Assembly: GCF_017742835.1 (NCBI RefSeq)
Contig: NZ_CP072392.1
Span: forward strand, 3,284,387 to 3,348,386
From: Aquabacter sp. L1I39
GTDB lineage: Bacteria > Pseudomonadota > Alphaproteobacteria > Rhizobiales > Xanthobacteraceae
DNA: 64,000 bases
Reading direction: 5' to 3'
In this document: positions 1-64,000 of the stretch, piece after piece
Numbering within the stretch: position 1 is the first letter of the stretch
Layout of the letters: each line of letters starts with the position of its first letter
The notes under the pieces: generated by a model
The model's input: the letters and a program-made list of their open reading frames with translations, nothing else
Databases searched by the model: none
What the model was told of the DNA's origin: nothing
Made by a program: the position numbers and the translations under genes

Positions 1-1274
1 TAGGGCACGTCATTGGCAAGGGAGAGCGCCTCGGTCTCGTCGGCGAAGGGAATGGCCGTGAGAACGGGGCCGAAAATCTCTTCCTGCGCGATGCGCATGC
101 CATTGTGCGCGCCGGTAAACAGGGTGGGGGCCACATAGCAGCCGCCGCCCGGCCCCTCCACCTTCTCGCCGCCCGCCGCCACCGTCGCGCCCTCGGCGCG
201 GCCGATTTCGAAATAGGACAGCACCTTCTTCTCGTGGACGGGGTGGATCAGCGGGCCGACCACCGTGTCCGGGTCGAGCGGATGGCCCACCTTGATGGAC
301 TTGGCGCGCTCGGCCACCGCCGCCGTGAAGCGGTCATAGATGGAATGCTCCACCAGCAGGCGGGAGGAAGAGGTGCAGCGCTCGCCGTTCAGCGAATAGA
401 TCATGAAGGCGGCGGCGTCCGCCGCCTGATCCAGATCCGCATCGGCAAACACGATGACCGGGTTCTTGCCACCGAGCTCGAAATGCACGCGCTTCAGTGT
501 GTCGGCGCCCTGGCGCATGATGTGGGAGCCGGTGCGGCTCTCGCCCACGAAGCCGATGGCCTTGATGTCGCGATGCTCGGTCAGCGCCTTGCCGGCATCC
601 TCGCCGAGGCCGTTGACGAGGTTCCACACGCCCTTGGGCAGGCCCGCGCTTTCCGCGATCTCCACCAGCAGGCGGGCGGTGAGAGGAGAGAATTCCGCCG
701 GCTTGTGCACCACCGTGCAGCCGGCGCCGAGCGCCGGCGCGATCTTCCAGGTGGAGAGCATGAAGGGGGTGTTCCAGGGCGTGATGATGCCCACCGGGCC
801 GATGGGAACCCGGTTGGTGAGGTTCATCTGCCCCTCTGCCCGCATCACCCGGCCGTCCCGCGCCTCAGGCGCGCGGTCGGCGAAGAAGCGGAAATTCTCA
901 GCCCCACGGAGCGCCGCCTTGGCCATGAATTTCAGCGACTGGCCGGTGTCCATGCACTCGATGAGGGCGATTTCCTCGGCGCGCGCCACAATGGCATCTG
1001 CGATCTTGTGCAGCAGCGCCTTGCGCTTCTCGCCCGAAAGCGCCGCCCAGGCGGGAAAGGCGGCTTTCGCGGCCTTGGCGGCGCGGTCGATGTCCGCGGC
1101 CTTGCCGTGGGCGACCTTGGCCAGCGGCTGGAGGTCGATGGGGGAGATTGAGGCGAACGTCTCCCCGTCCGCCGCCGGCACCGCCTGGCCATTGATGTGG
1201 TTCAGCACGCCATCGCGCCGGAAGCGGGCGAGATAGGCCTCGGCCTTGGCGACATTCTCTTCAAAGGTGGGCAT
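1..1274 (-). CDS. hpaE: 5-carboxymethyl-2-hydroxymuconate semialdehyde dehydrogenase, C-terminus cut by window edge
   Basis: NAD-dependent aldehyde dehydrogenase that oxidises the ring-fission semialdehyde of homoprotocatechuate in the cytoplasm. About 424 residues are visible. The aldehyde dehydrogenase signature residues are present: Asn168 in ITPWNTP, the general base Glu266 in FELGGKNP and the nucleophile Cys300 in NGERC. The N-terminus (VLNHINGQAVPAADGETF) is of the HpaE subfamily. The start is the ATG at 1274. hpaF lies 70 bp upstream on the same strand, so they are probably one transcript. The last part of the protein, and probably further hpa genes for the dioxygenase, decarboxylase, hydratase and aldolase, lie left of the window. 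The subfamily rests on similarity of the N-terminus and on the hpa context. Confidence 0.9.
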   Translation of the reverse strand, partial: MPTFEENVAKAEAYLARFRRDGVLNHINGQAVPAADGETFASISPIDLQPLAKVAHGKAADIDRAAKAAKAAFPAWAALSGEKRKALLHKIADAIVARAEEIALIECMDTGQSLKFMAKAALRGAENFRFFADRAPEARDGRVMRAEGQMNLTNRVPIGPVGIITPWNTPFMLSTWKIAPALGAGCTVVHKPAEFSPLTARLLVEIAESAGLPKGVWNLVNGLGEDAGKALTEHRDIKAIGFVGESRTGSHIMRQGADTLKRVHFELGGKNPVIVFADADLDQAADAAAFMIYSLNGERCTSSSRLLVEHSIYDRFTAAVAERAKSIKVGHPLDPDTVVGPLIHPVHEKKVLSYFEIGRAEGATVAAGGEKVEGPGGGCYVAPTLFTGAHNGMRIAQEEIFGPVLTAIPFADETEALSLANDVP

Positions 1275-1344
1275 CAGGCTCTCCCTTCCGGCCGCGCGCG
1301 CTTGCGCGCCGGCCGGTGGTGGCGGCGCGCGGGCGCCGTCGGCA

Positions 1345-1740
1345 TTAGGATTGGGCGGCCGCCCGAAGGCGGGGATGGATGGCGTTTCGCTTCCAGCTGA
1401 GCGCGGAATGGATCTCCCGCACCTCCAGCGACAGCGCGAAATGGGGCTCCGCCAGAAGCGGGGCGAGATGCTCGGTTGCGGCCGCGAAGATCAGCTCGCC
1501 CGCCCGCTGCCGTTCCTGTTCGGAACGCCCCTCGCCGATACGGAAGGACATGTCCAGAAAGGCGTTCTGGGGCAAGAGGTCGGCAATGGCATAGTGGCGC
1601 GCCGAGAAGGCGCGCACGCGCACGGCCCCCTCCTCGAACAGCCCGCTCGACAGAATCGCGGCGTGCAGCGTGCGGCAGAGGGCGCCCATGTCCGTCCGCC
1701 CGTCCAGGTTGGCGGAATATTCCAAGGTCAAGTGCGGCAT
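1345..1740 (-). CDS. hpaF: 5-carboxymethyl-2-hydroxymuconate delta-isomerase
   Basis: Small isomerase of the tautomerase superfamily that acts after HpaE in the homoprotocatechuate meta-cleavage pathway. The 131-residue length is typical of the family. The mature N-terminal proline follows the initiator (MPHLTLEYSANL), which is the catalytic base in this superfamily, and the LEYSANL segment is characteristic. It precedes hpaE in the same orientation. A perfect-arm dyad (TTAAC-AC-GTTAA) lies 29 bp upstream of the start codon and is a probable HpaR operator, so expression is likely repressed without pathway intermediates. The surrounding hpa genes leave little doubt about the assignment. Confidence 0.92.
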   Translation of the reverse strand: MPHLTLEYSANLDGRTDMGALCRTLHAAILSSGLFEEGAVRVRAFSARHYAIADLLPQNAFLDMSFRIGEGRSEQERQRAGELIFAAATEHLAPLLAEPHFALSLEVREIHSALSWKRNAIHPRLRAAAQS

Positions 1741-1768
1741 GCATCCTCCCCGCCGCGGCTTCTTATAA

Positions 1769-1780
1769 TTAACACGTTAA
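1769..1780. promoter_or_regulatory. probable HpaR operator upstream of hpaF
   Basis: The sequence TTAAC-AC-GTTAA is an inverted repeat with perfect 5-bp arms, in an AT-rich pocket of otherwise GC-rich DNA 29 bp before the hpaF start. A near-identical dyad occurs at 9971-9982 beside hpaR. MarR-family repressors such as HpaR bind short dyads of this kind. Assignment to HpaR is inferred from its occurrence at just these two hpa promoters. Confidence 0.6.
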
Positions 1781-1908
1781 GTAATTTTCAGCGGGTGTCA
1801 ACTGCGGCATGTGGGACGGGGGCGTTTGGGCCGCCTTCCGTCCGGGCATTTGCGTCTGGCGCGGCTGTCCGCCGGCGCTGCAGACGACGTGTTGCGCCCG
1901 GCCCGACC

Positions 1909-1940
1909 CCGTGGATGACCGGGACAAGCCCGGTCATGAC
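1909..1940 (+). repeat. 32-bp palindromic dispersed repeat, copy 1
   Basis: An imperfect palindrome beginning CCGTGGATGACCGGG and ending CCCGGTCATGAC lies in the hpaC-hpaF intergenic space. Its central arms GACCGGG and CCCGGTC can form a hairpin. The same 32-bp element occurs as two opposed copies at 43703-43734 and 43779-43810. It resembles the REP-like repeats common between genes of many alphaproteobacteria. Together with the operator it accounts for most of what is visible in the 235-bp gap. Confidence 0.7.
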
Positions 1941-1975
1941 GAGGGGAGAGGGATCGCCCGGAGTCACCAGGGTGT

Positions 1976-2509
1976 TCAGCCCCCGAAGCTGCCCACGGGC
2001 GAGGGCAGGTTGACGAAGGTGCGGTCGAAATAGAGCAGCGCCTCGCCATCGGCCCGCTGGCGCAGGCCTTCCACCCGGCCGATCAGCACATGGTGGGTGC
2101 CCACCTTGTGCTGGGCGGTGAGCGTGCAGTCGAAGGCGACGATGGCCCCCTCCAGCATGGCATTGCCGGAGGGCTGTTCATGCCAGCCCGCCGCCGCATA
2201 GCGGGCCGCCATGTCCGGCTCGCGGCCGGCGAAATGGTGGGCCAATTCCTGGTGCTCGCGCCCCAGCACGTTCACACAGAACCGGCCATTACTGAGAAAC
2301 GTGCCGCACTGGGCCGAGCCGGCATTCATGCACACCAAAAGGCTCGGCGGATCGTCCGTCACCGAGCACATGGCGGTGGCGGTGAACCCACCGCGCCCCG
2401 CCCGCCCATTGGTGGTGACGATGGTCACCGGCGCGCACACCCGCGCCATGGCATTGCGGAACTCGGTCCGAGAGAGGGGAGGCACGGGGGCTTCAGTGGC
2501 CGTGTCCAT
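1976..2509 (-). CDS. hpaC: 4-hydroxyphenylacetate 3-monooxygenase, flavin reductase component
   Basis: NAD(P)H:flavin oxidoreductase that supplies reduced FAD to HpaB. The 177-residue product has the flavin-reductase-like fold signatures: the flavin-binding GGFTATAMCSVTDDPPSLLV segment (about residues 41-60) and the C-terminal GTHHVLIGRVEGL motif. The chosen start is the ATG at 2509, five bases after the hpaB stop, with GAGG just upstream. An alternative ATG at 2524 would overlap hpaB but has no ribosome binding site. Adjacency to hpaB identifies the pair as the two-component hydroxylase. A 235-bp gap with an operator separates it from hpaF, so hpaBC and hpaFE may be separate transcripts. Confidence 0.9.
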   Translation of the reverse strand: MDTATEAPVPPLSRTEFRNAMARVCAPVTIVTTNGRAGRGGFTATAMCSVTDDPPSLLVCMNAGSAQCGTFLSNGRFCVNVLGREHQELAHHFAGREPDMAARYAAAGWHEQPSGNAMLEGAIVAFDCTLTAQHKVGTHHVLIGRVEGLRQRADGEALLYFDRTFVNLPSPVGSFGG

Positions 2510-2513
2510 GGCC

Positions 2514-4103
2514 TCAGGCCTCATAAGGCGGGAACCAGGTGTCCCCGGTCCAGCCCGCCTCGTCATAATCGTCCATGCAGGTGTCCACCAAGGCTTCCAT
2601 CTGCTTCAGCAGCCCGCCGCGCTCGGCACCCTTGAGCACCTGGAGGCGCACTTCCTCCGGCGCGCCGGCATAGTTCAGCTCATAGAGCGCATGGCGGCCG
2701 CCGAACTCGGTGCCGGTGGCATCCCACAGGAGTTTCAGGATCTTGATCCGCTCCTTGTGCCCCATGCCGTTGGAGCCGCGCACATATTGGCTGAGATACT
2801 TGTCGATCTCGGGATTGGCGAAGTCCTTGGCGGAGGAGGGCAGGTAGATGAGGCCCGAGGCCACGGTCCGCCGCACCAGGTCGATCACCTTCGGATAGGC
2901 CTCCGACATGAAGGTGCGATAGGAGAGCGCCGCCTCCATGTTGGGCAGCACCGCCCCGTTCGCCCATTGCACGGGATTGCGCGCCATGGCGTGAGAGAAG
3001 GACCAGAACATGTGGCGCAGCGCGATCACCTCGCCGAGCGCCGCCTGATTGCCCCGGAAGGCATCGCCGCCGGTGCAGCGCAGGGCTTTCGCCAAGAGGC
3101 CGGCGAGGAAATCCAGCTTCACTGCAAAGCGCGTGCAGCCCTGGAAGCAATAGCCGTGCATGAAGCCGGAGGCGGGGTGAAAGGACAGGATCTTCTGCGC
3201 ATCCCGCAGCACCAGAACGTCTTCCCAGGGCACGAAGACATTGTCGAGGATGAGGATGGCGTCATTCTCGTCGAAGCGCGAGGAGAGCGGATAGTCGAAG
3301 GGCTGGGCGGTGCGGTTGGCGGTCTCCTCATAGGAGACGCGGCAAATCATCTTCAGGCCCGGCGCGTTCATGGGCACGATGAACATGACCGACATGGACG
3401 GGTCCTCGGTGATGGTCACCGAGCTCTGCGCCAGGAAATTATAGTGGGTCAGCGCGGAGGAGGTGGCCACCACCTTGGCGCCGGACACATAGATGCCGGC
3501 GTCCGTCTCCTTGGTGATGTGCACGAACACGTCCTTCACCGCCTCCGCCGGCTTGTGCCGGTCGATGGGCGGGTTGACGATGGCGTGGTTCATGAACAGC
3601 ACGGACTCTTGCGCGCGCTTGTGCCAGGCCAGCGCATTGTCGCGGAACGGGCCATACCAGTCCGCATTGGCGCCCAGCGTGTTCATGAGCGCCGCCTTGT
3701 AGTCGGCGGTGCGGCCCATCCAGCCATAGGACAGGCGCGCCCATTCGGCGATGGCGCCTTGCTGGGCGACGAGATCCTCGCTGGAGCGGGCGATGCGGAA
3801 ATATTTGTGGGTGTAGCCGCCCGAGCCGGTATCGGTGGGGGAGGTCAGGATGTCGTGGCGCTTGGGGTCGTGGAGCGCATCATAGAGCCGCGCCAGGGAG
3901 CGGGCGGAATTGCGCATGGAGGGGTGGGCGGTGACGTCCGAAATCCGCTCGCCATTGATATAGACCTCCCGGCCATCCCGCAGGGAGGCGAGATATTCGG
4001 CGCCCGTGAAGGGGCGCTTGGGGTCGGCGCGCAAGGTCTCGGCGCGCGGCAGCTCGCCGGTGGCGGGGCTGACGGGCGCGGCGGTGGCGGCGCTGGGGCT
4101 CAT
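2514..4103 (-). CDS. hpaB: 4-hydroxyphenylacetate 3-monooxygenase, oxygenase component
   Basis: FADH2-dependent monooxygenase that ortho-hydroxylates 4-hydroxyphenylacetate to homoprotocatechuate, the entry reaction of the pathway. The 529-residue length fits the HpaB/PvcC family. Family segments run throughout, for example FTGAEYLASLRDGREVYING near the N-terminus and NAIVNPP-like and VHITKETDAGIYVSGAKVVAT central segments. The ATG at 4103 is preceded by GGGAGGAAACC, a strong ribosome binding site. An in-frame extension upstream to 4193 lacks such support and would run into the hpaA promoter. The gene is divergent from hpaA, its probable activator. Confidence 0.93.
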   Translation of the reverse strand: MSPSAATAAPVSPATGELPRAETLRADPKRPFTGAEYLASLRDGREVYINGERISDVTAHPSMRNSARSLARLYDALHDPKRHDILTSPTDTGSGGYTHKYFRIARSSEDLVAQQGAIAEWARLSYGWMGRTADYKAALMNTLGANADWYGPFRDNALAWHKRAQESVLFMNHAIVNPPIDRHKPAEAVKDVFVHITKETDAGIYVSGAKVVATSSALTHYNFLAQSSVTITEDPSMSVMFIVPMNAPGLKMICRVSYEETANRTAQPFDYPLSSRFDENDAILILDNVFVPWEDVLVLRDAQKILSFHPASGFMHGYCFQGCTRFAVKLDFLAGLLAKALRCTGGDAFRGNQAALGEVIALRHMFWSFSHAMARNPVQWANGAVLPNMEAALSYRTFMSEAYPKVIDLVRRTVASGLIYLPSSAKDFANPEIDKYLSQYVRGSNGMGHKERIKILKLLWDATGTEFGGRHALYELNYAGAPEEVRLQVLKGAERGGLLKQMEALVDTCMDDYDEAGWTGDTWFPPYEA

Positions 4104-4220
4104 GGTTTCCTCCCGTGATCTTGGTCCAAAGACTAAGCCTTGCGCCGCGTCCGCACCATGGACAGAATGACCATATGACTTGGACTTTTGCAAAAATCAA
4201 AAACCCTGCGGAGCCGCCCC
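4104..4220. promoter_or_regulatory. divergent hpaB / hpaA promoter region
   Basis: This 117-bp region between the hpaB and hpaA starts is AT-richer than its surroundings. It contains GTCCAA (4124-4129) and its inverse TTGGAC (4180-4185), 50 bp apart, each extended by an A or T run. AraC-type activators commonly use spaced half-sites between divergent genes, so these could bind HpaA. The assignment is weak and no clear sigma-70 promoter was identified. Confidence 0.3.
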
Positions 4221-5087
4221 GTGACTGATCCCGTGCCGCGCTTCGCGCTCTATGGCGAACCCGACCGGGGCGTTTCCGTGGGCTTCCTGCATGTGGAACG
4301 GGTGATGACGCGGGGCCACCTTCACCAGGGTCAGGTGGAGGCGCACACCCACGACCAGATGGGCCAGATCACCTATTGGGTGAGCGGTAGCGGGCGCTAT
4401 TTCATCGAGGACGACGGCTTGGACTTTTGCGCGCCAGCCATCAGCTTCGTGCCGAGCCGGGTCGTGCACGGTTTCAAGGCGGCGCCGGGCTCCGACGCCA
4501 TCGTTTTGTCCATCGCCGACGGCGCCCTTTCGGCGGTCGGTGCGCTCACCCCCTTCAGCCTCGCCGCGCCGGTCTTTCTCACAGGGCAGGCGGAGGATCC
4601 CGCCTGGGCCCGCCTCGCCCGCCTGATGGCGGCGGTGGAGGAGAGCCACGCCCTCTCCGCCGGCGGGGCGCAGGATGTGACCGCCGGCCTTGCGGTGGCG
4701 GTGCTGGGCGAGATGCGCCAGCTGGCCGCCGGCGCCGATGCCGCCCGTCCCGTGCCGCCCCTCGCCGCCGCGCTGCGGCAGATGGTGGAGCGGCAGTTCC
4801 GCTCCGACTGGAGCGTCCAGCATTATGCGCAGGCGCTCGCCACCACGCCCTATCTGCTGGGCACCGCCAGCAAGGCCGCCTTCGGCCTCACCGTGAAGGA
4901 CCTCATCAGCGCCCGCCGGCTGCTGGAGGCCAAGCGCCTTCTCCTCTTCACCATCCGCCCCCTGGAGGACATCGCCGCCGAGGTGGGATTGCCGGACCCG
5001 GCCTATTTCTCCCGCTTCTTCCGGGCCCGCACCGGGGAAGCCCCCAGCGTCTGGCGTCGCCGCCACATGGCCCATACGCGCGTTTAG
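4221..5087 (+). CDS. hpaA: AraC-family activator of 4-hydroxyphenylacetate catabolism
   Basis: Cytoplasmic regulator with an N-terminal cupin sensor (about residues 20-130, with the HTHDQMGQITYW metal-cupin-like stretch) and a C-terminal double helix-turn-helix of the AraC/XylS family (about 190-285, ending PAYFSRFFRARTGEAPSVWRRRH). This architecture matches HpaA, which activates hpaBC in response to 4-hydroxyphenylacetate. The GTG at 4221 is chosen because GGAG lies 7 bases upstream; a TTG at 4188 is in frame but has no good ribosome binding site. It is divergent from hpaB. Its stop codon overlaps that of the convergent livF gene by two bases, leaving no room for a terminator. Confidence 0.8.
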   Translation: MTDPVPRFALYGEPDRGVSVGFLHVERVMTRGHLHQGQVEAHTHDQMGQITYWVSGSGRYFIEDDGLDFCAPAISFVPSRVVHGFKAAPGSDAIVLSIADGALSAVGALTPFSLAAPVFLTGQAEDPAWARLARLMAAVEESHALSAGGAQDVTAGLAVAVLGEMRQLAAGADAARPVPPLAAALRQMVERQFRSDWSVQHYAQALATTPYLLGTASKAAFGLTVKDLISARRLLEAKRLLLFTIRPLEDIAAEVGLPDPAYFSRFFRARTGEAPSVWRRRHMAHTRV

Positions 5088-5875
5088 GCCCGCAGCCGCT
5101 GCGGTCCGCCGCCCAGCGCCGCGTCCTGCTGGGGCGCCGCCGGCTTGTGGCCGAGGCCGATATAGGTCTCCGTCACCTTGGGGTCGGCAGCCACGGCCTT
5201 GGCGGGGCCCTCCAGCGCCACGGCGCCCATTTCCAGCACATAGGCATAATCGGCGACATTCAGCGCCGCGCGGGCATTCTGCTCCACCAGCAGCACCGAC
5301 ATGCCCCGGTCCCGCAACGCCGCCACCGCGTCCAGCACCTCGCGCACGATGCGGGGGGCAAGGCCGAGGCTGGGCTCGTCCAGCATCAGCAGCTTGGGGC
5401 GGGCCATCAGCGCGCGGGCGAGCGCCAGCATCTGCCGCTCGCCGCCGGAAAGCGTGCCGGCCGCCTGGGCGCGCCGTTCTTTCAGGCGCGGGAACAGGCC
5501 ATAGAGGGTCTCCAGATCCTGCGCGCGGCTGTCGTCGCGCACATGGCGCCGGCTATAGCCGCCGAGCAGGAGATTGTCGGAAACGCTCATCTGGGCGAAC
5601 AGCTCGCGCCGCTCCGGCACGAGGCACAGCCCCGCGCAGACCCGCGCCTCCACCCCTTCCGCGCTCACCTCCGTCCCGCCATAGCGGATGGCGCCCCGGC
5701 TCGGCAGCAGGCCCATCAAGGCGTTGAGAAGGGTCGATTTTCCCGCGCCATTGGGGCCGATGACCGTGACGATCTGGCCGCGGGGAACCTTTAGGTCGAT
5801 GCCGCACACCGCCTCCACCTTGCCATAGGCGACGGAGAGGCCCTTCACCTCCAGGAGCAGGTCCGGCGCGCTCAT
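5084..5875 (-). CDS. livF: branched-chain-type ABC transporter ATP-binding protein (LivF-like)
   Basis: Cytoplasmic ATPase subunit of the HAAT-family importer encoded here. The 263-residue protein carries Walker A GPNGAGKS (about residues 39-46), signature LSGGERQ, Walker B LLMLDEP and the LivF-type SLGLAP continuation. The start ATG at 5875 overlaps the stop of the upstream fused gene (ATGA), showing translational coupling. It is the last gene of the four-gene minus-strand operon that starts beside hpaR. The substrate is likely an aromatic acid such as 4-hydroxyphenylacetate rather than an amino acid, inferred only from its place inside the hpa cluster. Confidence 0.85.
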   Translation of the reverse strand: MSAPDLLLEVKGLSVAYGKVEAVCGIDLKVPRGQIVTVIGPNGAGKSTLLNALMGLLPSRGAIRYGGTEVSAEGVEARVCAGLCLVPERRELFAQMSVSDNLLLGGYSRRHVRDDSRAQDLETLYGLFPRLKERRAQAAGTLSGGERQMLALARALMARPKLLMLDEPSLGLAPRIVREVLDAVAALRDRGMSVLLVEQNARAALNVADYAYVLEMGAVALEGPAKAVAADPKVTETYIGLGHKPAAPQQDAALGGGPQRLRA

Positions 5876-7635
5876 GCGGTGCCTCCCAGATAGGCTTCCA
5901 GAACCGCAGGGTCCGCCTGCACCTGCGCAGGGGCACCCGCCGCGATGGGGCGGCCGAAGTCCATCACCACCAGCCGATCCACCAGGTTCATGACGAAGTC
6001 CATGTCGTGCTCGACGATGAGGATGCTCATGCCTTCCGCCCGCAGGCGGTCCAGCAATTGCGCGAGCGCCTGCTTCTCGTGGTAGCGCAGGCCCGCCGCC
6101 GGCTCGTCGAGCAGCAGCACCAGGGGATCGGAGGCGAGCGCCCGCGCGATCTCCACGATGCGCTGCTGGCCGAGCGCGAGGGACCCCGCCGGCTGGTCGC
6201 GATAGTCGGCGAGGCCGACGCGCTCCAGCTGCTTCAGCGCCTCTGCCCGCAAGGCGCCTTCCTCGCGCCGGTCGAGGCCGAATATGGCGGAGAGCACGCC
6301 CTTGGAGCTGCGCCAATGGGCGCCGATGGCGACGTTTTCCAACACGCTCATGTCGCCGCGCAATTGCACATGCTGGAAGGTGCGGGACAGGCCGAGCGCG
6401 GCGATGGCGCGGGCGGAGAGGCCCGAGGCCGGCTTGCCCATCACCGTCAAGGCGCCGTCCGAGGGCGCGAGCACGCCGGACAGAAGGTTGAAGAGCGTGC
6501 TCTTGCCCGCGCCGTTGGGCCCGATGACGCCCAAAATCTCGCCCGCCTGGAGGCGGAAGGAGACGCCGTTTACCGCCACGAGGCCGCCGAACCGGCGCAC
6601 CAGCTTTTCCGCCACCAGCACCGTCTCGCCGCGCGGCGGACGGGGACGGGCGGGAAGGGCGGGGGCATTGGCGGGGACGTTCAGGGGAGGCTTGGCCGGC
6701 AAACGGCGGGTGACGAAGGGCACGAGGCCGGTGCGAGCATTCTGCAGCAGGAGAATGATCAGCAGGCCATAGGCCACCGTCTCCACCGCCCCGGACACGC
6801 CGAGGAAGCGGGAGGCCACATCCTGGAGGCCGTCGCGCAGCACCACCATGACGCCGGCGCCCACCACCGCGCCCCAGAGCTGGCCGATGCCGCCCACCAC
6901 CGCCATGAACAGATATTCGATGCCCACATTCAGGCCGAAGGGGGTTGGGTTCACGAACCGCACCAGATGGGCATAGAGCCAGCCCGACACCGCCGCCAGC
7001 AGCGCCGCATGGATGAAGATGGCCACCTTCAGCCGCGTGGTGTCGACGCCGAAGGCTTCCGCCATGGTGGACCGGCCACGCAGGCAGCGGATGGCCCGGC
7101 CCGCCCGCGAGCCCAAGAGATTGTGCACCGAGAGCAGGCCCAGCAGCACGAAGGCCCAGATGAGATAGGAGAAGCGCCGGGCATCGTCGAACACGAAGCC
7201 GAACAGCGAGACTGCCGGCAGGCCGGAAATGCCGTCATGGGCGCCGAGCACCGCGATATTGCCCACCAGGAAATAGAGCGCCAGGCTCCAGGCGATGGTG
7301 CTCAGCGGCAGATAATGGCCGGACAGGCGCAGCGTCACCGCGCCGATGGCGAAGGCGCACAGGCCGGCCACCAGCAAGCCGAGCGGCAAGGTGAGCCAGG
7401 GGGAGAGGCCGAGCGCGGTGGTGGCATAGGCGGTGGTGTAGGCGCCGATGCCCACGAAGGCCGCCTGACCGAAGGAGGTGAGCCCGCCAATGCCGGTGAG
7501 CAGGATGAGGCCGAGGCTGGCAAGGCTGCCGAGGCCCACATAGTTGATCAGCGTCACATAATAGTCCGGCAGCAGCAGCGGGCCGGCGGCGCAGAACAGG
7601 AGGAAGGCGCCGAGCAGAGCGTGGCGGGCGGTCAT
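5872..7635 (-). CDS. fused LivM-type permease and LivG-type ATPase
   Basis: Single 587-residue polypeptide joining two ABC subunits that are often separate. Residues 1-310 form a LivM-like inner-membrane permease with many hydrophobic segments and the [17 protein letters not shown] motif. A Pro/Ala-rich linker spans about 311-338. Residues 339-587 form a LivG-like ATPase with Walker A GPNGAGKS, signature ALGQQ (typical of LivG) and Walker [11 protein letters not shown]. The start at 7635 overlaps the livH stop, and the end overlaps the livF start. No internal stop or start separates the domains, so the fusion is real in this sequence. With livH, livF and the binding protein it makes a complete importer. 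Confidence 0.88.
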
Positions 7636-8672
7636 TCCTCTTCCTCCTCCATATGGACGGCCGACAGGCTGCGCCACATCAGGATGGGGATGATGAGCGA
7701 GAAGACGAGCACATCCTTGAAGGCCGAGGCCCAGAAGGAGGAGCCGGCTTCCAGGAGCCCCACCATCACGGCACCCAGCGCCGCCAGCGGATAGGAGACG
7801 AGCCCGCCCAGGATGGCGGCGACAAAGCCCTTCAGGCCGATGACAAAGCCGGTGTCGTAATAGATGGTCACCAGCGAGCCGATGAGGATGCCCGACACCG
7901 CGCCGATGAGGGCGGCCAGCGTGAAGGCGAGCACCCCCGAGCCGGTGGCGGAAATGCCCACCAGCCGCGCGCCCACCCGGTTGAAGGCGGTGGCGCGCAG
8001 GGCCTTGCCCTGGAGCGTGTTGCCGAAGAAGGCGAACAGCGCGCAGATGAGCGCCACGGTGATGGCGATGGCGAACAGAGACTGGGCCGAGAGCGGGAAG
8101 GCGCCCAGGAAGAAAGTGCCGTCCACCAGCGGCGTCACGCGCACCCCTTCCGCCCCGAAGGCGATGAGGCCAAGGCCCGTGAGCACGAAGTGCAGCGCCA
8201 CGGCGACGATGAGCAGCACCAGCACCGAGCTGCCCGCCAGCGGCTGGAAGGCGGTGCGGTAAAGAATGGGGCCGAGGGGCACGACAATGGCGAGCGTGAG
8301 GGCCACATTCACCAGCTGTCCGCCGCCAAGCGGCGCAGCCAGGGCGGCAAGCCCGCAGGCGAGGAGCGGCACGCCGGCATAAAGGGCGGCGGAGAGAAGC
8401 TGCGTGCGGTGGCGCGGGCCACGGGCATAGGCCCACAGATCCATGCCGGCCGCGATCAGTCCGCCGGCCACCGCGATGAAGGCGGTGCCGGGCAGGTGAC
8501 CGGCCTGGAGGCTCGCCAAGGTGAGCGCGCCATAGCTGACGATCTCGCCCTGGGCCACGAACATGACGCGGGTGACGGAGAAGACCATGACCAGGACCAG
8601 GGCCAGCAGCGCATAGATGGCGCCAGTGGTCAGCCCGTCCTGCAGAAGAAGCACGGCGATGACGGAATTCAT
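7632..8672 (-). CDS. livH: branched-chain-type ABC transporter permease (LivH-like)
   Basis: Inner-membrane permease of the HAAT-family importer. The 346-residue protein opens with the LivH signature ([21 protein letters not shown]), contains multiple hydrophobic helices and the [17 protein letters not shown] segment. It is about 50 residues longer than the usual 290, largely through an extra hydrophobic stretch and a basic loop at about residues 60-110. It ends in five glutamates (EEEEE). The stop overlaps the start of the fused LivM-LivG gene. A strong hairpin separates it from the binding-protein gene upstream, which would allow the binding protein to be made in excess. Confidence 0.85.
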
Positions 8673-8701
8673 GAAGGCTCCCGGCGCGAAGGGGAGGAGC
8701 T

Positions 8702-8723
8702 GCCGGCGGCGGATGCCGCCGGC
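8702..8723 (-). other. intercistronic hairpin between binding-protein and permease genes
   Basis: A perfect 9-bp stem (GCCGGCGGC / GCCGCCGGC) with the loop GGAT lies between the binding-protein stop and the livH start. No T-run follows, so it is not a clean intrinsic terminator. Such hairpins commonly protect the upstream part of an mRNA and raise binding-protein output over the membrane subunits. Confidence 0.55.
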
Positions 8724-8738
8724 CTGGATCTCAAAGGA

Positions 8739-9896
8739 TCAGTCGAGGGGCACGTAGACCCACTTGCCGCCGGCGATCTTCACGATCACTTCCGAACGGA
8801 TGTCGGTGCCGTTGTGGTTGGTGGGGGTCAGGTTGAACACCGCCTCGGCGCCCACCACGTCCTTGGCATTCTCCATGGCGTCCCGCACGGCGGTGCGGAA
8901 GGCCTCGTTGCCGGGCTTGCCGCCGGCCTTCAAGGCCGTCTCGATGCCATAGCGGGCGATCAGATAGGCATCCCAGGCGGTGGCGCCGAAGAGCGAGCGG
9001 CTGTTGGCGCCGTAAGCCTTTTCATAGGTGGCGAGATAGTCCACGGCCACCTTCTTGATGGGATTGTCGTCGGGCAGCTGCTCGGCCACCAGCACCGGCG
9101 GGGTGGCGAGGAAGACGCCGTCCAGCGCCGCGCCGCCCACCCGCAGCACGTCCGCATTGGCCATGCCCTGGTTGATATAGATGACACCCTTATAGCCGAG
9201 CTTGCGCAGCTCCAGGATGGGGGTCACGCCCGGCGTGCCGGCCGCGCCGATGATCACCGCGCCGGGATTGGCGGCGAGGATCTTGAGCGCCTGGGCGGTC
9301 ACCGAGGTGTCGGTCTTGCTGTAGCGCTCATCGCCCAGCACCGGCACATTGTGGGCAGCGGCGACCTTCTTGTAGGCGCCGATGAAGCTGTCGCCGAAGC
9401 TGTCATTGAAGCCGATGAAGGCCACCGACTTGATGCCGGTCTTGGCCAGATGCTGGAACACCCGCTCGCCCTGCATGCTCTCCTCGGGGGCGAGCTTGAA
9501 GGACCAGCGCTTGTTGCCCTCCACGGGGCTGGCGATGACGGAGGAGCCGGCAAGGCTGATCCCCGGCGTCTTGGAGCCGCCCAGCACTTCCAGGATGGCG
9601 AGCGAAGTGGGGGTGATGGAGGGGCCGATGATGACGTCCACATTGTGCTCGTCCACCAGCTTGCGGGCGGCGCGGACCGCCGCGCTCGGGTCGCTGGCAT
9701 CGTCGAGCACCACGTAGCGCACGGTTTCCCCGCCGATCTGCTTCGGCATCAGGTCCACCGTGTTCTTCTCGGGGATGCCGAGCGAGGCCGCCGGCCCGGT
9801 GAGGGAGAGCACCGCGCCCACCACCACATCCGCCTGGGCCTGCGAGGCCGCGGCGAGGAACAGGGCGCAACTGGCAATCCGTGCGATGGCTTTCAC
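8739..9896 (-). CDS. periplasmic substrate-binding protein of the hpa-linked ABC transporter
   Basis: Type I periplasmic binding protein of the Leu/Ile/Val family, 385 residues. A Sec signal peptide (VKAIARIASCALFLAAASQAQA) is followed by the mature start DVVVGAVLSLTGPAASLG, typical of the family. The GTG at 9896 is chosen because GGGAGG lies 7 bases upstream; an in-frame ATG at 9911 overlaps that ribosome binding site. It is the first gene of the operon running to livF. The TTAAC-AA-GTTAA dyad at 9971-9982 lies 75 bp upstream, so HpaR probably controls it. A role in aromatic-acid uptake is inferred from context. Confidence 0.85.
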   Translation of the reverse strand: MKAIARIASCALFLAAASQAQADVVVGAVLSLTGPAASLGIPEKNTVDLMPKQIGGETVRYVVLDDASDPSAAVRAARKLVDEHNVDVIIGPSITPTSLAILEVLGGSKTPGISLAGSSVIASPVEGNKRWSFKLAPEESMQGERVFQHLAKTGIKSVAFIGFNDSFGDSFIGAYKKVAAAHNVPVLGDERYSKTDTSVTAQALKILAANPGAVIIGAAGTPGVTPILELRKLGYKGVIYINQGMANADVLRVGGAALDGVFLATPPVLVAEQLPDDNPIKKVAVDYLATYEKAYGANSRSLFGATAWDAYLIARYGIETALKAGGKPGNEAFRTAVRDAMENAKDVVGAEAVFNLTPTNHNGTDIRSEVIVKIAGGKWVYVPLD

Positions 9897-9970
9897 GTGT
9901 CGTCCTCCCATATCGTGGCGCGCTGGCTGCTCGCGGCCGGGCCCTCATTTTTCGAGGTGCAGGAAGACCA

Positions 9971-9982
9971 TTAACAAGTTAA
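9971..9982. promoter_or_regulatory. probable HpaR operator between transporter operon and hpaR
   Basis: TTAAC-AA-GTTAA, extended to six perfect bases per arm (9970-9983), in the 280-bp divergent region between the binding-protein gene and hpaR. A -10-like GATAAT on the minus strand overlaps its right end, a suitable place for repression. It matches the dyad before hpaF in 11 of 12 positions. The rest of the region is AT-rich with no further recognised sites. Confidence 0.62.
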
Positions 9983-10176
9983 TTATCTCGATGCAATGGC
10001 GTTGTGGAGCACCATGGCACAACCGCGTCGGCATGCAATTGTTGCCGGCGCATAATATGTTTAATACCAGATGCGGGCGCGCCGTCGGCCGGCCTTGCTT
10101 CTCTCCCCGGCCTCCGCTGCGCCGGCTTTCACTGGCCTTGCCACAAGGCCTTTCACACTGGTTTCACGGAGCCGCC

Positions 10177-10773
10177 ATGACCAGCCGCGCCCGCCCCGAA
10201 TTGTTAGATCCCGAAGGGGCCGTCCCGGCGACGCGGGTGCGCCTGCGCGACTTTTCCAAGTCGCTGCCAATGTCGCTCTTGCGGGCGCGGGAAGGGGTGA
10301 TGCGGCACTTCCGCTCCAGCCTGCGCCATTTCGGCATCACCGAGCAGCAATGGCGCATCCTGCGCGCGCTGACCACGGTGGAAAGCCTGGAGATCACGGC
10401 GCTGGCGGAGGTCACCTTCCTCCTGCCGCCCAGCCTCTCGCGCATCCTGAAGGACCTGGACGAGCGGGACCTCATCATCCGCCGCAGCTCCGACACCGAT
10501 ATGCGGCGCGGCCTCGTCTCCATCTCGCCCAAGGGCCTCGCCTTGATCGAGCAGGCGGGCATGTATTCGGAAATCATCTACCGCGAGATCACCGGCCGCT
10601 TCGGGGCCGAGCGTCTCGCTCTGCTCCAATCGCTTCTGCGGGAGCTGGAGGACTGTCTCGACGGGCCGGCCATCGGCGATGCCATCGACATCGCCGAGAG
10701 CGTGAACCTGCCCGCCCCCCGCCGCCGCGGCCGCCCGCCCAAGATGCGCGCGGCGGAGGTGGAGGAGGAATAG
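10177..10773 (+). CDS. hpaR: MarR-family repressor of homoprotocatechuate degradation
   Basis: Winged-helix repressor, 198 residues. The MarR core spans about residues 20-150 and includes FGITEQQWRILRAL, the DNA-recognition region TFLLPPSLSRILKDLDERDLI and the wing RRSSDTDMRRGLVSISPKG, all characteristic of HpaR. HpaR proteins repress the meta-cleavage operon and respond to pathway substrates. The ATG at 10177 follows CGGAG. The C-terminus is extended by about 40 residues and ends with the AT-hook-like RRRGRPPK, which is not part of the usual domain. It is divergent from the ABC transporter operon, with a probable operator between them. Confidence 0.85.
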   Translation: MTSRARPELLDPEGAVPATRVRLRDFSKSLPMSLLRAREGVMRHFRSSLRHFGITEQQWRILRALTTVESLEITALAEVTFLLPPSLSRILKDLDERDLIIRRSSDTDMRRGLVSISPKGLALIEQAGMYSEIIYREITGRFGAERLALLQSLLRELEDCLDGPAIGDAIDIAESVNLPAPRRRGRPPKMRAAEVEEE

Positions 10774-10783
10774 GCGAGGCGCC

Positions 10784-11107
10784 TCAGACCTGCGTTTCCG
10801 GGATGCGCACCCGCAGGCCGTCCATGTCCGAGGTCACGATCACCTGGCAGCCCAGGCGGCTGCCGGCCTCGCGGGGGCTGGCGGCGAAGTCCAGCATGTC
10901 GCTTTCCCCCGGCTCCATGGCAGGCGCCAAGGAGAGGTCCGCCGGGTCGAGATAGACATGGCAGGTGGCGCAGGAGCACGAGCCGCCGCACTCGCCGATG
11001 ATGCCCGGCACGCCGGCAGCGGTCGCCACCTGCATGAGCGACTGGCCGGTGGGAGCGGCGACCGCATGTTCGGCGCCATCGGATTCGATGAAGAGGATCT
11101 GGGGCAT
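10784..11107 (-). CDS. [2Fe-2S] ferredoxin, putidaredoxin type
   Basis: Electron carrier of 107 residues, probably passing electrons from the adjacent reductase to the P450. The cluster ligands are Cys40, Cys46, Cys49 and Cys87 in the adrenodoxin/putidaredoxin arrangement (CGGSCSCATCHVYLDPADL). An additional Cys44 lies inside the binding loop where relatives often have Ala. The start chosen is the ATG at 11107 (MPQILFIESDG); an upstream ATG at 11116 is in frame but adds only three residues. It is the third gene of the P450-reductase-ferredoxin unit, separated from the reductase by a 75-bp spacer filled with a tandem 34-bp repeat. Confidence 0.88.
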   Translation of the reverse strand: MPQILFIESDGAEHAVAAPTGQSLMQVATAAGVPGIIGECGGSCSCATCHVYLDPADLSLAPAMEPGESDMLDFAASPREAGSRLGCQVIVTSDMDGLRVRIPETQV

Positions 11108-11115
11108 AAGAACCA

Positions 11116-11183
11116 TCCGGCGCGTCGCGCGCCTCTTGAGAGGGAAGATTCCGGCGCATCACGCGCCTTTTCGGAGGGACGAT
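11116..11183 (-). repeat. tandem 34-bp direct repeat between reductase and ferredoxin genes
   Basis: Two adjacent 34-bp copies (11116-11149 and 11150-11183) match at 28 positions. Each contains a small internal inverted repeat, GGCGCG/CGCGCC in the first copy and GGCGC/GCGCC in the second. Together they fill nearly the whole intercistronic spacer and touch the reductase stop codon and the ferredoxin translation-start region. They could form two successive hairpins in the mRNA and adjust ferredoxin expression. Confidence 0.6.
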
Positions 11184-12457
11184 CAGGCGGCGGGTGCCAC
11201 GGCAGCCTTGGAAAGGGCTTCCTTGGCATAGGCCTTCAGGTCGAAGCCTTCGCCCACATCCTGCGGGCTGAGGGCAATGCCCCGCGCCAGCATCTGCCGG
11301 GCCGCCATATGGTCGGCCGGGCGGTTGGCGCTCTCGACGCCCAGGAAACGCCCGTCGCGGAAGCACAGCACGGAGCCGGTGCCCGGTGCCTCGCCCCGCT
11401 GCACGATGGCGGTGTCATGGCCCTGGGTGAGGCCGGCGATCTGCAATTTCAACGGGCCCTGGTCGCTCCAGAACCACGGCACGGCGTCATAGGCCGAGAC
11501 CTGCTCGCCCATGATGCGCTTCGCCACCAGGCGCGCCTGGTCGGTGGCGTTCTGCACCGATTCCACCCGGATGGGCTGGCTGGCGAAGGGGTTGGGATGC
11601 ACGGCGCAATCGCCGATGGCAGAGATGGCGGGGTCCGATGTGCCGAGCCGGTCATCCACCAGGATGCCGCCTTCCACCGCAAGGCCTGCCGTCTGCGCCA
11701 GTTCGGAATTGGGCTCGACGCCGATGCCGATGAGGACGAGGTCCGCCGGCAGGAGGGTTCCGTCCTGGAGGAGGACGCCGCTCACCTTTTCGTCGCCCAC
11801 GATTTCCCGCACGCCAGCGCCGAACCGAAGCTCAGTCCCGAGGCCGCGCTGCACCTCTTCAACGAGAGCCGACATGGCCGGCGACAAGGCGCGGGAGAGC
11901 ACCCGGTCCTCCCGTTCCAGAACCGTCACCTCCAGCCCTCGGGCGCGCGCGACGGCGGCCACTTCCAGGCCGATAAAGCCCGCGCCCACCACCACGAGGC
12001 GCTGCGCGGCCGGCATCAGGGCCTGGAGCTTCAAGGCTTCATCCGCCGTGCGCAGATAGAGGACGCCGGCTTTCTCCACGCCGGGCACGGCGAGGCGGCG
12101 GTTGCGCGCGCCGGTGGCGAGCACGAGCGCGTCATAGGACAGGCGCTCACCGCCTTGAAGCTCCACCTGCCGATGCGCGCGGTCGATGGCTTCCACCCGC
12201 GCGCCCATGCGCAGGGTGATGCCTTCCTTCTCATAATAATCCGGCGGCCGATGCCAGAGCGCGGACGTCTGCGCCCCCGCTGCCAGCGCAGCCTTGGAGA
12301 GCGGGGGCCGCTGATAGGGCAGGTCCGGCTCGTCGCCGATGAGGGTGATGGCACCGGCATAGCGGGCCTGGCGCAAGGCGAGCGCCAGGTTGAAGCCGCC
12401 ATGGCCGGCGCCGACGATCACCACCGAGGCGGGGAGGGAAGGCGTACCGTCTGTCAT
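11183..12457 (-). CDS. NAD(P)H-dependent ferredoxin reductase, putidaredoxin reductase type
   Basis: FAD flavoprotein of 424 residues that takes electrons from NAD(P)H to the ferredoxin. It has an N-terminal FAD-binding Rossmann motif (VIVGAGHGGFNLA, about residues 13-25), the RPPLSK segment typical of oxygenase-coupled reductases, a second nucleotide-binding motif (VVVGAGFIGLEVA, about 155-167) and a late ATG/GD-type FAD contact (AIGDCAVHPN). The ATG at 12457 overlaps the P450 stop (ATGA). The three-gene unit is therefore self-sufficient for P450 electron supply. Confidence 0.9.
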   Translation of the reverse strand: MTDGTPSLPASVVIVGAGHGGFNLALALRQARYAGAITLIGDEPDLPYQRPPLSKAALAAGAQTSALWHRPPDYYEKEGITLRMGARVEAIDRAHRQVELQGGERLSYDALVLATGARNRRLAVPGVEKAGVLYLRTADEALKLQALMPAAQRLVVVGAGFIGLEVAAVARARGLEVTVLEREDRVLSRALSPAMSALVEEVQRGLGTELRFGAGVREIVGDEKVSGVLLQDGTLLPADLVLIGIGVEPNSELAQTAGLAVEGGILVDDRLGTSDPAISAIGDCAVHPNPFASQPIRVESVQNATDQARLVAKRIMGEQVSAYDAVPWFWSDQGPLKLQIAGLTQGHDTAIVQRGEAPGTGSVLCFRDGRFLGVESANRPADHMAARQMLARGIALSPQDVGEGFDLKAYAKEALSKAAVAPAA

Positions 12458-13656
12458 GCCCTTGCGGTTCCAGATTTGGCGTCCCAGGTGCAGGGCAAAT
12501 TGAGCGGTCCTCGGAACACCCAGCCGCCGAAGCGGGTCGGCTCGGTGGCGCTGAGGCGCAGGCCCTTCAAGGAGGCGAAGAGCTTCGGCAGGGCCACTTC
12601 CCCCACCAGCGCCCGCGCCGCCCAGGCGCCCAGGCAAAAGTGCGGGCCGCCGCCAAAGGCGATGTGGGGCTTCTTGGGCCGGTTGATGTCGAAGGCGTCC
12701 GCCCGCTCGAACACGCTCTCGTCCCGGTTGCCGGAGGCCAGCACCACGCCGATGCGCGCGCCCTTGGGGATGAGCGCGCCGCCCAGTTCCGTCTCGCAGG
12801 TGGTCTGGCGCGGATACATGCCGATGGGCGAAATCCAGCGCACGGTTTCCTCGAACACGGCCTTCCAGAGGGCAGGGTCCGCCTCCACCTGCGCCCGCTG
12901 GTCGGGATGGGCGAGCAGGGCATAGGCGGCCGTGCCGATGGCGTCGCGCGGCTCGTTGAGGCCGCCGCCGATGATGACCTTCACATTGGCCCCGATCTCG
13001 TCCCGGTTCAGCGGGTCGGCCGCGTGCAGCATGCAGGAGATGAGGGAGGAATCGGGCGTCGCGGTCAAGCGGCGGATGGCCTCCTCCACCGCCTCGTCGA
13101 CACCCGCCGCCGCCGCTTCCGCCCGACGCCAGATGGCGGGGTCGTCGCCATAATTTCCGGTGCCGTCCATCATGGCCTGCGACCATTCCCGCAAATCCTC
13201 CTGCGGGGTCTCGGTGAGGCCCAGCAGCAGGCCGAGCGCGCGGGCGGCGCAGGGGGCGGCGAAGCGGTCGAACAGGTCCGCTTCCCCGGATTCAGGCAAA
13301 GCGGCGATGAGATCGTCCACGATGGCGTGGAAGGCGGGCATCCAGTGATTCTTGATGAGGGCCGGCTTCAGCGCCGGCTCGCAGGCCACCCGCTCGCGCT
13401 TGTGGGTGGCGCCGTCCTTGCGCAGCATGGTGTGGCCCATGACGCGGATCATCAGCGAATTCTGCTCGGAGGCGGAGAACACCTCCGGATTGCGCTCCAG
13501 CGCCACGATGTCCGCATAGCGCGTCACCAGATAGCGGTTGGCGGCGGGCACGAAGCAAGGCGGTTCGGCCCGCAGGCGCGCATAGATGGGATAGGGGTCG
13601 TCCCACAACTGATCGAGGCGCACATGCGCGCCCGCGGACACGGTCCGGTCGTCCAT
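12454..13656 (-). CDS. cytochrome P450 with unusual I-helix
   Basis: Soluble bacterial P450 of 400 residues. The heme ligand is Cys341 in FGGGPHFCLG, and the K-helix ExxR is Glu270-Thr-Val-Arg273. The I-helix reads GGGLNEPRD (about 230-238). Where most P450s have an acid followed by a Thr that deliver protons to bound oxygen, this one has Asn234 and Glu235 followed by Pro. It is the first gene of a translationally coupled unit with reductase and ferredoxin, divergent from a LysR regulator. No substrate can be read from the sequence; the neighbourhood suggests an aromatic or other small acid. Confidence 0.92.
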   Translation of the reverse strand: MDDRTVSAGAHVRLDQLWDDPYPIYARLRAEPPCFVPAANRYLVTRYADIVALERNPEVFSASEQNSLMIRVMGHTMLRKDGATHKRERVACEPALKPALIKNHWMPAFHAIVDDLIAALPESGEADLFDRFAAPCAARALGLLLGLTETPQEDLREWSQAMMDGTGNYGDDPAIWRRAEAAAAGVDEAVEEAIRRLTATPDSSLISCMLHAADPLNRDEIGANVKVIIGGGLNEPRDAIGTAAYALLAHPDQRAQVEADPALWKAVFEETVRWISPIGMYPRQTTCETELGGALIPKGARIGVVLASGNRDESVFERADAFDINRPKKPHIAFGGGPHFCLGAWAARALVGEVALPKLFASLKGLRLSATEPTRFGGWVFRGPLNLPCTWDAKSGTARA

Positions 13657-13809
13657 TGGCGTCTCCTCCGCCGCGTGTCGCGGCTCCGGCCCTTTTCAGG
13701 CTCCATGGTGGCAGGGTGCCGGACTTTGCCTTGTTTTGCAAAATGGATAATTTGTTTATCAAATCCCGGTTTTTCCGGACAAGCTGGATAAGGCCCCAGA
13801 GAAGAGCCC
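13657..13809. promoter_or_regulatory. divergent P450 / LysR promoter region with two dyads
   Basis: The 153-bp region contains a perfect 10-bp palindrome TTTTGCAAAA (13734-13743) followed three bases later by the dyad GATAA-TTTGT-TTATC (13746-13760). The AT-rich block is roughly midway between the two start codons. LysR regulators normally bind such a divergent region to control themselves and the target operon. Neither dyad fits the strict T-N11-A form well, so the exact contact site is uncertain. Confidence 0.45.
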
Positions 13810-14718
13810 ATGCAGATTCCCCGCTTCTCGCTGCGCCAGCTGGCCTATTTCGTCGCCGTGGCGGAGGCGGGCTCCATCCGCGCGGCCTGCACGCGGCTCA
13901 ACATTTCCCATGCGGCGCTGAGCGCGGCGGTGGAGGAATTGGAGGCGGTGCTGGGCACCTGCCTTCTCATTCGCCGGCGGGCGCGGGGCATCAGCCTGAC
14001 GCCGGCGGGCAAGGACCTGCTGCGCGAGGCCCGTGCGCTCCTGGAGGTGGCCGAGCAATTGCCCGGCCAGGTGATGGCGGGGGAGGCGCGGCTCGCCGGG
14101 CGGCTGGGGGTGGGCTGCTACACCACGCTCGCGCCCTTCCTCATTCCCCGCCTGTTCAGCGCCTTCGGCGCTCTCCACCCCGGCATCCAACTGGACCTCA
14201 CCGAGGGCTCCATCCACGACATCACCGCCCTCTTGCGCACCGGCCGGTGCGAGGTGGCCATCGTCTATGATTTCGGGCTGGGGGAGGAATTCCGGCTCGA
14301 CCGGCTCTATGCGGTGGCGCCCCATGTGGTGCTTTCCGCCGGCCACCGCCTCGCGGATCGGGAGGGCGTGGACCTGCGGGACCTCATAGACGAGCCGCTC
14401 ATCGTCTTCGACGTGCCCCAGTCGGGGGCGAACACGCAGGATGTGTTCGCCCAGCTCGGCCTCGTGCCCCGCATCGCCTATCGCTCGACCTCGTTCGAAC
14501 TGGTGCGGGGTCTCGCGGCGCGGGGGCTCGGCTATGCGCTGATGCTGCAACGGCCCGCGGCGGCGGTGAGCTATGACGGTGCCCCCCTCGTGACCTTGCC
14601 GGTGGAGGGCTATGGCCGGCGGGTGCATGTGGCGGTGGCCACCTCCCATGCGGTGCGCCCCACGCTGCGCGCCGAGGCCTTCCGCCGCCATTGCCTGGAG
14701 GCGTTCGCGCAGGCCTGA
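13810..14718 (+). CDS. LysR-family transcriptional regulator, probable regulator of the P450 operon
   Basis: 302 residues with an N-terminal winged helix-turn-helix (about 5-65, FSLRQLAYFVAVAEAGSIRAACTR start) and a C-terminal periplasmic-binding-like effector domain (about 95-300). The domain includes the GRLGVGCYTTLAPFLIPRL beginning and the GLGYALMLQRP segment. It lies divergent from the P450 operon, the typical LysR arrangement, so control of that operon is inferred. The effector is unknown. The ATG at 13810 follows the AGAG of AGAGCCC. Its 3' end is convergent with the LacI-type gene seven bases away. Confidence 0.85.
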   Translation: MQIPRFSLRQLAYFVAVAEAGSIRAACTRLNISHAALSAAVEELEAVLGTCLLIRRRARGISLTPAGKDLLREARALLEVAEQLPGQVMAGEARLAGRLGVGCYTTLAPFLIPRLFSAFGALHPGIQLDLTEGSIHDITALLRTGRCEVAIVYDFGLGEEFRLDRLYAVAPHVVLSAGHRLADREGVDLRDLIDEPLIVFDVPQSGANTQDVFAQLGLVPRIAYRSTSFELVRGLAARGLGYALMLQRPAAAVSYDGAPLVTLPVEGYGRRVHVAVATSHAVRPTLRAEAFRRHCLEAFAQA

Positions 14719-14725
14719 TTTCGCG

Positions 14726-15745
14726 TCACGGCGTGGCGGGCGCCGCCGTGGAGCCGCGCAGGATGGCGGCGGGGGGCAGCACCACGCGGCGCGGTGGGTC
14801 GGCGGGGGTCTGGATGGCGGCCAGCAATTGGTCGGCGGCCTCATAGCCCATGCGGTAATGGGGAATGCGCACGGTGGTCAAAGGCGGGCGCATGCGGTCC
14901 ACGAAGGGCATGTCGTTGAAGCCGGTGACCGAGATGTCGCGTGGGCAACATAGGCCCACCTCCTCCAGCGCACGGATGGCGCCCACCGCCAGCCAGTCAT
15001 TGGCGGCGAGGATGGCGGTGGGCGCCTCTCCCGTCTCCAACAGATGGCGTGTGCAGCGATAGCCTTCCGGCTCGGTGAAGGATTCGGCGATGACATCAAG
15101 GCGCGGGTCTGCGGGCAGGCCCGCCTCGGCGGCGAGCGCCAGGAAGGCGGCGCGGCGCGCCCGTCCGGTGGAGGTGTCCTGCGGCCCGCCGATGTGGGCG
15201 ATGCGCCGGTGGCCAAGGCCGATGAGATGGCCGAACATCTGCCGCACGCCCTCGCCGTCGTCGCTGATAACGGCGGTGACGGGGGCCTCGCTCTCCCGAT
15301 TCATGAGCACCAGCGGCACCTTGCGCCGCAGCGCGGTGAGCCGGGCCTCGTCCTCCAAATGCGCGGAGGCGAGGATGATGCCGTCCATGCGCCGGTCCAG
15401 ATAGGTGTCGATGATGGCCTGTTCCTTGGCGGCGCGGAAATCGGAATTGGCCAGCATGGCGTGATAGCCTTCCAGGCCCAGCCGATCCTCAATGCCGCGG
15501 AACATGGGGGGAAACATGGTGTTGGTGAGGTCGGGCACGATCACGCCCACCATGCGGCTCGTCTGCATGCGCAGGCTCGCGGCGATGGCGTTGCGGCTAT
15601 AGCCCAGCTCGTCCGCCACCTTGCGCACCCGCTCCACCACGGAGGGGGAGAGGCGGCCGGCCAGATCCGGGTTGAGCGCGCGGGAGGCGGTGGACGGGTG
15701 CACATTGGCGGCCGCGGCCACATCGCTCAGTTTCGGCCCCCTCAT
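14726..15745 (-). CDS. LacI-family transcriptional regulator
   Basis: 339 residues with a LacI helix-turn-helix at the extreme N-terminus (KLSDVAAAANVHPSTASRAL), the hinge helix RNAIAASLRMQ, and a periplasmic-binding-type effector domain from about residue 60 (RMVGVIVPDLTNTMFPPM). The ATG at 15745 is preceded by AGAGG. It is divergent from the MFS gene, and 14-bp dyads resembling LacI operators occur in this divergent region and before the ABC importer. It probably represses itself, the exporter-like MFS gene and the transport-hydrolase operon. The inducer is unknown and may be a nitrogen heterocycle, judged from the amidohydrolase. Confidence 0.88.
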   Translation of the reverse strand: MRGPKLSDVAAAANVHPSTASRALNPDLAGRLSPSVVERVRKVADELGYSRNAIAASLRMQTSRMVGVIVPDLTNTMFPPMFRGIEDRLGLEGYHAMLANSDFRAAKEQAIIDTYLDRRMDGIILASAHLEDEARLTALRRKVPLVLMNRESEAPVTAVISDDGEGVRQMFGHLIGLGHRRIAHIGGPQDTSTGRARRAAFLALAAEAGLPADPRLDVIAESFTEPEGYRCTRHLLETGEAPTAILAANDWLAVGAIRALEEVGLCCPRDISVTGFNDMPFVDRMRPPLTTVRIPHYRMGYEAADQLLAAIQTPADPPRRVVLPPAAILRGSTAAPATP

Positions 15746-15857
15746 CGCCTCTCCATCCGTTCCCGTCTCAGGTCCCGCTTCCTTGCCACAGATCGGGGGC
15801 GCGCGAACCGCCGGATGATCCCGCACGGCCGCGCCGGCCATCTTGAGGGAAGCAGAA

Positions 15858-15871
15858 TGCAACCGATTGCA
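15858..15871. promoter_or_regulatory. probable LacI-type operator, divergent LacI/MFS promoter
   Basis: TGCAACC-GATTGCA is a 14-bp dyad with one mismatch and the central CG typical of LacI-family operators. It lies 112 bp upstream of the LacI-type start and about 94 bp upstream of the MFS start. It matches the perfect dyad at 17629-17642 in 13 of 14 positions. Confidence 0.7.
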
Positions 15872-15964
15872 CAATCTGTCCAGACTGCCTAGGCTAGGGC
15901 GGATTCCGATCCTCGCCGAGGGCTGCCGCCCCGCCGGGGGACTGTCCGCCGGAGCTTCGTGCCC

Positions 15965-17515
15965 ATGGGTGCCTCTTCCCCCGCTGCTGCCCTCCTGGAC
16001 GATGGCGCGTTGCGCTACCGGCGGCTCTTTCTGCCCCTTTGGGTGGCCATGGTGGCGTTCCAGAGCGGGCTCCTGGTGCATGATGTCGCCGCCGGCTGGC
16101 TGCTGGCCTCGGGCGGGGCGAGCCGCAGCCTCGTCGCCTTGGCGCAGACGGCCTCTTCGCTCCCCTTCTTCCTGTGCGCCCTGCCGGCCGGCGCCTTGGC
16201 GGACCTGGTGGAGCGGCGCCGCGTGCTCCAGGCCACCGCCTTCCTCCTCTCGGTCGCCTCCCTGCTGGTGGCCCTCGCAGTGGGGCTCGATGCGGCGCCG
16301 CCGGCGCTGCTGCTGGCCGCGTCCTTCCTGAACGGCTGCGCCAACGCGGCCTTCGCGCCCACCTGGCAAGCCATCACGCCCGAACTGGTGGATTTGCCGC
16401 GCCTGCCCGGCGCGCTGGCGCTGAACAGCCTCGGCATCAATGTGGCGCGCTCCATCGGCCCGCTCCTGTCGGGTGTGATCCTGGCGGTGGCGGGCGCGCC
16501 GGCGGCCTTTCTGTTCAATGCGGTGCTGTTCGCGGCCGTTGGCTGCACCTTCGTCTTCCTGGCACCCCGCCATCCCGTGACGCCGAAGGAGAGCCTTGGC
16601 TCCGCCGTGCGGGCGGGCCTGGCCTATGCGCGCCATGACGGCGGCCTGCAGCGCGTGGCACTGCGCGGCGTCGCCTTCTTTCTGTTCGCCAGCACCTTCT
16701 GGGCGCTGGCGCCCGTGGTGGTGCATGAATGGTTCGCCGGCACCGGCCTGCTTCTGGGCGTCCTGGTGGGCTCTGCGGGCCTGGGCGCCGTGCTGGCGGC
16801 GCTGCTGCTGAAGCGTCTGCGCGCCCACTTCGATCTCGACGGCCTGATGCTGGGCGCCGGGCTGGCGGCGGCGGTCGCCCTGGCGCTGGTGCCCCTGGTG
16901 CCGGTCTTCGCCGTGTCCGTGGTGCTCTATGGGACGCTGGGCTTCTGCTGGCTCATCTCCTTTTCCTCCATCCATCTCGCCGCCCAACTGCGCCTCGCGC
17001 CATGGATCCGGGCGCGGGGGAGCGCGGTCTATCTGATCGCGGTGTTCGGCTCCATCGCGGTGGGCAGCTTCCTGGCGGGGCTGTGGGCCGACCGGCTGGG
17101 GGTTGGCGGGGCCTATGGGGTGGCCGCCGGCTGCCTGTGCGTGGCGACGCTCGCCGCCTATGGTCTGCGCATCACCGCCAAGGTGCCGGTGGCGCAGGAG
17201 CGTTCGCGGCTGCTGCCGGCCGGCGTCGGCGAGGGCGGCCGGGTGGAAGTGCGCCTTTTCTATCCGTTGCCGGCGGGGGCGGACCCCGCGTCCGCTGCGG
17301 CCGCGCTCAAGGCCCTGCGCCCAGTGCGGCTGCGGACCGGCGCGCGGAACTGGGCTTGCGCCGTGCGTGATGCAGGCCTGGAGGAGCGCATCCAATATGT
17401 GGACGGTGCGGCGCTGGAGCGTGCCGCGGCCCGGCAGACGGCAGCGGACGGCCTGCTGGAGCAGCGGCTCCTGGATCTGACGGGGGCGCCCGCCATTGCC
17501 ACGGGTGCTGCCTAA
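15965..17515 (+). CDS. MFS transporter of the transmembrane-secretion-effector (MFS_3) type
   Basis: 516-residue inner-membrane protein. About 12 hydrophobic segments occupy residues 15-400, with the loop motif GALADLVERRRVL after the second helix that marks the major facilitator family. A soluble C-terminal domain of roughly 110 residues follows (from QERSRLLPAGVGEGGRVEVRLFY), a layout seen in the EntS-like MFS_3 group. The ATG at 15965 sits 10 bases after GGAG; a GTG at 15959 is in frame but only 4 bases from it. Control by the neighbouring LacI protein is likely. Whether it exports or imports is not shown. Confidence 0.8.
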   Translation: MGASSPAAALLDDGALRYRRLFLPLWVAMVAFQSGLLVHDVAAGWLLASGGASRSLVALAQTASSLPFFLCALPAGALADLVERRRVLQATAFLLSVASLLVALAVGLDAAPPALLLAASFLNGCANAAFAPTWQAITPELVDLPRLPGALALNSLGINVARSIGPLLSGVILAVAGAPAAFLFNAVLFAAVGCTFVFLAPRHPVTPKESLGSAVRAGLAYARHDGGLQRVALRGVAFFLFASTFWALAPVVVHEWFAGTGLLLGVLVGSAGLGAVLAALLLKRLRAHFDLDGLMLGAGLAAAVALALVPLVPVFAVSVVLYGTLGFCWLISFSSIHLAAQLRLAPWIRARGSAVYLIAVFGSIAVGSFLAGLWADRLGVGGAYGVAAGCLCVATLAAYGLRITAKVPVAQERSRLLPAGVGEGGRVEVRLFYPLPAGADPASAAAALKALRPVRLRTGARNWACAVRDAGLEERIQYVDGAALERAAARQTAADGLLEQRLLDLTGAPAIATGAA

Positions 17516-17628
17516 GAAGGCACGCCGGATGCCCAAGAGGCAGGCATCCATCTTCCCTCGACAGTGACAAGTCCAGCAGAAGCAAGTTTCCAGATCTGGC
17601 ACGGAATTTGATTGGAGGAATGGGATTG

Positions 17629-17642
17629 TGCAATCGATTGCA
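17629..17642. promoter_or_regulatory. probable LacI-type operator before the ABC importer operon
   Basis: TGCAATC-GATTGCA is a perfect 14-bp palindrome with central CG, 8 bases before the GGAGG ribosome binding site of the first gene. A repressor here would block transcription or early elongation. The matching dyad at 15858-15871 links this operon to the adjacent LacI-family gene. Confidence 0.75.
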
Positions 17643-17659
17643 ATCTGACCGGAGGTCCC

Positions 17660-18720
17660 ATGTCACCTCGCTTCCCGCTTGATCGGCGCCGTTTTCTCCT
17701 GTCGTCCGCCACCGTGGGCGCTGCCTTGGCCATGCCGGCGGTGCTCCGCGCGCAGGGCCTGACCAAGATGCGGGTGGGCGTGGTGCCCCTCATCTCCTCC
17801 GGTCCCGTCTTCATCGCCGCCGCCAAGGGCTTCTTCCAGAAGGTCGGCCTTGAGGTGGAATTCCGCACCTTCGCGGACGGTGCCCTCGCCATTCCCGCCT
17901 TGGTCGCTGGCGAGCTGGACGTGACGGTGGCCACCATCAATGCCGGCCTCATCAATGCGGTGGCCAAGGGCGCCAATTACAAACTGATGCTGGATCGCGG
18001 CGGCGAGAAGCCGGGCTTCGGCTCCACCACCATCCTGGTCTCCAACAAGATGTACGAGGCCGGCGTCACCGGGATCGACAAATTCGCGCTGCTGAAGGGC
18101 GCGCGCTTCTCCATGCAGGCGCCGGGGGGCATCGACAATTACCTGCTGGCGCGCGGGCTCCAGAAAGCGGGGCTCGATCCGCGCACGGGGGCGACCTATT
18201 CCAGCGGCCTGACCTATCCCGACATCATCAAGAGCCTCGGCACCGGCGTCACCGACGCCGCCCAATGCCCGGTGCCGCTCGCCTTCCTCGCCGAGACCAA
18301 CAAGGTCGGCCACATCATCGGCACCGGCGCCGACATCGAGCCGGGCGCGCAGCTCGCCTGCTGGGCCATGCCCACCAAGTTCCTGGAGACCAACCGCAAG
18401 GCGGCGATCGCCTTCGCCATGGCCCATATCCATGCGGCCCGCATCTTCACCGCCGCCGAGACCAGCAAGGATCCGGAGATCATCAAGATCCTGGCCGCCG
18501 CCACCAACATTCCCGCCCCCCTCATCGAGAAGGCCGCGCCCCGCTGGACCGGCTACGACCCGGACGGCATGCCAGACACCGCCTCCGTGATGCGCCAGGC
18601 CAGCTTCTGGGTGGACACCATGAAGCTCATCGGCGGCCCGGTGCCCAAGCAGGATGTGCTGATGGATCTCAGCGCGGCGGAAGAGGCCGCCAAGATGCTC
18701 AAGACCGGGAACCCCTTCAC

Positions 18721-18724
<4 letters not shown>
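17660..18724 (+). CDS. ABC transporter substrate-binding protein, SsuA/NMT1 type
   Basis: 354-residue exported binding protein. The N-terminus DRRRFLLSSATVGAALAMPA looks like a twin-arginine-type signal. The mature domain begins KMRVGVVPLISSGPVFIAAA and continues with the AKGFFQKVGLEVEF segment of the SsuA/TauA/NMT1 group, whose members bind sulfonates, nitrate-like anions, pyrimidines or aromatic acids. GGAGG lies 4 bases before the ATG. The stop overlaps the start of the ATPase gene (ATGA). Ligand unknown; the downstream RidA and amidohydrolase genes suggest an amine- or ring-nitrogen compound. Confidence 0.85.
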
Positions 18725-19544
<820 letters not shown>

Positions 19545-19548
<4 letters not shown>

Positions 19549-20372
19549 GCGAGACCGCCGCCGCACGCCCGGCCCCCGCCGTGCCCGCCCGCCCCACCTT
19601 CGCAAGCCGCCTGCGCGGCCTTCTGGACGACCAAAGGGTGGTGGGCTGGAGCTTCCTCATCGCCCTGCTGCTGGTGTGGGAAGGGGTGGTCTACAAGGCC
19701 GGCATCTCCCCGCTTTATCTGCCGCGCCCGAGCGGCATTCTCGCGGTTTTGTGGGACCAATTGGTCCATCAGGGCCTGACGGTGGATCTCGGTCTCACCC
19801 TCTACCGCATCTTCGCCGGCTTCTTCATCGCCCTCGTCACCGGCGTGCTGCTGGGCGTGTGGATGGCCATTTCCCGGCCCATCCAGGCCATGGCGGACAT
19901 GCTGATCGCCGCCCTCTATCCACTGCCCAAGGTGACGCTGATCCCGCTCCTCGTGATCTGGCTCGGCACCGGCGGCCCCTTCATGCTCACCATCAGCTTT
20001 ATGGGCGCCTTCTTTCCCATCGTCATCAACACGGTGGTGGGCGTGACCCAGTGCGACCAGGGCCTCGTCCTCGCGGCGCGGGACCTGGGCGCCAGCACGC
20101 GGCAGATCGTGCTGCGGGTGCTGATCCCCAGCGCCATTCCCTCCATCTTCGCCGGCATCCGCATCGGGCTCGGCATCTCCATCATCCTGGTGGTGGCGGC
20201 GGAAATGGTGATCGCCAAGGACGGGCTCGGCGCCCGCCTCTTCATCGCCGGCCAACTGCTGGACACCGAGCTCGTCTTCGCGGTGCTGGTGGTGCTCGCG
20301 CTGCTCGGCATCGTCATGTCCAAGGGCCAGGACGCCATCGACGCCCGCCTCGGCCTGTGGCGCGCTCAATAG
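19545..20372 (+). CDS. ABC transporter permease, SsuC/TauC type
   Basis: 275-residue inner-membrane protein with about six hydrophobic segments and the permease EAA-like loop (LVLAARDLGASTRQIVLRVLIPSAIPSIFAGIRIG, about residues 180-210). The start is the GTG at 19545, overlapping the ATPase stop (GTGA). With the two preceding genes it forms a complete importer with a single permease gene, presumably homodimeric. A 38-bp gap with GGAGGATCC separates it from the RidA gene, so the hydrolase pair belongs to the same operon. Confidence 0.88.
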
Positions 20373-20410
20373 GCCCCATCAAGACCCCCATTCCTTCGGA
20401 GGATCCTTCC

Positions 20411-20875
20411 ATGTCCGACACCAAGCCGCAGCTTCATGCCGTCCATCCCGAGCCGGAGAAGGCCTATATGATGCCTTATGCCCCGGCGGTGCAGATCGTG
20501 GGCGCGTGCAACCTCATGTTCATCTCCGGCGCCACCGCGTCCGACCTCTACCACCAGCACCCCCATGTGGACGGGGAGCACGACCATTCCAACGACATTG
20601 GCGAGCAGACCCGCCGCGCCATGGAGTGCATCAAGTCCATCCTCGACACGGTGGGGGCAGGCTTTTCCGACGTGGTGAAGGTGACCAAATATCTCACCGA
20701 CATCCGCGATGCCGACGGCATGCATGCGGTGATGCGTCCCTATTTCAACGGCTGGCGCCCGGCTTCCACGATGATCTGCATCAACCAGCTCTCCTCCCCC
20801 GGCGCGCGGGTGGAATTGGACATGATCGTCGCCCTGCCTGAAGGCAAGGTCGCGCCTGCGGGGACGCCCGCGTGA
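20411..20875 (+). CDS. RidA/YjgF/YER057c/UK114-family protein
   Basis: 154-residue small trimer-forming family protein. RidA members hydrolyse reactive enamine/imine intermediates or deaminate related compounds. The conserved arginine occurs in SSPGARVELDMIVALP near the C-terminus, and the VGACNLMFISGATASD N-terminal core matches the fold. An unusual His/Asp-rich insertion (LYHQHPHVDGEHDHSNDI, about residues 47-64) could be a metal-binding or active-site loop. GGAGGATCC lies just upstream of the ATG. Its stop overlaps the start of the amidohydrolase, so the two are probably one catabolic step or consecutive steps. Confidence 0.85.
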   Translation: MSDTKPQLHAVHPEPEKAYMMPYAPAVQIVGACNLMFISGATASDLYHQHPHVDGEHDHSNDIGEQTRRAMECIKSILDTVGAGFSDVVKVTKYLTDIRDADGMHAVMRPYFNGWRPASTMICINQLSSPGARVELDMIVALPEGKVAPAGTPA

Positions 20876-22281
20876 GCCTCCTCGTCCGCAACGGCCATGT
20901 GGTCACCGTGGACGGCGCGCGGGCCGTCCATCCGCAAGGCTATGTCTGGTGCGAGGGCACCCGCATCCTGAGCGTCGGGGCCATGTCCGACCTACCGGAA
21001 GCGGCGCTCGGCGCGCGGGAGGTGATCGAGGCGGAGGGCTGCCTGGTGCTGCCCGGCCTCATCAACATGCACCAGCACCATTGGTACACGCTCTTCAAGG
21101 GGCTGGCCGATGGCTATCTGCTGGAAGACTGGATCACCGATTTTGTCTTCCCGCTGGTGCGGCACCTGGATGATGAAGCCATGGGCCTTGCCGCCCGGCT
21201 CGATGCCATGGAGATGCTGGCCACCGGCACCACCACCTTCCTCAACCATTCCGTCACCACCACCAGCCCCTCCATGGTGGAGGCCATTCTGGGCGGCCCG
21301 AGCGAACTGGGCCTGCGGCAGGTGTTCGCCAAGGAATTGCGCTGCCGCACGCCGGGCAATCCCAACCATCCGTTGAGCCTCGACCAGTCGCTCTCCGCCT
21401 TCCGCGACCTGCTCGCCACCTGGCATGGGGCGCAGGACGGGCTCGTCAGGCTCGCCATGGTGGTAGAGGCCAATGCCCATTGGATCGCCGCCGGCATGAG
21501 CACGGATGCGTTGGTGCGTGCCGGCCATGAGCTGGCGCGCGAACAGGATCTGCGCATCTCCACCCACATCGCCGGCGGCACGCTGTCCCTGGACAAGGGC
21601 TTCCTGAAGCACCTGCGCGCCACGGGGCGCACGGACGTGCAGTATCTGATGGAGTTGGGCGTCCTCGATCACCATTGGCTGCTGATCCACGGCATCCATG
21701 TGACCGACACGGACATCGCCCAGATGGCCCATGTGGGCGCCCATTTCGTCTATACGCCCAGTTCCGAGGCCATGCGCGGCGGCGGCATCGCGCCCTTCGC
21801 CAAGGCGCGGGCGGCGGGGGTGAACACGGCGCTGGGCACGGACGGGCCCATGGTGGACTATTCCGTCGACATGATCGAGCAGATGAAGGTGTGCACGCTC
21901 ATGCAGCATGTGCGCCATCTCGACCCCACCCTCATGCCGGTGGAACGCACGCTGGAAATGGCCACCATCAACGGCGCCCGCGCGCTCGGCCTGGAGGCGG
22001 AACTGGGTTCGCTGGAGGCGGGCAAGCGCGCCGACATCGCCGTGTTCGACATGCGCCGGCCCCATGTGGGGACGCTGAACCGTCCCCTGTCCACCTTCGT
22101 CTCCGCCGGCCATGGCTCGGATGCCAAGGCGGTGGTGGTGAATGGGGAGGTGGCGTACCGGGACGGTGCGTTCCGCGCCGGTCCCGGTTATGGCGCTGTG
22201 GTGGAGGAGGCGGAGCGCACCGCCGCCCGCATCGCGACCGCCGCCGGTCATGACGGCCGCTTCACGCCGCACTGGCGGTGA
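20872..22281 (+). CDS. metal-dependent amidohydrolase (8-oxoguanine deaminase / chlorohydrolase-like)
   Basis: 469-residue enzyme of the amidohydrolase superfamily, TrzN/AtzB/guanine-deaminase branch. Mononuclear metal ligands are visible: His67 and His69 in NMHQHH, His232 in STHIAGG, His273 or His276 in LIHGIHV, and Asp324 in LGTDGPM. These enzymes remove amine or chloride substituents from purines, pyrimidines or triazines. The GTG at 20872 overlaps the RidA stop. In an operon with an importer and RidA, the likely task is hydrolytic deamination of an imported nitrogen heterocycle. The exact substrate is not readable. Confidence 0.85.
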   Translation: MSLLVRNGHVVTVDGARAVHPQGYVWCEGTRILSVGAMSDLPEAALGAREVIEAEGCLVLPGLINMHQHHWYTLFKGLADGYLLEDWITDFVFPLVRHLDDEAMGLAARLDAMEMLATGTTTFLNHSVTTTSPSMVEAILGGPSELGLRQVFAKELRCRTPGNPNHPLSLDQSLSAFRDLLATWHGAQDGLVRLAMVVEANAHWIAAGMSTDALVRAGHELAREQDLRISTHIAGGTLSLDKGFLKHLRATGRTDVQYLMELGVLDHHWLLIHGIHVTDTDIAQMAHVGAHFVYTPSSEAMRGGGIAPFAKARAAGVNTALGTDGPMVDYSVDMIEQMKVCTLMQHVRHLDPTLMPVERTLEMATINGARALGLEAELGSLEAGKRADIAVFDMRRPHVGTLNRPLSTFVSAGHGSDAKAVVVNGEVAYRDGAFRAGPGYGAVVEEAERTAARIATAAGHDGRFTPHWR

Positions 22282-22284
22282 GGT

Positions 22285-23181
22285 TCATTCCCCCTTCAGG
22301 AAGGGCACCAGGGCGGCCAGCAATTCGGCCGGCCGCTCCTCGGGCACATAATGCCCGCATTGGGGGATGACCACGGACGAGAGGGTCGTGGTCGCCGGTT
22401 CGAGGGCCTTCACCATGGCGCCGCCGATCCCGTAATCCCCGCCAATGGCCAGCACCGGCATGGGCAAGGGCGTGCGGCCGGTTTCCTCGTTCTGCGCCGC
22501 GCTCTCGAAGATGGCGCGGTAGTATTCAAGGCCCGCGATCCAGCGGCCGGGCGCGGAATAGGCGGCCATATAGGCCTCGATCACCTCCGGCTCGAAGGTG
22601 GCCGCGACATTCACCGGCTTGGTCTCGAACAGGAAGGCGAGCAAATCGCGTTCGCGCCCCACCACCAGGCGCTCGGCGAGCCCCGGCACGAAATTGAACG
22701 GGAAGTGCCAGACCTTGTGGGCGGTCACGGGGTTGAACCCATAGGCCTCGCGCGGGGTGAGGCCGGGAATGGCGGCGTCCATCAAGGCGAGGCGCGTCAC
22801 GCGCTCCGGATGGTGGGCGGCATAGGCATAGCCGATCCAGGCGCCGATATCGTGGCCCACCAGGAGCACCTTGTCGGCGCCGATGGCATCGAGCAGGCCA
22901 TCCACATAGCCGGCCATGGCACCGGTGTCGCCGCCCGTGCGGGAGGCCTCGCTGGTGCCGAGATTGGGCGGGTCGAAGGCCAGCACGCGGAAGTCGCGCG
23001 CCAGCGTCGGCAGCACCTTGCGCCAGGCCAGGAGGCTCTGCGGCCATCCGGCCATCAGCACCACCAGCGGCCCGGCGCCGCCTTCTACCGCGTCGAGCGT
23101 GATGCCGTTGGCGACGATCTTGCGGGCGGAAAATCCTGGCCCGAAGCCGGGGGCGGGGAGGGGAGCGGGATGAGAGGTCAT
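22285..23181 (-). CDS. alpha/beta hydrolase, epoxide hydrolase / haloacid dehalogenase-like
   Basis: 298-residue soluble hydrolase. The nucleophile elbow is GHDIGAWIG (Asp near residue 116), so the nucleophile is aspartate as in epoxide hydrolases, haloalkane dehalogenases and fluoroacetate dehalogenase. The catalytic His is in PQCGHYVPEERP near the C-terminus, a pattern common in this group. The oxyanion region reads AGWPQS in place of the usual HGWPxS, losing the first His. It is convergent with the amidohydrolase gene, only 3 bases apart. No partner gene suggests a substrate. Confidence 0.82.
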   Translation of the reverse strand: MTSHPAPLPAPGFGPGFSARKIVANGITLDAVEGGAGPLVVLMAGWPQSLLAWRKVLPTLARDFRVLAFDPPNLGTSEASRTGGDTGAMAGYVDGLLDAIGADKVLLVGHDIGAWIGYAYAAHHPERVTRLALMDAAIPGLTPREAYGFNPVTAHKVWHFPFNFVPGLAERLVVGRERDLLAFLFETKPVNVAATFEPEVIEAYMAAYSAPGRWIAGLEYYRAIFESAAQNEETGRTPLPMPVLAIGGDYGIGGAMVKALEPATTTLSSVVIPQCGHYVPEERPAELLAALVPFLKGE

Positions 23182-23339
23182 GGCGTCACCGCTGGGAAGA
23201 AAGGCGACGCCTGGGGGTGAACAGCGCGGCCTTGGCGATGGGACGAGAGCCGCGCACGGCGGCCCTGCGGAGGAGGGACGCCCTTTCTATCATCATCGCC
23301 GCGCCGCGCTCTTCACGCCTGCGTTCCCAAACAAAAGAA

Positions 23340-23376
23340 GCCCGCGGCGGGGGAGGGCCGCGGGCATCGACTTGTG
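23340..23376 (-). terminator. intrinsic terminator downstream of the orphan binding-protein gene (minus strand)
   Basis: A perfect 9-bp GC stem (arms 23340-23348 and 23357-23365, GCCCGCGGC / GCCGCGGGC) lies 42 bp past the stop codon of the 23407-24633 gene. Read on the minus strand it is followed by the T-rich tail TTCTTTTGTTT to the left. The rest of the 225-bp gap between the hydrolase and this gene holds nothing else recognised. Confidence 0.7.
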
Positions 23377-23406
23377 CGCAGGAGCCAGGCGAACCCGCTT
23401 AAAGCC

Positions 23407-24633
23407 TCACTTCTTGGCAGCGACCATGGGGCAATTGCCCTCGGCGAGCGGACGGAAGGCTTCCTTGGCGGGGATGGTTTCGATCAGGTTGTAATAGTCC
23501 CACGGGCCCTTGGATTCGGCGGGGGTCTTCACCTGGAACAGGTACATGTTGTGGATGTGCCGGCCATCGGCGCGCACCTCGCCCTTGCCGAACAGCGGGT
23601 CGTCGGAGGGCATTTCCTTCATCTTGGCCACCACCGTCTGGCCGTCGGTGGAATTGGCGGCGGCGGCGGCGCGCAGATAGTGGAGCGCGCCGGAATAGAC
23701 GCCCGCCTGGTTGGCGGTGGGGCGGCGGCCATTCATCTGCGCCGCGAAGCGGTCGGCGAAGGCGCGGGTGCCGTCATTCATGTTCCAGTAGAAGCCTTCG
23801 GTCAGGAACAGCCCCTTGGCGGTGGCAAGGCCCACCGAATGCACGTCGGTGAGCTGCATCAGCAAAGCCGCGAGGCTCTGTCCGCCGGAGGTGAGGCCGA
23901 ACTCGGAGGCCTGCTTCACCGAATTGATGGTGTCGCCCACCGCGTTGGCCAGCGCCACCACCTTGGCGCCGCTCGCCTGCGCCTGCACCAGGAAGGAGGA
24001 GAAGTCCGAGGTATTGGTGGGGTGGCGGACCTGCCCCAGCACCTTGCCGCCTTCCGCCTTCACCACCGCCATGGCGTCGGCCTCCAGCGCATGGCCGAAG
24101 GCATAGTCGGCGGTGATGAAGAACCAGGTGTCCTTCTTCTGCTTCAGCAGCGCCAAAGCGGTGCCATGGGCCAGCGCCCAGGTGTCATAGGTCCAGTGGA
24201 CCGTATTGGGCGAGCACTTCTCGCCGGTCAGCAGCGCCGTGCCGGGGCCTGAGGCGATGAAGGCCACCTTCGAGCCGCGCACCGCTTCCTGCACCGCCAG
24301 CGCGACGGAGGAGAAAGGCACGTCCAGGATGGCATCCACCTGGCCCTCGGAGACCCATTTGCGGGCGGTGGCCGAGCCGATGTCCGGCTTGTTCTGGTGA
24401 TCCTGCGAGATCACCTCCACGTCGAGGCCGGGCTTTTCCTTCTTGAAGTCCTCGGCCGCCAGGCGCGCCGCCACCACCGAGCCCATGCCGGTGGAATCGG
24501 AGGCAAAGCCCGACAGGTCGGTGAGCACGCCGAGGCGGATCTTGTTGTTGGGGATCTCCGCTCCCGCCGGCGCGGCGGCAGCGGCGAGGAGGGCGGCGCC
24601 CGCGGCGAGCGCGAGCGTGGTCTTCCTGAGCAT
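23407..24633 (-). CDS. orphan branched-chain-type ABC substrate-binding protein
   Basis: 408-residue periplasmic binding protein with a clear Sec signal peptide (MLRKTTLALAAGAALLAAAAAPAGAE). The mature type I fold begins IRLGVLTDLSGFASDSTGMGSVVAARLAAEDF. No permease or ATPase genes are next to it, so it must use a transporter encoded elsewhere or be a solitary sensor protein. It is 42 bp downstream of the HMG-CoA reductase gene in the same orientation and is followed by an intrinsic terminator, so the two form one unit. A ligand such as mevalonate or another branched hydroxy acid is a reasonable inference from that pairing. Confidence 0.82.
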   Translation of the reverse strand: MLRKTTLALAAGAALLAAAAAPAGAEIPNNKIRLGVLTDLSGFASDSTGMGSVVAARLAAEDFKKEKPGLDVEVISQDHQNKPDIGSATARKWVSEGQVDAILDVPFSSVALAVQEAVRGSKVAFIASGPGTALLTGEKCSPNTVHWTYDTWALAHGTALALLKQKKDTWFFITADYAFGHALEADAMAVVKAEGGKVLGQVRHPTNTSDFSSFLVQAQASGAKVVALANAVGDTINSVKQASEFGLTSGGQSLAALLMQLTDVHSVGLATAKGLFLTEGFYWNMNDGTRAFADRFAAQMNGRRPTANQAGVYSGALHYLRAAAAANSTDGQTVVAKMKEMPSDDPLFGKGEVRADGRHIHNMYLFQVKTPAESKGPWDYYNLIETIPAKEAFRPLAEGNCPMVAAKK

Positions 24634-24675
24634 GGTCTTCTCCCTTGTGTGTTCTTGTTGATGATCTCGCGCGGC

Positions 24676-25959
24676 TCAGGCGCCGCGCACGTCCTTGAGC
24701 ACTTTCTCGGCCACGTCCATGCGCACGCTCGCGCGCTCCACCAGGATGCGGGCGACGGTGTCGATTTCCTCGCCCACGGCCCCCGCCATCATGGCGATGT
24801 TCTGGGCGTGGAGCGCCATGTGGCCCTTCTGAATGCCGGTGGTGGCCAGCGCTTTGAGCGCCGAGAAATTCTGCGCCAGACCCACCGCCGCGATGATGCG
24901 GGCGAGCCGCTCGGCGGTGGTCACGCCGAGAATGGCAAGGCTGGCGCGGGCGGTGGGGTGCACCTTGGTGGCCCCGCCGATGAGGCCCACCGCCAGCGGC
25001 AGCTCGATGGCGGCGGAGAGGTCGCCGTCCGCATTCACCTCATAGGTGGTCAGCGAGGTGTAGCGGCCGGAGCGGGCGGCATAGGCATGGGCGCCAGCTT
25101 CCACCGCGCGGGTGTCGTTGCCGGTGGCGAGCACCACGGCGGAAATGCCGTTCATGATGCCCTTGTTGTGGGTGGCGGCGCGATAGGGATCGGCGGCGGC
25201 GAACTGGTAGGCGCTGATGATGCCGTCGCGCACCTCTTCGCCGCCAATGTCGGCGGTGCGCCACACCGCATGGGCGCGGGCGAGGCGCCGGTCGGCGAGG
25301 TTGGAAAGGATGCGCAGATAGACCTTGCCGCGCGCCCAACTCGCAATGGCGGGGGCGAGCTTCTCGGCCATGGTGTTCACCGCATTGGCGCCCATGGCGT
25401 CGCGGGTGTCCACGATGAGGTGGGTCACCACCATGGTGCCCGTGGGGGTGTCAAGCAGGCGCACCTCAAGGTCGCGGAAGCCGCCGCCCAGATTGACCAG
25501 GACGGGGTCGCAGGCATCGCACGCGGCCTTGATCTCCTCGCGCTTCTCCAGGATGCGCAGGCGCGCCGCATAGGGGTCCTTCACGTCCACCGCCTGCACC
25601 TGGGCGATCATGAGATTGCCGGAGACGGAAGTGGCAAAGCCGGTCTCGTAATTCTGCCGGGCGGCATTGCACACGGCGGCCACCACGGAGGATTCCTCGG
25701 TGGCCATGGGGATGAGCACGTCCTCCCCGTCCACCTTCATGTTGGTGGCGACCCCCACCGGCACGTTCATGGTGCCGATGACATTCTCGATCAGCTTGTC
25801 GGCCAGCACCGGGTCCAGATTGCCCATATTGTCCAGGTGCGCCACCTGGGCGTCGGACAGGCCGGCGAAAGCGGCCACCAGATCGAGCCGCTCGCGGGGG
25901 GACTTCTTGTGGAAACCGGCGATGCGGGAGGAGCGGTTGGAGCCGGTGGCGGACGTCAT
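24676..25959 (-). CDS. mvaA: hydroxymethylglutaryl-CoA reductase, class II (degradative type)
   Basis: 427-residue class II HMG-CoA reductase, which interconverts mevalonate and HMG-CoA. Catalytic residues align with those of the Pseudomonas mevalonii enzyme: Lys266 in THNKGIMNG, Asp282 in TGNDTRA and His380 in QKGHMALHAQN, plus the EES glutamate near residue 88. The DAMGAN nucleotide/HMG-binding motif is at about 187-192. Alphaproteobacteria of this kind normally make isoprenoids by the DXP route, so the enzyme probably oxidises mevalonate for growth. The start at 25959 is the ATG after AAGGCCCCAGA. It is divergent from a MocR-type regulator and followed by a binding-protein gene. Confidence 0.88.
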   Translation of the reverse strand: MTSATGSNRSSRIAGFHKKSPRERLDLVAAFAGLSDAQVAHLDNMGNLDPVLADKLIENVIGTMNVPVGVATNMKVDGEDVLIPMATEESSVVAAVCNAARQNYETGFATSVSGNLMIAQVQAVDVKDPYAARLRILEKREEIKAACDACDPVLVNLGGGFRDLEVRLLDTPTGTMVVTHLIVDTRDAMGANAVNTMAEKLAPAIASWARGKVYLRILSNLADRRLARAHAVWRTADIGGEEVRDGIISAYQFAAADPYRAATHNKGIMNGISAVVLATGNDTRAVEAGAHAYAARSGRYTSLTTYEVNADGDLSAAIELPLAVGLIGGATKVHPTARASLAILGVTTAERLARIIAAVGLAQNFSALKALATTGIQKGHMALHAQNIAMMAGAVGEEIDTVARILVERASVRMDVAEKVLKDVRGA

Positions 25960-26122
25960 TCTGGGGCCTTCCTTGTGATCCTTGCGGGCGCGGGGCGGCG
26001 GACATGCGGGCGCGCGACGGCACGGTGCGCGCCGGAGGCGGCGCGTCGCGAGCGTTCCATCCCTGATCCTTGTCCGGCCGCTCCAGGGCGACCCGTTGCC
26101 GCGACTTTCCGCTGACCCCGCC

Positions 26123-26186
26123 GGTACGGCAAGGAACACTTTGCGTCGGAAACGCCGACGCCGTACCCTTCAGATCATGGGTACGG
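26123..26186. promoter_or_regulatory. three GGTACGG sites in the HMG-CoA reductase / MocR divergent region
   Basis: GGTACGGC (26123-26130) faces its exact inverse GCCGTACC (26160-26167), and a third direct copy GGTACGG (26180-26186) overlaps the MocR start codon. Widely spaced repeated half-sites between divergent genes are typical for MocR-type dimers. Binding would cover the MocR translation start and suggests autoregulation as well as control of the HMG-CoA reductase unit. Confidence 0.6.
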
Positions 26187-27634
26187 TTGCCGAGACAGAC
26201 GCACAGACTGCAGAGGCGCCCTCGCGGGTCGGCGCCATCGTGCGCGCCCTCACTGAGCGCATCGACCGGGGGCAGATGCGCCCGGGGGAGCGCCTGCCTT
26301 CCATCCGCTCCGCCTTCTCGGCCTTTGGCGTGTCGCGCAACACCCTGGTGGAAGCCTATGAAAGGCTTGCCGCATCAGGCCGCATCGAGGCCCGTCCCGG
26401 CTCCGGCTTCTATGTGCTGGGCACCCCGCGCCCCGCCCCCGCCGTGCCCACCCGTCCCGCCGTGGTGGAGGCGGTGGACAGCGTCTGGCTGCTGCGCGAG
26501 CAGCTGGAGCAGCACTATGATGTGCGCGTCGGCGATGGCCGCCCGCCACCTTCCTGGATGGAGGGCTCGGAGGTGGGGCGGTATCTCAAACCCATCAACC
26601 GTCCCGGCAGCCGTCCCTTTCCGGCGAGCTATGGCAGCCCGTTCGGCTTTCCTTTGCTGCGCGAGGCCATCGCCGCGCTGCTCACCGAGCGGGCGATCGC
26701 CGGCGATCCCGCGCAGGTCTTGATGACCCAGGGCGCCAACCACGCCCTCGACCTCATCATCCGCACGCTGGTGGAGCCGGACGACGCGGTGCTGGTGGAC
26801 AGCCCCGGCTATTACCCGCTCTTCGGCAAGCTGCGCCTCGCCAAGGCCCGCATGATCGGCGTGCCCCGCACGCCCGAGGGCCCGGACGTGGAGACGCTGG
26901 AGCGGGCCATCGTGGAGAGCGGGGCGAAACTCTTCTTCACCCAGTCGCTGGCCCACAACCCCACCGGCTGCTCGCTCACCCCCGCCATCGCCTTCCGGGT
27001 GCTCCAGGTGGCGGCGCGCCATGATGTGGTGATCGTGGAAAGCGATCCTTTCGCCGACATCCTGCCCGCCGCCCGCCCGCGCCTCGCCGCGCTCGACCAG
27101 CTGGAGCGGGTGATCTATGTGGGCACGCTGGCGAAAACCCTCTCGGCCAGCCTGCGCTGCGGCTATGTGGTGGCCGCGCCCCGGCTCATCGAGCGGCTCG
27201 GCGCGCTCAAGATGGTCACCTCGGTGAACAGTTCCGGCTATGTGGAGCGCATCGTCCACGACCTCATCACGTCCGGCCAGTATCGGCGCCATCTGAAGCG
27301 CCTGCGCTGGCGGGTGGATGCCGCCACCGCCGCCGCCCAGGCGACCTTGGGCCGGCTCGGCCTGCCCATGTTCGGACCGCCGGGCGGGGGCTTCTATCTG
27401 TGGTGCGAACTGCCGGAAGGGCTCGACGATGCGGCGCTGTCCCGCGCGGCGGCCAAGCGCGGCATCCTTTTGGCACCGGGCGCGGTGTTTCATCCCCAAG
27501 GAGGCGCTCATCAAGCGGGTGCCCATCAAGGCGGCGCTCACCGGCCGGCCATGCGCATCAATGTGGCCTATGCGGACGATCCCCGCTTCGAGCGCTTCAT
27601 GGGCGAGCATCTGCCGGGCGCGGCGGCGTGGTAA
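26177..27634 (+). CDS. MocR-type GntR regulator with aminotransferase domain
   Basis: 485-residue PLP-dependent regulator. An N-terminal GntR winged helix (about 15-80, RLPSIRSAFSAFGVSRNTLVEAYERL core in two parts) is joined to a fold-type-I aminotransferase domain. The PLP lysine is Lys320 in VGTLAKTLSASLRCGY, and the HNPTG motif (about 260-264) is present. The start ATG at 26177 gives a full winged helix. The C-terminal region carries a repetitive Gly/Ala/His/Gln insertion (about 441-456) just before the PAMRINVAY core. Divergent position suggests it controls mvaA and the binding protein. Its small-molecule effector probably has an amino group. Confidence 0.85.
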   Translation: MGTVAETDAQTAEAPSRVGAIVRALTERIDRGQMRPGERLPSIRSAFSAFGVSRNTLVEAYERLAASGRIEARPGSGFYVLGTPRPAPAVPTRPAVVEAVDSVWLLREQLEQHYDVRVGDGRPPPSWMEGSEVGRYLKPINRPGSRPFPASYGSPFGFPLLREAIAALLTERAIAGDPAQVLMTQGANHALDLIIRTLVEPDDAVLVDSPGYYPLFGKLRLAKARMIGVPRTPEGPDVETLERAIVESGAKLFFTQSLAHNPTGCSLTPAIAFRVLQVAARHDVVIVESDPFADILPAARPRLAALDQLERVIYVGTLAKTLSASLRCGYVVAAPRLIERLGALKMVTSVNSSGYVERIVHDLITSGQYRRHLKRLRWRVDAATAAAQATLGRLGLPMFGPPGGGFYLWCELPEGLDDAALSRAAAKRGILLAPGAVFHPQGGAHQAGAHQGGAHRPAMRINVAYADDPRFERFMGEHLPGAAAW

Positions 27635-27674
27635 GGCCGGGCAGAGGGCTGGTCCCCGCCGCGCCGAACGCGCT

Positions 27675-28481
27675 ATGGATGGCGGCGTGAAGACAGGCGG
27701 TGACGGATCATTGTCCAGAGGGCAGAGCACTGAGGCGGGCGCATCCCGCCGCACCCAGACAGACACCCGGCTGTCCCGGCGCATCCCCTTCGCGCGCCAG
27801 GTGGCCGACCGGCTGCGGGACCGCATCATTCGCGGCGAGCTGCCCCCCGGCGGGCGCATCGTGGAGCGCAGCCTGTGCGAGGCCATGGCGGTGTCGCGCA
27901 CGCCGCTGCGGGAGGCGCTGAAGCTGCTCGAGGCCGAGGGGCTGGTGGAGATTTCCCAGAACAAGGGCGCGCGGATCATGTCGTTCACGCCCGCCGAGGC
28001 CTCGAACCTGTTCGAGGTCATTGCGGGGCTGGAGAGCCTCGCGGCCGAGCTGGCGGTGATGCGCATGACGCCCGCCGATCTCGCCGAACTGGACGACCTG
28101 CATGCGCGCATGCTCGACCATTACCAGCGGCAGGAAAAAGACCCCTATTTCGCCCTCAACAGCGCCATCCATGACACGGTGGTGCGCCTGTCCGCCAATC
28201 CCATCCTCATTTCCACCCATGCGGGCCTGATGCTGCGCGCCCGGCGCGGGCGCTACATGGCCATTGTCGCCCCCGACCGCTGGGCGGAATCCGTCGGCGA
28301 ACACGAGGCCCTCATGAGCGCCCTCCATGCCCGCGACGGCGTCGCCGCCGGCCGCGTGTGGCGGCGGCACCTCATCCGCACGGGCGAGACGGTGTGCGCG
28401 GTGCTGGCGGCCGTGGTGCAGGATGAGGCGGCGGACGCTGCGGACGCGAGCGACGGCGAGGACGCTTTTTCCGCCGATTGA
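27675..28481 (+). CDS. GntR-family regulator, FCD type
   Basis: 268-residue regulator with a GntR winged helix (about 40-105, ending RTPLREALKLLEAEGLVEISQNKGARI) and an all-helical FCD effector domain (about 115-255) with metal-binding His candidates in SAIHDTVVRLS and EHEALMSALHARD. Such proteins respond to organic acids. The ATG at 27675 has a poor ribosome binding site; a GTG four codons later is possible. It lies 40 bp after the MocR gene in the same direction but points toward the downstream amino-acid-type ABC operon, which it more likely controls. Confidence 0.82.
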   Translation: MDGGVKTGGDGSLSRGQSTEAGASRRTQTDTRLSRRIPFARQVADRLRDRIIRGELPPGGRIVERSLCEAMAVSRTPLREALKLLEAEGLVEISQNKGARIMSFTPAEASNLFEVIAGLESLAAELAVMRMTPADLAELDDLHARMLDHYQRQEKDPYFALNSAIHDTVVRLSANPILISTHAGLMLRARRGRYMAIVAPDRWAESVGEHEALMSALHARDGVAAGRVWRRHLIRTGETVCAVLAAVVQDEAADAADASDGEDAFSAD

Positions 28482-28809
28482 CGGCGCATCTGCACAAATA
28501 ACAGGCGATTCCAGGCGCTTTCCCGCGTCCGGTCTCCCGGCGCGCGGCCACGGCCCCGTGCGTGGCCGCGCGGCTAAGCCGTGGCCGGCAAGGTGAAATT
28601 CGTGCGTTCCGTCTGGTTTGGACCCGTGCCGCACCGGCGCGTCCGGCGGCGCATGGCGCGCCCTTGAGCGGCTGCATGCCTAATGAATCGGCAGATCGGA
28701 TCTGGCCTAGCCGGGCTAACTTACTGTAGAAATTAAATTAAATCAGATGGAATGCAATCTGATCACGCATTTCCGCCCCCCTTCGGGCCGTCAGGAAAGT
28801 GAGAGCCTC
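28482..28809. other. 328-bp intergenic region: hairpin, AT-rich promoter zone and dyad
   Basis: No gene is seen here. It begins with GC-rich DNA holding a perfect 12-bp stem (28541-28552 / 28561-28572, 8-base loop) 60 bp after the GntR stop; no T-run follows on either strand. The right part (about 28720-28760) is strikingly AT-rich and probably contains the promoter of the ABC operon. An inverted repeat ATCAGAT / ATCTGAT (28742-28763) follows. Neither element matches a named RNA family that I recognise. Confidence 0.5.
28742..28763. promoter_or_regulatory. candidate operator upstream of the polar-amino-acid-type ABC operon
   Basis: Perfect 7-bp arms ATCAGAT and ATCTGAT are separated by 8 bases, 46 bp before the binding-protein start, at the edge of an AT-rich promoter zone. 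The upstream FCD-type GntR gene is the natural candidate regulator. The pairing is inferred from position only. Confidence 0.45.
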
Positions 28810-29685
28810 ATGTTCTTCCCCCGTTCCGGGACCGCCATCTCCCGCCGCCGTCTGGTCCAGATGTCGGGCCTGCTGCTCGCCGCCGCCACGCTTCTGCCGG
28901 GTGCGCTGACGCCCGCAAAGGCGGGGCCGCTGACCCTTGAGGACATCAAGAAGGCGGGTGTCGTCCGCGTGGGCGTCGAGGCCGCCTACCGGCCCTTCAC
29001 CTTCCGCGACAAGGGCGAGATCGTCGGCTACGACGTGGATCTGGCGAAGCAGATCTTCGCGCCCCTGGGCGTGAAGGTGGAGTTCATCGACACCGCCTGG
29101 GCCGGCGTCATCCCCGCCCTCTATGCCGGCAATTTCGATGTGATCATGACCTCGCTCACCTACACCAAGGAGCGGGTGGCCAAGGTCGGCTATTCCATCC
29201 CCTATACCGAGGCAACGCAGGAAATGCTCATCCGTGCCTCGGATGCCGGCACCATCAAGAATCTGGACGGCATGTCGGGCAAGATCCTGGGCGTGAAGCT
29301 GGGTTCGGCCGGCGACACCATGAAGACCAAGCTGGAAGAGAAGCTGAAGGCCGATACCGGCAAGGGCTTTTCCGAAGTGAAGACCTATGACGACCACCCC
29401 GCCGCCTATCTGGCGCTGGCCCAGGGCTCCGTGGACGGTGTCATCAACTCGCTCGCCACCCTCACCCAGGTGGTGAAGGACGCCCCCGGCAAGTACGTCA
29501 TCGTGCGCGACATTGGCCCGCGCAACTGGGCGGGCATCGGCACCCGCAAGGAAGACACCCAGCTCATCGACTTCCTGAACGAGCGGATCACGGCGCTCAA
29601 AGCCAATGGCGAGATCTACAAGCTGCAGGAAAAGTGGTTCGGCACGCAGATGAAGCTCTCCGACAAGATCCCCGACTTCTCCTGA
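28810..29685 (+). CDS. polar amino acid-type ABC transporter substrate-binding protein
   Basis: 291-residue exported type II binding protein. The N-terminus has a twin-arginine-like stretch and hydrophobic core (ISRRRLVQMSGLLLAAATLL). The mature part starts with LEDIKKAGVVRVGVEAAYRPFTF, and includes GYDVDLAKQIFAPLGVKVEFI, the standard solute-binding family 3 pattern. The ATG at 28810 is chosen because an upstream in-frame ATG at 28747 would put 21 charged residues before the signal. Ligand is unknown, perhaps an amino acid or amide derivative handled by the amidohydrolase and racemase-fold proteins downstream. Confidence 0.85.
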   Translation: MFFPRSGTAISRRRLVQMSGLLLAAATLLPGALTPAKAGPLTLEDIKKAGVVRVGVEAAYRPFTFRDKGEIVGYDVDLAKQIFAPLGVKVEFIDTAWAGVIPALYAGNFDVIMTSLTYTKERVAKVGYSIPYTEATQEMLIRASDAGTIKNLDGMSGKILGVKLGSAGDTMKTKLEEKLKADTGKGFSEVKTYDDHPAAYLALAQGSVDGVINSLATLTQVVKDAPGKYVIVRDIGPRNWAGIGTRKEDTQLIDFLNERITALKANGEIYKLQEKWFGTQMKLSDKIPDFS

Positions 29686-29697
29686 CCCTTGCTGATC

Positions 29698-29720
29698 GGG
29701 ACGGGCACCGCGCCCGTCCC
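29698..29720 (+). other. intercistronic hairpin between binding-protein and permease genes
   Basis: A perfect 9-bp stem (GGGACGGGC / GCCCGTCCC) with a 5-base loop sits 12 bp after the binding-protein stop, before the permease start. It lacks a T-run. It probably acts as a transcript stabiliser or partial attenuator that favours binding-protein synthesis. Confidence 0.6.
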
Positions 29721-29743
29721 CGCCGCCCCTGTGATGCGGATGG

Positions 29744-30403
29744 ATGCCTATGACCATTGACTGGGCCGTCGTCGAGATGGCCATTCCCCTGCTCGCCGTG
29801 GGCACGGTGATGACGCTGAAGATCGCCTCTCTAGCCGCGATCTTCGGCCTTGCCGGCGGCATCGCGCTCGGCCTCATCGCGCTCGGCGGCTGGACCTGGG
29901 CGCGCTGGCTTGTGCGGGCCTATGTGGACTTCATCCGCGGCACGCCGTTGCTGATCCAGATCTTCATCTTCTTCTTCGGCCTGCCGCTCATGGGGCTGCG
30001 GCTCGGCGAGTTCTGGGCCGGCGTCATCGCCTTGTCCTTCAATTGCGCGGCCTATGTGTCGGAGATCGTGCGCGGCACGGTGGGCGCGGTGGAGAAGGGG
30101 CAGACCGAGGCGGCCAAGTCCATCGGCATGACGCAGGACAAGATCCTGCTCTACATCCTCCTGCCCCAATCCATCCGCCCCATGGTGCCGGCGCTGACCA
30201 ATGACGTGATCACGCTGTTGAAGAATACGTCGCTGCTCTCCGTCATCTCGGTCTATGAGCTGACCCGCTCGGGGCAGGCCATCATCGCCTCCCATTTCGC
30301 GCCGCTCGAAATCTTCGCGCTGCTTGCCCTCTATTATTACGCCATCATCTCCGTGCTCTCCTACATGTCGCGGGTGATCGAGCGGCGCTTGCCGGCCTGG
30401 TGA
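29744..30403 (+). CDS. polar amino acid-type ABC transporter permease
   Basis: 219-residue inner-membrane permease of the HisM/GlnP family, with about five hydrophobic helices. The signature [22 protein letters not shown] follows the second helix and the cytoplasmic EAA-like loop [34 protein letters not shown] is intact. Two ATGs two codons apart (29744 and 29750) can serve as start; GGATGG lies close upstream. Only one permease gene is present, so the channel is probably a homodimer. The stop overlaps the GTG of the ATPase gene. Confidence 0.88.
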
Positions 30404-31224
30404 GGGTCATGATCGACATTCAAGACGCCGCCCCCTTGGTCACCGTGCATGAGAAGCCGCTTCTGTCCGTGCGCGGACTGCGCAAGACCTTCGGCGAGCG
30501 GGAGATCCTCAAGGGCATCTCGTTCGACGTGATGGCGGGCCAGACCCTGGTGCTCATCGGCCCCTCCGGCTCGGGCAAGACCACGGTTCTGCGCTGCCTG
30601 AACTATCTGGAGACGCCGAGCGCCGGGCAGATCGAGCTTCAGGGCGAGCCTATTGGCGGGGCCTATGTGGGCGAGGCGGCCCGCTGGCAGCCTTTGCCCG
30701 AGGCGCGCCTCGCGCTTCAGCGCAGCCGCTTCGGCTTCGTGTTCCAGCGTTTCAACCTGTTTCCCCATTTGACCGCGCTGGAAAACGTGGCCATCGGCCC
30801 GCGCAAGGTGCTGGGCGTCTCCGCAGCGGTCGCCAGGGCGCGCGCCGCCGAGCAACTGGCGCGTGTGAGCCTCTCCGACCATCTCCACAAGCGGCCCTCC
30901 CAGCTTTCGGGCGGCCAGCAGCAGCGCGTGGCCATTGCTCGCGCGCTGGCCATGGAGCCGCGCCTCATCCTGTTCGACGAGCCCACCTCCGCCCTCGATC
31001 CCGAACTGGTGCACGAGGTGCTGGATGTGATGGGCACGCTCGCCCGCGAGGGGATGACCATGGTGGTGGTCACCCACGAAATGGGCTTCGCCCGCCGCGT
31101 CGCCGATCGCCTCATCTTCATGGCCGATGGTCATATCGTGGAAGAGGGCACGCCGGAGGCGGTCTTCACCGCCCCGCGCGAGGAAAAGACCCAGCGCTTC
31201 CTCGCCCATGTGTTGAACCGTTAA
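30400..31224 (+). CDS. polar amino acid-type ABC transporter ATP-binding protein
   Basis: 274-residue ATPase with Walker [10 protein letters not shown] (about 50-58), Q-loop [17 protein letters not shown], signature [15 protein letters not shown], Walker [17 protein letters not shown] and switch [14 protein letters not shown], all typical of the HisP/GlnQ class. The GTG at 30400 overlaps the permease stop; an ATG at 30409 is an alternative, with GAGGG only three bases before it. It completes the importer and is followed after 17 bp by the amidohydrolase gene. Confidence 0.9.
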
Positions 31225-31241
31225 TCCGCATCGGGGTCCCC

Positions 31242-32609
31242 ATGTCCGAAATGCTCTCCGGCGCCGAGCCGCTCTACGACCTGGTCGTCACCGGCGCCAC
31301 AATTCTCACCGGCGCCCCAGCGAGCCACTGCATCGAAAATGCCGTCATCGGCATCACAAATGGCCGCTTCGCCCTGGTGGAAGCCGCCACACCCGCCGCG
31401 CCTCCGCCGGCGGCCCGGCGCACCCTGGACCTGCCGGGGCGGGTCATCACCCCCGGCCTTGTGAACGTGCACACCCACGCCAACCTCTCCATGGTGCGGG
31501 GCGTCGCCGAGGATCTGGGCTTCGCGCCGGCCTATACGCCGGGCATCCCGCAGGGCCACATGGTGAGCGAGGAGGAGGCCTATGCCATCGCCCGCCTCGG
31601 CGCCCTGGAGGCGCTGCTGTTCGGCTCCACCCTCATCAACGACACCTTCGTGCACGCCCATGTGGTGACGCCCGCCATGGCCGATATCGGCCTGCGGGTC
31701 TGGTCGTGCGGGCGCATCCATGACGTGGATTTCTCGGGCGTCTCGGTGGGCCGCTGGGAGCATGTGGATGCCATCGGCGATCGCACCTTGCAGGCCGCTT
31801 TGGATCTCGCCGACCGCTATGAGGGCAAGAGCTTCGGCCGCATCGGCGTGCAGCTTGCGGCCCACGCCCCCGACACCTGCTCGACCCCCTTCCTGCGGCG
31901 CATCGGCGAAGCCGCGCGCGAAAAGGGCCTGCGCGTCACCACCCATCTGTCCCAAAGCAAGGTGGAGGTGGCCCGCATCCGCGAGCGTGACGGCATCAGC
32001 CCGCCGGAATTGCTGGAGGAGGTCGGCCTCCTGAACGACCGCCTCACCGCCGCCCATTGCATCCATGTGAGCGAGAGCGACATTGCCCGCATCGGCCGCG
32101 CCGGCATCCATGTGGCCCATATCGCCAAGGGCAATGCGACCGGCGCCACCATCGCCCCCACCCACAAGCTGCGGGCCGCCGGCGCCAAGCTCACGCTGGG
32201 CACCGACAACATGCATGCGGACATGGTGGAAGTGATGCGCTGGGCGCTGGCCGTCGGCCGCATCCAGATCGGGTCCGTCACCGAGGATTGGCAGCCGTCC
32301 ACCGTGTTCGAGATGGCCACCATGGCGGGGGCCCGCGCCATGGGGCTGGAGGACGAGATCGGCTCCATAGAAGTGGGCAAGAAGGCGGACTTCGTCGCCT
32401 TCGACTTCCGCCGACCCCATCTGACGCCGCGCACCAATGCGCTCGGCAATCTCGTCCATGTGGCGCAGGGGCGCGATGTGGAACTGGTGGCGGTGGATGG
32501 CGAAGTGGTGGTGGAGGACGGTCGGCCCACGCGAGTGGATGCGGACGCCATCCGCCGCGAGGCCGCCATCGCCATCGAAAATCTGTGGCAGCGGGCAAAG
32601 GCGGGCTGA
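31242..32609 (+). CDS. metal-dependent amidohydrolase, deaminase/chlorohydrolase branch
   Basis: 455-residue enzyme related to SAH/guanine/triazine deaminases. Metal-binding residues are His77 and His79 in VNVHTHAN, His235 in VTTHLSQSK, His272 or His275 in AHCIHVSESD and Asp322 in LGTDNMHAD. The C-terminal GSIEVGKKADFVAFDFRRPHL closes the small beta-sandwich typical of the family. It lies directly after the ABC importer, so it probably acts on the imported compound. Similarity in layout to the 20872-22281 gene suggests a second, independent transport-and-hydrolysis module. The substrate is not identified. Confidence 0.83.
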   Translation: MSEMLSGAEPLYDLVVTGATILTGAPASHCIENAVIGITNGRFALVEAATPAAPPPAARRTLDLPGRVITPGLVNVHTHANLSMVRGVAEDLGFAPAYTPGIPQGHMVSEEEAYAIARLGALEALLFGSTLINDTFVHAHVVTPAMADIGLRVWSCGRIHDVDFSGVSVGRWEHVDAIGDRTLQAALDLADRYEGKSFGRIGVQLAAHAPDTCSTPFLRRIGEAAREKGLRVTTHLSQSKVEVARIRERDGISPPELLEEVGLLNDRLTAAHCIHVSESDIARIGRAGIHVAHIAKGNATGATIAPTHKLRAAGAKLTLGTDNMHADMVEVMRWALAVGRIQIGSVTEDWQPSTVFEMATMAGARAMGLEDEIGSIEVGKKADFVAFDFRRPHLTPRTNALGNLVHVAQGRDVELVAVDGEVVVEDGRPTRVDADAIRREAAIAIENLWQRAKAG

Positions 32610-32612
32610 CCC

Positions 32613-33380
32613 ATGCGCATCCTGATGATCAATCCCAACACCTCCGCTGGCATGACCGAGAAGATGGCCGCGAGCGCCCGCCGCGCCTTGGCGCCGGACG
32701 TGGAACTGGTGCCCCTCACGGCGGAGGAGGGCGTGCCCTATATCGCGAGCCGGGGCGAGGCGCAGGTGGCCGGCACCACCACGCTCGACCTCATCGCCCG
32801 CCACAAGGCGGGCATGGATGCCATCGTCATCGGCGCCTATGGCGATCCCGGCCTCATCCCGGCGCGGGAATTGTTCGATCTGCCCATCACCGCCATGGCG
32901 GAAGCGGCCATGCTGACCGCCTGCATGCTCGGCCCGCGCTTTGCCATCGTTACCTTCTCCCATGCGCTGACCGCCTGGTACGAGGATTCCGTCGCTCTCT
33001 CGCGCCTGGAGGCGCGCTGCGCCGGCATATTGGTGCCCGACGTGCCCTTCCGCTCGGTGGACAATGTGCAGCACGAGCTGGAGGACGAACTGGTGGCGCT
33101 CGCCTGCCGGGCGGTGCATGAGAACAAGGCGGACGCGGTGATCCTCGCCGGTGCCCCGCTCACGGGCCTCGCCGCGCGGGTCGCCGATCGTGTGCCCGTG
33201 CCGCTGGTGGACCCGCTCGACGCGGCCGTGGGGCAGGCGACCTTGCTGGCCCGGCTCAATCCGCGACCCGCCTCCGCCGGTCGCTTCGCCCGCCCTGGCG
33301 CCAAGCCCGCCCGTGGCGTGCCGCCCGCCCTTGCCGCCTGGATCGAGCATCGGCCACAGGTGCAAAGCGCGCATTCTTGA
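32613..33380 (+). CDS. Asp/Glu/hydantoin racemase-fold protein lacking catalytic cysteines
   Basis: 255-residue protein of the Asp/Glu/hydantoin racemase superfamily, recognised from the opening RILMINPNTSAGMTEKM and the two-lobe motif order. Active racemases use two cysteines, in segments like ACFxDxGL and LGCAGM. Here the first reads IGAYGDPGL with Ala75, and the second ILAGAPLTGL with Gly180, so both catalytic thiols are absent. It starts 3 bases after the amidohydrolase stop, making one operon with the ABC importer. It may be a decarboxylase/isomerase-like or binding protein instead of a racemase; function is not known. Confidence 0.75.
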   Translation: MRILMINPNTSAGMTEKMAASARRALAPDVELVPLTAEEGVPYIASRGEAQVAGTTTLDLIARHKAGMDAIVIGAYGDPGLIPARELFDLPITAMAEAAMLTACMLGPRFAIVTFSHALTAWYEDSVALSRLEARCAGILVPDVPFRSVDNVQHELEDELVALACRAVHENKADAVILAGAPLTGLAARVADRVPVPLVDPLDAAVGQATLLARLNPRPASAGRFARPGAKPARGVPPALAAWIEHRPQVQSAHS

Positions 33381-33458
33381 ACCGGAAGCCGCCGGGAAAC
33401 GCCTGCCCCCGATCCGGCGTTGGTGCATCATGCGTGCACGCGATCCGGGGAGAGGCAG

Positions 33459-34673
33459 ATGTTTGGCACGGAGAAACGGACAGGCGGATCGGCGTGGCGC
33501 CTCCTTCTGCTGGCGGGCCTTCTCTTGAGCGGGCCGGCCCTGGCGCAGGATTTCAACGCCGCCCCGCCCAACGTGCCCAGCCAGAAGCCCGCCTTTCCCG
33601 GCCAGACCCGGACGCCGGTGATCGCGGACAAGATCGAGCTTCGCACCTCGGTGGTGGCTGAAGGCCTGGAGCGGCCCTGGGGCATGGCCCAGCTGCCGGA
33701 TGGCTCCTGGCTGGTGACCGAGCGCGTCGGCCGCCTGCGGCTCATCCGCCCGGACGACACCGTCTCCCCACCCATTTCCGGCCTGCCGCCCGTGGATGCG
33801 CGCGGCCAGGGCGGCCTGCTGGACGTGGCGGTGCGCGATGATTTCAACCGCACCCGGCGCGTCTGGTGGAGCTTCGCCGAGCCGCGCGGGGAGGGCGCCA
33901 ATGCCACGGCCGTGGCGACGGGCACCCTGTCTGCCGATGGCACGACCCTGTCCGATGTGCGGGTGATCTTCCAGCAGCAGCCCGCCTGGCGCTCCACGAT
34001 GCATTTTGGCTCGCGGCTCGTCTTCGACCGGGAAGGCGCGCTCTTCGTCACCACGGGCGAGCGTTCTTTGCCGCAGCCGCGCCAGTTGGCGCAGGATGTC
34101 TCCACCCATATCGGCAAGGTGCTGCGCATCTCTCCCGATGGCGGACCGGCGCCGGGCAATCCGAAGATCCCCGATGGCCGGCCGGAAATCTGGTCGTATG
34201 GCCATCGCAACGTCCAGTCGGCCACCCTCGGCCCGGATGGCGCGCTCTGGCTGGTGGAGCATGGCCCGCGTGGCGGCGACGAACTGAACCGCCCGGAGGC
34301 GGGGCGCAATTATGGCTGGCCGGTCATCACCTATGGCGAGGATTATAGCGGCCAGCCCATCGGGCAGGGCCTCACCGCCAAGGCCGGCATGGAGCAGCCC
34401 CTTTACTACTGGGACCCGGTGATCGCCCCGAGCGGCATGGCCTTCTACGAGGGTGACCTCTTCCCCACCTGGCGCGGCAGCATCCTCATCGGAGGGCTCG
34501 CCAGCAAGGCGCTGGTGCGCCTCACGCTCGATGGACAGAAGGTGACGGGCGAGGCCCGCTACCTGCAAGGCCGCTGGCGCATCCGCGACGTGGCGGTGGG
34601 CCGGGACGGGGCGGTCTATGTGCTGACCGACGCCGCCGATGGCGCCCTGGTGCGCCTGACGCCGGAGAAGTAG
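33459..34673 (+). CDS. PQQ-dependent soluble aldose dehydrogenase-like protein, periplasmic
   Basis: 404-residue exported protein of the YliI/soluble glucose dehydrogenase family, a six-bladed beta-propeller. It has a signal peptide (WRLLLLAGLLLSGPALAQ), the EGLERPWGMAQLPDGSWLVTERVGRL opening blade, the catalytic-type His in GHRNVQS, and the ENGPRGGDE-like segment EHGPRGGDELNRPEAGRNYGWP. The ATG at 33459 follows GGGGAGAGG. It probably oxidises aldose sugars with PQQ as cofactor and passes electrons to the respiratory chain. It is convergent with the GMC oxidoreductase gene and stands apart from the operon upstream. Confidence 0.83.
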   Translation: MFGTEKRTGGSAWRLLLLAGLLLSGPALAQDFNAAPPNVPSQKPAFPGQTRTPVIADKIELRTSVVAEGLERPWGMAQLPDGSWLVTERVGRLRLIRPDDTVSPPISGLPPVDARGQGGLLDVAVRDDFNRTRRVWWSFAEPRGEGANATAVATGTLSADGTTLSDVRVIFQQQPAWRSTMHFGSRLVFDREGALFVTTGERSLPQPRQLAQDVSTHIGKVLRISPDGGPAPGNPKIPDGRPEIWSYGHRNVQSATLGPDGALWLVEHGPRGGDELNRPEAGRNYGWPVITYGEDYSGQPIGQGLTAKAGMEQPLYYWDPVIAPSGMAFYEGDLFPTWRGSILIGGLASKALVRLTLDGQKVTGEARYLQGRWRIRDVAVGRDGAVYVLTDAADGALVRLTPEK

Positions 34674-34676
34674 GCT

Positions 34677-36290
34677 TTAGCGGGCATCCTCCAGGATCAG
34701 CCGCGCGCCCTGCTCGGCGATCATGGCGGTGGGGGTGTTGGTGTTGCCCGAGGTGATGGTGGGCATGATGGAGGCATCCACCACGCGCAGCCCCTCCACG
34801 CCGAACACGTTGAGCCGCGCATCCACCACCGCCATCGGATCGGAGGCGAGCCCCATCTTCGCCGTGCCCACGGGATGGAAGATGGTGGTGCCGATGTCGC
34901 CGGCCGCCTTGGCGAGCGCCGCGTCATCATCGCCCACGGCCGGGCCGGGCAGATATTCTTCGGGCTTGTAGGGCGCCAGCGCACTCTGGCGCATGAGGCG
35001 GCGGGTGACGCGGATGGCGTCGGCCGCCACCTGCCGGTCCTCGTTGGTGGAGAGATAATTGGGCGCGATGACCGGCGCCGCGTCGATTTCCGCCGAGGGG
35101 ATGCGCACCGTGCCGCGTGAGGTGGGCCGCAGGTTGCAGGCGGCCACCGTGATGGCGGGGAAGCGGTGCAGCGGCTCGCCGAACTTGTCTAGCGACAGCG
35201 GCTGGACGTGGAACTGGATATTGGCCCGCTCCTGGTGCGGGTCGGAGCGGGTGAAGATGCCCAGTTGCGACGGCGCCATGGTCAAGGGCCCGCGCCGGCG
35301 CAGGGCATAATCGAGCCCCATGAGGGCGCGGCGGGGCAGGGAATAATAGGTCTCGTTCAGGGTGCGGATGCCCTGGAGCTTGTAGATGGCCCGCTGCTGG
35401 AGATGGTCCTGGAGGTTGCGTCCCACCCCCGGCCGGTCGGCCTTCACCTCGATGCCCAGCGGCGCCAGCCACTCGCCCGGCCCGATGCCGGAGCGCTGCA
35501 TCACCTGCGGCGAGCCGATGGCGCCCGCGCACAGGATCACCTCGCCCTTGGTCCGCGCCTCCATCACCGCGCCATTGGCCCGGTAGCGCACGCCCACGGC
35601 CCGGCCGTTCTCGAGGATGAGGCGTTTGACTGTCACGCCGGTCTCAAGGCGCAGGTTCGGGCGGGACAAAGCGGGCTTCAGGAAGCCGCGCGCCGAGGAC
35701 CAGCGCCGGCCGCGCTTCTGGTTGACGTGGAAATAGCCCACGCCCTCATTGTCGCCGGTGTTGAAGTCCGGCACGGACCGGATGCCCAGTTCTCCCGCCG
35801 CTTGCGCCACCGCATCCAGCACCGCCCAGCTGATGCGCGGGGCTTCGATGCGCCAGCCGCCGCCCGCGCCGTGGATGTCGCTCGCGCCAAGGAAATGGTC
35901 CTCCAGGCGCTTGAAGGCGCCGAGCGCCTCGTCCCAGCCCCAGCCGGGCAGGCCCAGCTGGCGCCAATGGTCATAGTCCGCCGCCTGGCCGCGCATGGAG
36001 ATCATGGCATTGATGGCCGAGCAGCCGCCGATCACCTTGCCACGCGGATAGGCGAGCGAGCGGCCGTTGAGGCCGGCCTCCGCGACTGTGCGGAACATCC
36101 AGTCGGCGCGGGGATTGCCGATGGCGAAGAGATAGCCCACCGGGATGTGGAACCAGATCCAATTGTCATCGCCGCCGGCTTCCAGCAGCAGCACGCGGTG
36201 GCGCCCATCGGCGGAGAGGCGGTTGGCCATGATGCAGCCGGCCGTGCCGGCGCCCACCACGATATAGTCGAAATCCCCATCTGCCTGCAT
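34677..36290 (-). CDS. GMC-family FAD oxidoreductase (choline/alcohol dehydrogenase-like)
   Basis: 537-residue flavoprotein of the glucose-methanol-choline family. The FAD dinucleotide motif DYIVVGAGTAGCIMANRL is at the N-terminus, followed by the GMC signature PRGKVIGGCSAINAM (about 82-96) and the second signature GAIGSPQVMQRSGIG (about 255-270). The catalytic region ends with HPVGTAKMG and NTNTPTAMIAEQGA. Likely reaction is oxidation of a primary or polyol alcohol to aldehyde. The ATG at 36290 follows GGGAGGAATGCGG. It is divergent from a LysR gene, with a perfect palindrome between them. Confidence 0.88.
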   Translation of the reverse strand: MQADGDFDYIVVGAGTAGCIMANRLSADGRHRVLLLEAGGDDNWIWFHIPVGYLFAIGNPRADWMFRTVAEAGLNGRSLAYPRGKVIGGCSAINAMISMRGQAADYDHWRQLGLPGWGWDEALGAFKRLEDHFLGASDIHGAGGGWRIEAPRISWAVLDAVAQAAGELGIRSVPDFNTGDNEGVGYFHVNQKRGRRWSSARGFLKPALSRPNLRLETGVTVKRLILENGRAVGVRYRANGAVMEARTKGEVILCAGAIGSPQVMQRSGIGPGEWLAPLGIEVKADRPGVGRNLQDHLQQRAIYKLQGIRTLNETYYSLPRRALMGLDYALRRRGPLTMAPSQLGIFTRSDPHQERANIQFHVQPLSLDKFGEPLHRFPAITVAACNLRPTSRGTVRIPSAEIDAAPVIAPNYLSTNEDRQVAADAIRVTRRLMRQSALAPYKPEEYLPGPAVGDDDAALAKAAGDIGTTIFHPVGTAKMGLASDPMAVVDARLNVFGVEGLRVVDASIMPTITSGNTNTPTAMIAEQGARLILEDAR

Positions 36291-36402
36291 GCCGCATTCC
36301 TCCCGCGCGCCGTCGCCCCGGTTGCGCTTGGCCCCGGTTGCGCTTGAGGGTGAGGTGCCAGCCTGGAGTTCTGCATTCAAGGACGATAATCTCCGCACCG
36401 AT

Positions 36403-36416
36403 CTGCAAATTTGCAG
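36403..36416. promoter_or_regulatory. perfect 14-bp palindrome in GMC / LysR divergent promoter
   Basis: CTGCAAATTTGCAG reads identically on both strands and lies 12 bp before the LysR start, touching its ribosome binding site AGGA. It shares the core TGCAAA-Y-TTGCA arrangement with ATGCAAACTTGCAT at 38179-38192. A dimeric regulator bound here would repress the LysR gene and could control the GMC gene. Confidence 0.6.
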
Positions 36417-36427
36417 GAATGAGCCTC

Positions 36428-37348
36428 ATGGATTGGGACGACCTGCGCATCTTCCTCCATCTCGCGCGCACAGGGCGCATGTCGGGCGCGGGGCGGGCCT
36501 TGGGCATTGACGACACCACGGTGGGGCGGCGGGTGGCGCGGCTGGAGCAGGAGGTGGGCGCGCCGCTCGTGGCCCGCGCAGGCCGGCGTACCGTCATCAC
36601 CGAGCAGGGCCAGCGCCTCGCCCAGGCGGCGGAAGAGATGGAGGCGGTGGTCCTGCGCAAGATTTCCGGCCTCGGCGAGGACGAGATGCAGGTGGCCGGC
36701 CGGGTGCGCATCGGCGCGCCGGAGGGACTGGGGGTGGGCTATCTGGCCGCGCGCCTTGCGCGGCTGACCGCCACCAATCCGCGCCTGGATACGGAACTGG
36801 TGGCCCTGCCGCGCGCCTATTCCCTCGCAAGCCGCGAGGTGGACATCGCGCTGACCCTCGACCGCCCGCGCGCGGGTCAGTTGAGCGTGCGCAAGTTCAC
36901 CGATTACGGCCTGGGCCTTTATGGCACGCAGGCCTATTTCGCGACCCGCCCTTACCCCACCTGCGCGGCGGACCTGAAGGCCCATGTGATGGCGGGCTAT
37001 ATTCCCGACCTGCTCTTCACCAGCGCGCTCGATTTCTCGCTGCTGGCCGACCATGTGGAGGTCACACCCGCCGTGCGCTCCACCAGTGTGATGGCGCAGG
37101 TGAATGCGGTGGTGAGCGGCGCGGCGGTGGGCGTGCTGCCGCATTTCCTCGCCGCCGCCCATGCAGAACTGGTGCCGATCCTTCCGCAGGCGCTGCATTT
37201 CACCCGCAGCTATTGGATCTCGGTGCATGACGACCTGCGGCGGTTGAACCGCGTGCGGGCGGTCCTCGACGCGCTACAGGCGGCCGCGCGGGAGGACCGC
37301 GCGCTTTTCGCGGGGCGCCGGGCGGACGCTACAGATTGTTCAGCCTGA
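36428..37348 (+). CDS. LysR-family transcriptional regulator
   Basis: 306-residue regulator with the LysR helix-turn-helix (about 3-60, MDWDDLRIFLHLARTGRMSG start and a TTVGRRVARLEQEVGAPLVAR recognition region). An effector domain follows from about residue 88 (GRVRIGAPEGLGVGYLAARLARL). The start is the ATG at 36428, nine bases after AGGA; an ATG three codons upstream is possible. It is divergent from the GMC oxidoreductase, which is its likely target. Its 3' end overlaps the convergent GntR gene by 20 bp. Confidence 0.85.
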   Translation: MDWDDLRIFLHLARTGRMSGAGRALGIDDTTVGRRVARLEQEVGAPLVARAGRRTVITEQGQRLAQAAEEMEAVVLRKISGLGEDEMQVAGRVRIGAPEGLGVGYLAARLARLTATNPRLDTELVALPRAYSLASREVDIALTLDRPRAGQLSVRKFTDYGLGLYGTQAYFATRPYPTCAADLKAHVMAGYIPDLLFTSALDFSLLADHVEVTPAVRSTSVMAQVNAVVSGAAVGVLPHFLAAAHAELVPILPQALHFTRSYWISVHDDLRRLNRVRAVLDALQAAAREDRALFAGRRADATDCSA

Positions 37349-38084
37349 GCTGGCGCAGCAGGGGCACCAGTTCGTTCCGCGCGTGCCGTCGGTGCGCGCG
37401 CGCCGCGTGAGCCGCCGCTTCGGGATCGCCGGCCCGTATGGCCTGCGTGATCGCGCCATGGTCCTGCGCCGAGCGGGTGGGCAAAGGGCGCAAATGGAGG
37501 GTGAACAGGCGCGCCCGGTGGAGTTGGTCGGTCACCGTGCCCACCATGCGGCCGAGCCGCTCATTGCCGCTGGCCTGCGCCAGCGCATCGTGGAAGGCCT
37601 TGTCGGCGCGGGCCCAGGCGGGCCGGTCGGCGGCGGCGAGCGCGGCGTCCATGTCCGCCGTGTGGCGCTCCAGGAGCGCGGCGCTGGCGTGCCGCTCCGG
37701 CTCAGCCAGGCGTGCGAGGCGCTCCCCGGCGGCGCCTTCGAGGGCGATGATGACGTCGTAAATGTCCGCGATGTCGTCCGGCGACAGGCCCAGCACCAGG
37801 ATGCCCCGCTTGGGCAGGATGCGCACCAGCCCCTCCTCCTGGAGGCGCGCCATGGCCTCGTGGACGGGCGTGCGGCTCATGTCCAACTGGCGGGCGATTT
37901 CCACCTCGCCGGCCTGGTAGCCGGGCGGATAGGTGTTTTCGAGCACCGCGCGCTTGATGGCCTCATAGGCCTGGTCGGCCAGGTTGGGCTTTGCCACCGC
38001 AGCCGGCGCGCGCAGGCGCAAGGGCGCGCCGTTGGCGTCTTGGCCCCCGTCCTTCACCTGCGCCTCTGCCTCTGTGTCCGCCAT
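37329..38084 (-). CDS. GntR-family regulator, FCD type
   Basis: 251-residue regulator with a GntR winged helix (about 35-100, containing MSRTPVHEAMARLQEEGLVRILPKRG) and an FCD helical effector domain (about 110-245) with the helical RADKAFHDALAQASGNERL segment. The start is the ATG at 38084, seven bases after GGAA. It is divergent from the TctC-like binding protein and the tartrate-dehydrogenase-like gene, its probable targets. Overlapping palindromes between the divergent starts are candidate operators. Effector probably a hydroxy or dicarboxylic acid. Confidence 0.85.
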   Translation of the reverse strand: MADTEAEAQVKDGGQDANGAPLRLRAPAAVAKPNLADQAYEAIKRAVLENTYPPGYQAGEVEIARQLDMSRTPVHEAMARLQEEGLVRILPKRGILVLGLSPDDIADIYDVIIALEGAAGERLARLAEPERHASAALLERHTADMDAALAAADRPAWARADKAFHDALAQASGNERLGRMVGTVTDQLHRARLFTLHLRPLPTRSAQDHGAITQAIRAGDPEAAAHAARAHRRHARNELVPLLRQLRLNNL

Positions 38085-38178
38085 GGCCGTTCCGCGTTGC
38101 CCTAACCTTCCTTCTAGAGCGGCCTCCGCCCGAGCGAAAGCGTCGTCTCCCCCGCGCGCTTGACAGGTTTCATCATCG

Positions 38179-38196
38179 ATGCAAACTTGCATGCAA
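38179..38196. promoter_or_regulatory. overlapping palindromes in GntR / TctC divergent promoter
   Basis: ATGCAA-AC-TTGCAT (38179-38192, six-base perfect arms) overlaps TTGCATGCAA (38187-38196, perfect). They lie 24 bp before the GTG start of the TctC-like gene. The first shares 11 of 12 core bases with the palindrome before the LysR gene at 36403-36416, suggesting one regulator for both regions. Confidence 0.6.
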
Positions 38197-38219
38197 CAAA
38201 AAATTCATGGGAGGGACGG

Positions 38220-39191
38220 GTGCATTCAAGGCTTCTTGCGATGGCGGCCGCTGCTGTCTTTGGTCTTTTCGCGACAGAGGGGCACGCGCAGTCCCGCTAT
38301 CCGGAGCGGCCCATCACCATCGTCGTGCCCGCCGCCGCGGGCGGGCCGAGCGACACGGTGGCCCGCCTTGTCGCCCAGGCCATGACGCCGAGCCTCGGCC
38401 AGCAGATCGTGATCGAGAACAAAGGCGGCGCCGGCGGCTCGCTGGGCGCGGGCGACGTGGCGAAAGCGCCGCCCGATGGCTACACGCTGCTGCTCTACCA
38501 TATCGGGGTGGCCACCTTCGCTCCGCTCTATCCCAAGCTGCCCTACAAGCCGGAGGAATTCTCCTCCGTCGGTCTCGTCACCGAGGTGCCCATGGTGCTG
38601 GTGGGGCGGTCGGACCTGAAAGCCAACACCATGCCGGAGCTGCTGGCGCTGCTGAAGGACAAGGGCACCTCGCTCACCATCGGCACGGCCGGGGTGGGCT
38701 CGGTCTCCCATCTGTGCGCGCTGGTGCTCGCCAAGGAGACGGGCGCCAAGTTCGTGGACGTGCCCTATAAGGGCTCGGGCCCGGCCATGCTGGACCTGGT
38801 GGGTAAGCGCATCGACCTCATGTGCGACCAGACCACCAACACCGTGAACCAGATCAAGTCCGGCGACATCAAGGCCTTCGGTGTCACCACCCGCGCGCCC
38901 ATTGCCGCGCTTCCCAACGTGCCGACCCTCGACCAGAGCGGCCTCAAAGGCTTTGAAATCACCGCCTGGCATGCGCTCTGGGCGCCCAAGGGGACGCCGG
39001 AGGCGATCCGGCTGAAGCTGTCGGAGGCGCTGAAGACGGCGCTGAAGGACCCCACCGTCATCGACCGCATGGCCTCCCTCGGCACCGTCCCCGTGCCGGA
39101 CGCCCTCGCCACCCCGGCCGCCCTCGACCGGCAGTTCCGCGCGGAGATCGAGCGGCTCGGCAAGCTGCTGGCGGCTGTCGCCCCCAATTGA
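38220..39191 (+). CDS. TctC/Bug-family tripartite tricarboxylate-type binding protein, orphan
   Basis: 323-residue exported binding protein. A signal peptide (VHSRLLAMAAAAVFGLFATEGHAQ) is followed by the Bug-family start YPERPITIVVPAAAGGPSDTVARLVA and the DVPYKGSGPAMLDLVGKRIDLM mid-section. No TctA or TctB membrane genes are adjacent, as is common for the expanded Bug families. The GTG at 38220 follows GGGAGG by five bases. It is probably co-transcribed with the tartrate-dehydrogenase-like gene, so a hydroxydicarboxylate such as tartrate or malate is a plausible ligand. Confidence 0.85.
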   Translation: MHSRLLAMAAAAVFGLFATEGHAQSRYPERPITIVVPAAAGGPSDTVARLVAQAMTPSLGQQIVIENKGGAGGSLGAGDVAKAPPDGYTLLLYHIGVATFAPLYPKLPYKPEEFSSVGLVTEVPMVLVGRSDLKANTMPELLALLKDKGTSLTIGTAGVGSVSHLCALVLAKETGAKFVDVPYKGSGPAMLDLVGKRIDLMCDQTTNTVNQIKSGDIKAFGVTTRAPIAALPNVPTLDQSGLKGFEITAWHALWAPKGTPEAIRLKLSEALKTALKDPTVIDRMASLGTVPVPDALATPAALDRQFRAEIERLGKLLAAVAPN

Positions 39192-39239
39192 GTCTCTTCC
39201 CCATTGCAACCTGCGACCCGGATCGTTTCGGAGACCCTG

Positions 39240-40316
39240 ATGAAGACCTATAAGATTGCTGCCATTCCCGGCGACGGCATTGGCGGTGAGGTGATCTCAG
39301 CGGGCGTGGAGGTGCTCCACGCTTTGGCGGCGCGGGCGGGCACCTTCTCCTTCGCAGTGGATGAGTTCGACTGGGGCGGGGAATACTATAAGCGCCACGG
39401 CCGCATGATGCCGGAGAATGGCCGCGACCAGATCCGCGCCCACGATGCCATCCTGTTCGGCTCCGCCGGGCACCCGGACATTCCCGACCACATCACCTTG
39501 TGGGGCCTGCGCCTCGCCATCTGCCAGCCCTTCGACCAGTACGCCAACGTCCGCCCCACCCGCATCCTGCCCGGCATCACCTCGCCGCTGCGGGGCGTTG
39601 ACGCCGGGAGGCTCGACTGGGTGATCGTGCGGGAGAATTCGGAAGGCGAATATGCGGGCGTGGGCGGACGCGTGCACCAGGGTTCGCCGCTGGAGGCGGC
39701 CACCGACGTGTCCATGTTCACCCGCGCGGGCGTCGAGCGCATCCTGCGCTTTGCCTTCCGCCTCGCCCAGTCCCGGCCGCGCAAGCTGCTCACCGTGGTG
39801 ACCAAGTCCAACGCCCAGCGCCACGCCATGGTGATGTGGGACGAGATCGCCAACCAGGTGGCCGGTGAATTCCCGGATGTCACCTGGGACAAGATGCTGG
39901 TGGATGCCATGACCGTGCGCATGGTGATGAAGCCCGAAAGCCTCGACACCATCGTCGCCACCAATCTGCACGCCGACATCCTCTCCGACCTTGCCGCCGC
40001 GCTGGCCGGCTCGCTGGGCATCGCGCCCACGGCGAACCTCAATCCCGAGCGCGCCTTCCCTTCCATGTTCGAGCCCATTCACGGCTCGGCCTTCGACATC
40101 ACCGGCAAGGGCATCGCCAATCCGGTGGGCACCTTCTGGTCGGCGGTGATGATGCTGGAGCATCTGGGAGAGGCGGAGGCGGCCACGCGGCTGATGGCGG
40201 CCATCGAGCGCGTCACCGGCGATGCCCGTTTCCACACGCCCGATCTTGGCGGCACCGCCCGCACGGCGGATGTCACCGCCGCCGTCATCGACGCCATCGC
40301 AGGCGCCAACGCCTGA
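39240..40316 (+). CDS. tartrate / beta-isopropylmalate-type dehydrogenase
   Basis: 358-residue NAD-dependent beta-decarboxylating dehydrogenase. Family features include AAIPGDGIGGEVISAGVEVL, the substrate-binding arginines around RENSEGEYAGVGGR, and metal-binding aspartates in NLHADILSDLAAAL followed by SLGIAPTANLN. The sequence resembles tartrate dehydrogenase/decarboxylase and D-malate dehydrogenase more than LeuB. GGAG lies 6 bases before the ATG at 39240. With the TctC gene and a GntR regulator it suggests uptake and oxidation of tartrate or D-malate; which one cannot be told from the residues. Confidence 0.83.
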   Translation: MKTYKIAAIPGDGIGGEVISAGVEVLHALAARAGTFSFAVDEFDWGGEYYKRHGRMMPENGRDQIRAHDAILFGSAGHPDIPDHITLWGLRLAICQPFDQYANVRPTRILPGITSPLRGVDAGRLDWVIVRENSEGEYAGVGGRVHQGSPLEAATDVSMFTRAGVERILRFAFRLAQSRPRKLLTVVTKSNAQRHAMVMWDEIANQVAGEFPDVTWDKMLVDAMTVRMVMKPESLDTIVATNLHADILSDLAAALAGSLGIAPTANLNPERAFPSMFEPIHGSAFDITGKGIANPVGTFWSAVMMLEHLGEAEAATRLMAAIERVTGDARFHTPDLGGTARTADVTAAVIDAIAGANA

Positions 40317-40330
40317 CACGCCGGCGGGGG

Positions 40331-40370
40331 GCCTCGCGATCCACCTCCGGGCGGGTCGCGGGGCTTTTTT
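40331..40370 (+). terminator. intrinsic terminator after the tartrate-dehydrogenase-like gene
   Basis: Arms GCCTCGCGA (40331-40339) and TCGCGGGGC (40356-40364) pair over nine positions with one G-T wobble and are followed at once by six T residues. It ends the plus-strand transcript 15 bp after the stop codon and separates it from the DeoR operon. Confidence 0.8.
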
Positions 40371-40380
40371 GTGCGCTGGC

Positions 40381-40398
40381 GACATTCATTTGAATGTC
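40381..40398. promoter_or_regulatory. DeoR-type operator 1
   Basis: GACATTCA-TT-TGAATGTC is an 18-bp inverted repeat with perfect 8-bp arms, just after the terminator and 72 bp before the DeoR start. It shares TTCA-WW-TGAA with the second site at 40442-40465. E. coli GlpR, a DeoR relative, recognises similar TGTTCG-like arms. Confidence 0.65.
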
Positions 40399-40441
40399 AT
40401 CCAACTGACGTCTCACCTTCAATGACCATCCATAGGGTGCG

Positions 40442-40465
40442 CGCCATGTTCAAATGAACGTGGCG
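40442..40465. promoter_or_regulatory. DeoR-type operator 2, adjacent to the DeoR start
   Basis: Arms CGCCATGTTCA (40442-40452) and TGAACGTGGCG (40455-40465) pair at 10 of 11 positions around AA. It ends 5 bases before the start codon, so a bound repressor would block the operon's expression directly. The pair of sites suggests cooperative autorepression. Confidence 0.65.
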
Positions 40466-40469
40466 ATGG

Positions 40470-41276
40470 ATGGGTATGAACATAACGCCCCGGCAGCATG
40501 AAATTGTGGACCGGGCCAAGCGCGGCGGCTTCCTCAATATCGAGGAGCTGGCCGTTCTCTTTGGCGTCACGCCCCAGACCATCCGCCGGGACATCAACCT
40601 CCTGTGCGATGCCAATCTGCTGCGCCGTCGGCGCGGCGGAGCGGAGTATCTGGAGGCGCCGCGCGTCAACCTTCCTTACGAATCCCGCCGCATCATCCAC
40701 CCCGCCGCCAAGGAGGCCATCGGCGCCCATGTGGCCGGGCTCATCCCCAATGGCGCCTCGGTCTCCTTCGGCATCGGCACCACGCCGGAATTCGTCGCCC
40801 TGGCCATGCGCGGCCATGAGGACCTCACCGTCATCACCAACAATCTCAACGTCGCCATGGCGCTGAGTGGCCAGCCCTCCAACCGCATCGTGCTGCCGGG
40901 CGGGGCGGTGCGCCTGCCGGACCGGGATTTCCTTGGGCCGCAGGTGGAGGCCATGTATCGCGACTACCGCGTGGATTTCGGCATTTTCGGCGTCGCCGGC
41001 ATCGAGCCCGATGGCACGTTGCTGGATTTCGATCGGGCCGAGGTGCTCGCTCGCCAGGCCATGCGCGAGAGCTGCCGGCGCTCCATCTTGGTGGCTGATG
41101 TCAGCAAGCTCGGCCGCCCGGCTCCCGCGCGCGGCGGGCGGCTGGAGGAGGCGGACCTCCTGGTGCTGGACGCGCCGCCGCCGCCCGCCTTCGCGGCCCT
41201 GTTCGCGGAAGAGGGCATCCGCTCGCGCCTGCACATCGCCCAGACGGGCGCGGACGGCACGGGAGGAGCCGCATGA
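40470..41276 (+). CDS. DeoR/GlpR-family repressor
   Basis: 268-residue repressor with a DeoR helix-turn-helix (about 8-60, RQHEIVDRAKRGGFLNIEEL and VTPQTIRRDINLL) and a sugar-phosphate-isomerase-like effector domain. That domain is shown by VSFGIGTTPEFVA, VITNNLNVAMAL, FGVAGIEPDGTLLDFD and LVADVSKLGR. Such regulators sense phosphorylated sugars or polyols. Two starts (40470 and 40476) are possible. The stop overlaps the start of the ATPase gene (ATGA). It likely represses its own operon through the two dyads upstream. Confidence 0.88.
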   Translation: MGMNITPRQHEIVDRAKRGGFLNIEELAVLFGVTPQTIRRDINLLCDANLLRRRRGGAEYLEAPRVNLPYESRRIIHPAAKEAIGAHVAGLIPNGASVSFGIGTTPEFVALAMRGHEDLTVITNNLNVAMALSGQPSNRIVLPGGAVRLPDRDFLGPQVEAMYRDYRVDFGIFGVAGIEPDGTLLDFDRAEVLARQAMRESCRRSILVADVSKLGRPAPARGGRLEEADLLVLDAPPPPAFAALFAEEGIRSRLHIAQTGADGTGGAA

Positions 41277-42328
41277 TCCCGCTCGCCTCGCACGAGGACT
41301 TCGTGCGCCTCGACCACGTCACCCGCACCTTTCCCGGCGGCGGCGGAGTGGAGGATCTGTCCCTCAGCGTCCCGCGCGGCAGCTTCACCGTGCTGCTCGG
41401 CCCCTCCGGCTGCGGCAAGTCCACCACCTTGCGTCTCATCGCCGGCCTTGAAACGCCCGATCGCGGCCGGGTCGAGATCGGCGGTCGCGACGTGACCGCC
41501 TTGCCGCCGGCCGCGCGCGGGCTTTCGGTGGTGTTCCAGTCCTATGCGCTCTTTCCCCATCTCACCGTCGCCGAGAACATCGTCTTCGGCTTGAAAGTGC
41601 GGCGGGTGCCGCGCGCGGAGCGGGATCGCAAGCTGAAGGAGGCGCTTCACCTGACGGGCCTCGAAACCTATGAGGACCGCCGCCCCGCCGCCTTGTCCGG
41701 CGGCCAGAGGCAGCGCGTGGCGCTCGCCCGCGCCATCGTGGCCGATCATCCGCTGTGCCTGATGGACGAGCCGCTCTCCAACCTCGATGCCAAGCTCCGC
41801 CATGCCGTGCGCCAGGACATCCGCGCTTTGCAGCGGCGGCTCGGCATGACCGTGATCTATGTCACCCACGACCAGACCGAGGCCATGGGCATGGCCGACC
41901 AGGTGATCCTGCTGCGCAACGGGTGCATCGAGCAGCAGGGCACGCCGGCCGACCTCTACATGACGCCCGCGACCGCCTTTGCCGCCGGCTTTGTGGGCAC
42001 CCCGCCTATGGCGCTCATTCCAGCTCCCCGCCTGCTGCCGGACGTTGCCGCCGAACGGCATTTGATGGCGGGCGTGCGGGCGGAAGACCTGCGGGTGCGT
42101 CCTGCGGGCGAGGGACGCCTCGGCGCCCGCGTGACGGCGGCGGAATTCCTCGGCGCGGAGACCTTCCTCTACCTCACCCTGGAGGGCGGGGAGGAGATGG
42201 TCGCCCGCGTCCCCGGCCGCTTCGAGCCCGCAGCCGGGACCACGCTCTCCCTCGATTGGGAGCCGGGCGCGGTCCACGTCTTCGAGTGGGACAGCGGGCG
42301 CCGCGTGCCATCCCTCGCCCCGGCCTGA
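41273..42328 (+). CDS. ABC transporter ATP-binding protein, UgpC/MalK type
   Basis: 351-residue ATPase of the carbohydrate uptake class 1 family. Walker A GPSGCGKSTT (about 44-53), Q-loop VFQSYALFPHLTVAENI, signature LSGGQRQR, Walker B LCLMDEPLSNLDAKLR and switch VTHDQTEAMGMADQ are followed by a C-terminal regulatory TOBE region from about residue 240. The GMADQ continuation is common in UgpC/MalK proteins. It is translationally coupled to the DeoR gene and energises the importer encoded downstream. The C-terminal domain is somewhat short compared with MalK. Confidence 0.88.
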   Translation: MIPLASHEDFVRLDHVTRTFPGGGGVEDLSLSVPRGSFTVLLGPSGCGKSTTLRLIAGLETPDRGRVEIGGRDVTALPPAARGLSVVFQSYALFPHLTVAENIVFGLKVRRVPRAERDRKLKEALHLTGLETYEDRRPAALSGGQRQRVALARAIVADHPLCLMDEPLSNLDAKLRHAVRQDIRALQRRLGMTVIYVTHDQTEAMGMADQVILLRNGCIEQQGTPADLYMTPATAFAAGFVGTPPMALIPAPRLLPDVAAERHLMAGVRAEDLRVRPAGEGRLGARVTAAEFLGAETFLYLTLEGGEEMVARVPGRFEPAAGTTLSLDWEPGAVHVFEWDSGRRVPSLAPA

Positions 42329-42382
42329 GCCTTTCCCTTCACCCCCTGTACGCGTTCCTCCAACCCCCCGAAGGACACGAAC

Positions 42383-43648
42383 ATGAGACGCTTCCTCACC
42401 GCCGCCGCCACCGCGGCCGGCCTGCTTGCCGCCACCGTCTCGGCTTTCGCCAAGACCGAATTGACCATGTACTACCCCATCGCCGTCGGCGGCCCGCTCA
42501 CCAAGGTGATCGACGGCATGATCGAGGGCTTCCAGAAGGACAATCCGGACGTTGCCGTCACCGCCGTCTATGCCGGCAATTATGACGACACCCGCGTCCG
42601 GGCGCTGGCCGCCATCAAGAGCGGCAAGCCGGCCCAGCTCTCGGTTCTGTTCTCCATCGATGCCTATGACCTGGTGGAGCAGGGCCTCGTGGTGCCCTTC
42701 GAGGACGTGGTGAAGACCGACGACGAGAAGGCGTGGCTGAACGGCTTCTATCCCGCGCTCATGGCCAATAGCCGCGTCGAGGGCAAGACCTGGGGCATTC
42801 CGTTCCAGCGCTCCACCATCGTCATGTACTACAACAAGGACATGTTCAAGGAAGCCGGCCTCGACCCCAACAAGCCGCCGAAGACCTGGGACGAGATGGT
42901 GGCCATGGGTAAGAAACTCACCAAGGACGGCCGCTATGGCCTGATGGTGCCGTCCACCGGCTATCCCTATTGGATGTTCCAGTGCTTCGCGATCCAGAAC
43001 GGCAAGGAGCTCATGAGCAAGGACGGCGCCGCCGTTCATTTCGATGATCCGGCCGTGATCGAGGCCCTCCAGTTCTGGAAGTCGCTTGCCACCGAGCACA
43101 AGATCTCGCCCGCCGGCCTCGTGGAATGGGGCACGCTGCGCCAGGCCTTCGTGCAGGGCCAGACCGCCATGATGTGGCACACCACCGGCAATCTGACGGC
43201 CGTGAAGAACGAGGCCAAGTTCGAGTTCGGCGTCGCCGAGCTGCCCGCCCACAAGCAGCCGGGCTCCCCCACCGGCGGCGGCAATTTCTACCTGTTCAAG
43301 AGCGCCACCGAGGCCGAGCGCGCCGCCGCCCTCAAGCTCATCCGCTACATGACCGCGCCTGAGCGGGCCGCCGAATGGTCCATCGCCACCGGCTATGTGG
43401 GGGTGAGCCCCGCTGCCTATGAGACGGCCCAGCTGAAGGCCTATGGCGAAAAATTCCCGCAGGCGCTTGTGGCTCGTGATCAGCTCAAGGTGGCCATCGC
43501 CGAATTCTCCACCTGGGACACGGCCCGCGTCCGCGAGGCGCTGAACAACGCCATCCAGGCGGCGCTCACCGGCACCAAGAGCCCCGCCGAGGCGCTCAAG
43601 GCCGCGCAGACCACCGCCACCCAGTTGCTGAAGCCCTACAGCCACTGA
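42383..43648 (+). CDS. ABC transporter substrate-binding protein, UgpB type
   Basis: 421-residue exported binding protein of the extracellular solute-binding family 1. Signal peptide MRRFLTAAATAAGLLAATVSAFA precedes KTELTMYYPIAVGGPLTKVIDGMIEGFQKDNPDVAVTAVYAGNYDDT in parts, the UgpB-like start. The WGIPFQRSTIVMYYNKDMFKEAGLDP and TGGGNFYLFKSATEAERAAALKLI segments follow family order. Ligand probably glycerol phosphate or another polyol/sugar derivative, inferred from UgpB likeness and the DeoR regulator. A repeat-bearing spacer follows it. Confidence 0.88.
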   Translation: MRRFLTAAATAAGLLAATVSAFAKTELTMYYPIAVGGPLTKVIDGMIEGFQKDNPDVAVTAVYAGNYDDTRVRALAAIKSGKPAQLSVLFSIDAYDLVEQGLVVPFEDVVKTDDEKAWLNGFYPALMANSRVEGKTWGIPFQRSTIVMYYNKDMFKEAGLDPNKPPKTWDEMVAMGKKLTKDGRYGLMVPSTGYPYWMFQCFAIQNGKELMSKDGAAVHFDDPAVIEALQFWKSLATEHKISPAGLVEWGTLRQAFVQGQTAMMWHTTGNLTAVKNEAKFEFGVAELPAHKQPGSPTGGGNFYLFKSATEAERAAALKLIRYMTAPERAAEWSIATGYVGVSPAAYETAQLKAYGEKFPQALVARDQLKVAIAEFSTWDTARVREALNNAIQAALTGTKSPAEALKAAQTTATQLLKPYSH

Positions 43649-43702
43649 GGATGAGAGCAGGCGCGGAGCCGAAAAACCCGCGTCTTGGTTTCAAGCGAAA
43701 CT

Positions 43703-43734
43703 GTCATGCTCGGGCTTGACCCGAGCATCCACGG
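43703..43734 (-). repeat. 32-bp palindromic dispersed repeat, copy 2 (inverted)
   Basis: Reverse-oriented copy of the element at 1909-1940, with internal arms GCTCGGG and CCCGAGC. It faces copy 3 across 44 bp, so the pair can also form one long hairpin. It lies in the 263-bp space between the UgpB-type gene and the first permease gene. Confidence 0.72.
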
Positions 43735-43778
43735 CCAACCGCTTGAATGGCCGTTGGAGGCTTCGTCCAGGCCCATCC

Positions 43779-43810
43779 CCGTGGATGGCCGGGACGAGCC
43801 CGGCCACGAC
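43779..43810 (+). repeat. 32-bp palindromic dispersed repeat, copy 3
   Basis: Element beginning CCGTGGATGGCCGGG and ending CCCGGCCACGAC, same orientation as copy 1. Together with copy 2 it makes an opposed pair resembling a BIME (paired REP) unit in an intercistronic position. It may stabilise the upstream binding-protein mRNA. Confidence 0.72.
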
Positions 43811-43911
43811 GGAGACGGGACCGCAAGGTTCTCAAAATGGCTCCGTCGGTCTCAGTCGAACCCTCGCCGGGGGAGGGCGTCTCGCGCTCCCCCGGCTTTC
43901 CGGACGATCCC

Positions 43912-44835
43912 ATGCCCTTCCTCCGCGCCTCAGACCCCGCCCCCGACGCGCTCGCCCGGCGCCAGCGGCAGCTCCTGGCCCTCTATGGCTGGATGCTGGT
44001 GACGCCGGCTTTGGTGTTGCTGTCCTTGTTCGCGGTGTGGCCGACGCTCGCCACCTTCTGGGGCAGCCTGTTCTCGCGCGGCACGGCACGACGGCCGGCG
44101 GTGTTCAACGGCATCGAGAATTATGCCGATCTCATTGCTGACCCGACTTTCTGGACGGTGCTGGGCAACACCCTGATCTATGCGGGCGTGACCATTCCCG
44201 CCTCCATCCTCCTGGCGCTGGCGATGGCGCTGTGGGCCGATGCCAAGATCCCCCTGCGCAGCTTCGTGCGCGGCGCCTATTTCACCCCCACCATCCTGCC
44301 CATGGTGGCGGCCGCCAATCTCTGGCTGTTCTTCTACACGCCGGGCCTCGGCGTCATCGACACGCTCACCGGCCTTGTCGGCCTGCCGCCCGTCAACTGG
44401 CTCGGCCAGCCGCAGACGGCGCTGGGCGCGGTGATCGTCGTGACCGTGTGGAAGGAGGCGGGCTTCTTCATGATCTTCTATCTCGCCGCCCTCCAGACCA
44501 TCCCGCCGGACCTGAAGGAGGCGGCGCGCGTGGAGGGGGCGGGGCGGCTGACCTATCTGCGGCGGGTGCTGCTGCCGCTGCTGATGCCCACCACCGCCTT
44601 CATCTTCATCAATGCGCTGATCAATTCGGTGAAGCTCATCGATCACCTGTTCATCCTCACCAAGGGCGGGCCGAACAACGCCACCAAGCTGGTGCTCTAC
44701 TGGATCTGGGAAATGGCCTTCTCCTATTTCGACCGGCCCCATGCGGCGGCGCTCACCGTCATGGTGCTGGCGGTGCTGGGCGCGGTGGCGGTGTTCCAGT
44801 TCGCCGTGCTCGACAAGCGGATCCATTATCGATGA
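43912..44835 (+). CDS. ABC sugar transporter permease, UgpA/MalF type
   Basis: 307-residue inner-membrane permease with about six hydrophobic segments. The EAA loop EAARVEGAGRLTYLRRVLLPLLMPTT lies around residues 205-230. It starts at the ATG at 43912; an upstream in-frame extension to 43747 is rejected because it is basic, repeat-derived and has no ribosome binding site. The TKGGPNNATKLVLYWIWEMAFSYFD segment is typical of UgpA-like proteins. Its stop overlaps the start of the second permease gene (ATGA). Confidence 0.86.
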   Translation: MPFLRASDPAPDALARRQRQLLALYGWMLVTPALVLLSLFAVWPTLATFWGSLFSRGTARRPAVFNGIENYADLIADPTFWTVLGNTLIYAGVTIPASILLALAMALWADAKIPLRSFVRGAYFTPTILPMVAAANLWLFFYTPGLGVIDTLTGLVGLPPVNWLGQPQTALGAVIVVTVWKEAGFFMIFYLAALQTIPPDLKEAARVEGAGRLTYLRRVLLPLLMPTTAFIFINALINSVKLIDHLFILTKGGPNNATKLVLYWIWEMAFSYFDRPHAAALTVMVLAVLGAVAVFQFAVLDKRIHYR

Positions 44836-45662
44836 GCGCCGCCTTTCTCCCCCGCTTGCGCCTCGTTCCGACGCTGGACGCCGCTGGCGCGCTGCTGCTC
44901 GCGCTCATCTGGATCGCGCCGCTCCTGTTCGCCGCCTGGGCCTCGGTGCATCCCGCCGGGCAGGCGCTGGATTTTTCCGGCCGTGCGCCCTTCACGCTGG
45001 ACAATTACCGCGCCGCCTGGGCCGCTGCGCCCTGGTTCGCCTATGCGCTGAATACCCTCGCCCTGGTGAGCTTTACGCTCGCCGGCCAGCTCCTCTTGTG
45101 CACGCTGGCGGGCTTCGCTTTCGCCCGCTTTCATTTTCCGGGGCGCGAGGCGCTGTTCGTGCTCGTCCTCTTGCAGCTCTTCATCCTGCCGGAGGTGCTG
45201 ATCGTGGAGAATTACGCCATGGTCTCGCGCCTCGCACTCATCGACACCATCGCCGGAATGGGTCTGCCTTATGTGGCGAGCGCCTTCGGCATCTTCCTGT
45301 TGCGCCAGGCCTTCAAGTCGGTGCCGATGGAACTGGAGGAAGCGGCGCGGGTGGAGGGCTGCTCCTGGCTCGGCGTGCTCTGGCGCGTCTATGTGCCCGC
45401 CGCGCAGCCGGTCTATCTGGCCTATGCCCTCGTCTCCGTGGCCACGCACTGGAACAACTTCCTCTGGCCCCTGGTGGTCACCAACACGCCGGACACCCGC
45501 CCGCTGACCGTGGGGCTGTCGCTCTTTGGTGCGCCGGAGAGCGGGGTGAACATCTCCATCATCTCCGCAGCCACGCTGATGGTGGTGGCGCCTTTGATGG
45601 TGGCCTTCCTGATCTTCCAGCGCCAGTTCATCCAGGCCTTCCTGCGCGCCGGCATCCGATAG
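44832..45662 (+). CDS. ABC sugar transporter permease, UgpE/MalG type
   Basis: 276-residue inner-membrane permease, partner of the preceding gene. It has six hydrophobic segments, FAFARFHFPGREALF at about residue 93, and the EAA loop ELEEAARVEGCSWLGVLWRVYVPAAQPV at about 170-195. The ending IFQRQFIQAFLRAGIR is the usual ...GLTAGAVK-like C-terminus of this group. It completes a five-gene unit: regulator, ATPase, binding protein and two permeases. No catabolic gene follows, so downstream metabolism is encoded elsewhere. Confidence 0.87.
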   Translation: MSAAFLPRLRLVPTLDAAGALLLALIWIAPLLFAAWASVHPAGQALDFSGRAPFTLDNYRAAWAAAPWFAYALNTLALVSFTLAGQLLLCTLAGFAFARFHFPGREALFVLVLLQLFILPEVLIVENYAMVSRLALIDTIAGMGLPYVASAFGIFLLRQAFKSVPMELEEAARVEGCSWLGVLWRVYVPAAQPVYLAYALVSVATHWNNFLWPLVVTNTPDTRPLTVGLSLFGAPESGVNISIISAATLMVVAPLMVAFLIFQRQFIQAFLRAGIR

Positions 45663-45972
45663 AGCATGCGCCGAGCAATGAGATAGAGGGTGATTCACTG
45701 AACAGGCGGACTGCACTCCAGAGGGGAGACCCTCCGCCCAGATCCAGTGCTGCGCTCGCGCTTGTAATGGTAAAGCTTTTCAGCGTGCGTCTTCTCTTTC
45801 CCGCAAAGTCTTCAATGTAAAGCTGGCGTTGCGCGGTGTCTTCGCGTGCGTTTTCGCCGCAAGGCGGAACCGTCGCGCCGCCCGGCCGTTTCCCTGAGGT
45901 CCGCGAAAGGCGGCGCCGGCACACGCCGGGCGCCGCTTCCGGACGGACCGCACAATTCAAGGGAATGCCCCA
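45663..45972. other. 310-bp intergenic region with stress promoter and leader hairpin
   Basis: No gene is seen. The right half holds an EcfG-type promoter (45866-45890). Between it and the start codon is a strong stem with one bulged base (45910-45936, arms GCGGCGCCGGC and GCCGGGCGCCGC, loop ACAC), which would lie in the 5' leader of the ferritin-like gene. The left half is AT-richer with nothing further recognised. Confidence 0.6.
45866..45890 (+). promoter_or_regulatory. EcfG-type general stress promoter before the ferritin-like gene
   Basis: GGAAC (45866-45870), 16 bases, CGTT (45887-45890) is a perfect match to the alphaproteobacterial EcfG consensus GGAAC-N16/17-CGTT. It lies about 82 bp before the start codon of the YciF-type gene. 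Four further perfect matches occur in the next 7 kb. Confidence 0.82.
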
Positions 45973-46494
45973 ATGGCTCAGCAGAAGTCGATGAAAGAGG
46001 ACAATGGTCAGGACAATTCTCTGAATGAATTGTTCTTGGATACCCTCAAGGACATCTATTACGCCGAAAAGCAGATCCTGCGCGCGCTTCCCAAGATGGC
46101 CAAGGCAGCCCGCTCCGAGGACCTGAGGAACGCCTTCAAGCAGCACCAGGAGCAGACCGAAGGCCAGATCGAGCGCCTGGAACAGGTCTTCGAGATGCTC
46201 GGCAAGGCCGCGCGCGGCAAGCACTGCCCGGCCATCGTCGGCATCATCGACGAGGGCAAGGAAATCATCGAGGATTTCTCCGGCAAGGAAGCGCTGGATG
46301 CGGGCCTCCTGGCGGGCGCGCAGGCGGTGGAGCATTACGAGATTTCCCGCTACGGCACGCTGAAGACCTGGGCCCAGCAATTGGGCATGCTGGACGCAGT
46401 GCCGCTCTTCGAGGCGACCCTCAAGGAGGAGAAGGAAACCGACGCGCTCCTGACCCGCCTCGCCGGCGCCGAGGTCAACGCCAAGGCGGCGTGA
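45973..46494 (+). CDS. YciF/YciE-type ferritin-like protein (DUF892)
   Basis: 173-residue four-helix protein. It matches the DUF892 family: LNELFLDTLKDIYYAEKQILRALPKMAKAA start, EQTEGQIERLEQVFEML, and LAGAQAVEHYEISRYGTLKTWAQQLG. Glu and His residues in LKDIYYAEKQ, HQEQT, GKEIIEDF and EHYEISRY are the usual di-iron ligand positions. These proteins accumulate under osmotic and oxidative stress; iron binding is known from the family and inferred here. It is the first gene of the stress island and has a perfect EcfG promoter. The ATG at 45973 follows AAGGGAATGCCCCA. Confidence 0.88.
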   Translation: MAQQKSMKEDNGQDNSLNELFLDTLKDIYYAEKQILRALPKMAKAARSEDLRNAFKQHQEQTEGQIERLEQVFEMLGKAARGKHCPAIVGIIDEGKEIIEDFSGKEALDAGLLAGAQAVEHYEISRYGTLKTWAQQLGMLDAVPLFEATLKEEKETDALLTRLAGAEVNAKAA

Positions 46495-46623
46495 CGGCAG
46501 ACCGCGCCTCCGCACCCGTCCTTCGCCCGGCGCGGGAGGGGTGCGCAGCAGGGATGCCGCCCGTGCCGGGCCTGCGCAGGCTCGGCCAGTCCCTGCGACG
46601 CCTCGTCCGCACAGGAGGTCAAT

Positions 46624-46827
46624 ATGTGGCTGAAACCCAAGCTGATCGGAGAGAACGAAGCCGACGGGCATGACGTGATGCCCGGATGGTGGGCGGTGGC
46701 CGAAGACGGCACGCCGGTGTCCGGTCCCTATCCCAGCCGCGAGGCCGCGGTGGTGGGGATCGGCAAGCGCGGCGCCGACCAGCCCACGGGGCGGCCGGGG
46801 GAGGCCGGCCCGCCACCGGAGGAGTGA
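46624..46827 (+). CDS. small hypothetical protein, 67 residues
   Basis: Very short gene with a strong ribosome binding site (AGGAGG, 5 bases before the ATG). The product MWLKPKLIGENEADGHDV... is acidic, with two Trp-containing motifs (PGWWAVAEDG) and a Pro/Gly/Glu-rich tail. No signal peptide or membrane segment. It lies 129 bp after the YciF-type gene and 9 bp before the isochorismatase gene, in the same direction, so it probably shares the stress transcript. Function unknown. Similar small proteins with an N-terminal WLKPxLIxE motif may exist, but I cannot assign a family. Confidence 0.7.
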   Translation: MWLKPKLIGENEADGHDVMPGWWAVAEDGTPVSGPYPSREAAVVGIGKRGADQPTGRPGEAGPPPEE

Positions 46828-46836
46828 GGCCGCGCC

Positions 46837-47457
46837 ATGGGGCAGGGCCTCACGAATGGGCCGCTCGGCAGGCGCGCGGCGCATCTTTGCATCGACATGC
46901 AGCGCCTCTTCGCTCCCGGCGGTCCCTGGCCAACGCCTTGGGCTCCGCGCATCCTGCCCGCCGTGCTGGCGCTGGTCGAGCGGGCGCCAGCCCGCACCGT
47001 CTTTTCCCGTTTCATGCCCCCCGAGACGCCGCAGGACATGCCGGGAGCGTGGCAGCGCTTTTATGAGCGATGGCGGCATCTGACGGGGGAGGTTCTCCCA
47101 CCGGAAATGCTGGATCTGGTGCCGGAATTGAAGGCCTTCGCGCCGCCCGCCCGGGCCGTGGAAAAGTCGCGCTATTCCGCCTTTTCCGGCCCGCGCTGCT
47201 TCCCCGTCCTGCGGCGGCTGGAGGTGGACACCCTGATCCTGTCCGGGGCGGAAACCGATGTGTGCGTACTTGCCACCGTGTTCGACGCGGTGGACCTCGG
47301 CTTTCGCACCATCATCGCGCGGGATGCGGTCTGCTCGTCCTCCGACACCGGGCACGACGCCGTCCTCGCCCTGCTGCGCGCCCGCCTGCCGCAGCAGGTT
47401 GAACTGGCAGACACCGACGAAATCCTGGCGGCGTGGAGCCCCCTGGCCGAGCCATGA
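46837..47457 (+). CDS. isochorismatase-like cysteine hydrolase
   Basis: 206-residue hydrolase. The catalytic triad of the isochorismatase/nicotinamidase superfamily is present: Asp20 in LCIDMQRLF, Lys110 in VEKSRYSAF and Cys143 in ETDVCVLATV. The family cleaves amides or vinyl ethers of small molecules; nothing identifies the substrate. The start at 46837 overlaps no other gene and lies 9 bp after the small 67-residue protein, so it is probably cotranscribed. A stress-response role is inferred from the EcfG promoter upstream of the cluster. Confidence 0.83.
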   Translation: MGQGLTNGPLGRRAAHLCIDMQRLFAPGGPWPTPWAPRILPAVLALVERAPARTVFSRFMPPETPQDMPGAWQRFYERWRHLTGEVLPPEMLDLVPELKAFAPPARAVEKSRYSAFSGPRCFPVLRRLEVDTLILSGAETDVCVLATVFDAVDLGFRTIIARDAVCSSSDTGHDAVLALLRARLPQQVELADTDEILAAWSPLAEP

Positions 47458-47497
47458 TGCCGGCCCGATCTTCTGCCGCGCAACAGTGGAGAGACAC

Positions 47498-48355
47498 ATG
47501 AACGCACCAGCCCGCCCGCCCATGCCCGCCCAGCAGCAGCCCATGCCCGGCTATACCAACGCCATGTCGCCGCGCCCCGATCATGGCGAGACCAGTTATG
47601 AAGGCTCGGGGCGGCTGAAGGGCCTCAAGGCCCTCGTGACCGGCGGCGACAGCGGCATCGGTCGCGCCGTCTGCCTCGCCTTCGCCCGCGAGGGGGCGGA
47701 TGTGTGCATCGCCTATCTGGAGGAGCACGAGGACGCGGAAGAGACGCGCCGCCTGGTGGAGGAGGCTGGCCGCACCGCTATCCTGTCCGCCGGTGACATT
47801 TCCGATCCCCAATTCTGCAAGCGCCTGGTGGATGATGCCGCCGAGGCTTTGGGCGGCCTCGATATCCTGGTCAACAACGCCGCTCATCAGGCGAGCTTCG
47901 AGAAGCCGGAAGATATTTCAGACGAGGAATGGGCGCACACCTTCGCGGTGAACGTGCATGCCATGTTCTATCTCAGCAAGGCCGCGCTGAAGCACATGAA
48001 GGCGGGCGGATCCATCATCAACACGGCCTCCATCAATTCCGATCAGCCCAATCCGTCCCTCCTGGCCTATGCCACCACGAAGGGCGCCATCCACAACTTC
48101 ACCGCCGGACTCGCCCAGGCGCTGGGCGCGCGCAACATCCGGGTGAATGCGGTGGCGCCGGGTCCCATTTGGACGCCGCTCATCCCCTCCACCATGCCGG
48201 AGGAGGCGGTGCGCACTTTCGGCACGTCCGTCCCCATGGGGCGGCCCGGCCAGCCGGCGGAGCTCGCCACCGCCTATGTGATGCTGGCCGATCCGCGCTC
48301 CAGCTATGTTTCGGGAGCAACCGTGGCCGTGACCGGCGGCAAGGCCTTTCTCTGA
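47498..48355 (+). CDS. short-chain dehydrogenase/reductase, YghA/YhdF-type
   Basis: 285-residue NAD(P)-dependent oxidoreductase. An N-terminal Pro/Met/Gln-rich extension (about 45 residues, MSPRPDHGETSYEGSGRLKG) precedes the cofactor motif TGGDSGIGRA (about 52-61). The NNAA motif is in ILVNNAAHQ and the Ser-Tyr-Lys triad in SINSDQPNP...AYATTKGA. The C-terminal SYVSGATVAVTGGKAFL matches the general-stress subgroup. The ATG at 47498 follows GGAGAGACAC. It ends the plus-strand stress transcript. The natural substrate is unknown. Confidence 0.87.
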   Translation: MNAPARPPMPAQQQPMPGYTNAMSPRPDHGETSYEGSGRLKGLKALVTGGDSGIGRAVCLAFAREGADVCIAYLEEHEDAEETRRLVEEAGRTAILSAGDISDPQFCKRLVDDAAEALGGLDILVNNAAHQASFEKPEDISDEEWAHTFAVNVHAMFYLSKAALKHMKAGGSIINTASINSDQPNPSLLAYATTKGAIHNFTAGLAQALGARNIRVNAVAPGPIWTPLIPSTMPEEAVRTFGTSVPMGRPGQPAELATAYVMLADPRSSYVSGATVAVTGGKAFL

Positions 48356-48393
48356 GGGCGTGACACAGCTGCACCGATCCCTTCCGTACCCAT

Positions 48394-48445
48394 CGGCGGC
48401 AGGGGTCGGCGGCAGGGGGCGGCGGCAAGGGTCGGCGGCAAGGGT
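48394..48445 (+). repeat. four tandem copies of a 13-bp repeat
   Basis: Consecutive copies at 48394, 48407, 48420 and 48433 follow the pattern CGGCGGCARGGGT with one or two changes. They lie between the convergent dehydrogenase and hydrolase genes, 25 bp upstream of the hydrolase stop. They look like replication-slippage repeats; the G-rich strand could in principle form non-B structures. Confidence 0.8.
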
Positions 48446-48469
48446 CAGCGCCGATCGCGCACAATGTGA

Positions 48470-49198
48470 TCACCGCGCGCCGATTACCATTTCCTTGATC
48501 CAGTTCACCAGGAGCCGGGTATAGGCGGCGCGGCTGCGCTCATCCGACAGGCCATGGTCCGCGCCGGAAATGATCCGGTAGGTGAGGGAGCGCACCTTCC
48601 GGCAGGCGGAGATGTAATTGGCGATGGTCGGGTGGGGGATATAATCGTCGCTCTCGGACTCGACGATCAGCACATCACCGCGAAACTTCGCGCAAGCCCC
48701 CAACGCGCGGTTCTCGCGCGGTGAAATCTCCTGCGAGCGGAAGAGGTTGAGGTCGATGCGGTCGATCTTTCCCTTGGGCCGATCCCAATGCTTGTCGCGA
48801 TAGATGGCGGGCACGCGCAGCGACATCCAGCGCACGGGACGCACCTCTGAGAGAAGAGGGGCGAGATAGGCGCCATAGCTCGAGCCGATCACGGCGATGG
48901 CGCGCTGGTCGACGCCCGGCTGCGAGACGAGGAGATCATAGGCGGCGAGTGCGTCCTCGAAATTCTGCCGCGGCGTCACTGTATCGCGCATTTCGCGGGT
49001 GGCGGCGTGTCCGCGCAGGTCGAAGGTCAGGCACATGCAGCCCAGCGCCGAAATCTCGGCCGCCCGCCGCAGGTCGCTTTCCTGGCTGCCGGACCAGCCA
49101 TGCAGGAAGAGGATGCCGGGAACGCCGGTGGCCGGTACCGCGAAGGTGCCGTCCACCATCTCCTCCCCGGCCATGAACTGGACCTTCTCACTCCGCAT
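48470..49198 (-). CDS. alpha/beta hydrolase, acylaminoacyl-peptidase-like
   Basis: 242-residue hydrolase. The nucleophile is the second Ser of GSSYGAYLAPL, the acid is an Asp in ESESDDYIPH, and the catalytic His lies in ISGADHGLSDE. The N-terminus MRSEKVQFMAGEEMVDGTFAVP and the LHGWSG oxyanion region support the fold. It overlaps the end of the DUF3182 gene by 11 bp, so the two are coupled and use the same EcfG promoter at 50368-50392. Substrate unknown. A similar pairing of hydrolase and DUF3182 would hint at a shared small-molecule reaction. Confidence 0.8.
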   Translation of the reverse strand: MRSEKVQFMAGEEMVDGTFAVPATGVPGILFLHGWSGSQESDLRRAAEISALGCMCLTFDLRGHAATREMRDTVTPRQNFEDALAAYDLLVSQPGVDQRAIAVIGSSYGAYLAPLLSEVRPVRWMSLRVPAIYRDKHWDRPKGKIDRIDLNLFRSQEISPRENRALGACAKFRGDVLIVESESDDYIPHPTIANYISACRKVRSLTYRIISGADHGLSDERSRAAYTRLLVNWIKEMVIGAR

Positions 49199-50342
49199 GG
49201 GATCGGGATTCGACGAGCGCGTATTTTGTGAGGGTTCCGACTTCGGGGTCGTCAGCATCGTAATAGACATCGGCCTCTTCAGGCGGGCTTTCGGCGCGCC
49301 CATAGACTTCATGACAGGAGGCGACGACGAAGCGCAGGTCGTCATCGCCGGCGAAGGCCCGCAAGGCCGCGATCTCGGCGCCGCTGGCGCCGCCGATGCG
49401 CCAGCTCTGTTCCAAAACGCCTGACCGCAAAGTGCCGCGCGCATCGCGGCCGATGGCCACGTCATAGTTCCGGCGCGAGGCGAAGAAGCCCGAAAAATGG
49501 TGGTCTGCCGCCGCATCGAAGACGCGAGCCTGTTCCAGCGCCTGGGCCATCTGAGGGGAAAGGGTGGCGCGGGCAAAGGCGGAGAAGCCGCCCCGGGCGC
49601 ACAGAAGGCGCGAGCCGCCATAGGCGAGGTTGCCGTCATTGTCCTGCGTCGCGTGCTGGGTGCCCACATAGGCGATCTCATGGCCGCCGATGCGCACCCG
49701 CCCCACCGAGAAGGTGGTGACGTCCGAAAGGTTGGTCTCCAGCACCAGACCGCTCGCGGCAAGGCTGTCCTGCGGCAGGCGCGAAATGATGGCTTCCGCG
49801 TCCAGCGCGTCATGCACCACATGCTGCTGCAATCCGCCATCCGCCCAGCCCGGCTTCAGACGCACGGGGCCGTGGGCCAGAAGGCGATAGAGCGCGGTGC
49901 GCGCGTCGCCATTGGTGAAGGCGGAAAAGCCTGGCAAGGCGTGCGCCATCACGGCCTGAGCGAAGTCCGCGCTCCACCCCTTCGGATGGGCGCAGCCGGG
50001 ACTGGGCAGGGGGTGCACGATGGCTTTTCCCGCCACCACATCATGGGGCACAACGCCGCCGAACAGATCGTCTTCGTCCAAGACGCCGAGCCGTTCGGCC
50101 TCCGCAGCGCCCAGGGTCAGATCGGGGACGAGGTACCGCTCGCCCTTGCGCAGGCCGCGCCCGGCCAGAGGCGCGAGAGCTTGGGCGAGAGCGGCGATGC
50201 TGCGGCTGCGATGGCCAGACTGGTTCAATCCCCCCGACGGGTGGTGGACGATGCGCCGGCCTCCTTCGGGTGAGGGGAAAAGAGGGCTTTTGTCCTGGCT
50301 CCGGCTCGGCATGAAGGGGCTTGTCCAAGGGGTGGGGCGCAT
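49188..50342 (-). CDS. DUF3182-family protein
   Basis: 384-residue protein. It resembles the DUF3182 family by segments such as ERYLVPDLTLGAAEAERLG, DDLFGGVVPHDVVAGKAIVHPL and GWSADFAQAVMAHALPGFSAFTNGDA; the family is probably ATP-grasp-like but is uncharacterised. Internal HGPVRLKPGWADGG and GGHEIAYVGTQHATQDNDGN stretches could belong to such a fold. The ATG at 50342 follows AGGAG by eight bases and lies 26 bp from a perfect EcfG promoter. It is coupled to the downstream hydrolase. I am confident of the family only to a moderate degree; biochemical role unknown. Confidence 0.7.
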   Translation of the reverse strand: MRPTPWTSPFMPSRSQDKSPLFPSPEGGRRIVHHPSGGLNQSGHRSRSIAALAQALAPLAGRGLRKGERYLVPDLTLGAAEAERLGVLDEDDLFGGVVPHDVVAGKAIVHPLPSPGCAHPKGWSADFAQAVMAHALPGFSAFTNGDARTALYRLLAHGPVRLKPGWADGGLQQHVVHDALDAEAIISRLPQDSLAASGLVLETNLSDVTTFSVGRVRIGGHEIAYVGTQHATQDNDGNLAYGGSRLLCARGGFSAFARATLSPQMAQALEQARVFDAAADHHFSGFFASRRNYDVAIGRDARGTLRSGVLEQSWRIGGASGAEIAALRAFAGDDDLRFVVASCHEVYGRAESPPEEADVYYDADDPEVGTLTKYALVESRSHAE

Positions 50343-50367
50343 TGCGCGGTCTCCTGATCGCAGGGTC

Positions 50368-50392
50368 AACGCGGGGCTTCCCTGTGCGTTCC
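50368..50392 (-). promoter_or_regulatory. EcfG-type general stress promoter before the DUF3182-hydrolase pair
   Basis: On the minus strand GGAAC (50392-50388), 16 bases, CGTT (50371-50368). The match is perfect and lies 26 bp before the ATG at 50342. Confidence 0.82.
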
Positions 50393-50426
50393 CCCTGCCT
50401 TCATGCTGCGCGCCACGCACCCGACC

Positions 50427-50615
50427 TCACTGGCGCACCGGCGCATTGCCAGGCTCGGCGGGCGCCGAGGACTGGGCGGGCATGGCCGGGTCAGACGGCG
50501 CGGGCGCGCGTTCGGGAGACGGGTCGATGGTGCGCGTGGTGGGGATGAGAGCCATGATCATCCCCAGCACGAAGACGAGAAAGGCGGCCGCGATGATGAT
50601 GTTCTTGAGGTTCAT
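50427..50615 (-). CDS. small single-span membrane protein, 62 residues
   Basis: The product starts MNLKNIIIAAAFLVFVLGMIMALIPTT, a single hydrophobic segment at residues 5-25, and continues as a Pro/Ala/Ser-rich tail. AAGGAAC lies before the ATG at 50615. It sits 120 bp downstream of the 53-residue membrane protein, in the same direction and within the stress island, so co-expression is likely. No function can be read from the sequence. Confidence 0.68.
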   Translation of the reverse strand: MNLKNIIIAAAFLVFVLGMIMALIPTTRTIDPSPERAPAPSDPAMPAQSSAPAEPGNAPVRQ

Positions 50616-50735
50616 GTTCCTTGCCTTTCCCCGTGCCGTGCCGCCGGATCCGGCGGACTGGGTGCCTGGGTTTCTTTGGGGTCTAATCCACGCCCGCCCG
50701 GACCATGGCGAGCGGAGCGCGCCGTGCGCGGGACG

Positions 50736-50897
50736 TCAGCTTGCGTCTTCACCGGGCAAACGGCGCCCGGTTTCCTGCCGGCGGCGACGGCGCTGCCAGG
50801 CGCCATAGATGATGAAGCCCAGGAGAATGGCGGCCCCGCCCACCACGCCGAAAAAGTAGATGCCCGCTGCTGCGTCGCTGGCCTCAGACCAGTTCAT
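50736..50897 (-). CDS. small single-span membrane protein, 53 residues
   Basis: A very short gene with a strong ribosome binding site GGAGGAA 6 bases before ATG. The product MNWSEASDAAAGIYFFGVVGG... has one hydrophobic segment (residues 13-32) followed by a basic cluster QRRRRRQ and a short tail, so it probably sits in the inner membrane with its basic side in the cytoplasm. A perfect EcfG promoter (50957-50981) lies 60 bp upstream. That promoter makes this short gene credible despite its size. Function unknown. Confidence 0.72.
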   Translation of the reverse strand: MNWSEASDAAAGIYFFGVVGGAAILLGFIIYGAWQRRRRRQETGRRLPGEDAS

Positions 50898-50956
50898 AAG
50901 AGTTCCTCCGTTTGGGCCGCCAGCGTTGCGGCGGTGCGTCGGCTTGCTACCGAGGC

Positions 50957-50981
50957 AACGGGAGGGGGGCGGCTTGGTTCC
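50957..50981 (-). promoter_or_regulatory. EcfG-type general stress promoter before the small membrane proteins
   Basis: On the minus strand GGAAC (50981-50977), 16 bases, CGTT (50960-50957), a perfect consensus match 60 bp before the 53-residue gene. Confidence 0.8.
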
Positions 50982-51020
50982 TGCGCGCGGGGTGCGTTGC
51001 GCCGTCCAGGTCGGCGCGCC

Positions 51021-52184
51021 TCAGGTGCTTTCGCGGATCAGCGTGGCGAGCAGCGTCGCGCGGCGCATGGGCGAGCGGTAGCGCTTCAGAAATTGCGAAA
51101 AGCGGCTCAGCGTGCCGTCCTCGAACGCCTCCACCACCGCCGGCAGGACATAGCTCTTGCGGCAGATGGCCGGCGTGTTGTGCAGGGTTTCGGCGGCGAT
51201 GCGCACCGCCTCCAGGATTTGCGCATTGCGCCGCCGGTCGCTGGCTGCCGGCTCCCGGACGGCCAATTCCTCCAGCACCCTTGCGGAAGCGACCAGGGTG
51301 CGGAAATCCTTGAGCGAGACCGGGATGCCGGACACCTGCTTGAGATAGGCATTCACATCCCCCGCCCGCACCGGCCGCACCTCGTCTTGGGCGTTGCGAT
51401 ACTGGAACAGACGCCGCCCCGGCAATTGGCGCAAGGCCGCCACCAGGGACAGGAAGCGGGGATCTGCGATGGCGCAGACCACCTTCCGGCCGCCCTTGGC
51501 CTGGAAGCTCAGCTCCAGGCCCTGCGGCTTGTGCCGCAGGTTGGATTTCAGCAGCGTCGCTGCGCCGCGCGTGCCGCGCTCCCTGGCATAGGCTTCCTCG
51601 CCCGGCCGGATGGCGGTGAGGGTCACCAGTTCCACCACGCCCGCCAGAGCCAGCAGACGGGACCCCACCGGGGCTGAGAGGTCGCGGGCGACGCGTCGGC
51701 GGATGCGGGGCAGGGCCTCGGCGAAACGGGCGAGCCGTTCAGCCTTCAACTGGCCGCGCACCGCTTCCCAATCGGGGTGATAGCGATATTGCACCCGCCC
51801 TGCCGCATCGCGCCCGACCGCCTGGAGATGGGCGCGCGGATGGGACGCGAAGCGCACATCCGCATAGGCGGGCGGCACCGCAAGGGCGGCGAGCCGCGAA
51901 ATCAGGTCCTTGTCGGTGATGGGCTTTCCCGTGCCATCGAAATAGCGATAGCCCCGCCCGCAGCGGCGCCGGGTGATGTTCAGCGTGTCTCGCCGCACCA
52001 TGACGAGGCCCGCCGCGCGGGCAAGCTGGGCCGTGGTGCGCGCCCGCGCCTTGCGCGACGTCGGCTTGCTGGGTGTCGGATTGGCCACCGGCGGCTTCCG
52101 CTGTGCGGGGCTGCTGGGTGTGACGGTGGATGGCAGGGCGGGGCGTTCGGGCCGGGCGGAAAGGGAAGCAGGGTGCAAGGGCAT
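51021..52184 (-). CDS. DNA topoisomerase type IB (poxvirus-like)
   Basis: 387-residue enzyme that relaxes supercoils through a 3'-phosphotyrosine. Catalytic positions are Arg193 in AIRPGEEAYA, a Lys near 230-234 in QAKGGRKVV, Arg295 in SLKDFRTLVAS, His335 in LHNTP and the nucleophile Tyr345 in CRKSYVLP. The N-terminal Pro/Ser/Lys-rich stretch of about 55 residues is not part of the core. Such small bacterial IB topoisomerases are common accessory genes in alphaproteobacteria. A perfect EcfG promoter (52262-52286) sits about 78 bp before the start, so it is likely induced in stress. Confidence 0.87.
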   Translation of the reverse strand: MPLHPASLSARPERPALPSTVTPSSPAQRKPPVANPTPSKPTSRKARARTTAQLARAAGLVMVRRDTLNITRRRCGRGYRYFDGTGKPITDKDLISRLAALAVPPAYADVRFASHPRAHLQAVGRDAAGRVQYRYHPDWEAVRGQLKAERLARFAEALPRIRRRVARDLSAPVGSRLLALAGVVELVTLTAIRPGEEAYARERGTRGAATLLKSNLRHKPQGLELSFQAKGGRKVVCAIADPRFLSLVAALRQLPGRRLFQYRNAQDEVRPVRAGDVNAYLKQVSGIPVSLKDFRTLVASARVLEELAVREPAASDRRRNAQILEAVRIAAETLHNTPAICRKSYVLPAVVEAFEDGTLSRFSQFLKRYRSPMRRATLLATLIREST

Positions 52185-52261
52185 CGGACGGCATCATCCT
52201 TCGGGATGGAGCGATGCGCCTGCGGAAAATCGGGCCGGCTGATCCTCCCCCGTGGCAGAGC

Positions 52262-52286
52262 AACGCGCCGCTGGCGCGCCTGTTCC
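52262..52286 (-). promoter_or_regulatory. EcfG-type general stress promoter before topoisomerase IB
   Basis: On the minus strand GGAAC (52286-52282), 16 bases, CGTT (52265-52262), a perfect consensus match. It is back to back with a weaker plus-strand candidate starting at 52298. Confidence 0.82.
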
Positions 52287-52297
52287 TGCCCGGCGGG

Positions 52298-52323
52298 GGA
52301 ACGGGAAGCTACAAGCCGGCATT
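52298..52323 (+). promoter_or_regulatory. weak EcfG-like promoter before the 108-residue membrane protein
   Basis: GGAAC (52298-52302), 17 bases, CATT (52320-52323); one mismatch to the CGTT box. It is divergent from the perfect match on the other strand and lies 31 bp before the 52355 start. Supported mainly by its company. Confidence 0.4.
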
Positions 52324-52354
52324 CCCCTTTTGTCGCTAGAAAAGGAATCGACCC

Positions 52355-52681
52355 ATGACCGAAACGCCCAATCCCGCGCCGCGCGTGCGCCATGCCGTGG
52401 ACAGCGGCGAGACACGCGACAAGATCCGCTATTCCGACCCGGCCGCCGCTCCGCTTGGCACCGACGACGAGGCCGCTGGCCTGCCGCCGCGCGTGGACGG
52501 ACCGCCGGAAAAGGGCGACCGCATCGCCGACGGCGACACGTCCATGGGCGAGCTCTATGAGCCCGAAAGCGAGGAGGACAATCGCGCCCCCGCGACCGCA
52601 CCGCCCAGCTGGCGCACCTGGGGCTTGATCGCTGCGGGCATTCTGGTGTTCGGCATCGCCGTGGCGACACTTGCCGGCTGA
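52355..52681 (+). CDS. hypothetical protein with C-terminal membrane anchor, 108 residues
   Basis: Acidic, probably disordered N-terminal region (residues 1-83, rich in Asp, Glu, Pro, Ala) followed by one C-terminal hydrophobic helix (about 86-107, WRTWGLIAAGILVFGIAVATLAG). This is the layout of a tail-anchored inner-membrane protein. AAAGGAA lies shortly before the ATG. It is divergent from topoisomerase IB. A weak EcfG-like promoter lies upstream, so stress expression is possible. No family recognised. Confidence 0.68.
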   Translation: MTETPNPAPRVRHAVDSGETRDKIRYSDPAAAPLGTDDEAAGLPPRVDGPPEKGDRIADGDTSMGELYEPESEEDNRAPATAPPSWRTWGLIAAGILVFGIAVATLAG

Positions 52682-52710
52682 GCGCACCGCAAGGACGTGT
52701 CGCGGCCCCC

Positions 52711-53010
52711 TCAGCGCCGCTGACGGCCGTCCTTCTGCTCGCCCACCAAAGCGGCGGTGTCTCCAAAGGTCGGTGCGCTGCCTGCGGCGAGGTTGGTGGC
52801 CGCAAGAAGAAAACGGATGGGAAACCGTACGCCTTCCGCCTGTGCCGGAGAGAGGTTGCGCGCTTGCGTCTCCTGCCGCGCCGCCAGGTCCGCCTCCTGC
52901 AGCGCGGTCTCGATCTCCTGCTGCGTCAGAAGTCCCTTCCGCCGAGCGGTCTCCAGCAGGCGCGATATGGCCAGGAGCAGGCCCTCGAGCTGCAGGTTGG
53001 CTGTATTCAT
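52711..53010 (-). CDS. hypothetical protein, 99 residues
   Basis: A small soluble protein that looks mostly helical (MNTANLQLEGLLLAISRLLETARRKG, then LLTQQEIETALQEADLAARQE). No signal peptide or recognisable motif. The perfect EcfG promoter at 53056-53080 is 46 bp upstream of the ATG at 53010. It converges with the 108-residue gene 30 bp away. The stress promoter supports it as a real gene. Function unknown. Confidence 0.7.
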   Translation of the reverse strand: MNTANLQLEGLLLAISRLLETARRKGLLTQQEIETALQEADLAARQETQARNLSPAQAEGVRFPIRFLLAATNLAAGSAPTFGDTAALVGEQKDGRQRR

Positions 53011-53055
53011 CAGCGGCTCCGTCCTTCCGAAACATGCATTGGGTAATCAGAACCA

Positions 53056-53080
53056 AACGGAGACGATGCCGTAGGGTTCC
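53056..53080 (-). promoter_or_regulatory. EcfG-type general stress promoter before the 99-residue protein
   Basis: On the minus strand GGAAC (53080-53076), 16 bases, CGTT (53059-53056), a perfect consensus match 46 bp before the ATG. Confidence 0.82.
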
Positions 53081-53302
53081 AAATATCATTGCCAAACCAA
53101 GAATGATTGGAACTTCACCCGGCGGTGAAGATTGAGACCTTTGTTGATCCTCCCGTCGCCGGGTCCGTTTTCCCCTGTCGCGCCGAAGCGGGACCTGCGG
53201 GGATCCGGTCCATGTTCAATGCGTCAGAGGCATGCGACCGGTCGCACGCGGGCCTCCAAGGGCGCGCGGCGGTTGGCCTGTGCCGGAATGCGGAGTGGAA
53301 AA

Positions 53303-54412
53303 GTGAGCGCTGACAAACTGCGCGTGGCCCTTGTTGGCGTCGGCAATTGTGCCTCCTCCCTGGTCCAGGGGCTCGTCCACTACCGCACCGCCAGCGCGGG
53401 CGCCTCCATACCGGGCCTGATGACCGCCGATCTCGGAGGCTACGAGGTCGGGGACATCGAGATCTGCGCCGCCTTCGACGTGTCCGCTGCCAAGGTAGGG
53501 CGCGACGTGAGCGCGGCCATCCACGCGCCGCCCAACAACACCCATGTCTTTGCCGACGTTCCCCCTCTCGGCGTCACCGTCTCCCGGGGCCCGACCCTGG
53601 ATGGCATCGGTCGCTACATGACCGATCTCATAAAAGAGGCGCCCGAGCCACCCTGCAATGTCGCGCACGTGCTGCGCGAGAGCGGCGCGGACGTGATGGT
53701 CTGCTACCTGCCGGTGGGCTCCGAGCGGGCGGCGGAATGGTATATGGAACAGGCGCTTGAAGCCGGATGCGGCGTCGTGAACTGCCTGCCCGTCTTCATC
53801 GCGTCGCGGCCGGAATGGCGGGCACGCTTCGAGGCGCGGGGGCTGCCCATCATCGGCGACGATATCAAGAGCCAGGTGGGCGCCACCATCGTTCACCGCA
53901 TGCTCGCCACCCTCTTTTCCGAGCGCGGCGTGCGGCTCGACCGCACCTACCAGCTCAATGTGGGTGGCAATGCGGATTTCCAGAACATGCTGGAGCGCGA
54001 TCGGCTCGCCTCCAAGAAGATTTCCAAGACGCAGGCCGTGACCAGCCAGTGCCCGCAGCCCTTGCCGGAGGGCGACGTGCATGTGGGGCCAAGCGACTAT
54101 GTGCCCTGGCTCACCGACCGCAAGATCGCTTTCATCCGCCTGGAGGGTACCGCCTTCGGCGGCGTGCCGCTCTCCGCCGAGGTGAAGCTGGAGGTGTGGG
54201 ATTCGCCTAACTCCGCCGGCATCGTCATCGATGCGGTGCGCTGCGTGAAGCTGGCTTTGGATCGGGGCATAGGCGGGGCTCTCGTTGGGCCATCCAGCTA
54301 TTTCATGAAATCCCCGCCCGAGCAGTTCACCGACGCCGAGGCGCGCGAGCGGACCCAGCGCTTCATCGCTGGCGCCGACCAGATGCCGGTGCCGCTGAGG
54401 CGCCCGGCGTGA
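53303..54412 (+). CDS. ino1: inositol-1-phosphate synthase
   Basis: 369-residue NAD-dependent enzyme that converts glucose-6-phosphate to inositol-1-phosphate. The cofactor motif [16 protein letters not shown] is near the N-terminus, and the catalytic-core motifs [14 protein letters not shown] and [12 protein letters not shown] follow, as in the short prokaryotic type of the family. The GTG at 53303 follows GGAG by seven bases; an ATG five codons earlier overlaps that site. Its stop overlaps the phosphatase start, linking inositol phosphate to the cassette. Inositol in alphaproteobacteria is used for lipids or sugars, so this may supply the acceptor for the downstream glycosyltransferases. 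Confidence 0.87.
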
Positions 54413-55005
54413 GCGTCATCCTGCTGGTGCGCCACGCCGCCCACGACAACGTGGGGAAGTTCCTCGCCGGGCGCATGCCGGGCGTGCATCTCGGGGAGGC
54501 GGGCCGCGCCCAGGCGCAGCGTCTGGCGGCGCGGCTGAAGGGGGAGGGGCTTGAGCGCGTCCATTGCAGCCCGCGCGAGCGCACCCGCGAGACCGCCGGC
54601 GCCATCGCGGAGGCCTCTGCCCTGCCCGACCCCATCATGGCCGCGGCGCTCGATGAGATCGATTTCGGACGCTGGTCCGGGCACGATTTCGAGACGCTGA
54701 ACCGCGACCCCGACTTCTGCCGCTGGAATGCGGAGCGCGCCACCGCCCGCACCCCCGCCGGCGAAAGCATGGGGCAGGTGCAGGCACGTGTGGTCGACCA
54801 TCTCGACCAGGTGGCGCGGCACGCCAGCGCCGCGCCCTTCGCCCTCGTGACCCATGCGGATGTGATCAAGGCAGCGGTGTGCCACGTGCTCGCCTTGCCC
54901 CTCGATGCTTGGTGGCGGTTCGACATCGCGCCCGCTTCCATCACCCGCCTGGAGACCGGCCCGCAGGGCTATCGGCTGGTGGGCCTCAATGACGTTGTCT
55001 GGTGA
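54409..55005 (+). CDS. histidine phosphatase superfamily protein
   Basis: 198-residue phosphatase of the phosphoglycerate-mutase-like group. The phospho-histidine is His9 in [10 protein letters not shown], where the usual RHG is RHA, and the second His is in [22 protein letters not shown] supplies the family's arginine contact. The GTG at 54409 overlaps the inositol-1-phosphate synthase stop. Adjacent to that enzyme, it may remove the phosphate from inositol-1-phosphate, or process a sugar phosphate; this is inference only. Confidence 0.83.
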
Positions 55006-55028
55006 CGGCCAAGGAGGATGCACACGCC

Positions 55029-55787
55029 ATGAGCCTGTCCAGCGAGGAGATACGCAACCGGGTCACCGCCCTCGGCCCCTGGTTCCACAATCTCGAGCTC
55101 AACGGCGTCCTGACGGCGCCGAACCATTTTCTCGGCGACTATCCGCGCATGAAGTGGCGCCACTTTGCGCAGGCCATTCCCGCCGATCTGTCGGGCCGCA
55201 CGGTGCTGGACATCGGCTGCAATGGCGGCTTCTACAGCCTGGAAATGAAGCGGCGGGGCGCGCAGAGCGTTCTGGGCATCGATTTCGACGAAGCCTATCT
55301 GGCGCAGGCGCGCTTCGCGGCCGAGGTGACGGGTCTTGATGTCGCCTTTGAGAAGATGTCCGTCTATGACGTGGCGCGGCTCGGTCGGCGCTTCGACATG
55401 GTCCTGTTCATGGGGGTGCTCTATCACCTCCGCCATCCCCTGCTGGCGCTCGATCTGGTGCGCGAGCATGTGGTGGGAGACCTGATGGTGTTCCAGTGCA
55501 TGCTGCGCGGAAGCGCGGCGGTGGCCCCGGTGCCGGCGGACGCGCCCTTCTCCGCGACCGCGCCGTTTGAGCGGGACGACTATCCCCGCCTTCATTTCAT
55601 CGAGCATCGCTATGCCGGCGATCCCACCAATTGGTGGGTGCCCAATCGCGCCGGCATCGAGGCCATGCTGCGCTCCTCCGGCTTCGAGATCGTCGGCCAT
55701 CCAGAGGAGGAGGTCTATCTGTGCCGTCGCGGCGGTGCGCCCGCGGGCGAAGGCGCGGTCTATCCGGCGCGAGGAGGGCAGGCATGA
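55029..55787 (+). CDS. SAM-dependent methyltransferase, CmoB-like, cassette-specific family
   Basis: 252-residue class I methyltransferase. The SAM-binding motif VLDIGCNGGFYSLEM is at about residues 57-71. The preceding PWFHNLELNGVLTAPNHFLGDYPRMKWRHF region resembles tRNA carboxymethyluridine methyltransferases such as CmoB, but this protein is shorter and probably acts on a sugar or on the cassette product. I recall a defined family (TIGR04290) for such proteins found in similar cassettes, an assignment that needs checking. AGGAGG lies 11 bases before the ATG. The stop overlaps the next gene (ATGA). Confidence 0.82.
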   Translation: MSLSSEEIRNRVTALGPWFHNLELNGVLTAPNHFLGDYPRMKWRHFAQAIPADLSGRTVLDIGCNGGFYSLEMKRRGAQSVLGIDFDEAYLAQARFAAEVTGLDVAFEKMSVYDVARLGRRFDMVLFMGVLYHLRHPLLALDLVREHVVGDLMVFQCMLRGSAAVAPVPADAPFSATAPFERDDYPRLHFIEHRYAGDPTNWWVPNRAGIEAMLRSSGFEIVGHPEEEVYLCRRGGAPAGEGAVYPARGGQA

Positions 55788-56716
55788 TCGAAGCGGCGAT
55801 GATCTGGAACGAGCCGAACAACAAATCCCATTGGGACCCCGAACTGGACCCCGACTGGACCCTCTTTGCCCGCATGGCGAGTCTGGCGGGCGATGCCATC
55901 GCCGCCGAGAATTCTCACATCACGCGCGTGCTGGGCGGCATTTCCCCCATCGATCCCGGCTTCATGCGCAACATGCAGGCGCGCGGCGTGCTCGACCATG
56001 TGGACGCGGTAGCTGTGCACGGTTTTCCCCTGGATTGGAATCTCTGGCAGATCGACGCGTGGCCGACCCGCATCGCGGAGATCGCGGAGGTCACGCATCT
56101 GCCGGTGTGGGTGAGCGAGGTGGGCGTCTCCAGCTTCGGCGCGGACGAGGTGCAGGCCTGGGGTCTTCAGCGCACCGCAGAGTTGCTGGTCGGCGCCGCG
56201 CCGCGCCTTCACTGGTATTCGCTGTTCGACCTCCCGCAGGCCTGGGGCGCCACCACGCGGCACAAGGAGGCGGAAGGCTCCTCCTATTATCGGCATTTCC
56301 ACATGGGCCTCATCCGCGCCGATGGCACGCCGAAGCCGGCGCTGGATGTGTTCGCGCGCCACGCCCATGCGTTCGGCCTGGTGCAATGGTTCCATTTGGA
56401 GGACCCGCGTCTTGATGATGCGGTAGAGTGGATGAGGCGCCTGGGGGTCCGTCACCTGCGCACCGGCCTGTCATGGGCCGACAGTCTGAGGCCCGGTGCG
56501 GAAGCCTTCTATGATCGCATGATGGAGGCCCTGGAGCCGTTTGACGTGACGGTCACCTTCTGCTTCACGCCGGAAAGCCGGGGGCTTGCGCCCCACCACA
56601 CCAGCCCCCCGGCAGTGGCCGAGGAGTTCGCGGACTTTTGCGGGCGGATGATCCGCCGCTATGCCCCGGCGCGGGCGTTGCGTCCGCCGTCCCTTTTCGC
56701 CATTCCCTCCCTCTGA
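55784..56716 (+). CDS. glycoside hydrolase-like (clan A) protein with permuted barrel elements
   Basis: 310-residue protein related to beta-xylosidases or GH39-like enzymes. The acid/base-type motif WNEPNNKSHWD begins at residue 8 (Glu10), and the nucleophile-like Glu112 is in WVSEVGVSS. Residues from about 208 onward (DDAVEWMRRLGVRHLRTGLSWAD, then DVTVTFCFTPE and FADFCGRMIRRYAP) look like the first three strands of such a barrel. These normally come before the NEP motif. The protein therefore appears to be circularly permuted or to be a second partial barrel. No signal peptide. Start overlaps the methyltransferase stop. Confidence 0.7.
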   Translation: MIEAAMIWNEPNNKSHWDPELDPDWTLFARMASLAGDAIAAENSHITRVLGGISPIDPGFMRNMQARGVLDHVDAVAVHGFPLDWNLWQIDAWPTRIAEIAEVTHLPVWVSEVGVSSFGADEVQAWGLQRTAELLVGAAPRLHWYSLFDLPQAWGATTRHKEAEGSSYYRHFHMGLIRADGTPKPALDVFARHAHAFGLVQWFHLEDPRLDDAVEWMRRLGVRHLRTGLSWADSLRPGAEAFYDRMMEALEPFDVTVTFCFTPESRGLAPHHTSPPAVAEEFADFCGRMIRRYAPARALRPPSLFAIPSL

Positions 56717-56756
56717 GGCTGGCGGGGCGGCGTCCTATCCCGAGCGCGCCCGCCTT

Positions 56757-57812
56757 TCATGCCGGCGAGGCCGGCAGGTTGTTCGACGAGGTGGTCCGCG
56801 CCTGCGCGATCCGGCGGCGGGTGAGTGGTGCGGCCGCCAGTCCCAGGGCCGTGCTGGCGAAATGGTCGATGGTATGCCGCAGCCCCTGCGCCAACAGCAC
56901 CTGCGGCTTCCAGCCGAGCACCTGCCGCGCCAGGGTGATGTCGGGCCGGCGGCGGCGGGGATCATCCACGGGCAGCGGCCGGTAGGAAACGATCGAGCGG
57001 GAGCCCGTGAGACGCACCACCTCTTCCGCCAGTTCCTTCACCGTCAGCTCGGCCGGATTGCCCAGATTGATGGCGCCGCGATAGTCGTGCGTGTGCAGCA
57101 TCAGGCGGAGCAGGCCGTCCACCAGGTCGTCCACATAGCAGAAGGACCGCGTCTGATCGCCGCTGCCATAGATGGTGATGTCGTCCCCCGAGAGCGCCTG
57201 GGTGACGGCGTTCGAGACCAGGCGCCCGTCATCGGCGCGCATGCGCGGGCCATAGGTGTTGAAGATACGGGCGACCCGCGCATCGCCGCGGCGGGCGCGC
57301 AGATAGTCGAAGGTCAGCGTTTCCGCCGCCCGCTTGCCCTCGTCATAGCAGGCGCGCGGGCCGGTGGGGTTCACGTGGCCCCAATAGCTCTCCTGCTGGG
57401 GATGCACTTCCGGATCGCCATAGACCTCGCTGGTGGAGGCCAGCAGGAAGCGGGCGCCGTGCTGCTGGGCCAAGGCGAGTAACTGGTGGGTGCCCAGCAC
57501 GCAGGTCATCAGCGTGTGCTCGGGATTGGCCTGATAGTGGCGCGGAGAAGCGGCGCAGGCCAGGTTGAACACATAAGCAAGGCGGCCGCTCCGCCGCAGG
57601 AGGCGCGCCGGCAGGGGATCGGTGACATCCGCCTCAATGATGTCGAAGCGGGGCTCGTGCTCCAGATGGCGCAGATTCTCGTGGCGCCCGGTCAGGAAAT
57701 TGTCGAGGCACAGCACCCGGCAGCCACGGGCCAGAAGAGCGTCCGTAAGATGGGAGCCGATGAAGCCCGCGCCGCCGGCGATCAGTGCGACGGTCTCGTC
57801 TGCATGGACCAT
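56757..57812 (-). CDS. UDP-glucuronate decarboxylase-like NAD-dependent epimerase/dehydratase
   Basis: 351-residue extended SDR. The cofactor motif is ALIAGGAGFIGSHL (about 9-22). The active-site Ser-Tyr-Lys series appears as ASTSEVYGD, then YDEGKRAAETL with the Tyr and Lys of YxxxK, the pattern of UDP-glucuronate decarboxylases. PTGPRACYDEGKR and RIFNTYGPRMRADDGR strengthen that subgroup. It would make UDP-xylose for the glycosyltransferases. It is the distal gene of the minus-strand cassette, 43 bp after the first glycosyltransferase, and convergent with the hydrolase-like gene. Confidence 0.85.
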   Translation of the reverse strand: MVHADETVALIAGGAGFIGSHLTDALLARGCRVLCLDNFLTGRHENLRHLEHEPRFDIIEADVTDPLPARLLRRSGRLAYVFNLACAASPRHYQANPEHTLMTCVLGTHQLLALAQQHGARFLLASTSEVYGDPEVHPQQESYWGHVNPTGPRACYDEGKRAAETLTFDYLRARRGDARVARIFNTYGPRMRADDGRLVSNAVTQALSGDDITIYGSGDQTRSFCYVDDLVDGLLRLMLHTHDYRGAINLGNPAELTVKELAEEVVRLTGSRSIVSYRPLPVDDPRRRRPDITLARQVLGWKPQVLLAQGLRHTIDHFASTALGLAAAPLTRRRIAQARTTSSNNLPASPA

Positions 57813-57855
57813 GGCGCTTCCTTTCTCCCTCGGCGCGCGGCCGCAGGGCGGTGGA

Positions 57856-58941
57856 TCAGGCGGAAACTGCCGCGCCTTCCAGGGCAGCGGCGGCGATGTG
57901 GCGGTCGAGCTCCTCCGCCCGGTGGGCGGCGGTATGGGCGGCCAGCACCCGCGTGCGTCCCCGCGCCCCGATGGCCTTGCGCTCGGGTTCTTCCATCAGG
58001 TGCAGGGTGCGCAGGACATCGGAGGTGTCGCGGGCGATCAGGATCTCGGTGACGGGTGAGAACAGGGTCTCAAGGCCGGGCCAGGGATCGGAAATAATGG
58101 GGGTGCCGCAGGCGCCCGCCTCGAACAGGCGCACGCTGGGGCTGAAGCCGGCCTTCACCATGTCCGCCCGCGTCAGATTGAGGGTGAAGCGGCCGGCGGC
58201 ATAGAAGGCGGCGTGCTCCCCCGGCGGCACGTGGTCGAGGTGCATGACATTGTCCGGCCAAGTGATGTCGGCCGGATATTGCGAGCCGGCGACGGCGAAG
58301 GTCAAGTCCGGGGCGGCGCGGGCGGGGGCGAGGAGAAGGCGCTCCAGGGCCGGCTGGCGGTCGGGCGCATAGGTGCCGAGATAGCCGAGGTCATAGAGTG
58401 GCAGGATGTCCAGCGGACGGTAAGCCTCCGGGTCCACGGCGCAATAAAGGGCGCGTGCCCGCCTGGCGCCGAACACCCGTTCCAGCCGCTCCAGCGTCGG
58501 GCCGCCGGTGAAGGACAGATAAAGGTCGAAGCCGGGAATGAGATCGGCGCTGAGATAGGCGCAGGCGCCCCGCTCCAGCGTGGCGAGCGTCACCGGCGTG
58601 TCGATATCATAGAAGGCGGTCACGCCTTGGGCATGGCCAAGCACCATGCGGGCGACCGCCAGCCCGTCCGGCACATAAGAGCCGACCATCACCGCCCGCG
58701 CCCCGGCGATGGCCGGGCCGTGGCGGGTGAGGTCGTCCAGGCTGTCATAGAAGGCCAGCGTGCAGAAATCCGGCGCTGGCAGGTCGCGATGGGCGGCATA
58801 CCAGGGCTGCTCGCGCTCCAGGAATAGGATGCGGCGTCCCGCGCGCGCATAGGCCTTCAGCAGGGCGCGATAGGTGGTGGCATGGCCATTGCCCCAGGAG
58901 GACGAAAGGCTGAGGCCGAGGACCACGAGGTCATAGCTCAT
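57856..58941 (-). CDS. glycosyltransferase, CgeB-like, paralogue A
   Basis: 361-residue GT-B-like protein. It begins MSYDLVVLGLSLSSSWGNGHATTYRALLKAYARAG and has the C-terminal half expected of a sugar-nucleotide-binding domain: GYLGTYAPDRQPALERLL, SPSVRLFEAGACGTPIISDPWPG and the EIL-type tail. The FEAGACGTPIISD motif is the usual UDP/GDP-sugar-binding Glu-containing loop. The next gene starts 4 bp inside its start (ATGA). It is one of three related transferases arranged head to tail. Donor and acceptor unknown. Confidence 0.83.
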   Translation of the reverse strand: MSYDLVVLGLSLSSSWGNGHATTYRALLKAYARAGRRILFLEREQPWYAAHRDLPAPDFCTLAFYDSLDDLTRHGPAIAGARAVMVGSYVPDGLAVARMVLGHAQGVTAFYDIDTPVTLATLERGACAYLSADLIPGFDLYLSFTGGPTLERLERVFGARRARALYCAVDPEAYRPLDILPLYDLGYLGTYAPDRQPALERLLLAPARAAPDLTFAVAGSQYPADITWPDNVMHLDHVPPGEHAAFYAAGRFTLNLTRADMVKAGFSPSVRLFEAGACGTPIISDPWPGLETLFSPVTEILIARDTSDVLRTLHLMEEPERKAIGARGRTRVLAAHTAAHRAEELDRHIAAAALEGAAVSA

Positions 58942-60032
58942 GCCGGCACCCTTTCCCGCCGCTCGGCCATGGCATCCCTCAGGATGGCGTCCACCTGCGC
59001 GGCGCGCTTCTGATAGGTGTGCTCCGCCCGGATGCGGCGTCCGGCGGCCTCGCCGATGGCGCGGGCGCGGGCGGGCGTGAGGGTGGACAGGTGCTCGGCC
59101 ACATCCATGCCGTCGCGGGCCACCAGCACTTCCTCGCCGGGGGTGAGGAAGAGATCGAGGCCGATCCAGGCATCGGTGATGAGGCAGGCCTCGGCGCCCG
59201 CCGCCTCGAAGACGCGCGTGGCCGGCGAAAAGCCGGTCGCGGCCATGCTGTCGCGGGCAATGTTCAGCACCGTGCGGGCGGAGGAGTTGAGCGCATTGTG
59301 GTCGCGCGTATAGACATGGCCGATCTTGCGGACATTGTTCGGCATCGCCCGGTCGTCCCAGCCATTGCCGCCCAGCAGGAAGGATGTCTCCCGCAGGCGG
59401 GCCGCCGGCATGAGGAAGAACTGGGTCACCCGCGCCTCCCGGTCCGGCAGGCGATTGCCGAGGAAGGCCAGATCGCAGGCAAAGCGCGGATCGGGCGCTA
59501 CCCGGTGATGGGTGTCCGGGTCGAGGGCGTTATAGACCGGTTCGCACCGGTGGGCGCCGAGATGGCCATAGGCCTCCACCACTGGCGGCCCGCCGCCATA
59601 GGTGAGCACCAGGTCGAGCGCCGGAAGCAGGCGCAGCAGCGGATGGCCCGGCGAGGCCCGCAGGGCCGCGAGGGTCGCGGGGGCATCCACGTCCCAGAAC
59701 AGGCGCAGGGCGCCGGGACGCGCGGCGGCGACGACGCCCTCCAGCAATGCGTCGTCGAAGACCCCGACGCCACTCGCCTTGACCACCACATCGGCATCGC
59801 CCGCCCGCGCCACGACCCTTTGAAGGCCGTCCTGGGTGGCGGGATAGACCACCACCTTGGCCCAGTCCGGCGGTTCCATGTCGCGGTGCTGCTGGCGATC
59901 AAACGCGTCGGGCTCATAGAAGGTCACGTCATGGCCGAGGCCCGCCAAGCCCTTGATGATGCCGCGATAATAGGTTGCGGCCCCGTTCCAGTAGGAGGAC
60001 AGGAGGCTCGATCCGTAGAAGGCGATCTTCAT
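58938..60032 (-). CDS. glycosyltransferase, CgeB-like, paralogue B
   Basis: 364-residue GT-B-like protein beginning MKIAFYGSSLLSSYWNGAATYYRGIIKGLAGLGHDV. It shares with paralogue A the CDLAFLGNRLPDREARV segment and the C-terminal FEAAGAEACLITDAWIGLDLFLTPGEEVLVARDG loop. Its end overlaps paralogue A and its start overlaps paralogue C (four-base overlaps). The close similarity of neighbours suggests gene duplication with later change of specificity. Cytoplasmic, no signal peptide. Confidence 0.83.
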   Translation of the reverse strand: MKIAFYGSSLLSSYWNGAATYYRGIIKGLAGLGHDVTFYEPDAFDRQQHRDMEPPDWAKVVVYPATQDGLQRVVARAGDADVVVKASGVGVFDDALLEGVVAAARPGALRLFWDVDAPATLAALRASPGHPLLRLLPALDLVLTYGGGPPVVEAYGHLGAHRCEPVYNALDPDTHHRVAPDPRFACDLAFLGNRLPDREARVTQFFLMPAARLRETSFLLGGNGWDDRAMPNNVRKIGHVYTRDHNALNSSARTVLNIARDSMAATGFSPATRVFEAAGAEACLITDAWIGLDLFLTPGEEVLVARDGMDVAEHLSTLTPARARAIGEAAGRRIRAEHTYQKRAAQVDAILRDAMAERRERVPA

Positions 60033-61138
60033 GCGGCGCTCTCCTGTGGGGTGGCGGACAGGCTGCGGACGACGGCGAGCAGTTCGGCCGCCCGGTGGGC
60101 GCAGGTGTGCCGCGCCTGGATGGTGGCAAGGCCATGGGCGGCCAGGTGCGCGCGCAGGTCGGGGTCGGCCTTCAGCGCGGTGAGGTGGCGGGCGCAGGCC
60201 TGTGTGTCCTCGCCCACCAGATAGTCCGCGCCCGGCGTGAACAGATGCTCCGCATCCTCCCAGGGCGCGCTCACCAGGGGGATGCCGCAGGCCAGGGCCT
60301 CGAACACCCGGATCGTGGGGATGCCCGGCAGCACCGAGGCATAATAGCGCCGGGGCACATGGACCGTGGCCAGGTGCCGGGCGAACACCTCGGGAACTCG
60401 GGCATTGGCGAGCCAGCCGGCATAGCGCGCGCCATGCGCGTCGAGCCGCGCCAGCGCCGCAGCAGGATAACGAACCCCATAGATGGTCAGCGGCAGGCCT
60501 GCGCGCGCCGCAGGCTTCAAAAGAAAATCTTCGATCTCCTGGCTCCGCTCCCCCTCGCCGAAATTACCGATCCAGACCACGCCATCCCGGACCGTCTCCT
60601 CCTGCGGCGGATGGAAATGGCGCACGTCCGCCGCCTCGTGCCAGACAAAGACGCGATTGCTCCAGCCCCAGCGGCGATAGACCTCCGCCAGCGCTTCGCC
60701 GAACGCGAGCACGCCGTCATATCCGGAAAGATCGAAGGCGCGGATGGCCTCCGGGTCGCTCACGGCCCGGTGGTGGGTGTCGTGGAACAGAAGCAGGAAG
60801 CGGGCGCCTTGTGCCCGCCGCCGGCCGAGATCGGCTACGAGCGCAGGGTCGTTCCATTCATGAACGATGACGAGGTCGGCCCCGGAAAGGGCGGCCTCCA
60901 TGTCCTCTTCGCTCTCCCAGCGTGCCGGCGCCAGTTCCGGATAGGCCGCGCGGAAGGGGGAGAGGCCGTCCTCCCCATGGTCTTCCAGAAGGCTTTTGAG
61001 GCTCCAGGAGCCCACTGGCTCCAGGGGGCGCACCTCGTGTCCGTCGAGCGCCAGCTCCCGCAGCACGCCGCGCAGGAAATGGGCATTGCCGTGGTTCCAG
61101 CAGGAGAGCAGCGAATGGCTGAAATAGACGATCTTCAT
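60029..61138 (-). CDS. glycosyltransferase, CgeB-like, paralogue C
   Basis: 369-residue GT-B-like protein beginning MKIVYFSHSLLSCWNHGNAHFLRGVLRELALDGHEV. The C-terminal GIPTIRVFEALACGIPLVSAPWEDAEHLFTPGADYLVG gives the donor-binding loop. It is less similar to A and B than they are to each other, and it has His/Asp-rich contacts (FHDTHHRAVSDPEAI) in the middle. It overlaps its neighbours at both ends by four bases. Probably adds a different sugar to the same acceptor; inferred from operon order. Confidence 0.82.
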   Translation of the reverse strand: MKIVYFSHSLLSCWNHGNAHFLRGVLRELALDGHEVRPLEPVGSWSLKSLLEDHGEDGLSPFRAAYPELAPARWESEEDMEAALSGADLVIVHEWNDPALVADLGRRRAQGARFLLLFHDTHHRAVSDPEAIRAFDLSGYDGVLAFGEALAEVYRRWGWSNRVFVWHEAADVRHFHPPQEETVRDGVVWIGNFGEGERSQEIEDFLLKPAARAGLPLTIYGVRYPAAALARLDAHGARYAGWLANARVPEVFARHLATVHVPRRYYASVLPGIPTIRVFEALACGIPLVSAPWEDAEHLFTPGADYLVGEDTQACARHLTALKADPDLRAHLAAHGLATIQARHTCAHRAAELLAVVRSLSATPQESAA

Positions 61139-62265
61139 GCGAGGGTTCCGGTGAGGCTGGACGGGTCGAGGGGGGTGCTGGAGCGCAGCAGCAGGGCGCG
61201 ATACAGGTCGGCCGTGGCCGCGGCCATGACCTGCGCGTCATAGGCCCCCGCCCGCCGCTCCGCCGCTTGGCCCAGGGCCCGGCGCAGCCTCTCATCGGCG
61301 GCGACTGCATTCACAGCGGCGGCAAAGCCCTCCGCGTCGCGCGGCGGCACGAACAGAGCGGCGCCATGCCAGAGCTCGCGGAAGGTGGGAATGTCGGAGA
61401 GCACCAGCGGGCACCCCGCCTGCGCGGCTTCCAGCACGCCGAGGCCGAACGGCTCGTAGAGCGCGGCCGAGACGAAGACGGGCCGTCGGGCGAGATGCGC
61501 GCGCACCGCCGGCTCGTCGAGCGCCCCAAGCGCCATGGCATGGCCGAGGCGCACCGCATCGCCCTGGGGGCTCACGGTCGGACCCGCCAGCAGGAGCGGC
61601 ACGTCCATCTGCGCGGCTGCGGCATCGAGCGTATGGGCATTCTTGCCACGATCCCACAGCCGGCCGGTGGAGAAGGCGAAGGTCGCCTCCGGGGCGATCT
61701 GCGGCAAGGGTGCGCGCGGCGCGGCGCGGCCATTATGCACCACCACGGGCGAGGCGCCGTAAAGCGCCAGCACGGACGTGGCGAAGGCATGGGTGGGGCA
61801 CAGCACGGCGTCCGCTCGGGAAAGCGCCTCTGCCATCAATTGGGTGCGCCAGACGAAGTCCTGCGGCAGCGGGCCGTCCTCCACGGTGCCCCACCAACTG
61901 GCGAGGCAGGAATGCAGCCCCACCGTCACCGGGCAGGGATAGTCGCCCAAGGCCAGGGCCGGGGTATTGAGATGGACGAGGTCCGCATGGTGCGCAAAGG
62001 CGAGGCTGGAGACCTGCTCCGCCGCGGCCAGGATCTGGTCGGGGGTCGATGCCAGCCAGTCCAGCGGCAGGCCGGTCTCCACCACCTGAACGTCGTGCAC
62101 GGCGCGTGCGGTCGCTTGCTGGTGCGGTGCCATGGCCGGCCCCAGCATCACGAGCGTGGTGCGTACTCCAAGGGGGGCGAGGCCTCGCGCCAGATCGAGC
62201 GCATAGGTGAAGACCCCGCCCACCGCATCGGCAGTCAGAAGGAGGTTCAGCGGCAATGGGCGCAT
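61135..62265 (-). CDS. glycosyltransferase family 4-like protein
   Basis: 376-residue GT-B protein. The N-terminal acceptor side starts LNLLLTADAVGGVFTYALDLARGLA, and the C-terminal donor side contains GRLWDRGKNAHTLDAAAA and YEPFGLGVLEAAQAGCPLVLSDIPTFRELW, the GT4 EPFG...E motif. Start at 62265 lies inside the radical SAM gene by 19 bp. It uses a nucleotide sugar, not identified. With three CgeB-like transferases it gives the cassette capacity for an oligosaccharide or multi-sugar conjugate. Confidence 0.87.
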   Translation of the reverse strand: MRPLPLNLLLTADAVGGVFTYALDLARGLAPLGVRTTLVMLGPAMAPHQQATARAVHDVQVVETGLPLDWLASTPDQILAAAEQVSSLAFAHHADLVHLNTPALALGDYPCPVTVGLHSCLASWWGTVEDGPLPQDFVWRTQLMAEALSRADAVLCPTHAFATSVLALYGASPVVVHNGRAAPRAPLPQIAPEATFAFSTGRLWDRGKNAHTLDAAAAQMDVPLLLAGPTVSPQGDAVRLGHAMALGALDEPAVRAHLARRPVFVSAALYEPFGLGVLEAAQAGCPLVLSDIPTFRELWHGAALFVPPRDAEGFAAAVNAVAADERLRRALGQAAERRAGAYDAQVMAAATADLYRALLLRSSTPLDPSSLTGTLA

Positions 62266-63542
62266 GCGGCCTCCAGGTCCGGCAAGGGGAGGGGGTGCTC
62301 TTCCTGGATGTCGCTGAGGCTGGAGAACTGGGCGAGATAGTAAGCGTGCGCCCGCTCCCAGGCCGCCTCGTCGGGCTCGCCGAAAAGGCGCCGATAATCG
62401 GGGGAGGAGGGATAGGGATAGAGCGGGACGGGATCATTGGCCCACACGCCCGCCCGCTGCAGCTTCTCGCGCCACTCCGCCACCAGAGCATCATCGTCCG
62501 CGGGCATTTCGATGAGATTGGCCTGCACGAAGGGCACGCGCCGGCGGGCATGGATGAGGCGCTCGGCCAGTTCGTCGGTGGTCAGGCGGCAATTCTTGTC
62601 CAGCAGGGCGCGCCCTTCCAGGGTCAGGCTTTCAACGCCCGCCTCGATGGACACGCAGCGCGCCGCGCCCAGGAGGTCAAGCATGTCGGGCTTCCACAGG
62701 TCAATGCGGGTCTGAATACCGAAGGGCACCTGACGGGCTTCCAGTGCTTCCAGAAGCGGCTTCTGAGGCAGGAAGATTTCGTCGATGAAGTAGAAATAGG
62801 TGACCCCCTGGGCGATGAGGCGGTCGATTTCGTCCAGCAGCGGCGGCAGGTCGCGCCGACGATAGGCGTCGCGGAAGTCGATCTTGGCGCAGAAGCTGCA
62901 GTGATAGGGGCAGCCGCGCGAGGCCTCCACTTCCGCGCCCGGCCCGTCGGGCTCGGCCTCGAAGCGGTGGTGATGGTGATGATGGCCTTCGATCCAGGCA
63001 TCGGGCCAGGCCAGGGCGGGAAGGTCCTTGAAGCGCGTGGCCCGGGGGCCACCGGTGAGGGTTAAACCGCCGTCCGTGCGGAAGGCCAGGCCCGAAATGG
63101 TTGCAGGCGCGTGACCGTCCGCAAGCTCGACAAGCGCTTCCTCGCATTCCCCGCGTACCACAAGGTCCACGCCCAGCTTGTTCAGCGTCGCCCCAGGCGT
63201 GACTGAGCCGTGCGGACCCACCGCCACCGTGCGGCCACCCTGATCGCCCAGCGCATCCAGGAAGGCCCGGGGCACCCGCAATTCAGGCGGCGCACAGCGC
63301 CAGAAGAGATAGGTGGGCGCGGTGGTAACCACGCTCATGTCCGCACCGAAGGCAGCCACCTCCGCCACGAGCCCTGCATCGTCCTTGCCACTGAGCTGCC
63401 CGTCGCAGATCAGCACCTCATGGCCGGCCTGTTCCAGCAGCACCTTCGCCGATCCCAGCTCCAGCGGCAGATGGGGCGCGCGGCAGCCAAAATAGATGGA
63501 ATGGTCATAGCGCCAAGGCGGATTGACCAGAGCGACGCGCAT
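62247..63542 (-). CDS. B12-binding-domain radical SAM protein
   Basis: 431-residue enzyme. The N-terminal 150 residues (VALVNPPWRYDHSIYFG start) form a cobalamin-binding-like domain without an obvious DxHxxG motif. The radical SAM cluster motif is CPYHCSFC (Cys211, Cys215, Cys218). A natural run of six histidines (His187-His192, EGHHHHHHRFE) lies between the domains. I recall a family of this type (TIGR04295) from similar cassettes, not verified. The start at 63542 is 4 bases after the next gene's stop. Such enzymes methylate or rearrange unactivated carbons, here probably on a sugar or aglycone. Confidence 0.83.
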   Translation of the reverse strand: MRVALVNPPWRYDHSIYFGCRAPHLPLELGSAKVLLEQAGHEVLICDGQLSGKDDAGLVAEVAAFGADMSVVTTAPTYLFWRCAPPELRVPRAFLDALGDQGGRTVAVGPHGSVTPGATLNKLGVDLVVRGECEEALVELADGHAPATISGLAFRTDGGLTLTGGPRATRFKDLPALAWPDAWIEGHHHHHHRFEAEPDGPGAEVEASRGCPYHCSFCAKIDFRDAYRRRDLPPLLDEIDRLIAQGVTYFYFIDEIFLPQKPLLEALEARQVPFGIQTRIDLWKPDMLDLLGAARCVSIEAGVESLTLEGRALLDKNCRLTTDELAERLIHARRRVPFVQANLIEMPADDDALVAEWREKLQRAGVWANDPVPLYPYPSSPDYRRLFGEPDEAAWERAHAYYLAQFSSLSDIQEEHPLPLPDLEAACAHCR

Positions 63543-63545
63543 GGG

Positions 63546-64000
63546 TCACGCCTCCATGGGCTGGGCGATGAGGGCTTTGTCCGTCGGGGGCTGGTGACCG
63601 GCCTCGCCGATCCATTGAGCGAGCCGCGCGACGCCTTCCCGCCAGTCGAGCGGCGCCGGAAGGCCAAGCGCCGCGCGGACCGTGCGCGTGTCGCTCACAT
63701 AATAGCGCTGGTCGCCGGTGCGCCACGGCTGGAGCTCCAGGCGGGCCTGTCGTCCCAGCACCTGTTCCGCATGGGCGATGACATGGCGCAGCGTGACCGC
63801 GTTGGAAGGGCCGCCCCCGAGATTGAAGGCCCGACCCGTCACCTGATCGATGCGGGCGCGGGCCGCCAGATAGGCATCCACCGCATCCTCCACATAGAGG
63901 ACGTCGCGCACCTGATGGCCGTCACCGAACAGCGTGACGGCCTCGCCCGAGGCGATGCGCCGGAGGAAATGGGCCACCCATCCCTGGTCTTCCGTCCCCA
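63546..64000 (-). CDS. NAD-dependent sugar epimerase/dehydratase, N-terminus beyond window edge
   Basis: About 151 C-terminal residues are visible and the frame is open to the right edge, where it reads TEDQGWVAHFLRRIASGEAV. The segment LFGDGHQVRDVLYVEDAVDAY and AFNLGGGPSNAVTLRHVI are the standard C-terminal half of extended SDR sugar epimerases, close to CDP-paratose epimerase and GDP-mannose-type enzymes. It ends 4 bp before the radical SAM start and so begins or continues the minus-strand cassette. The NAD-binding half is not in the window. Confidence 0.85.
   Translation of the reverse strand, partial: GTEDQGWVAHFLRRIASGEAVTLFGDGHQVRDVLYVEDAVDAYLAARARIDQVTGRAFNLGGGPSNAVTLRHVIAHAEQVLGRQARLELQPWRTGDQRYYVSDTRTVRAALGLPAPLDWREGVARLAQWIGEAGHQPPTDKALIAQPMEA

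Follow-up and report, generated by a model that had tools for sequence, protein, structure and literature searches.

Genes and EcfG-type sites of the cluster

The analysed stretch of the Aquabacter sp. L1I39 genome (the window) is 64 kb long, with a GC content of 68.2%. Positions 45866-53080 of it hold the following genes and putative promoters; identities and pN/pS values refer to the sister species Aquabacter sp. P-9.

45866-45890, + strand: EcfG-type promoter GGAAC-N16-CGTT for DUF892 (distance to ATG 45973: 82 nt)
45973-46494, + strand: DUF892 protein, 173 aa (Pfam PF05974, E 1.5e-59)
46624-46827, + strand: 67-aa protein, no Pfam match (96% identical, pN/pS 0.06)
46837-47457, + strand: isochorismatase-family hydrolase (PF00857, E 3.2e-33)
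47498-48355, + strand: short-chain dehydrogenase, SDR (PF13561, E 8.1e-61)
48470-49198, - strand: alpha/beta hydrolase (PF00326 and PF12697 over cut-off), overlapping the DUF3182 end by 11 nt
49188-50342, - strand: DUF3182 protein, 384 aa, predicted ATP-grasp fold
50368-50392, - strand: EcfG-type promoter GGAAC-N16-CGTT for the DUF3182-hydrolase pair (distance to ATG 50342: 25 nt)
50427-50615, - strand: 62-aa small protein (71% identical, pN/pS 0.44)
50736-50897, - strand: 53-aa small protein, putative membrane protein (91% identical, pN/pS 0.10)
50957-50981, - strand: EcfG-type promoter GGAAC-N16-CGTT for the 53-aa gene (distance to ATG 50897: 59 nt)
51021-52184, - strand: bacterial DNA topoisomerase IB, 387 aa (PF21338, E 1e-18; PF01028, E 2.7e-17)
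52262-52286, - strand: EcfG-type promoter GGAAC-N16-CGTT for topoisomerase IB (distance to ATG 52184: 77 nt)
52298-52323, + strand: possible sixth EcfG site, degenerate (GGAAC-N17-CATT), serving the divergent 108-aa gene
52355-52681, + strand: 108-aa protein, no Pfam match (pN/pS 0.25)
52711-53010, - strand: 99-aa protein (pN/pS 0.12); its unnamed family shares an invariant N-terminus, MNTANLQxEG
53056-53080, - strand: EcfG-type promoter GGAAC-N16-CGTT for the 99-aa gene (distance to ATG 53010: 45 nt)

Five perfect EcfG-type sites of equal spacing in 7.2 kb had been reported in an earlier note on this DNA, and all five are indeed exact, each with a 16-nt spacer. They lie 25-82 nt before a gene and on the strand of that gene, and are the only occurrences of GGAAC-N(15-18)-CGTT in the window. 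As a rule of thumb, EcfG promoters mostly lie no more than about 100 nt from the start (PMC6599016). At the GC content of the window, the chance expectation amounts to 0.043 matches in 7,215 bp, so that the 0.05 given previously was about right. Dinucleotide-preserving shuffles of the whole window (n=100) contained 0.82 matches on average and never five.

No exact site of their own precedes the genes for the 67-aa, isochorismatase-family, SDR, 62-aa and 108-aa proteins and the alpha/beta hydrolase. The degenerate sixth site was not found at the corresponding place in P-9. Its -10 box CATT occurs in a promoter of another species that EcfG transcribes in vitro (PMC7083833), and in the relative L090 an exact N16 site (4691-4715, - strand) lies immediately upstream of the 108-aa homologue. 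For DUF3182, a mechanical open reading frame call starts at GTG 50420 and would place the promoter within the gene. The likely start is ATG 50342; in P-9 the EcfG site lies 26 nt before the homologous start, the same distance as here.

Conservation and genome-wide distribution of the motif

All five sites are kept in P-9, with 45/45 box bases identical but only 59/80 spacer bases (Fisher P 2.8e-5, from one sister species). Boxes are 9/9 identical at every site, while the spacers retain 15/16 positions for DUF892, 12/16 each for the 53-aa and 99-aa genes, 11/16 for topoisomerase IB and 9/16 for DUF3182. Comparison with relatives indicates that the five sites are kept by selection.

Exact sites in the genome (5.39 Mb) number 53 with N16 and 21 with N17 spacing. 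Spacings 10-24 give 358 matches in total; leaving aside 16 and 17, the average per spacing is about 21.8. N16 is thus favoured, whereas N17 shows no excess over the genome, even though the site of phyR itself is of this type. Intergenic regions hold 40 of the 53 N16 sites, with a coding share of 84% in the fetched sequence. Several intergenic matches precede genes whose protein starts, in our estimation, resemble those of classic stress genes.

Could the five matches be a product of chance, aided by the high GC content and the shortness of the motif? Some exact matches elsewhere are, since 13 of the 53 N16 sites fall within predicted genes. Composition alone predicts 32 N16 sites for the genome, and a reversed-pattern control is commoner than the motif itself (113 against 74, and 944 against 358 over spacings 10-24). 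For the cluster, however, this explanation is extremely improbable. It is contradicted by the shuffles, by the position of every site before a gene and by boxes that persist in P-9 while the spacers drift. Only two stretches of the genome carry at least five N16/N17 sites per 7.2 kb, namely 45866-53080 and the phyR-ecfG locus, and 53 points placed at random were equally close in groups of five in 1 of 20,000 runs.

Upstream regions of homologous genes point the same way, with the motif enriched across the family before DUF892 and topoisomerase IB. Among 30 DUF892 relatives of the family, the gene itself and that of P-9 excluded, 17 possess an exact N16/N17 motif, as against 4 matches summed over 19 other spacings. 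Topoisomerase IB has the exact motif in 9 of 30 upstream regions (7/28 without the own and P-9 genes), compared with 3 summed over 19 other spacings; if one mismatch is allowed, N16 gives 16 and N17 gives 15, against a mean of 2.7. Upstream regions of rpoZ, the control, contain an exact site in 0/30 cases and four one-mismatch N17 sites against a mean of 1.0.

The locus of PhyR, EcfG and a NepR candidate

Genes for PhyR, a NepR candidate, EcfG and a PhyK-like kinase share one locus about 2 Mb from the cluster, with an N16 site upstream of ecfG and an N17 site upstream of phyR. PhyR scores above its NCBIfam cut-off (NF006623, 334 against 240 bits). The NepR candidate (92 aa) remains below the cut-offs of both the Pfam model (E 7.6e-5, 22.7 against 25.7 bits) and the NCBIfam model (27.1 against 100), as does the kinase below that for PhyK. 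No EcfG-specific model exceeded its cut-off, so EcfG was identified by its sigma-70 domains and by its location next to phyR and the nepR candidate. The scan of the remaining genome with the same consensus, as proposed in the earlier note, thus favours the EcfG reading through the core locus with its sites and the N16 excess.

The sites might instead be read by one or several different ECF sigma factors whose -35 box is of the GGAAC type. Besides the single close EcfG, the genome encodes three further matches to it, at 27-30% identity, and a -35 box of this type is by itself unspecific, because the HrpL motif of Pseudomonas syringae likewise starts with GGAAC (PMC3247240). Yet both boxes and the 16-nt spacing match the published EcfG motif, the same sites stand upstream of ecfG and phyR themselves, and the exact motif is absent from 62 beta- and gammaproteobacterial DUF3182 loci. 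We regard other sigma factors as very unlikely readers. Taken with the boxes kept in P-9 and the family-wide enrichment, the core locus supports the assignment to EcfG, and 45866-53080 is, on the sequence evidence, very probably a group of general-stress-response genes under EcfG control. The term "island" used for it earlier can only mean a grouping of regulon genes, nothing more.

Small proteins

A further reading takes only the DUF892, topoisomerase and DUF3182 sites for real EcfG promoters, and those of the 53-aa and 99-aa genes for lineage-specific ones of minor effect. A homologue search with the 53-aa protein found a single, very close protein (92% identical). For the 99-aa family 88 proteins were found, the own one included, and 31 of them were aligned. 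An exact site before the 99-aa gene is missing at 4 of 6 loci; its four more distant relatives lack one, and three of these have one-mismatch sites. On the other side, both sites are exact in P-9, and the low pN/pS values of the two genes show that amino-acid changes are scarce compared with silent changes. This restricted set seems rather unlikely to us. The predicted structure of the 99-aa protein consists of four helices (pLDDT 90.4).

DUF3182 and its hydrolase partner

At least 587 DUF3182 loci were matched, of which 80 were kept. The same alpha/beta hydrolase comes directly after DUF3182 in all 90 loci examined (81/81 and 9/9). The hydrolase belongs to its superfamily by Pfam matches over cut-off and by the presence of the triad residues and G-x-S-x-G: S107, D184, H215 and G109 are identical in 80/80 sequences and G105 in 79/80. 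By position, we take S107/D184/H215 to be the Ser-Asp-His triad accompanying this motif. In DUF3182, K106, K163, E202, R290, N292, D294, E311 and R315 are identical in 80/80 sequences and are candidates for ATP or metal binding.

Assignment of DUF3182 to the ATP-grasp fold was made earlier from sequence (PMC4431377). Our structure model matches, almost over its full length, the ATP-grasp proteins 3wvq/3wvr, the Streptomyces ATP-grasp peptide ligase 8ynd and GAR synthetase 2xcl, which have the fold in common with DUF3182. They differ from it in sequence (12-17% identity), and DUF3182 has its hydrolase neighbour at every locus examined. Judged by the model, DUF3182 may be an ATP-dependent ligase forming an amide or similar bond, whose product the hydrolase would process or reverse.

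The exact EcfG motif occurs at 7 of 19 alphaproteobacterial, 0 of 22 betaproteobacterial and 0 of 40 gammaproteobacterial DUF3182 loci. Within the alphaproteobacteria it is found in 6 of 8 loci of Xanthobacteraceae and 1 of 11 others, and in none of six plasmid copies. The site is mainly a trait of Xanthobacteraceae, and the link of DUF3182 to the EcfG regulon proposed earlier is weak elsewhere.

The consensus of AlgU (sigma 22) of Pseudomonas, GAACTT-N16/17-TCNNA (PMC3247240), differs from EcfG sites in both sigma factor and boxes. In a test devised post hoc it was present upstream of DUF3182 in 5 of 40 gammaproteobacterial loci, so that another stress ECF sigma factor may drive the pair there. 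These loci are confined to P. guariconensis, P. putida and three other Pseudomonas; none of the Stutzerimonas DUF3182 loci examined has an AlgU-type site. A tentative idea, which we hold to be possible but not probable, is that DUF3182 and the hydrolase form an autonomous stress module repeatedly put under the local ECF sigma factor, EcfG in Xanthobacteraceae and AlgU in some Pseudomonas. In such a module the ligase would make, and the hydrolase trim or unmake, a small protective compound or a protein modification.

Proposed regulation

From these data we infer EcfG control of the cluster, the borders of its transcripts and the functions of its proteins. In the PhyK/PhyR/NepR/EcfG pathway, stress would lead the PhyK-like kinase to phosphorylate PhyR, and phosphorylated PhyR would draw the anti-sigma factor NepR off EcfG. 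RNA polymerase with EcfG would then bind GGAAC and CGTT 16 nt apart, with transcripts beginning shortly past CGTT. The partner switch of PhyR, NepR and EcfG is described in the abstract of PMC4814048.

At least five transcripts would be expected. The first would carry DUF892, which we take to be ferritin-like, and probably the 67-aa and isochorismatase-family genes, with the SDR gene presumed to close the operon; in the alphaproteobacterial relatives L089, L090 and L091 an exact N16/N17 site lies upstream of the SDR gene or its 67-aa neighbour. The second would comprise DUF3182 and the alpha/beta hydrolase, the third the 53-aa gene and possibly the 62-aa gene downstream of it, the fourth topoisomerase IB alone and the fifth the 99-aa gene alone. 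A weaker sixth may carry the 108-aa gene.

Relation to known EcfG regulons

The EcfG motif is given as GGAAC-N16-CGTT in PMC3892343 and PMC7083833, and the EcfG (ECF15) regulons of Rhizobium etli, Sphingopyxis granuli and Sphingomonas melonis have boxes and spacing identical to those found here. Also shared are PhyR and EcfG themselves and topoisomerase IB among the targets, the latter requiring EcfG for its expression in Sphingomonas melonis (PMC6599016, Table 1). In contrast to known regulons, the targets here include the DUF3182-hydrolase pair and small proteins, and a group of five sites stands about 2 Mb away from the core locus. Whereas nepR2-ecfG1 form an operon in Sphingopyxis (PMC7083833), the nepR candidate (+ strand) and ecfG (- strand) are convergent neighbours here. 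A literature search on EcfG in Xanthobacter returned no EcfG paper for the family.

For Xanthobacteraceae, the comparison yields a list of likely EcfG targets; the 99-aa family is a further small-protein candidate. The newest part is the DUF3182-hydrolase pair: a nearly unstudied pair of genes would be linked to the general stress response, and a protein of unknown function would obtain a condition under which it can be tested.

Candidate EcfG sites and genes of the window cluster

A motif search of the window returned exactly five matches to GGAAC-N(15-18)-CGTT, all with a 16-nt spacer (N16) and all between 45866 and 53080, confirming the five exact sites that the earlier note had placed there. 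GGAAC-N16-CGTT is given as the EcfG motif in passages of two publications (PMC3892343, PMC7083833). Each site lies 25-82 nt before a gene on the same strand. The chance figure put forward previously, 0.05, holds up, as composition alone leads to 0.043 per 7,215 bp; 100 dinucleotide-preserving shuffles of the window yielded a mean of 0.82 matches per 64 kb, and five were reached in 0/100. The features of the cluster and of the loci compared with it are:

Window cluster: DUF892, isochorismatase, short-chain dehydrogenase (SDR), alpha/beta hydrolase and topoisomerase IB genes, each over the Pfam cut-off
Window cluster: DUF3182 gene, over the Pfam cut-off (E 1.4e-123)
Window 52711-53010: gene of a 99-aa protein, unnamed family, MNTANLQxEG start invariant in 31/31 aligned
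L011:10461-11542 (part of the regulator locus): nepR candidate (+) and ecfG (-), adjacent and convergent, both preceded by an exact site, no operon
L141, L172, L196, L204 and L209 (P. guariconensis, P. putida and three unnamed Pseudomonas): loci with a putative AlgU-type promoter

The DUF3182 gene likely starts at ATG 50342 rather than at the upstream GTG of the ORF list. A Pfam search with the 67-, 62-, 53-, 108- and 99-aa proteins gave nothing over cut-off. Four helices are predicted for the 99-aa protein; its weak resemblance to sigma region 1.1 was not confirmed. An overlapping EcfG-like pair on opposite strands, with one mismatch each, occupies 52298-52325, in the gap that separates topoisomerase IB from the 108-aa gene. 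Just outside the cluster lies a myo-inositol-1-phosphate synthase gene (53303-54412), whose upstream region has no exact EcfG site; no homologue of it is reported in the 19.9-kb stretch compared from the same-genus relative Aquabacter sp. P-9.

Genome-wide distribution and the regulator locus

The earlier note had proposed scanning the rest of the genome (one contig, 5,388,224 bp), and the scan revealed both an N16 excess and a second stretch with at least five sites. Exact sites number 53 for N16 and 21 for N17; the spacings 10-24 sum to 358 matches, or ~21.8 per spacing with 16 and 17 excepted, counts that are approximate because the listing gives one spacing per start. N16 sites are thus in genome-wide excess (Poisson 1e-8), N17 sites (21 vs ~21.8) are not, and a reversed-pattern control was commoner than the motif. 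Intergenic positions account for 40 of the 53 N16 sites, and in 34 of these cases the gene that follows shares the site's strand; coding calls cover 84% of the fetched sequence. The calls are rough, coming from a simple codon-usage gene finder that overlooks short genes (nepR candidate, 53-aa gene) and displaces some starts. Only two stretches hold at least five N16/N17 sites inside 7,215 bp, the window cluster and the regulator locus ~2 Mb away, where PhyR, a NepR candidate, EcfG and a Cache/HisKA_2 kinase are encoded together. PhyR reaches 334 bits against a cut-off of 240 (NCBIfam NF006623), whereas the NepR candidate scores below family cut-offs and the kinase matches PhyK best among NCBIfam models at 233 bits, under its cut-off of 750. 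Three other matches to EcfG in the genome have 27-30% identity. An exact N16 site precedes ecfG and an exact N17 site phyR; another exact N16 site, ~290 nt 5' of the nepR candidate, may serve something else. In Sphingopyxis nepR2-ecfG1 is described as an operon (part of PMC7083833), in contrast to the convergent nepR candidate and ecfG here.

A second DUF892 gene of this genome (G000:C1:405629-405760, locus L015) also possesses an exact EcfG site, with another, opposite-facing one ~80 nt on.

Conservation in relatives

All eleven genes, DUF892 through 99-aa, are present in P-9 in identical order, and five of five sites are exact with positions unchanged; identity is 45/45 at box positions and 59/80 at spacer positions (Fisher P 2.8e-5). 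In all eleven, nonsynonymous changes per site are fewer than synonymous ones (pN/pS 0.03-0.44, maximum in the 62-aa gene), which speaks for the small ORFs being genuine genes. Like the window with its overlapping EcfG-like pair, P-9 has a one-mismatch site near topoisomerase IB (N17, L088 12257-12282), immediately 5' of the exact one; tandem topoisomerase IB promoters are thus a possibility.

Farther out in the family the cluster genes do not all sit together, but the sites go with the genes. Of the other alphaproteobacterial loci with an SDR homologue (L089, L090, L091), 3/3 have an exact N16/N17 site 5' of it or of the neighbouring 67-aa gene, and in L090 one stands directly 5' of the 108-aa homologue. 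Topoisomerase IB upstreams (30 of 52 matches, own genome and P-9 included, starts projected) contain an exact site in 9/30, one of them far upstream, vs 3 matches in total over 19 other spacings; the one-mismatch counts are 16 (N16) and 15 (N17) vs a mean of 2.7. For DUF892 (30 loci listed, own genome and P-9 excluded) the figures are 17/30 vs 4 in total over 19 other spacings. Control upstreams of rpoZ have an exact N16/N17 site in 0/30 and, with one mismatch, 1 (N16) and 4 (N17) vs a mean of 1.0. Topoisomerase IB of S. melonis appears among the top EcfG-regulated genes in Table 1 of PMC6599016 (GGAAC-N17-CATT, log2 -3.5). Literature searches gave no match for EcfG together with Xanthobacter and, among the matches listed, none for DUF892 with EcfG or PhyR.

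The DUF3182-hydrolase pair

DUF3182 is rare near Aquabacter sp. L1I39 (over the Pfam cut-off in 6/198 sampled family genomes and 1/240 of the class, own genome in both). Among 81 loci (the own genome together with 80 named records, the best of at least 587; by record title, 19 are alpha, 22 beta and 40 gamma), the same hydrolase starts -7 to +93 nt from the DUF3182 match end on the same strand in 81/81, and is immediately 3' in 9/9 plasmid records. The hydrolase Ser, Asp and His are invariant in 80/80, and so are DUF3182 residues of a type presumably serving to bind ATP and metal. Predicted with a pLDDT of 90.4, the DUF3182 model shows an ATP-grasp fold, as already proposed from sequence in 2015 (part of PMC4431377, one of two papers that a literature search gave for DUF3182). 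On an Agrobacterium plasmid (L216) the pair lies ~1 kb from two Hsp20-family genes.

Exact EcfG sites occur within 500 nt upstream of the DUF3182 match in 7/19 alpha, 0/22 beta and 0/40 gamma loci. One-mismatch N16 and N17 sites together number 18, 5 and 2, respectively, whereas any other single spacing averages 2.3, 1.1 and 2.6. Six of the eight Xanthobacteraceae loci (own and P-9 included) are exact, the remaining two reading GGAAC-N17-GGTT; among other alpha loci 1/11 is exact (Paracoccus), and among alpha plasmid copies 0/6. Such near-matches may count as EcfG promoters, since CATT, GGTT and TGTT are listed as -10 boxes of promoters transcribed by EcfG in vitro in Sphingopyxis granuli (part of PMC7083833).

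GAACTT-N16/17-TCNNA is found 5' of DUF3182 in 5/40 gamma loci, with none at other spacings from 8 to 28; once near-duplicates were removed, the 30 remaining gamma loci had one-mismatch counts of 5 (N16) and 4 (N17) vs 0-3 elsewhere. GAACTT-N16-17-TCcaA is quoted as the AlgU consensus in part of PMC3247240. A putative AlgU-type promoter upstream of the pair in these five Pseudomonas loci is a lead only, because the motif was chosen after the absence of EcfG sites in gamma loci was known and the five loci are related.

Judged by sequence and conservation, the window cluster is well supported as an EcfG regulon cluster, an ordinary kind of thing, with EcfG dependence and protein functions that are putative. 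What it adds is the conserved pairing of DUF3182 with the hydrolase, along with the small proteins that accompany it.
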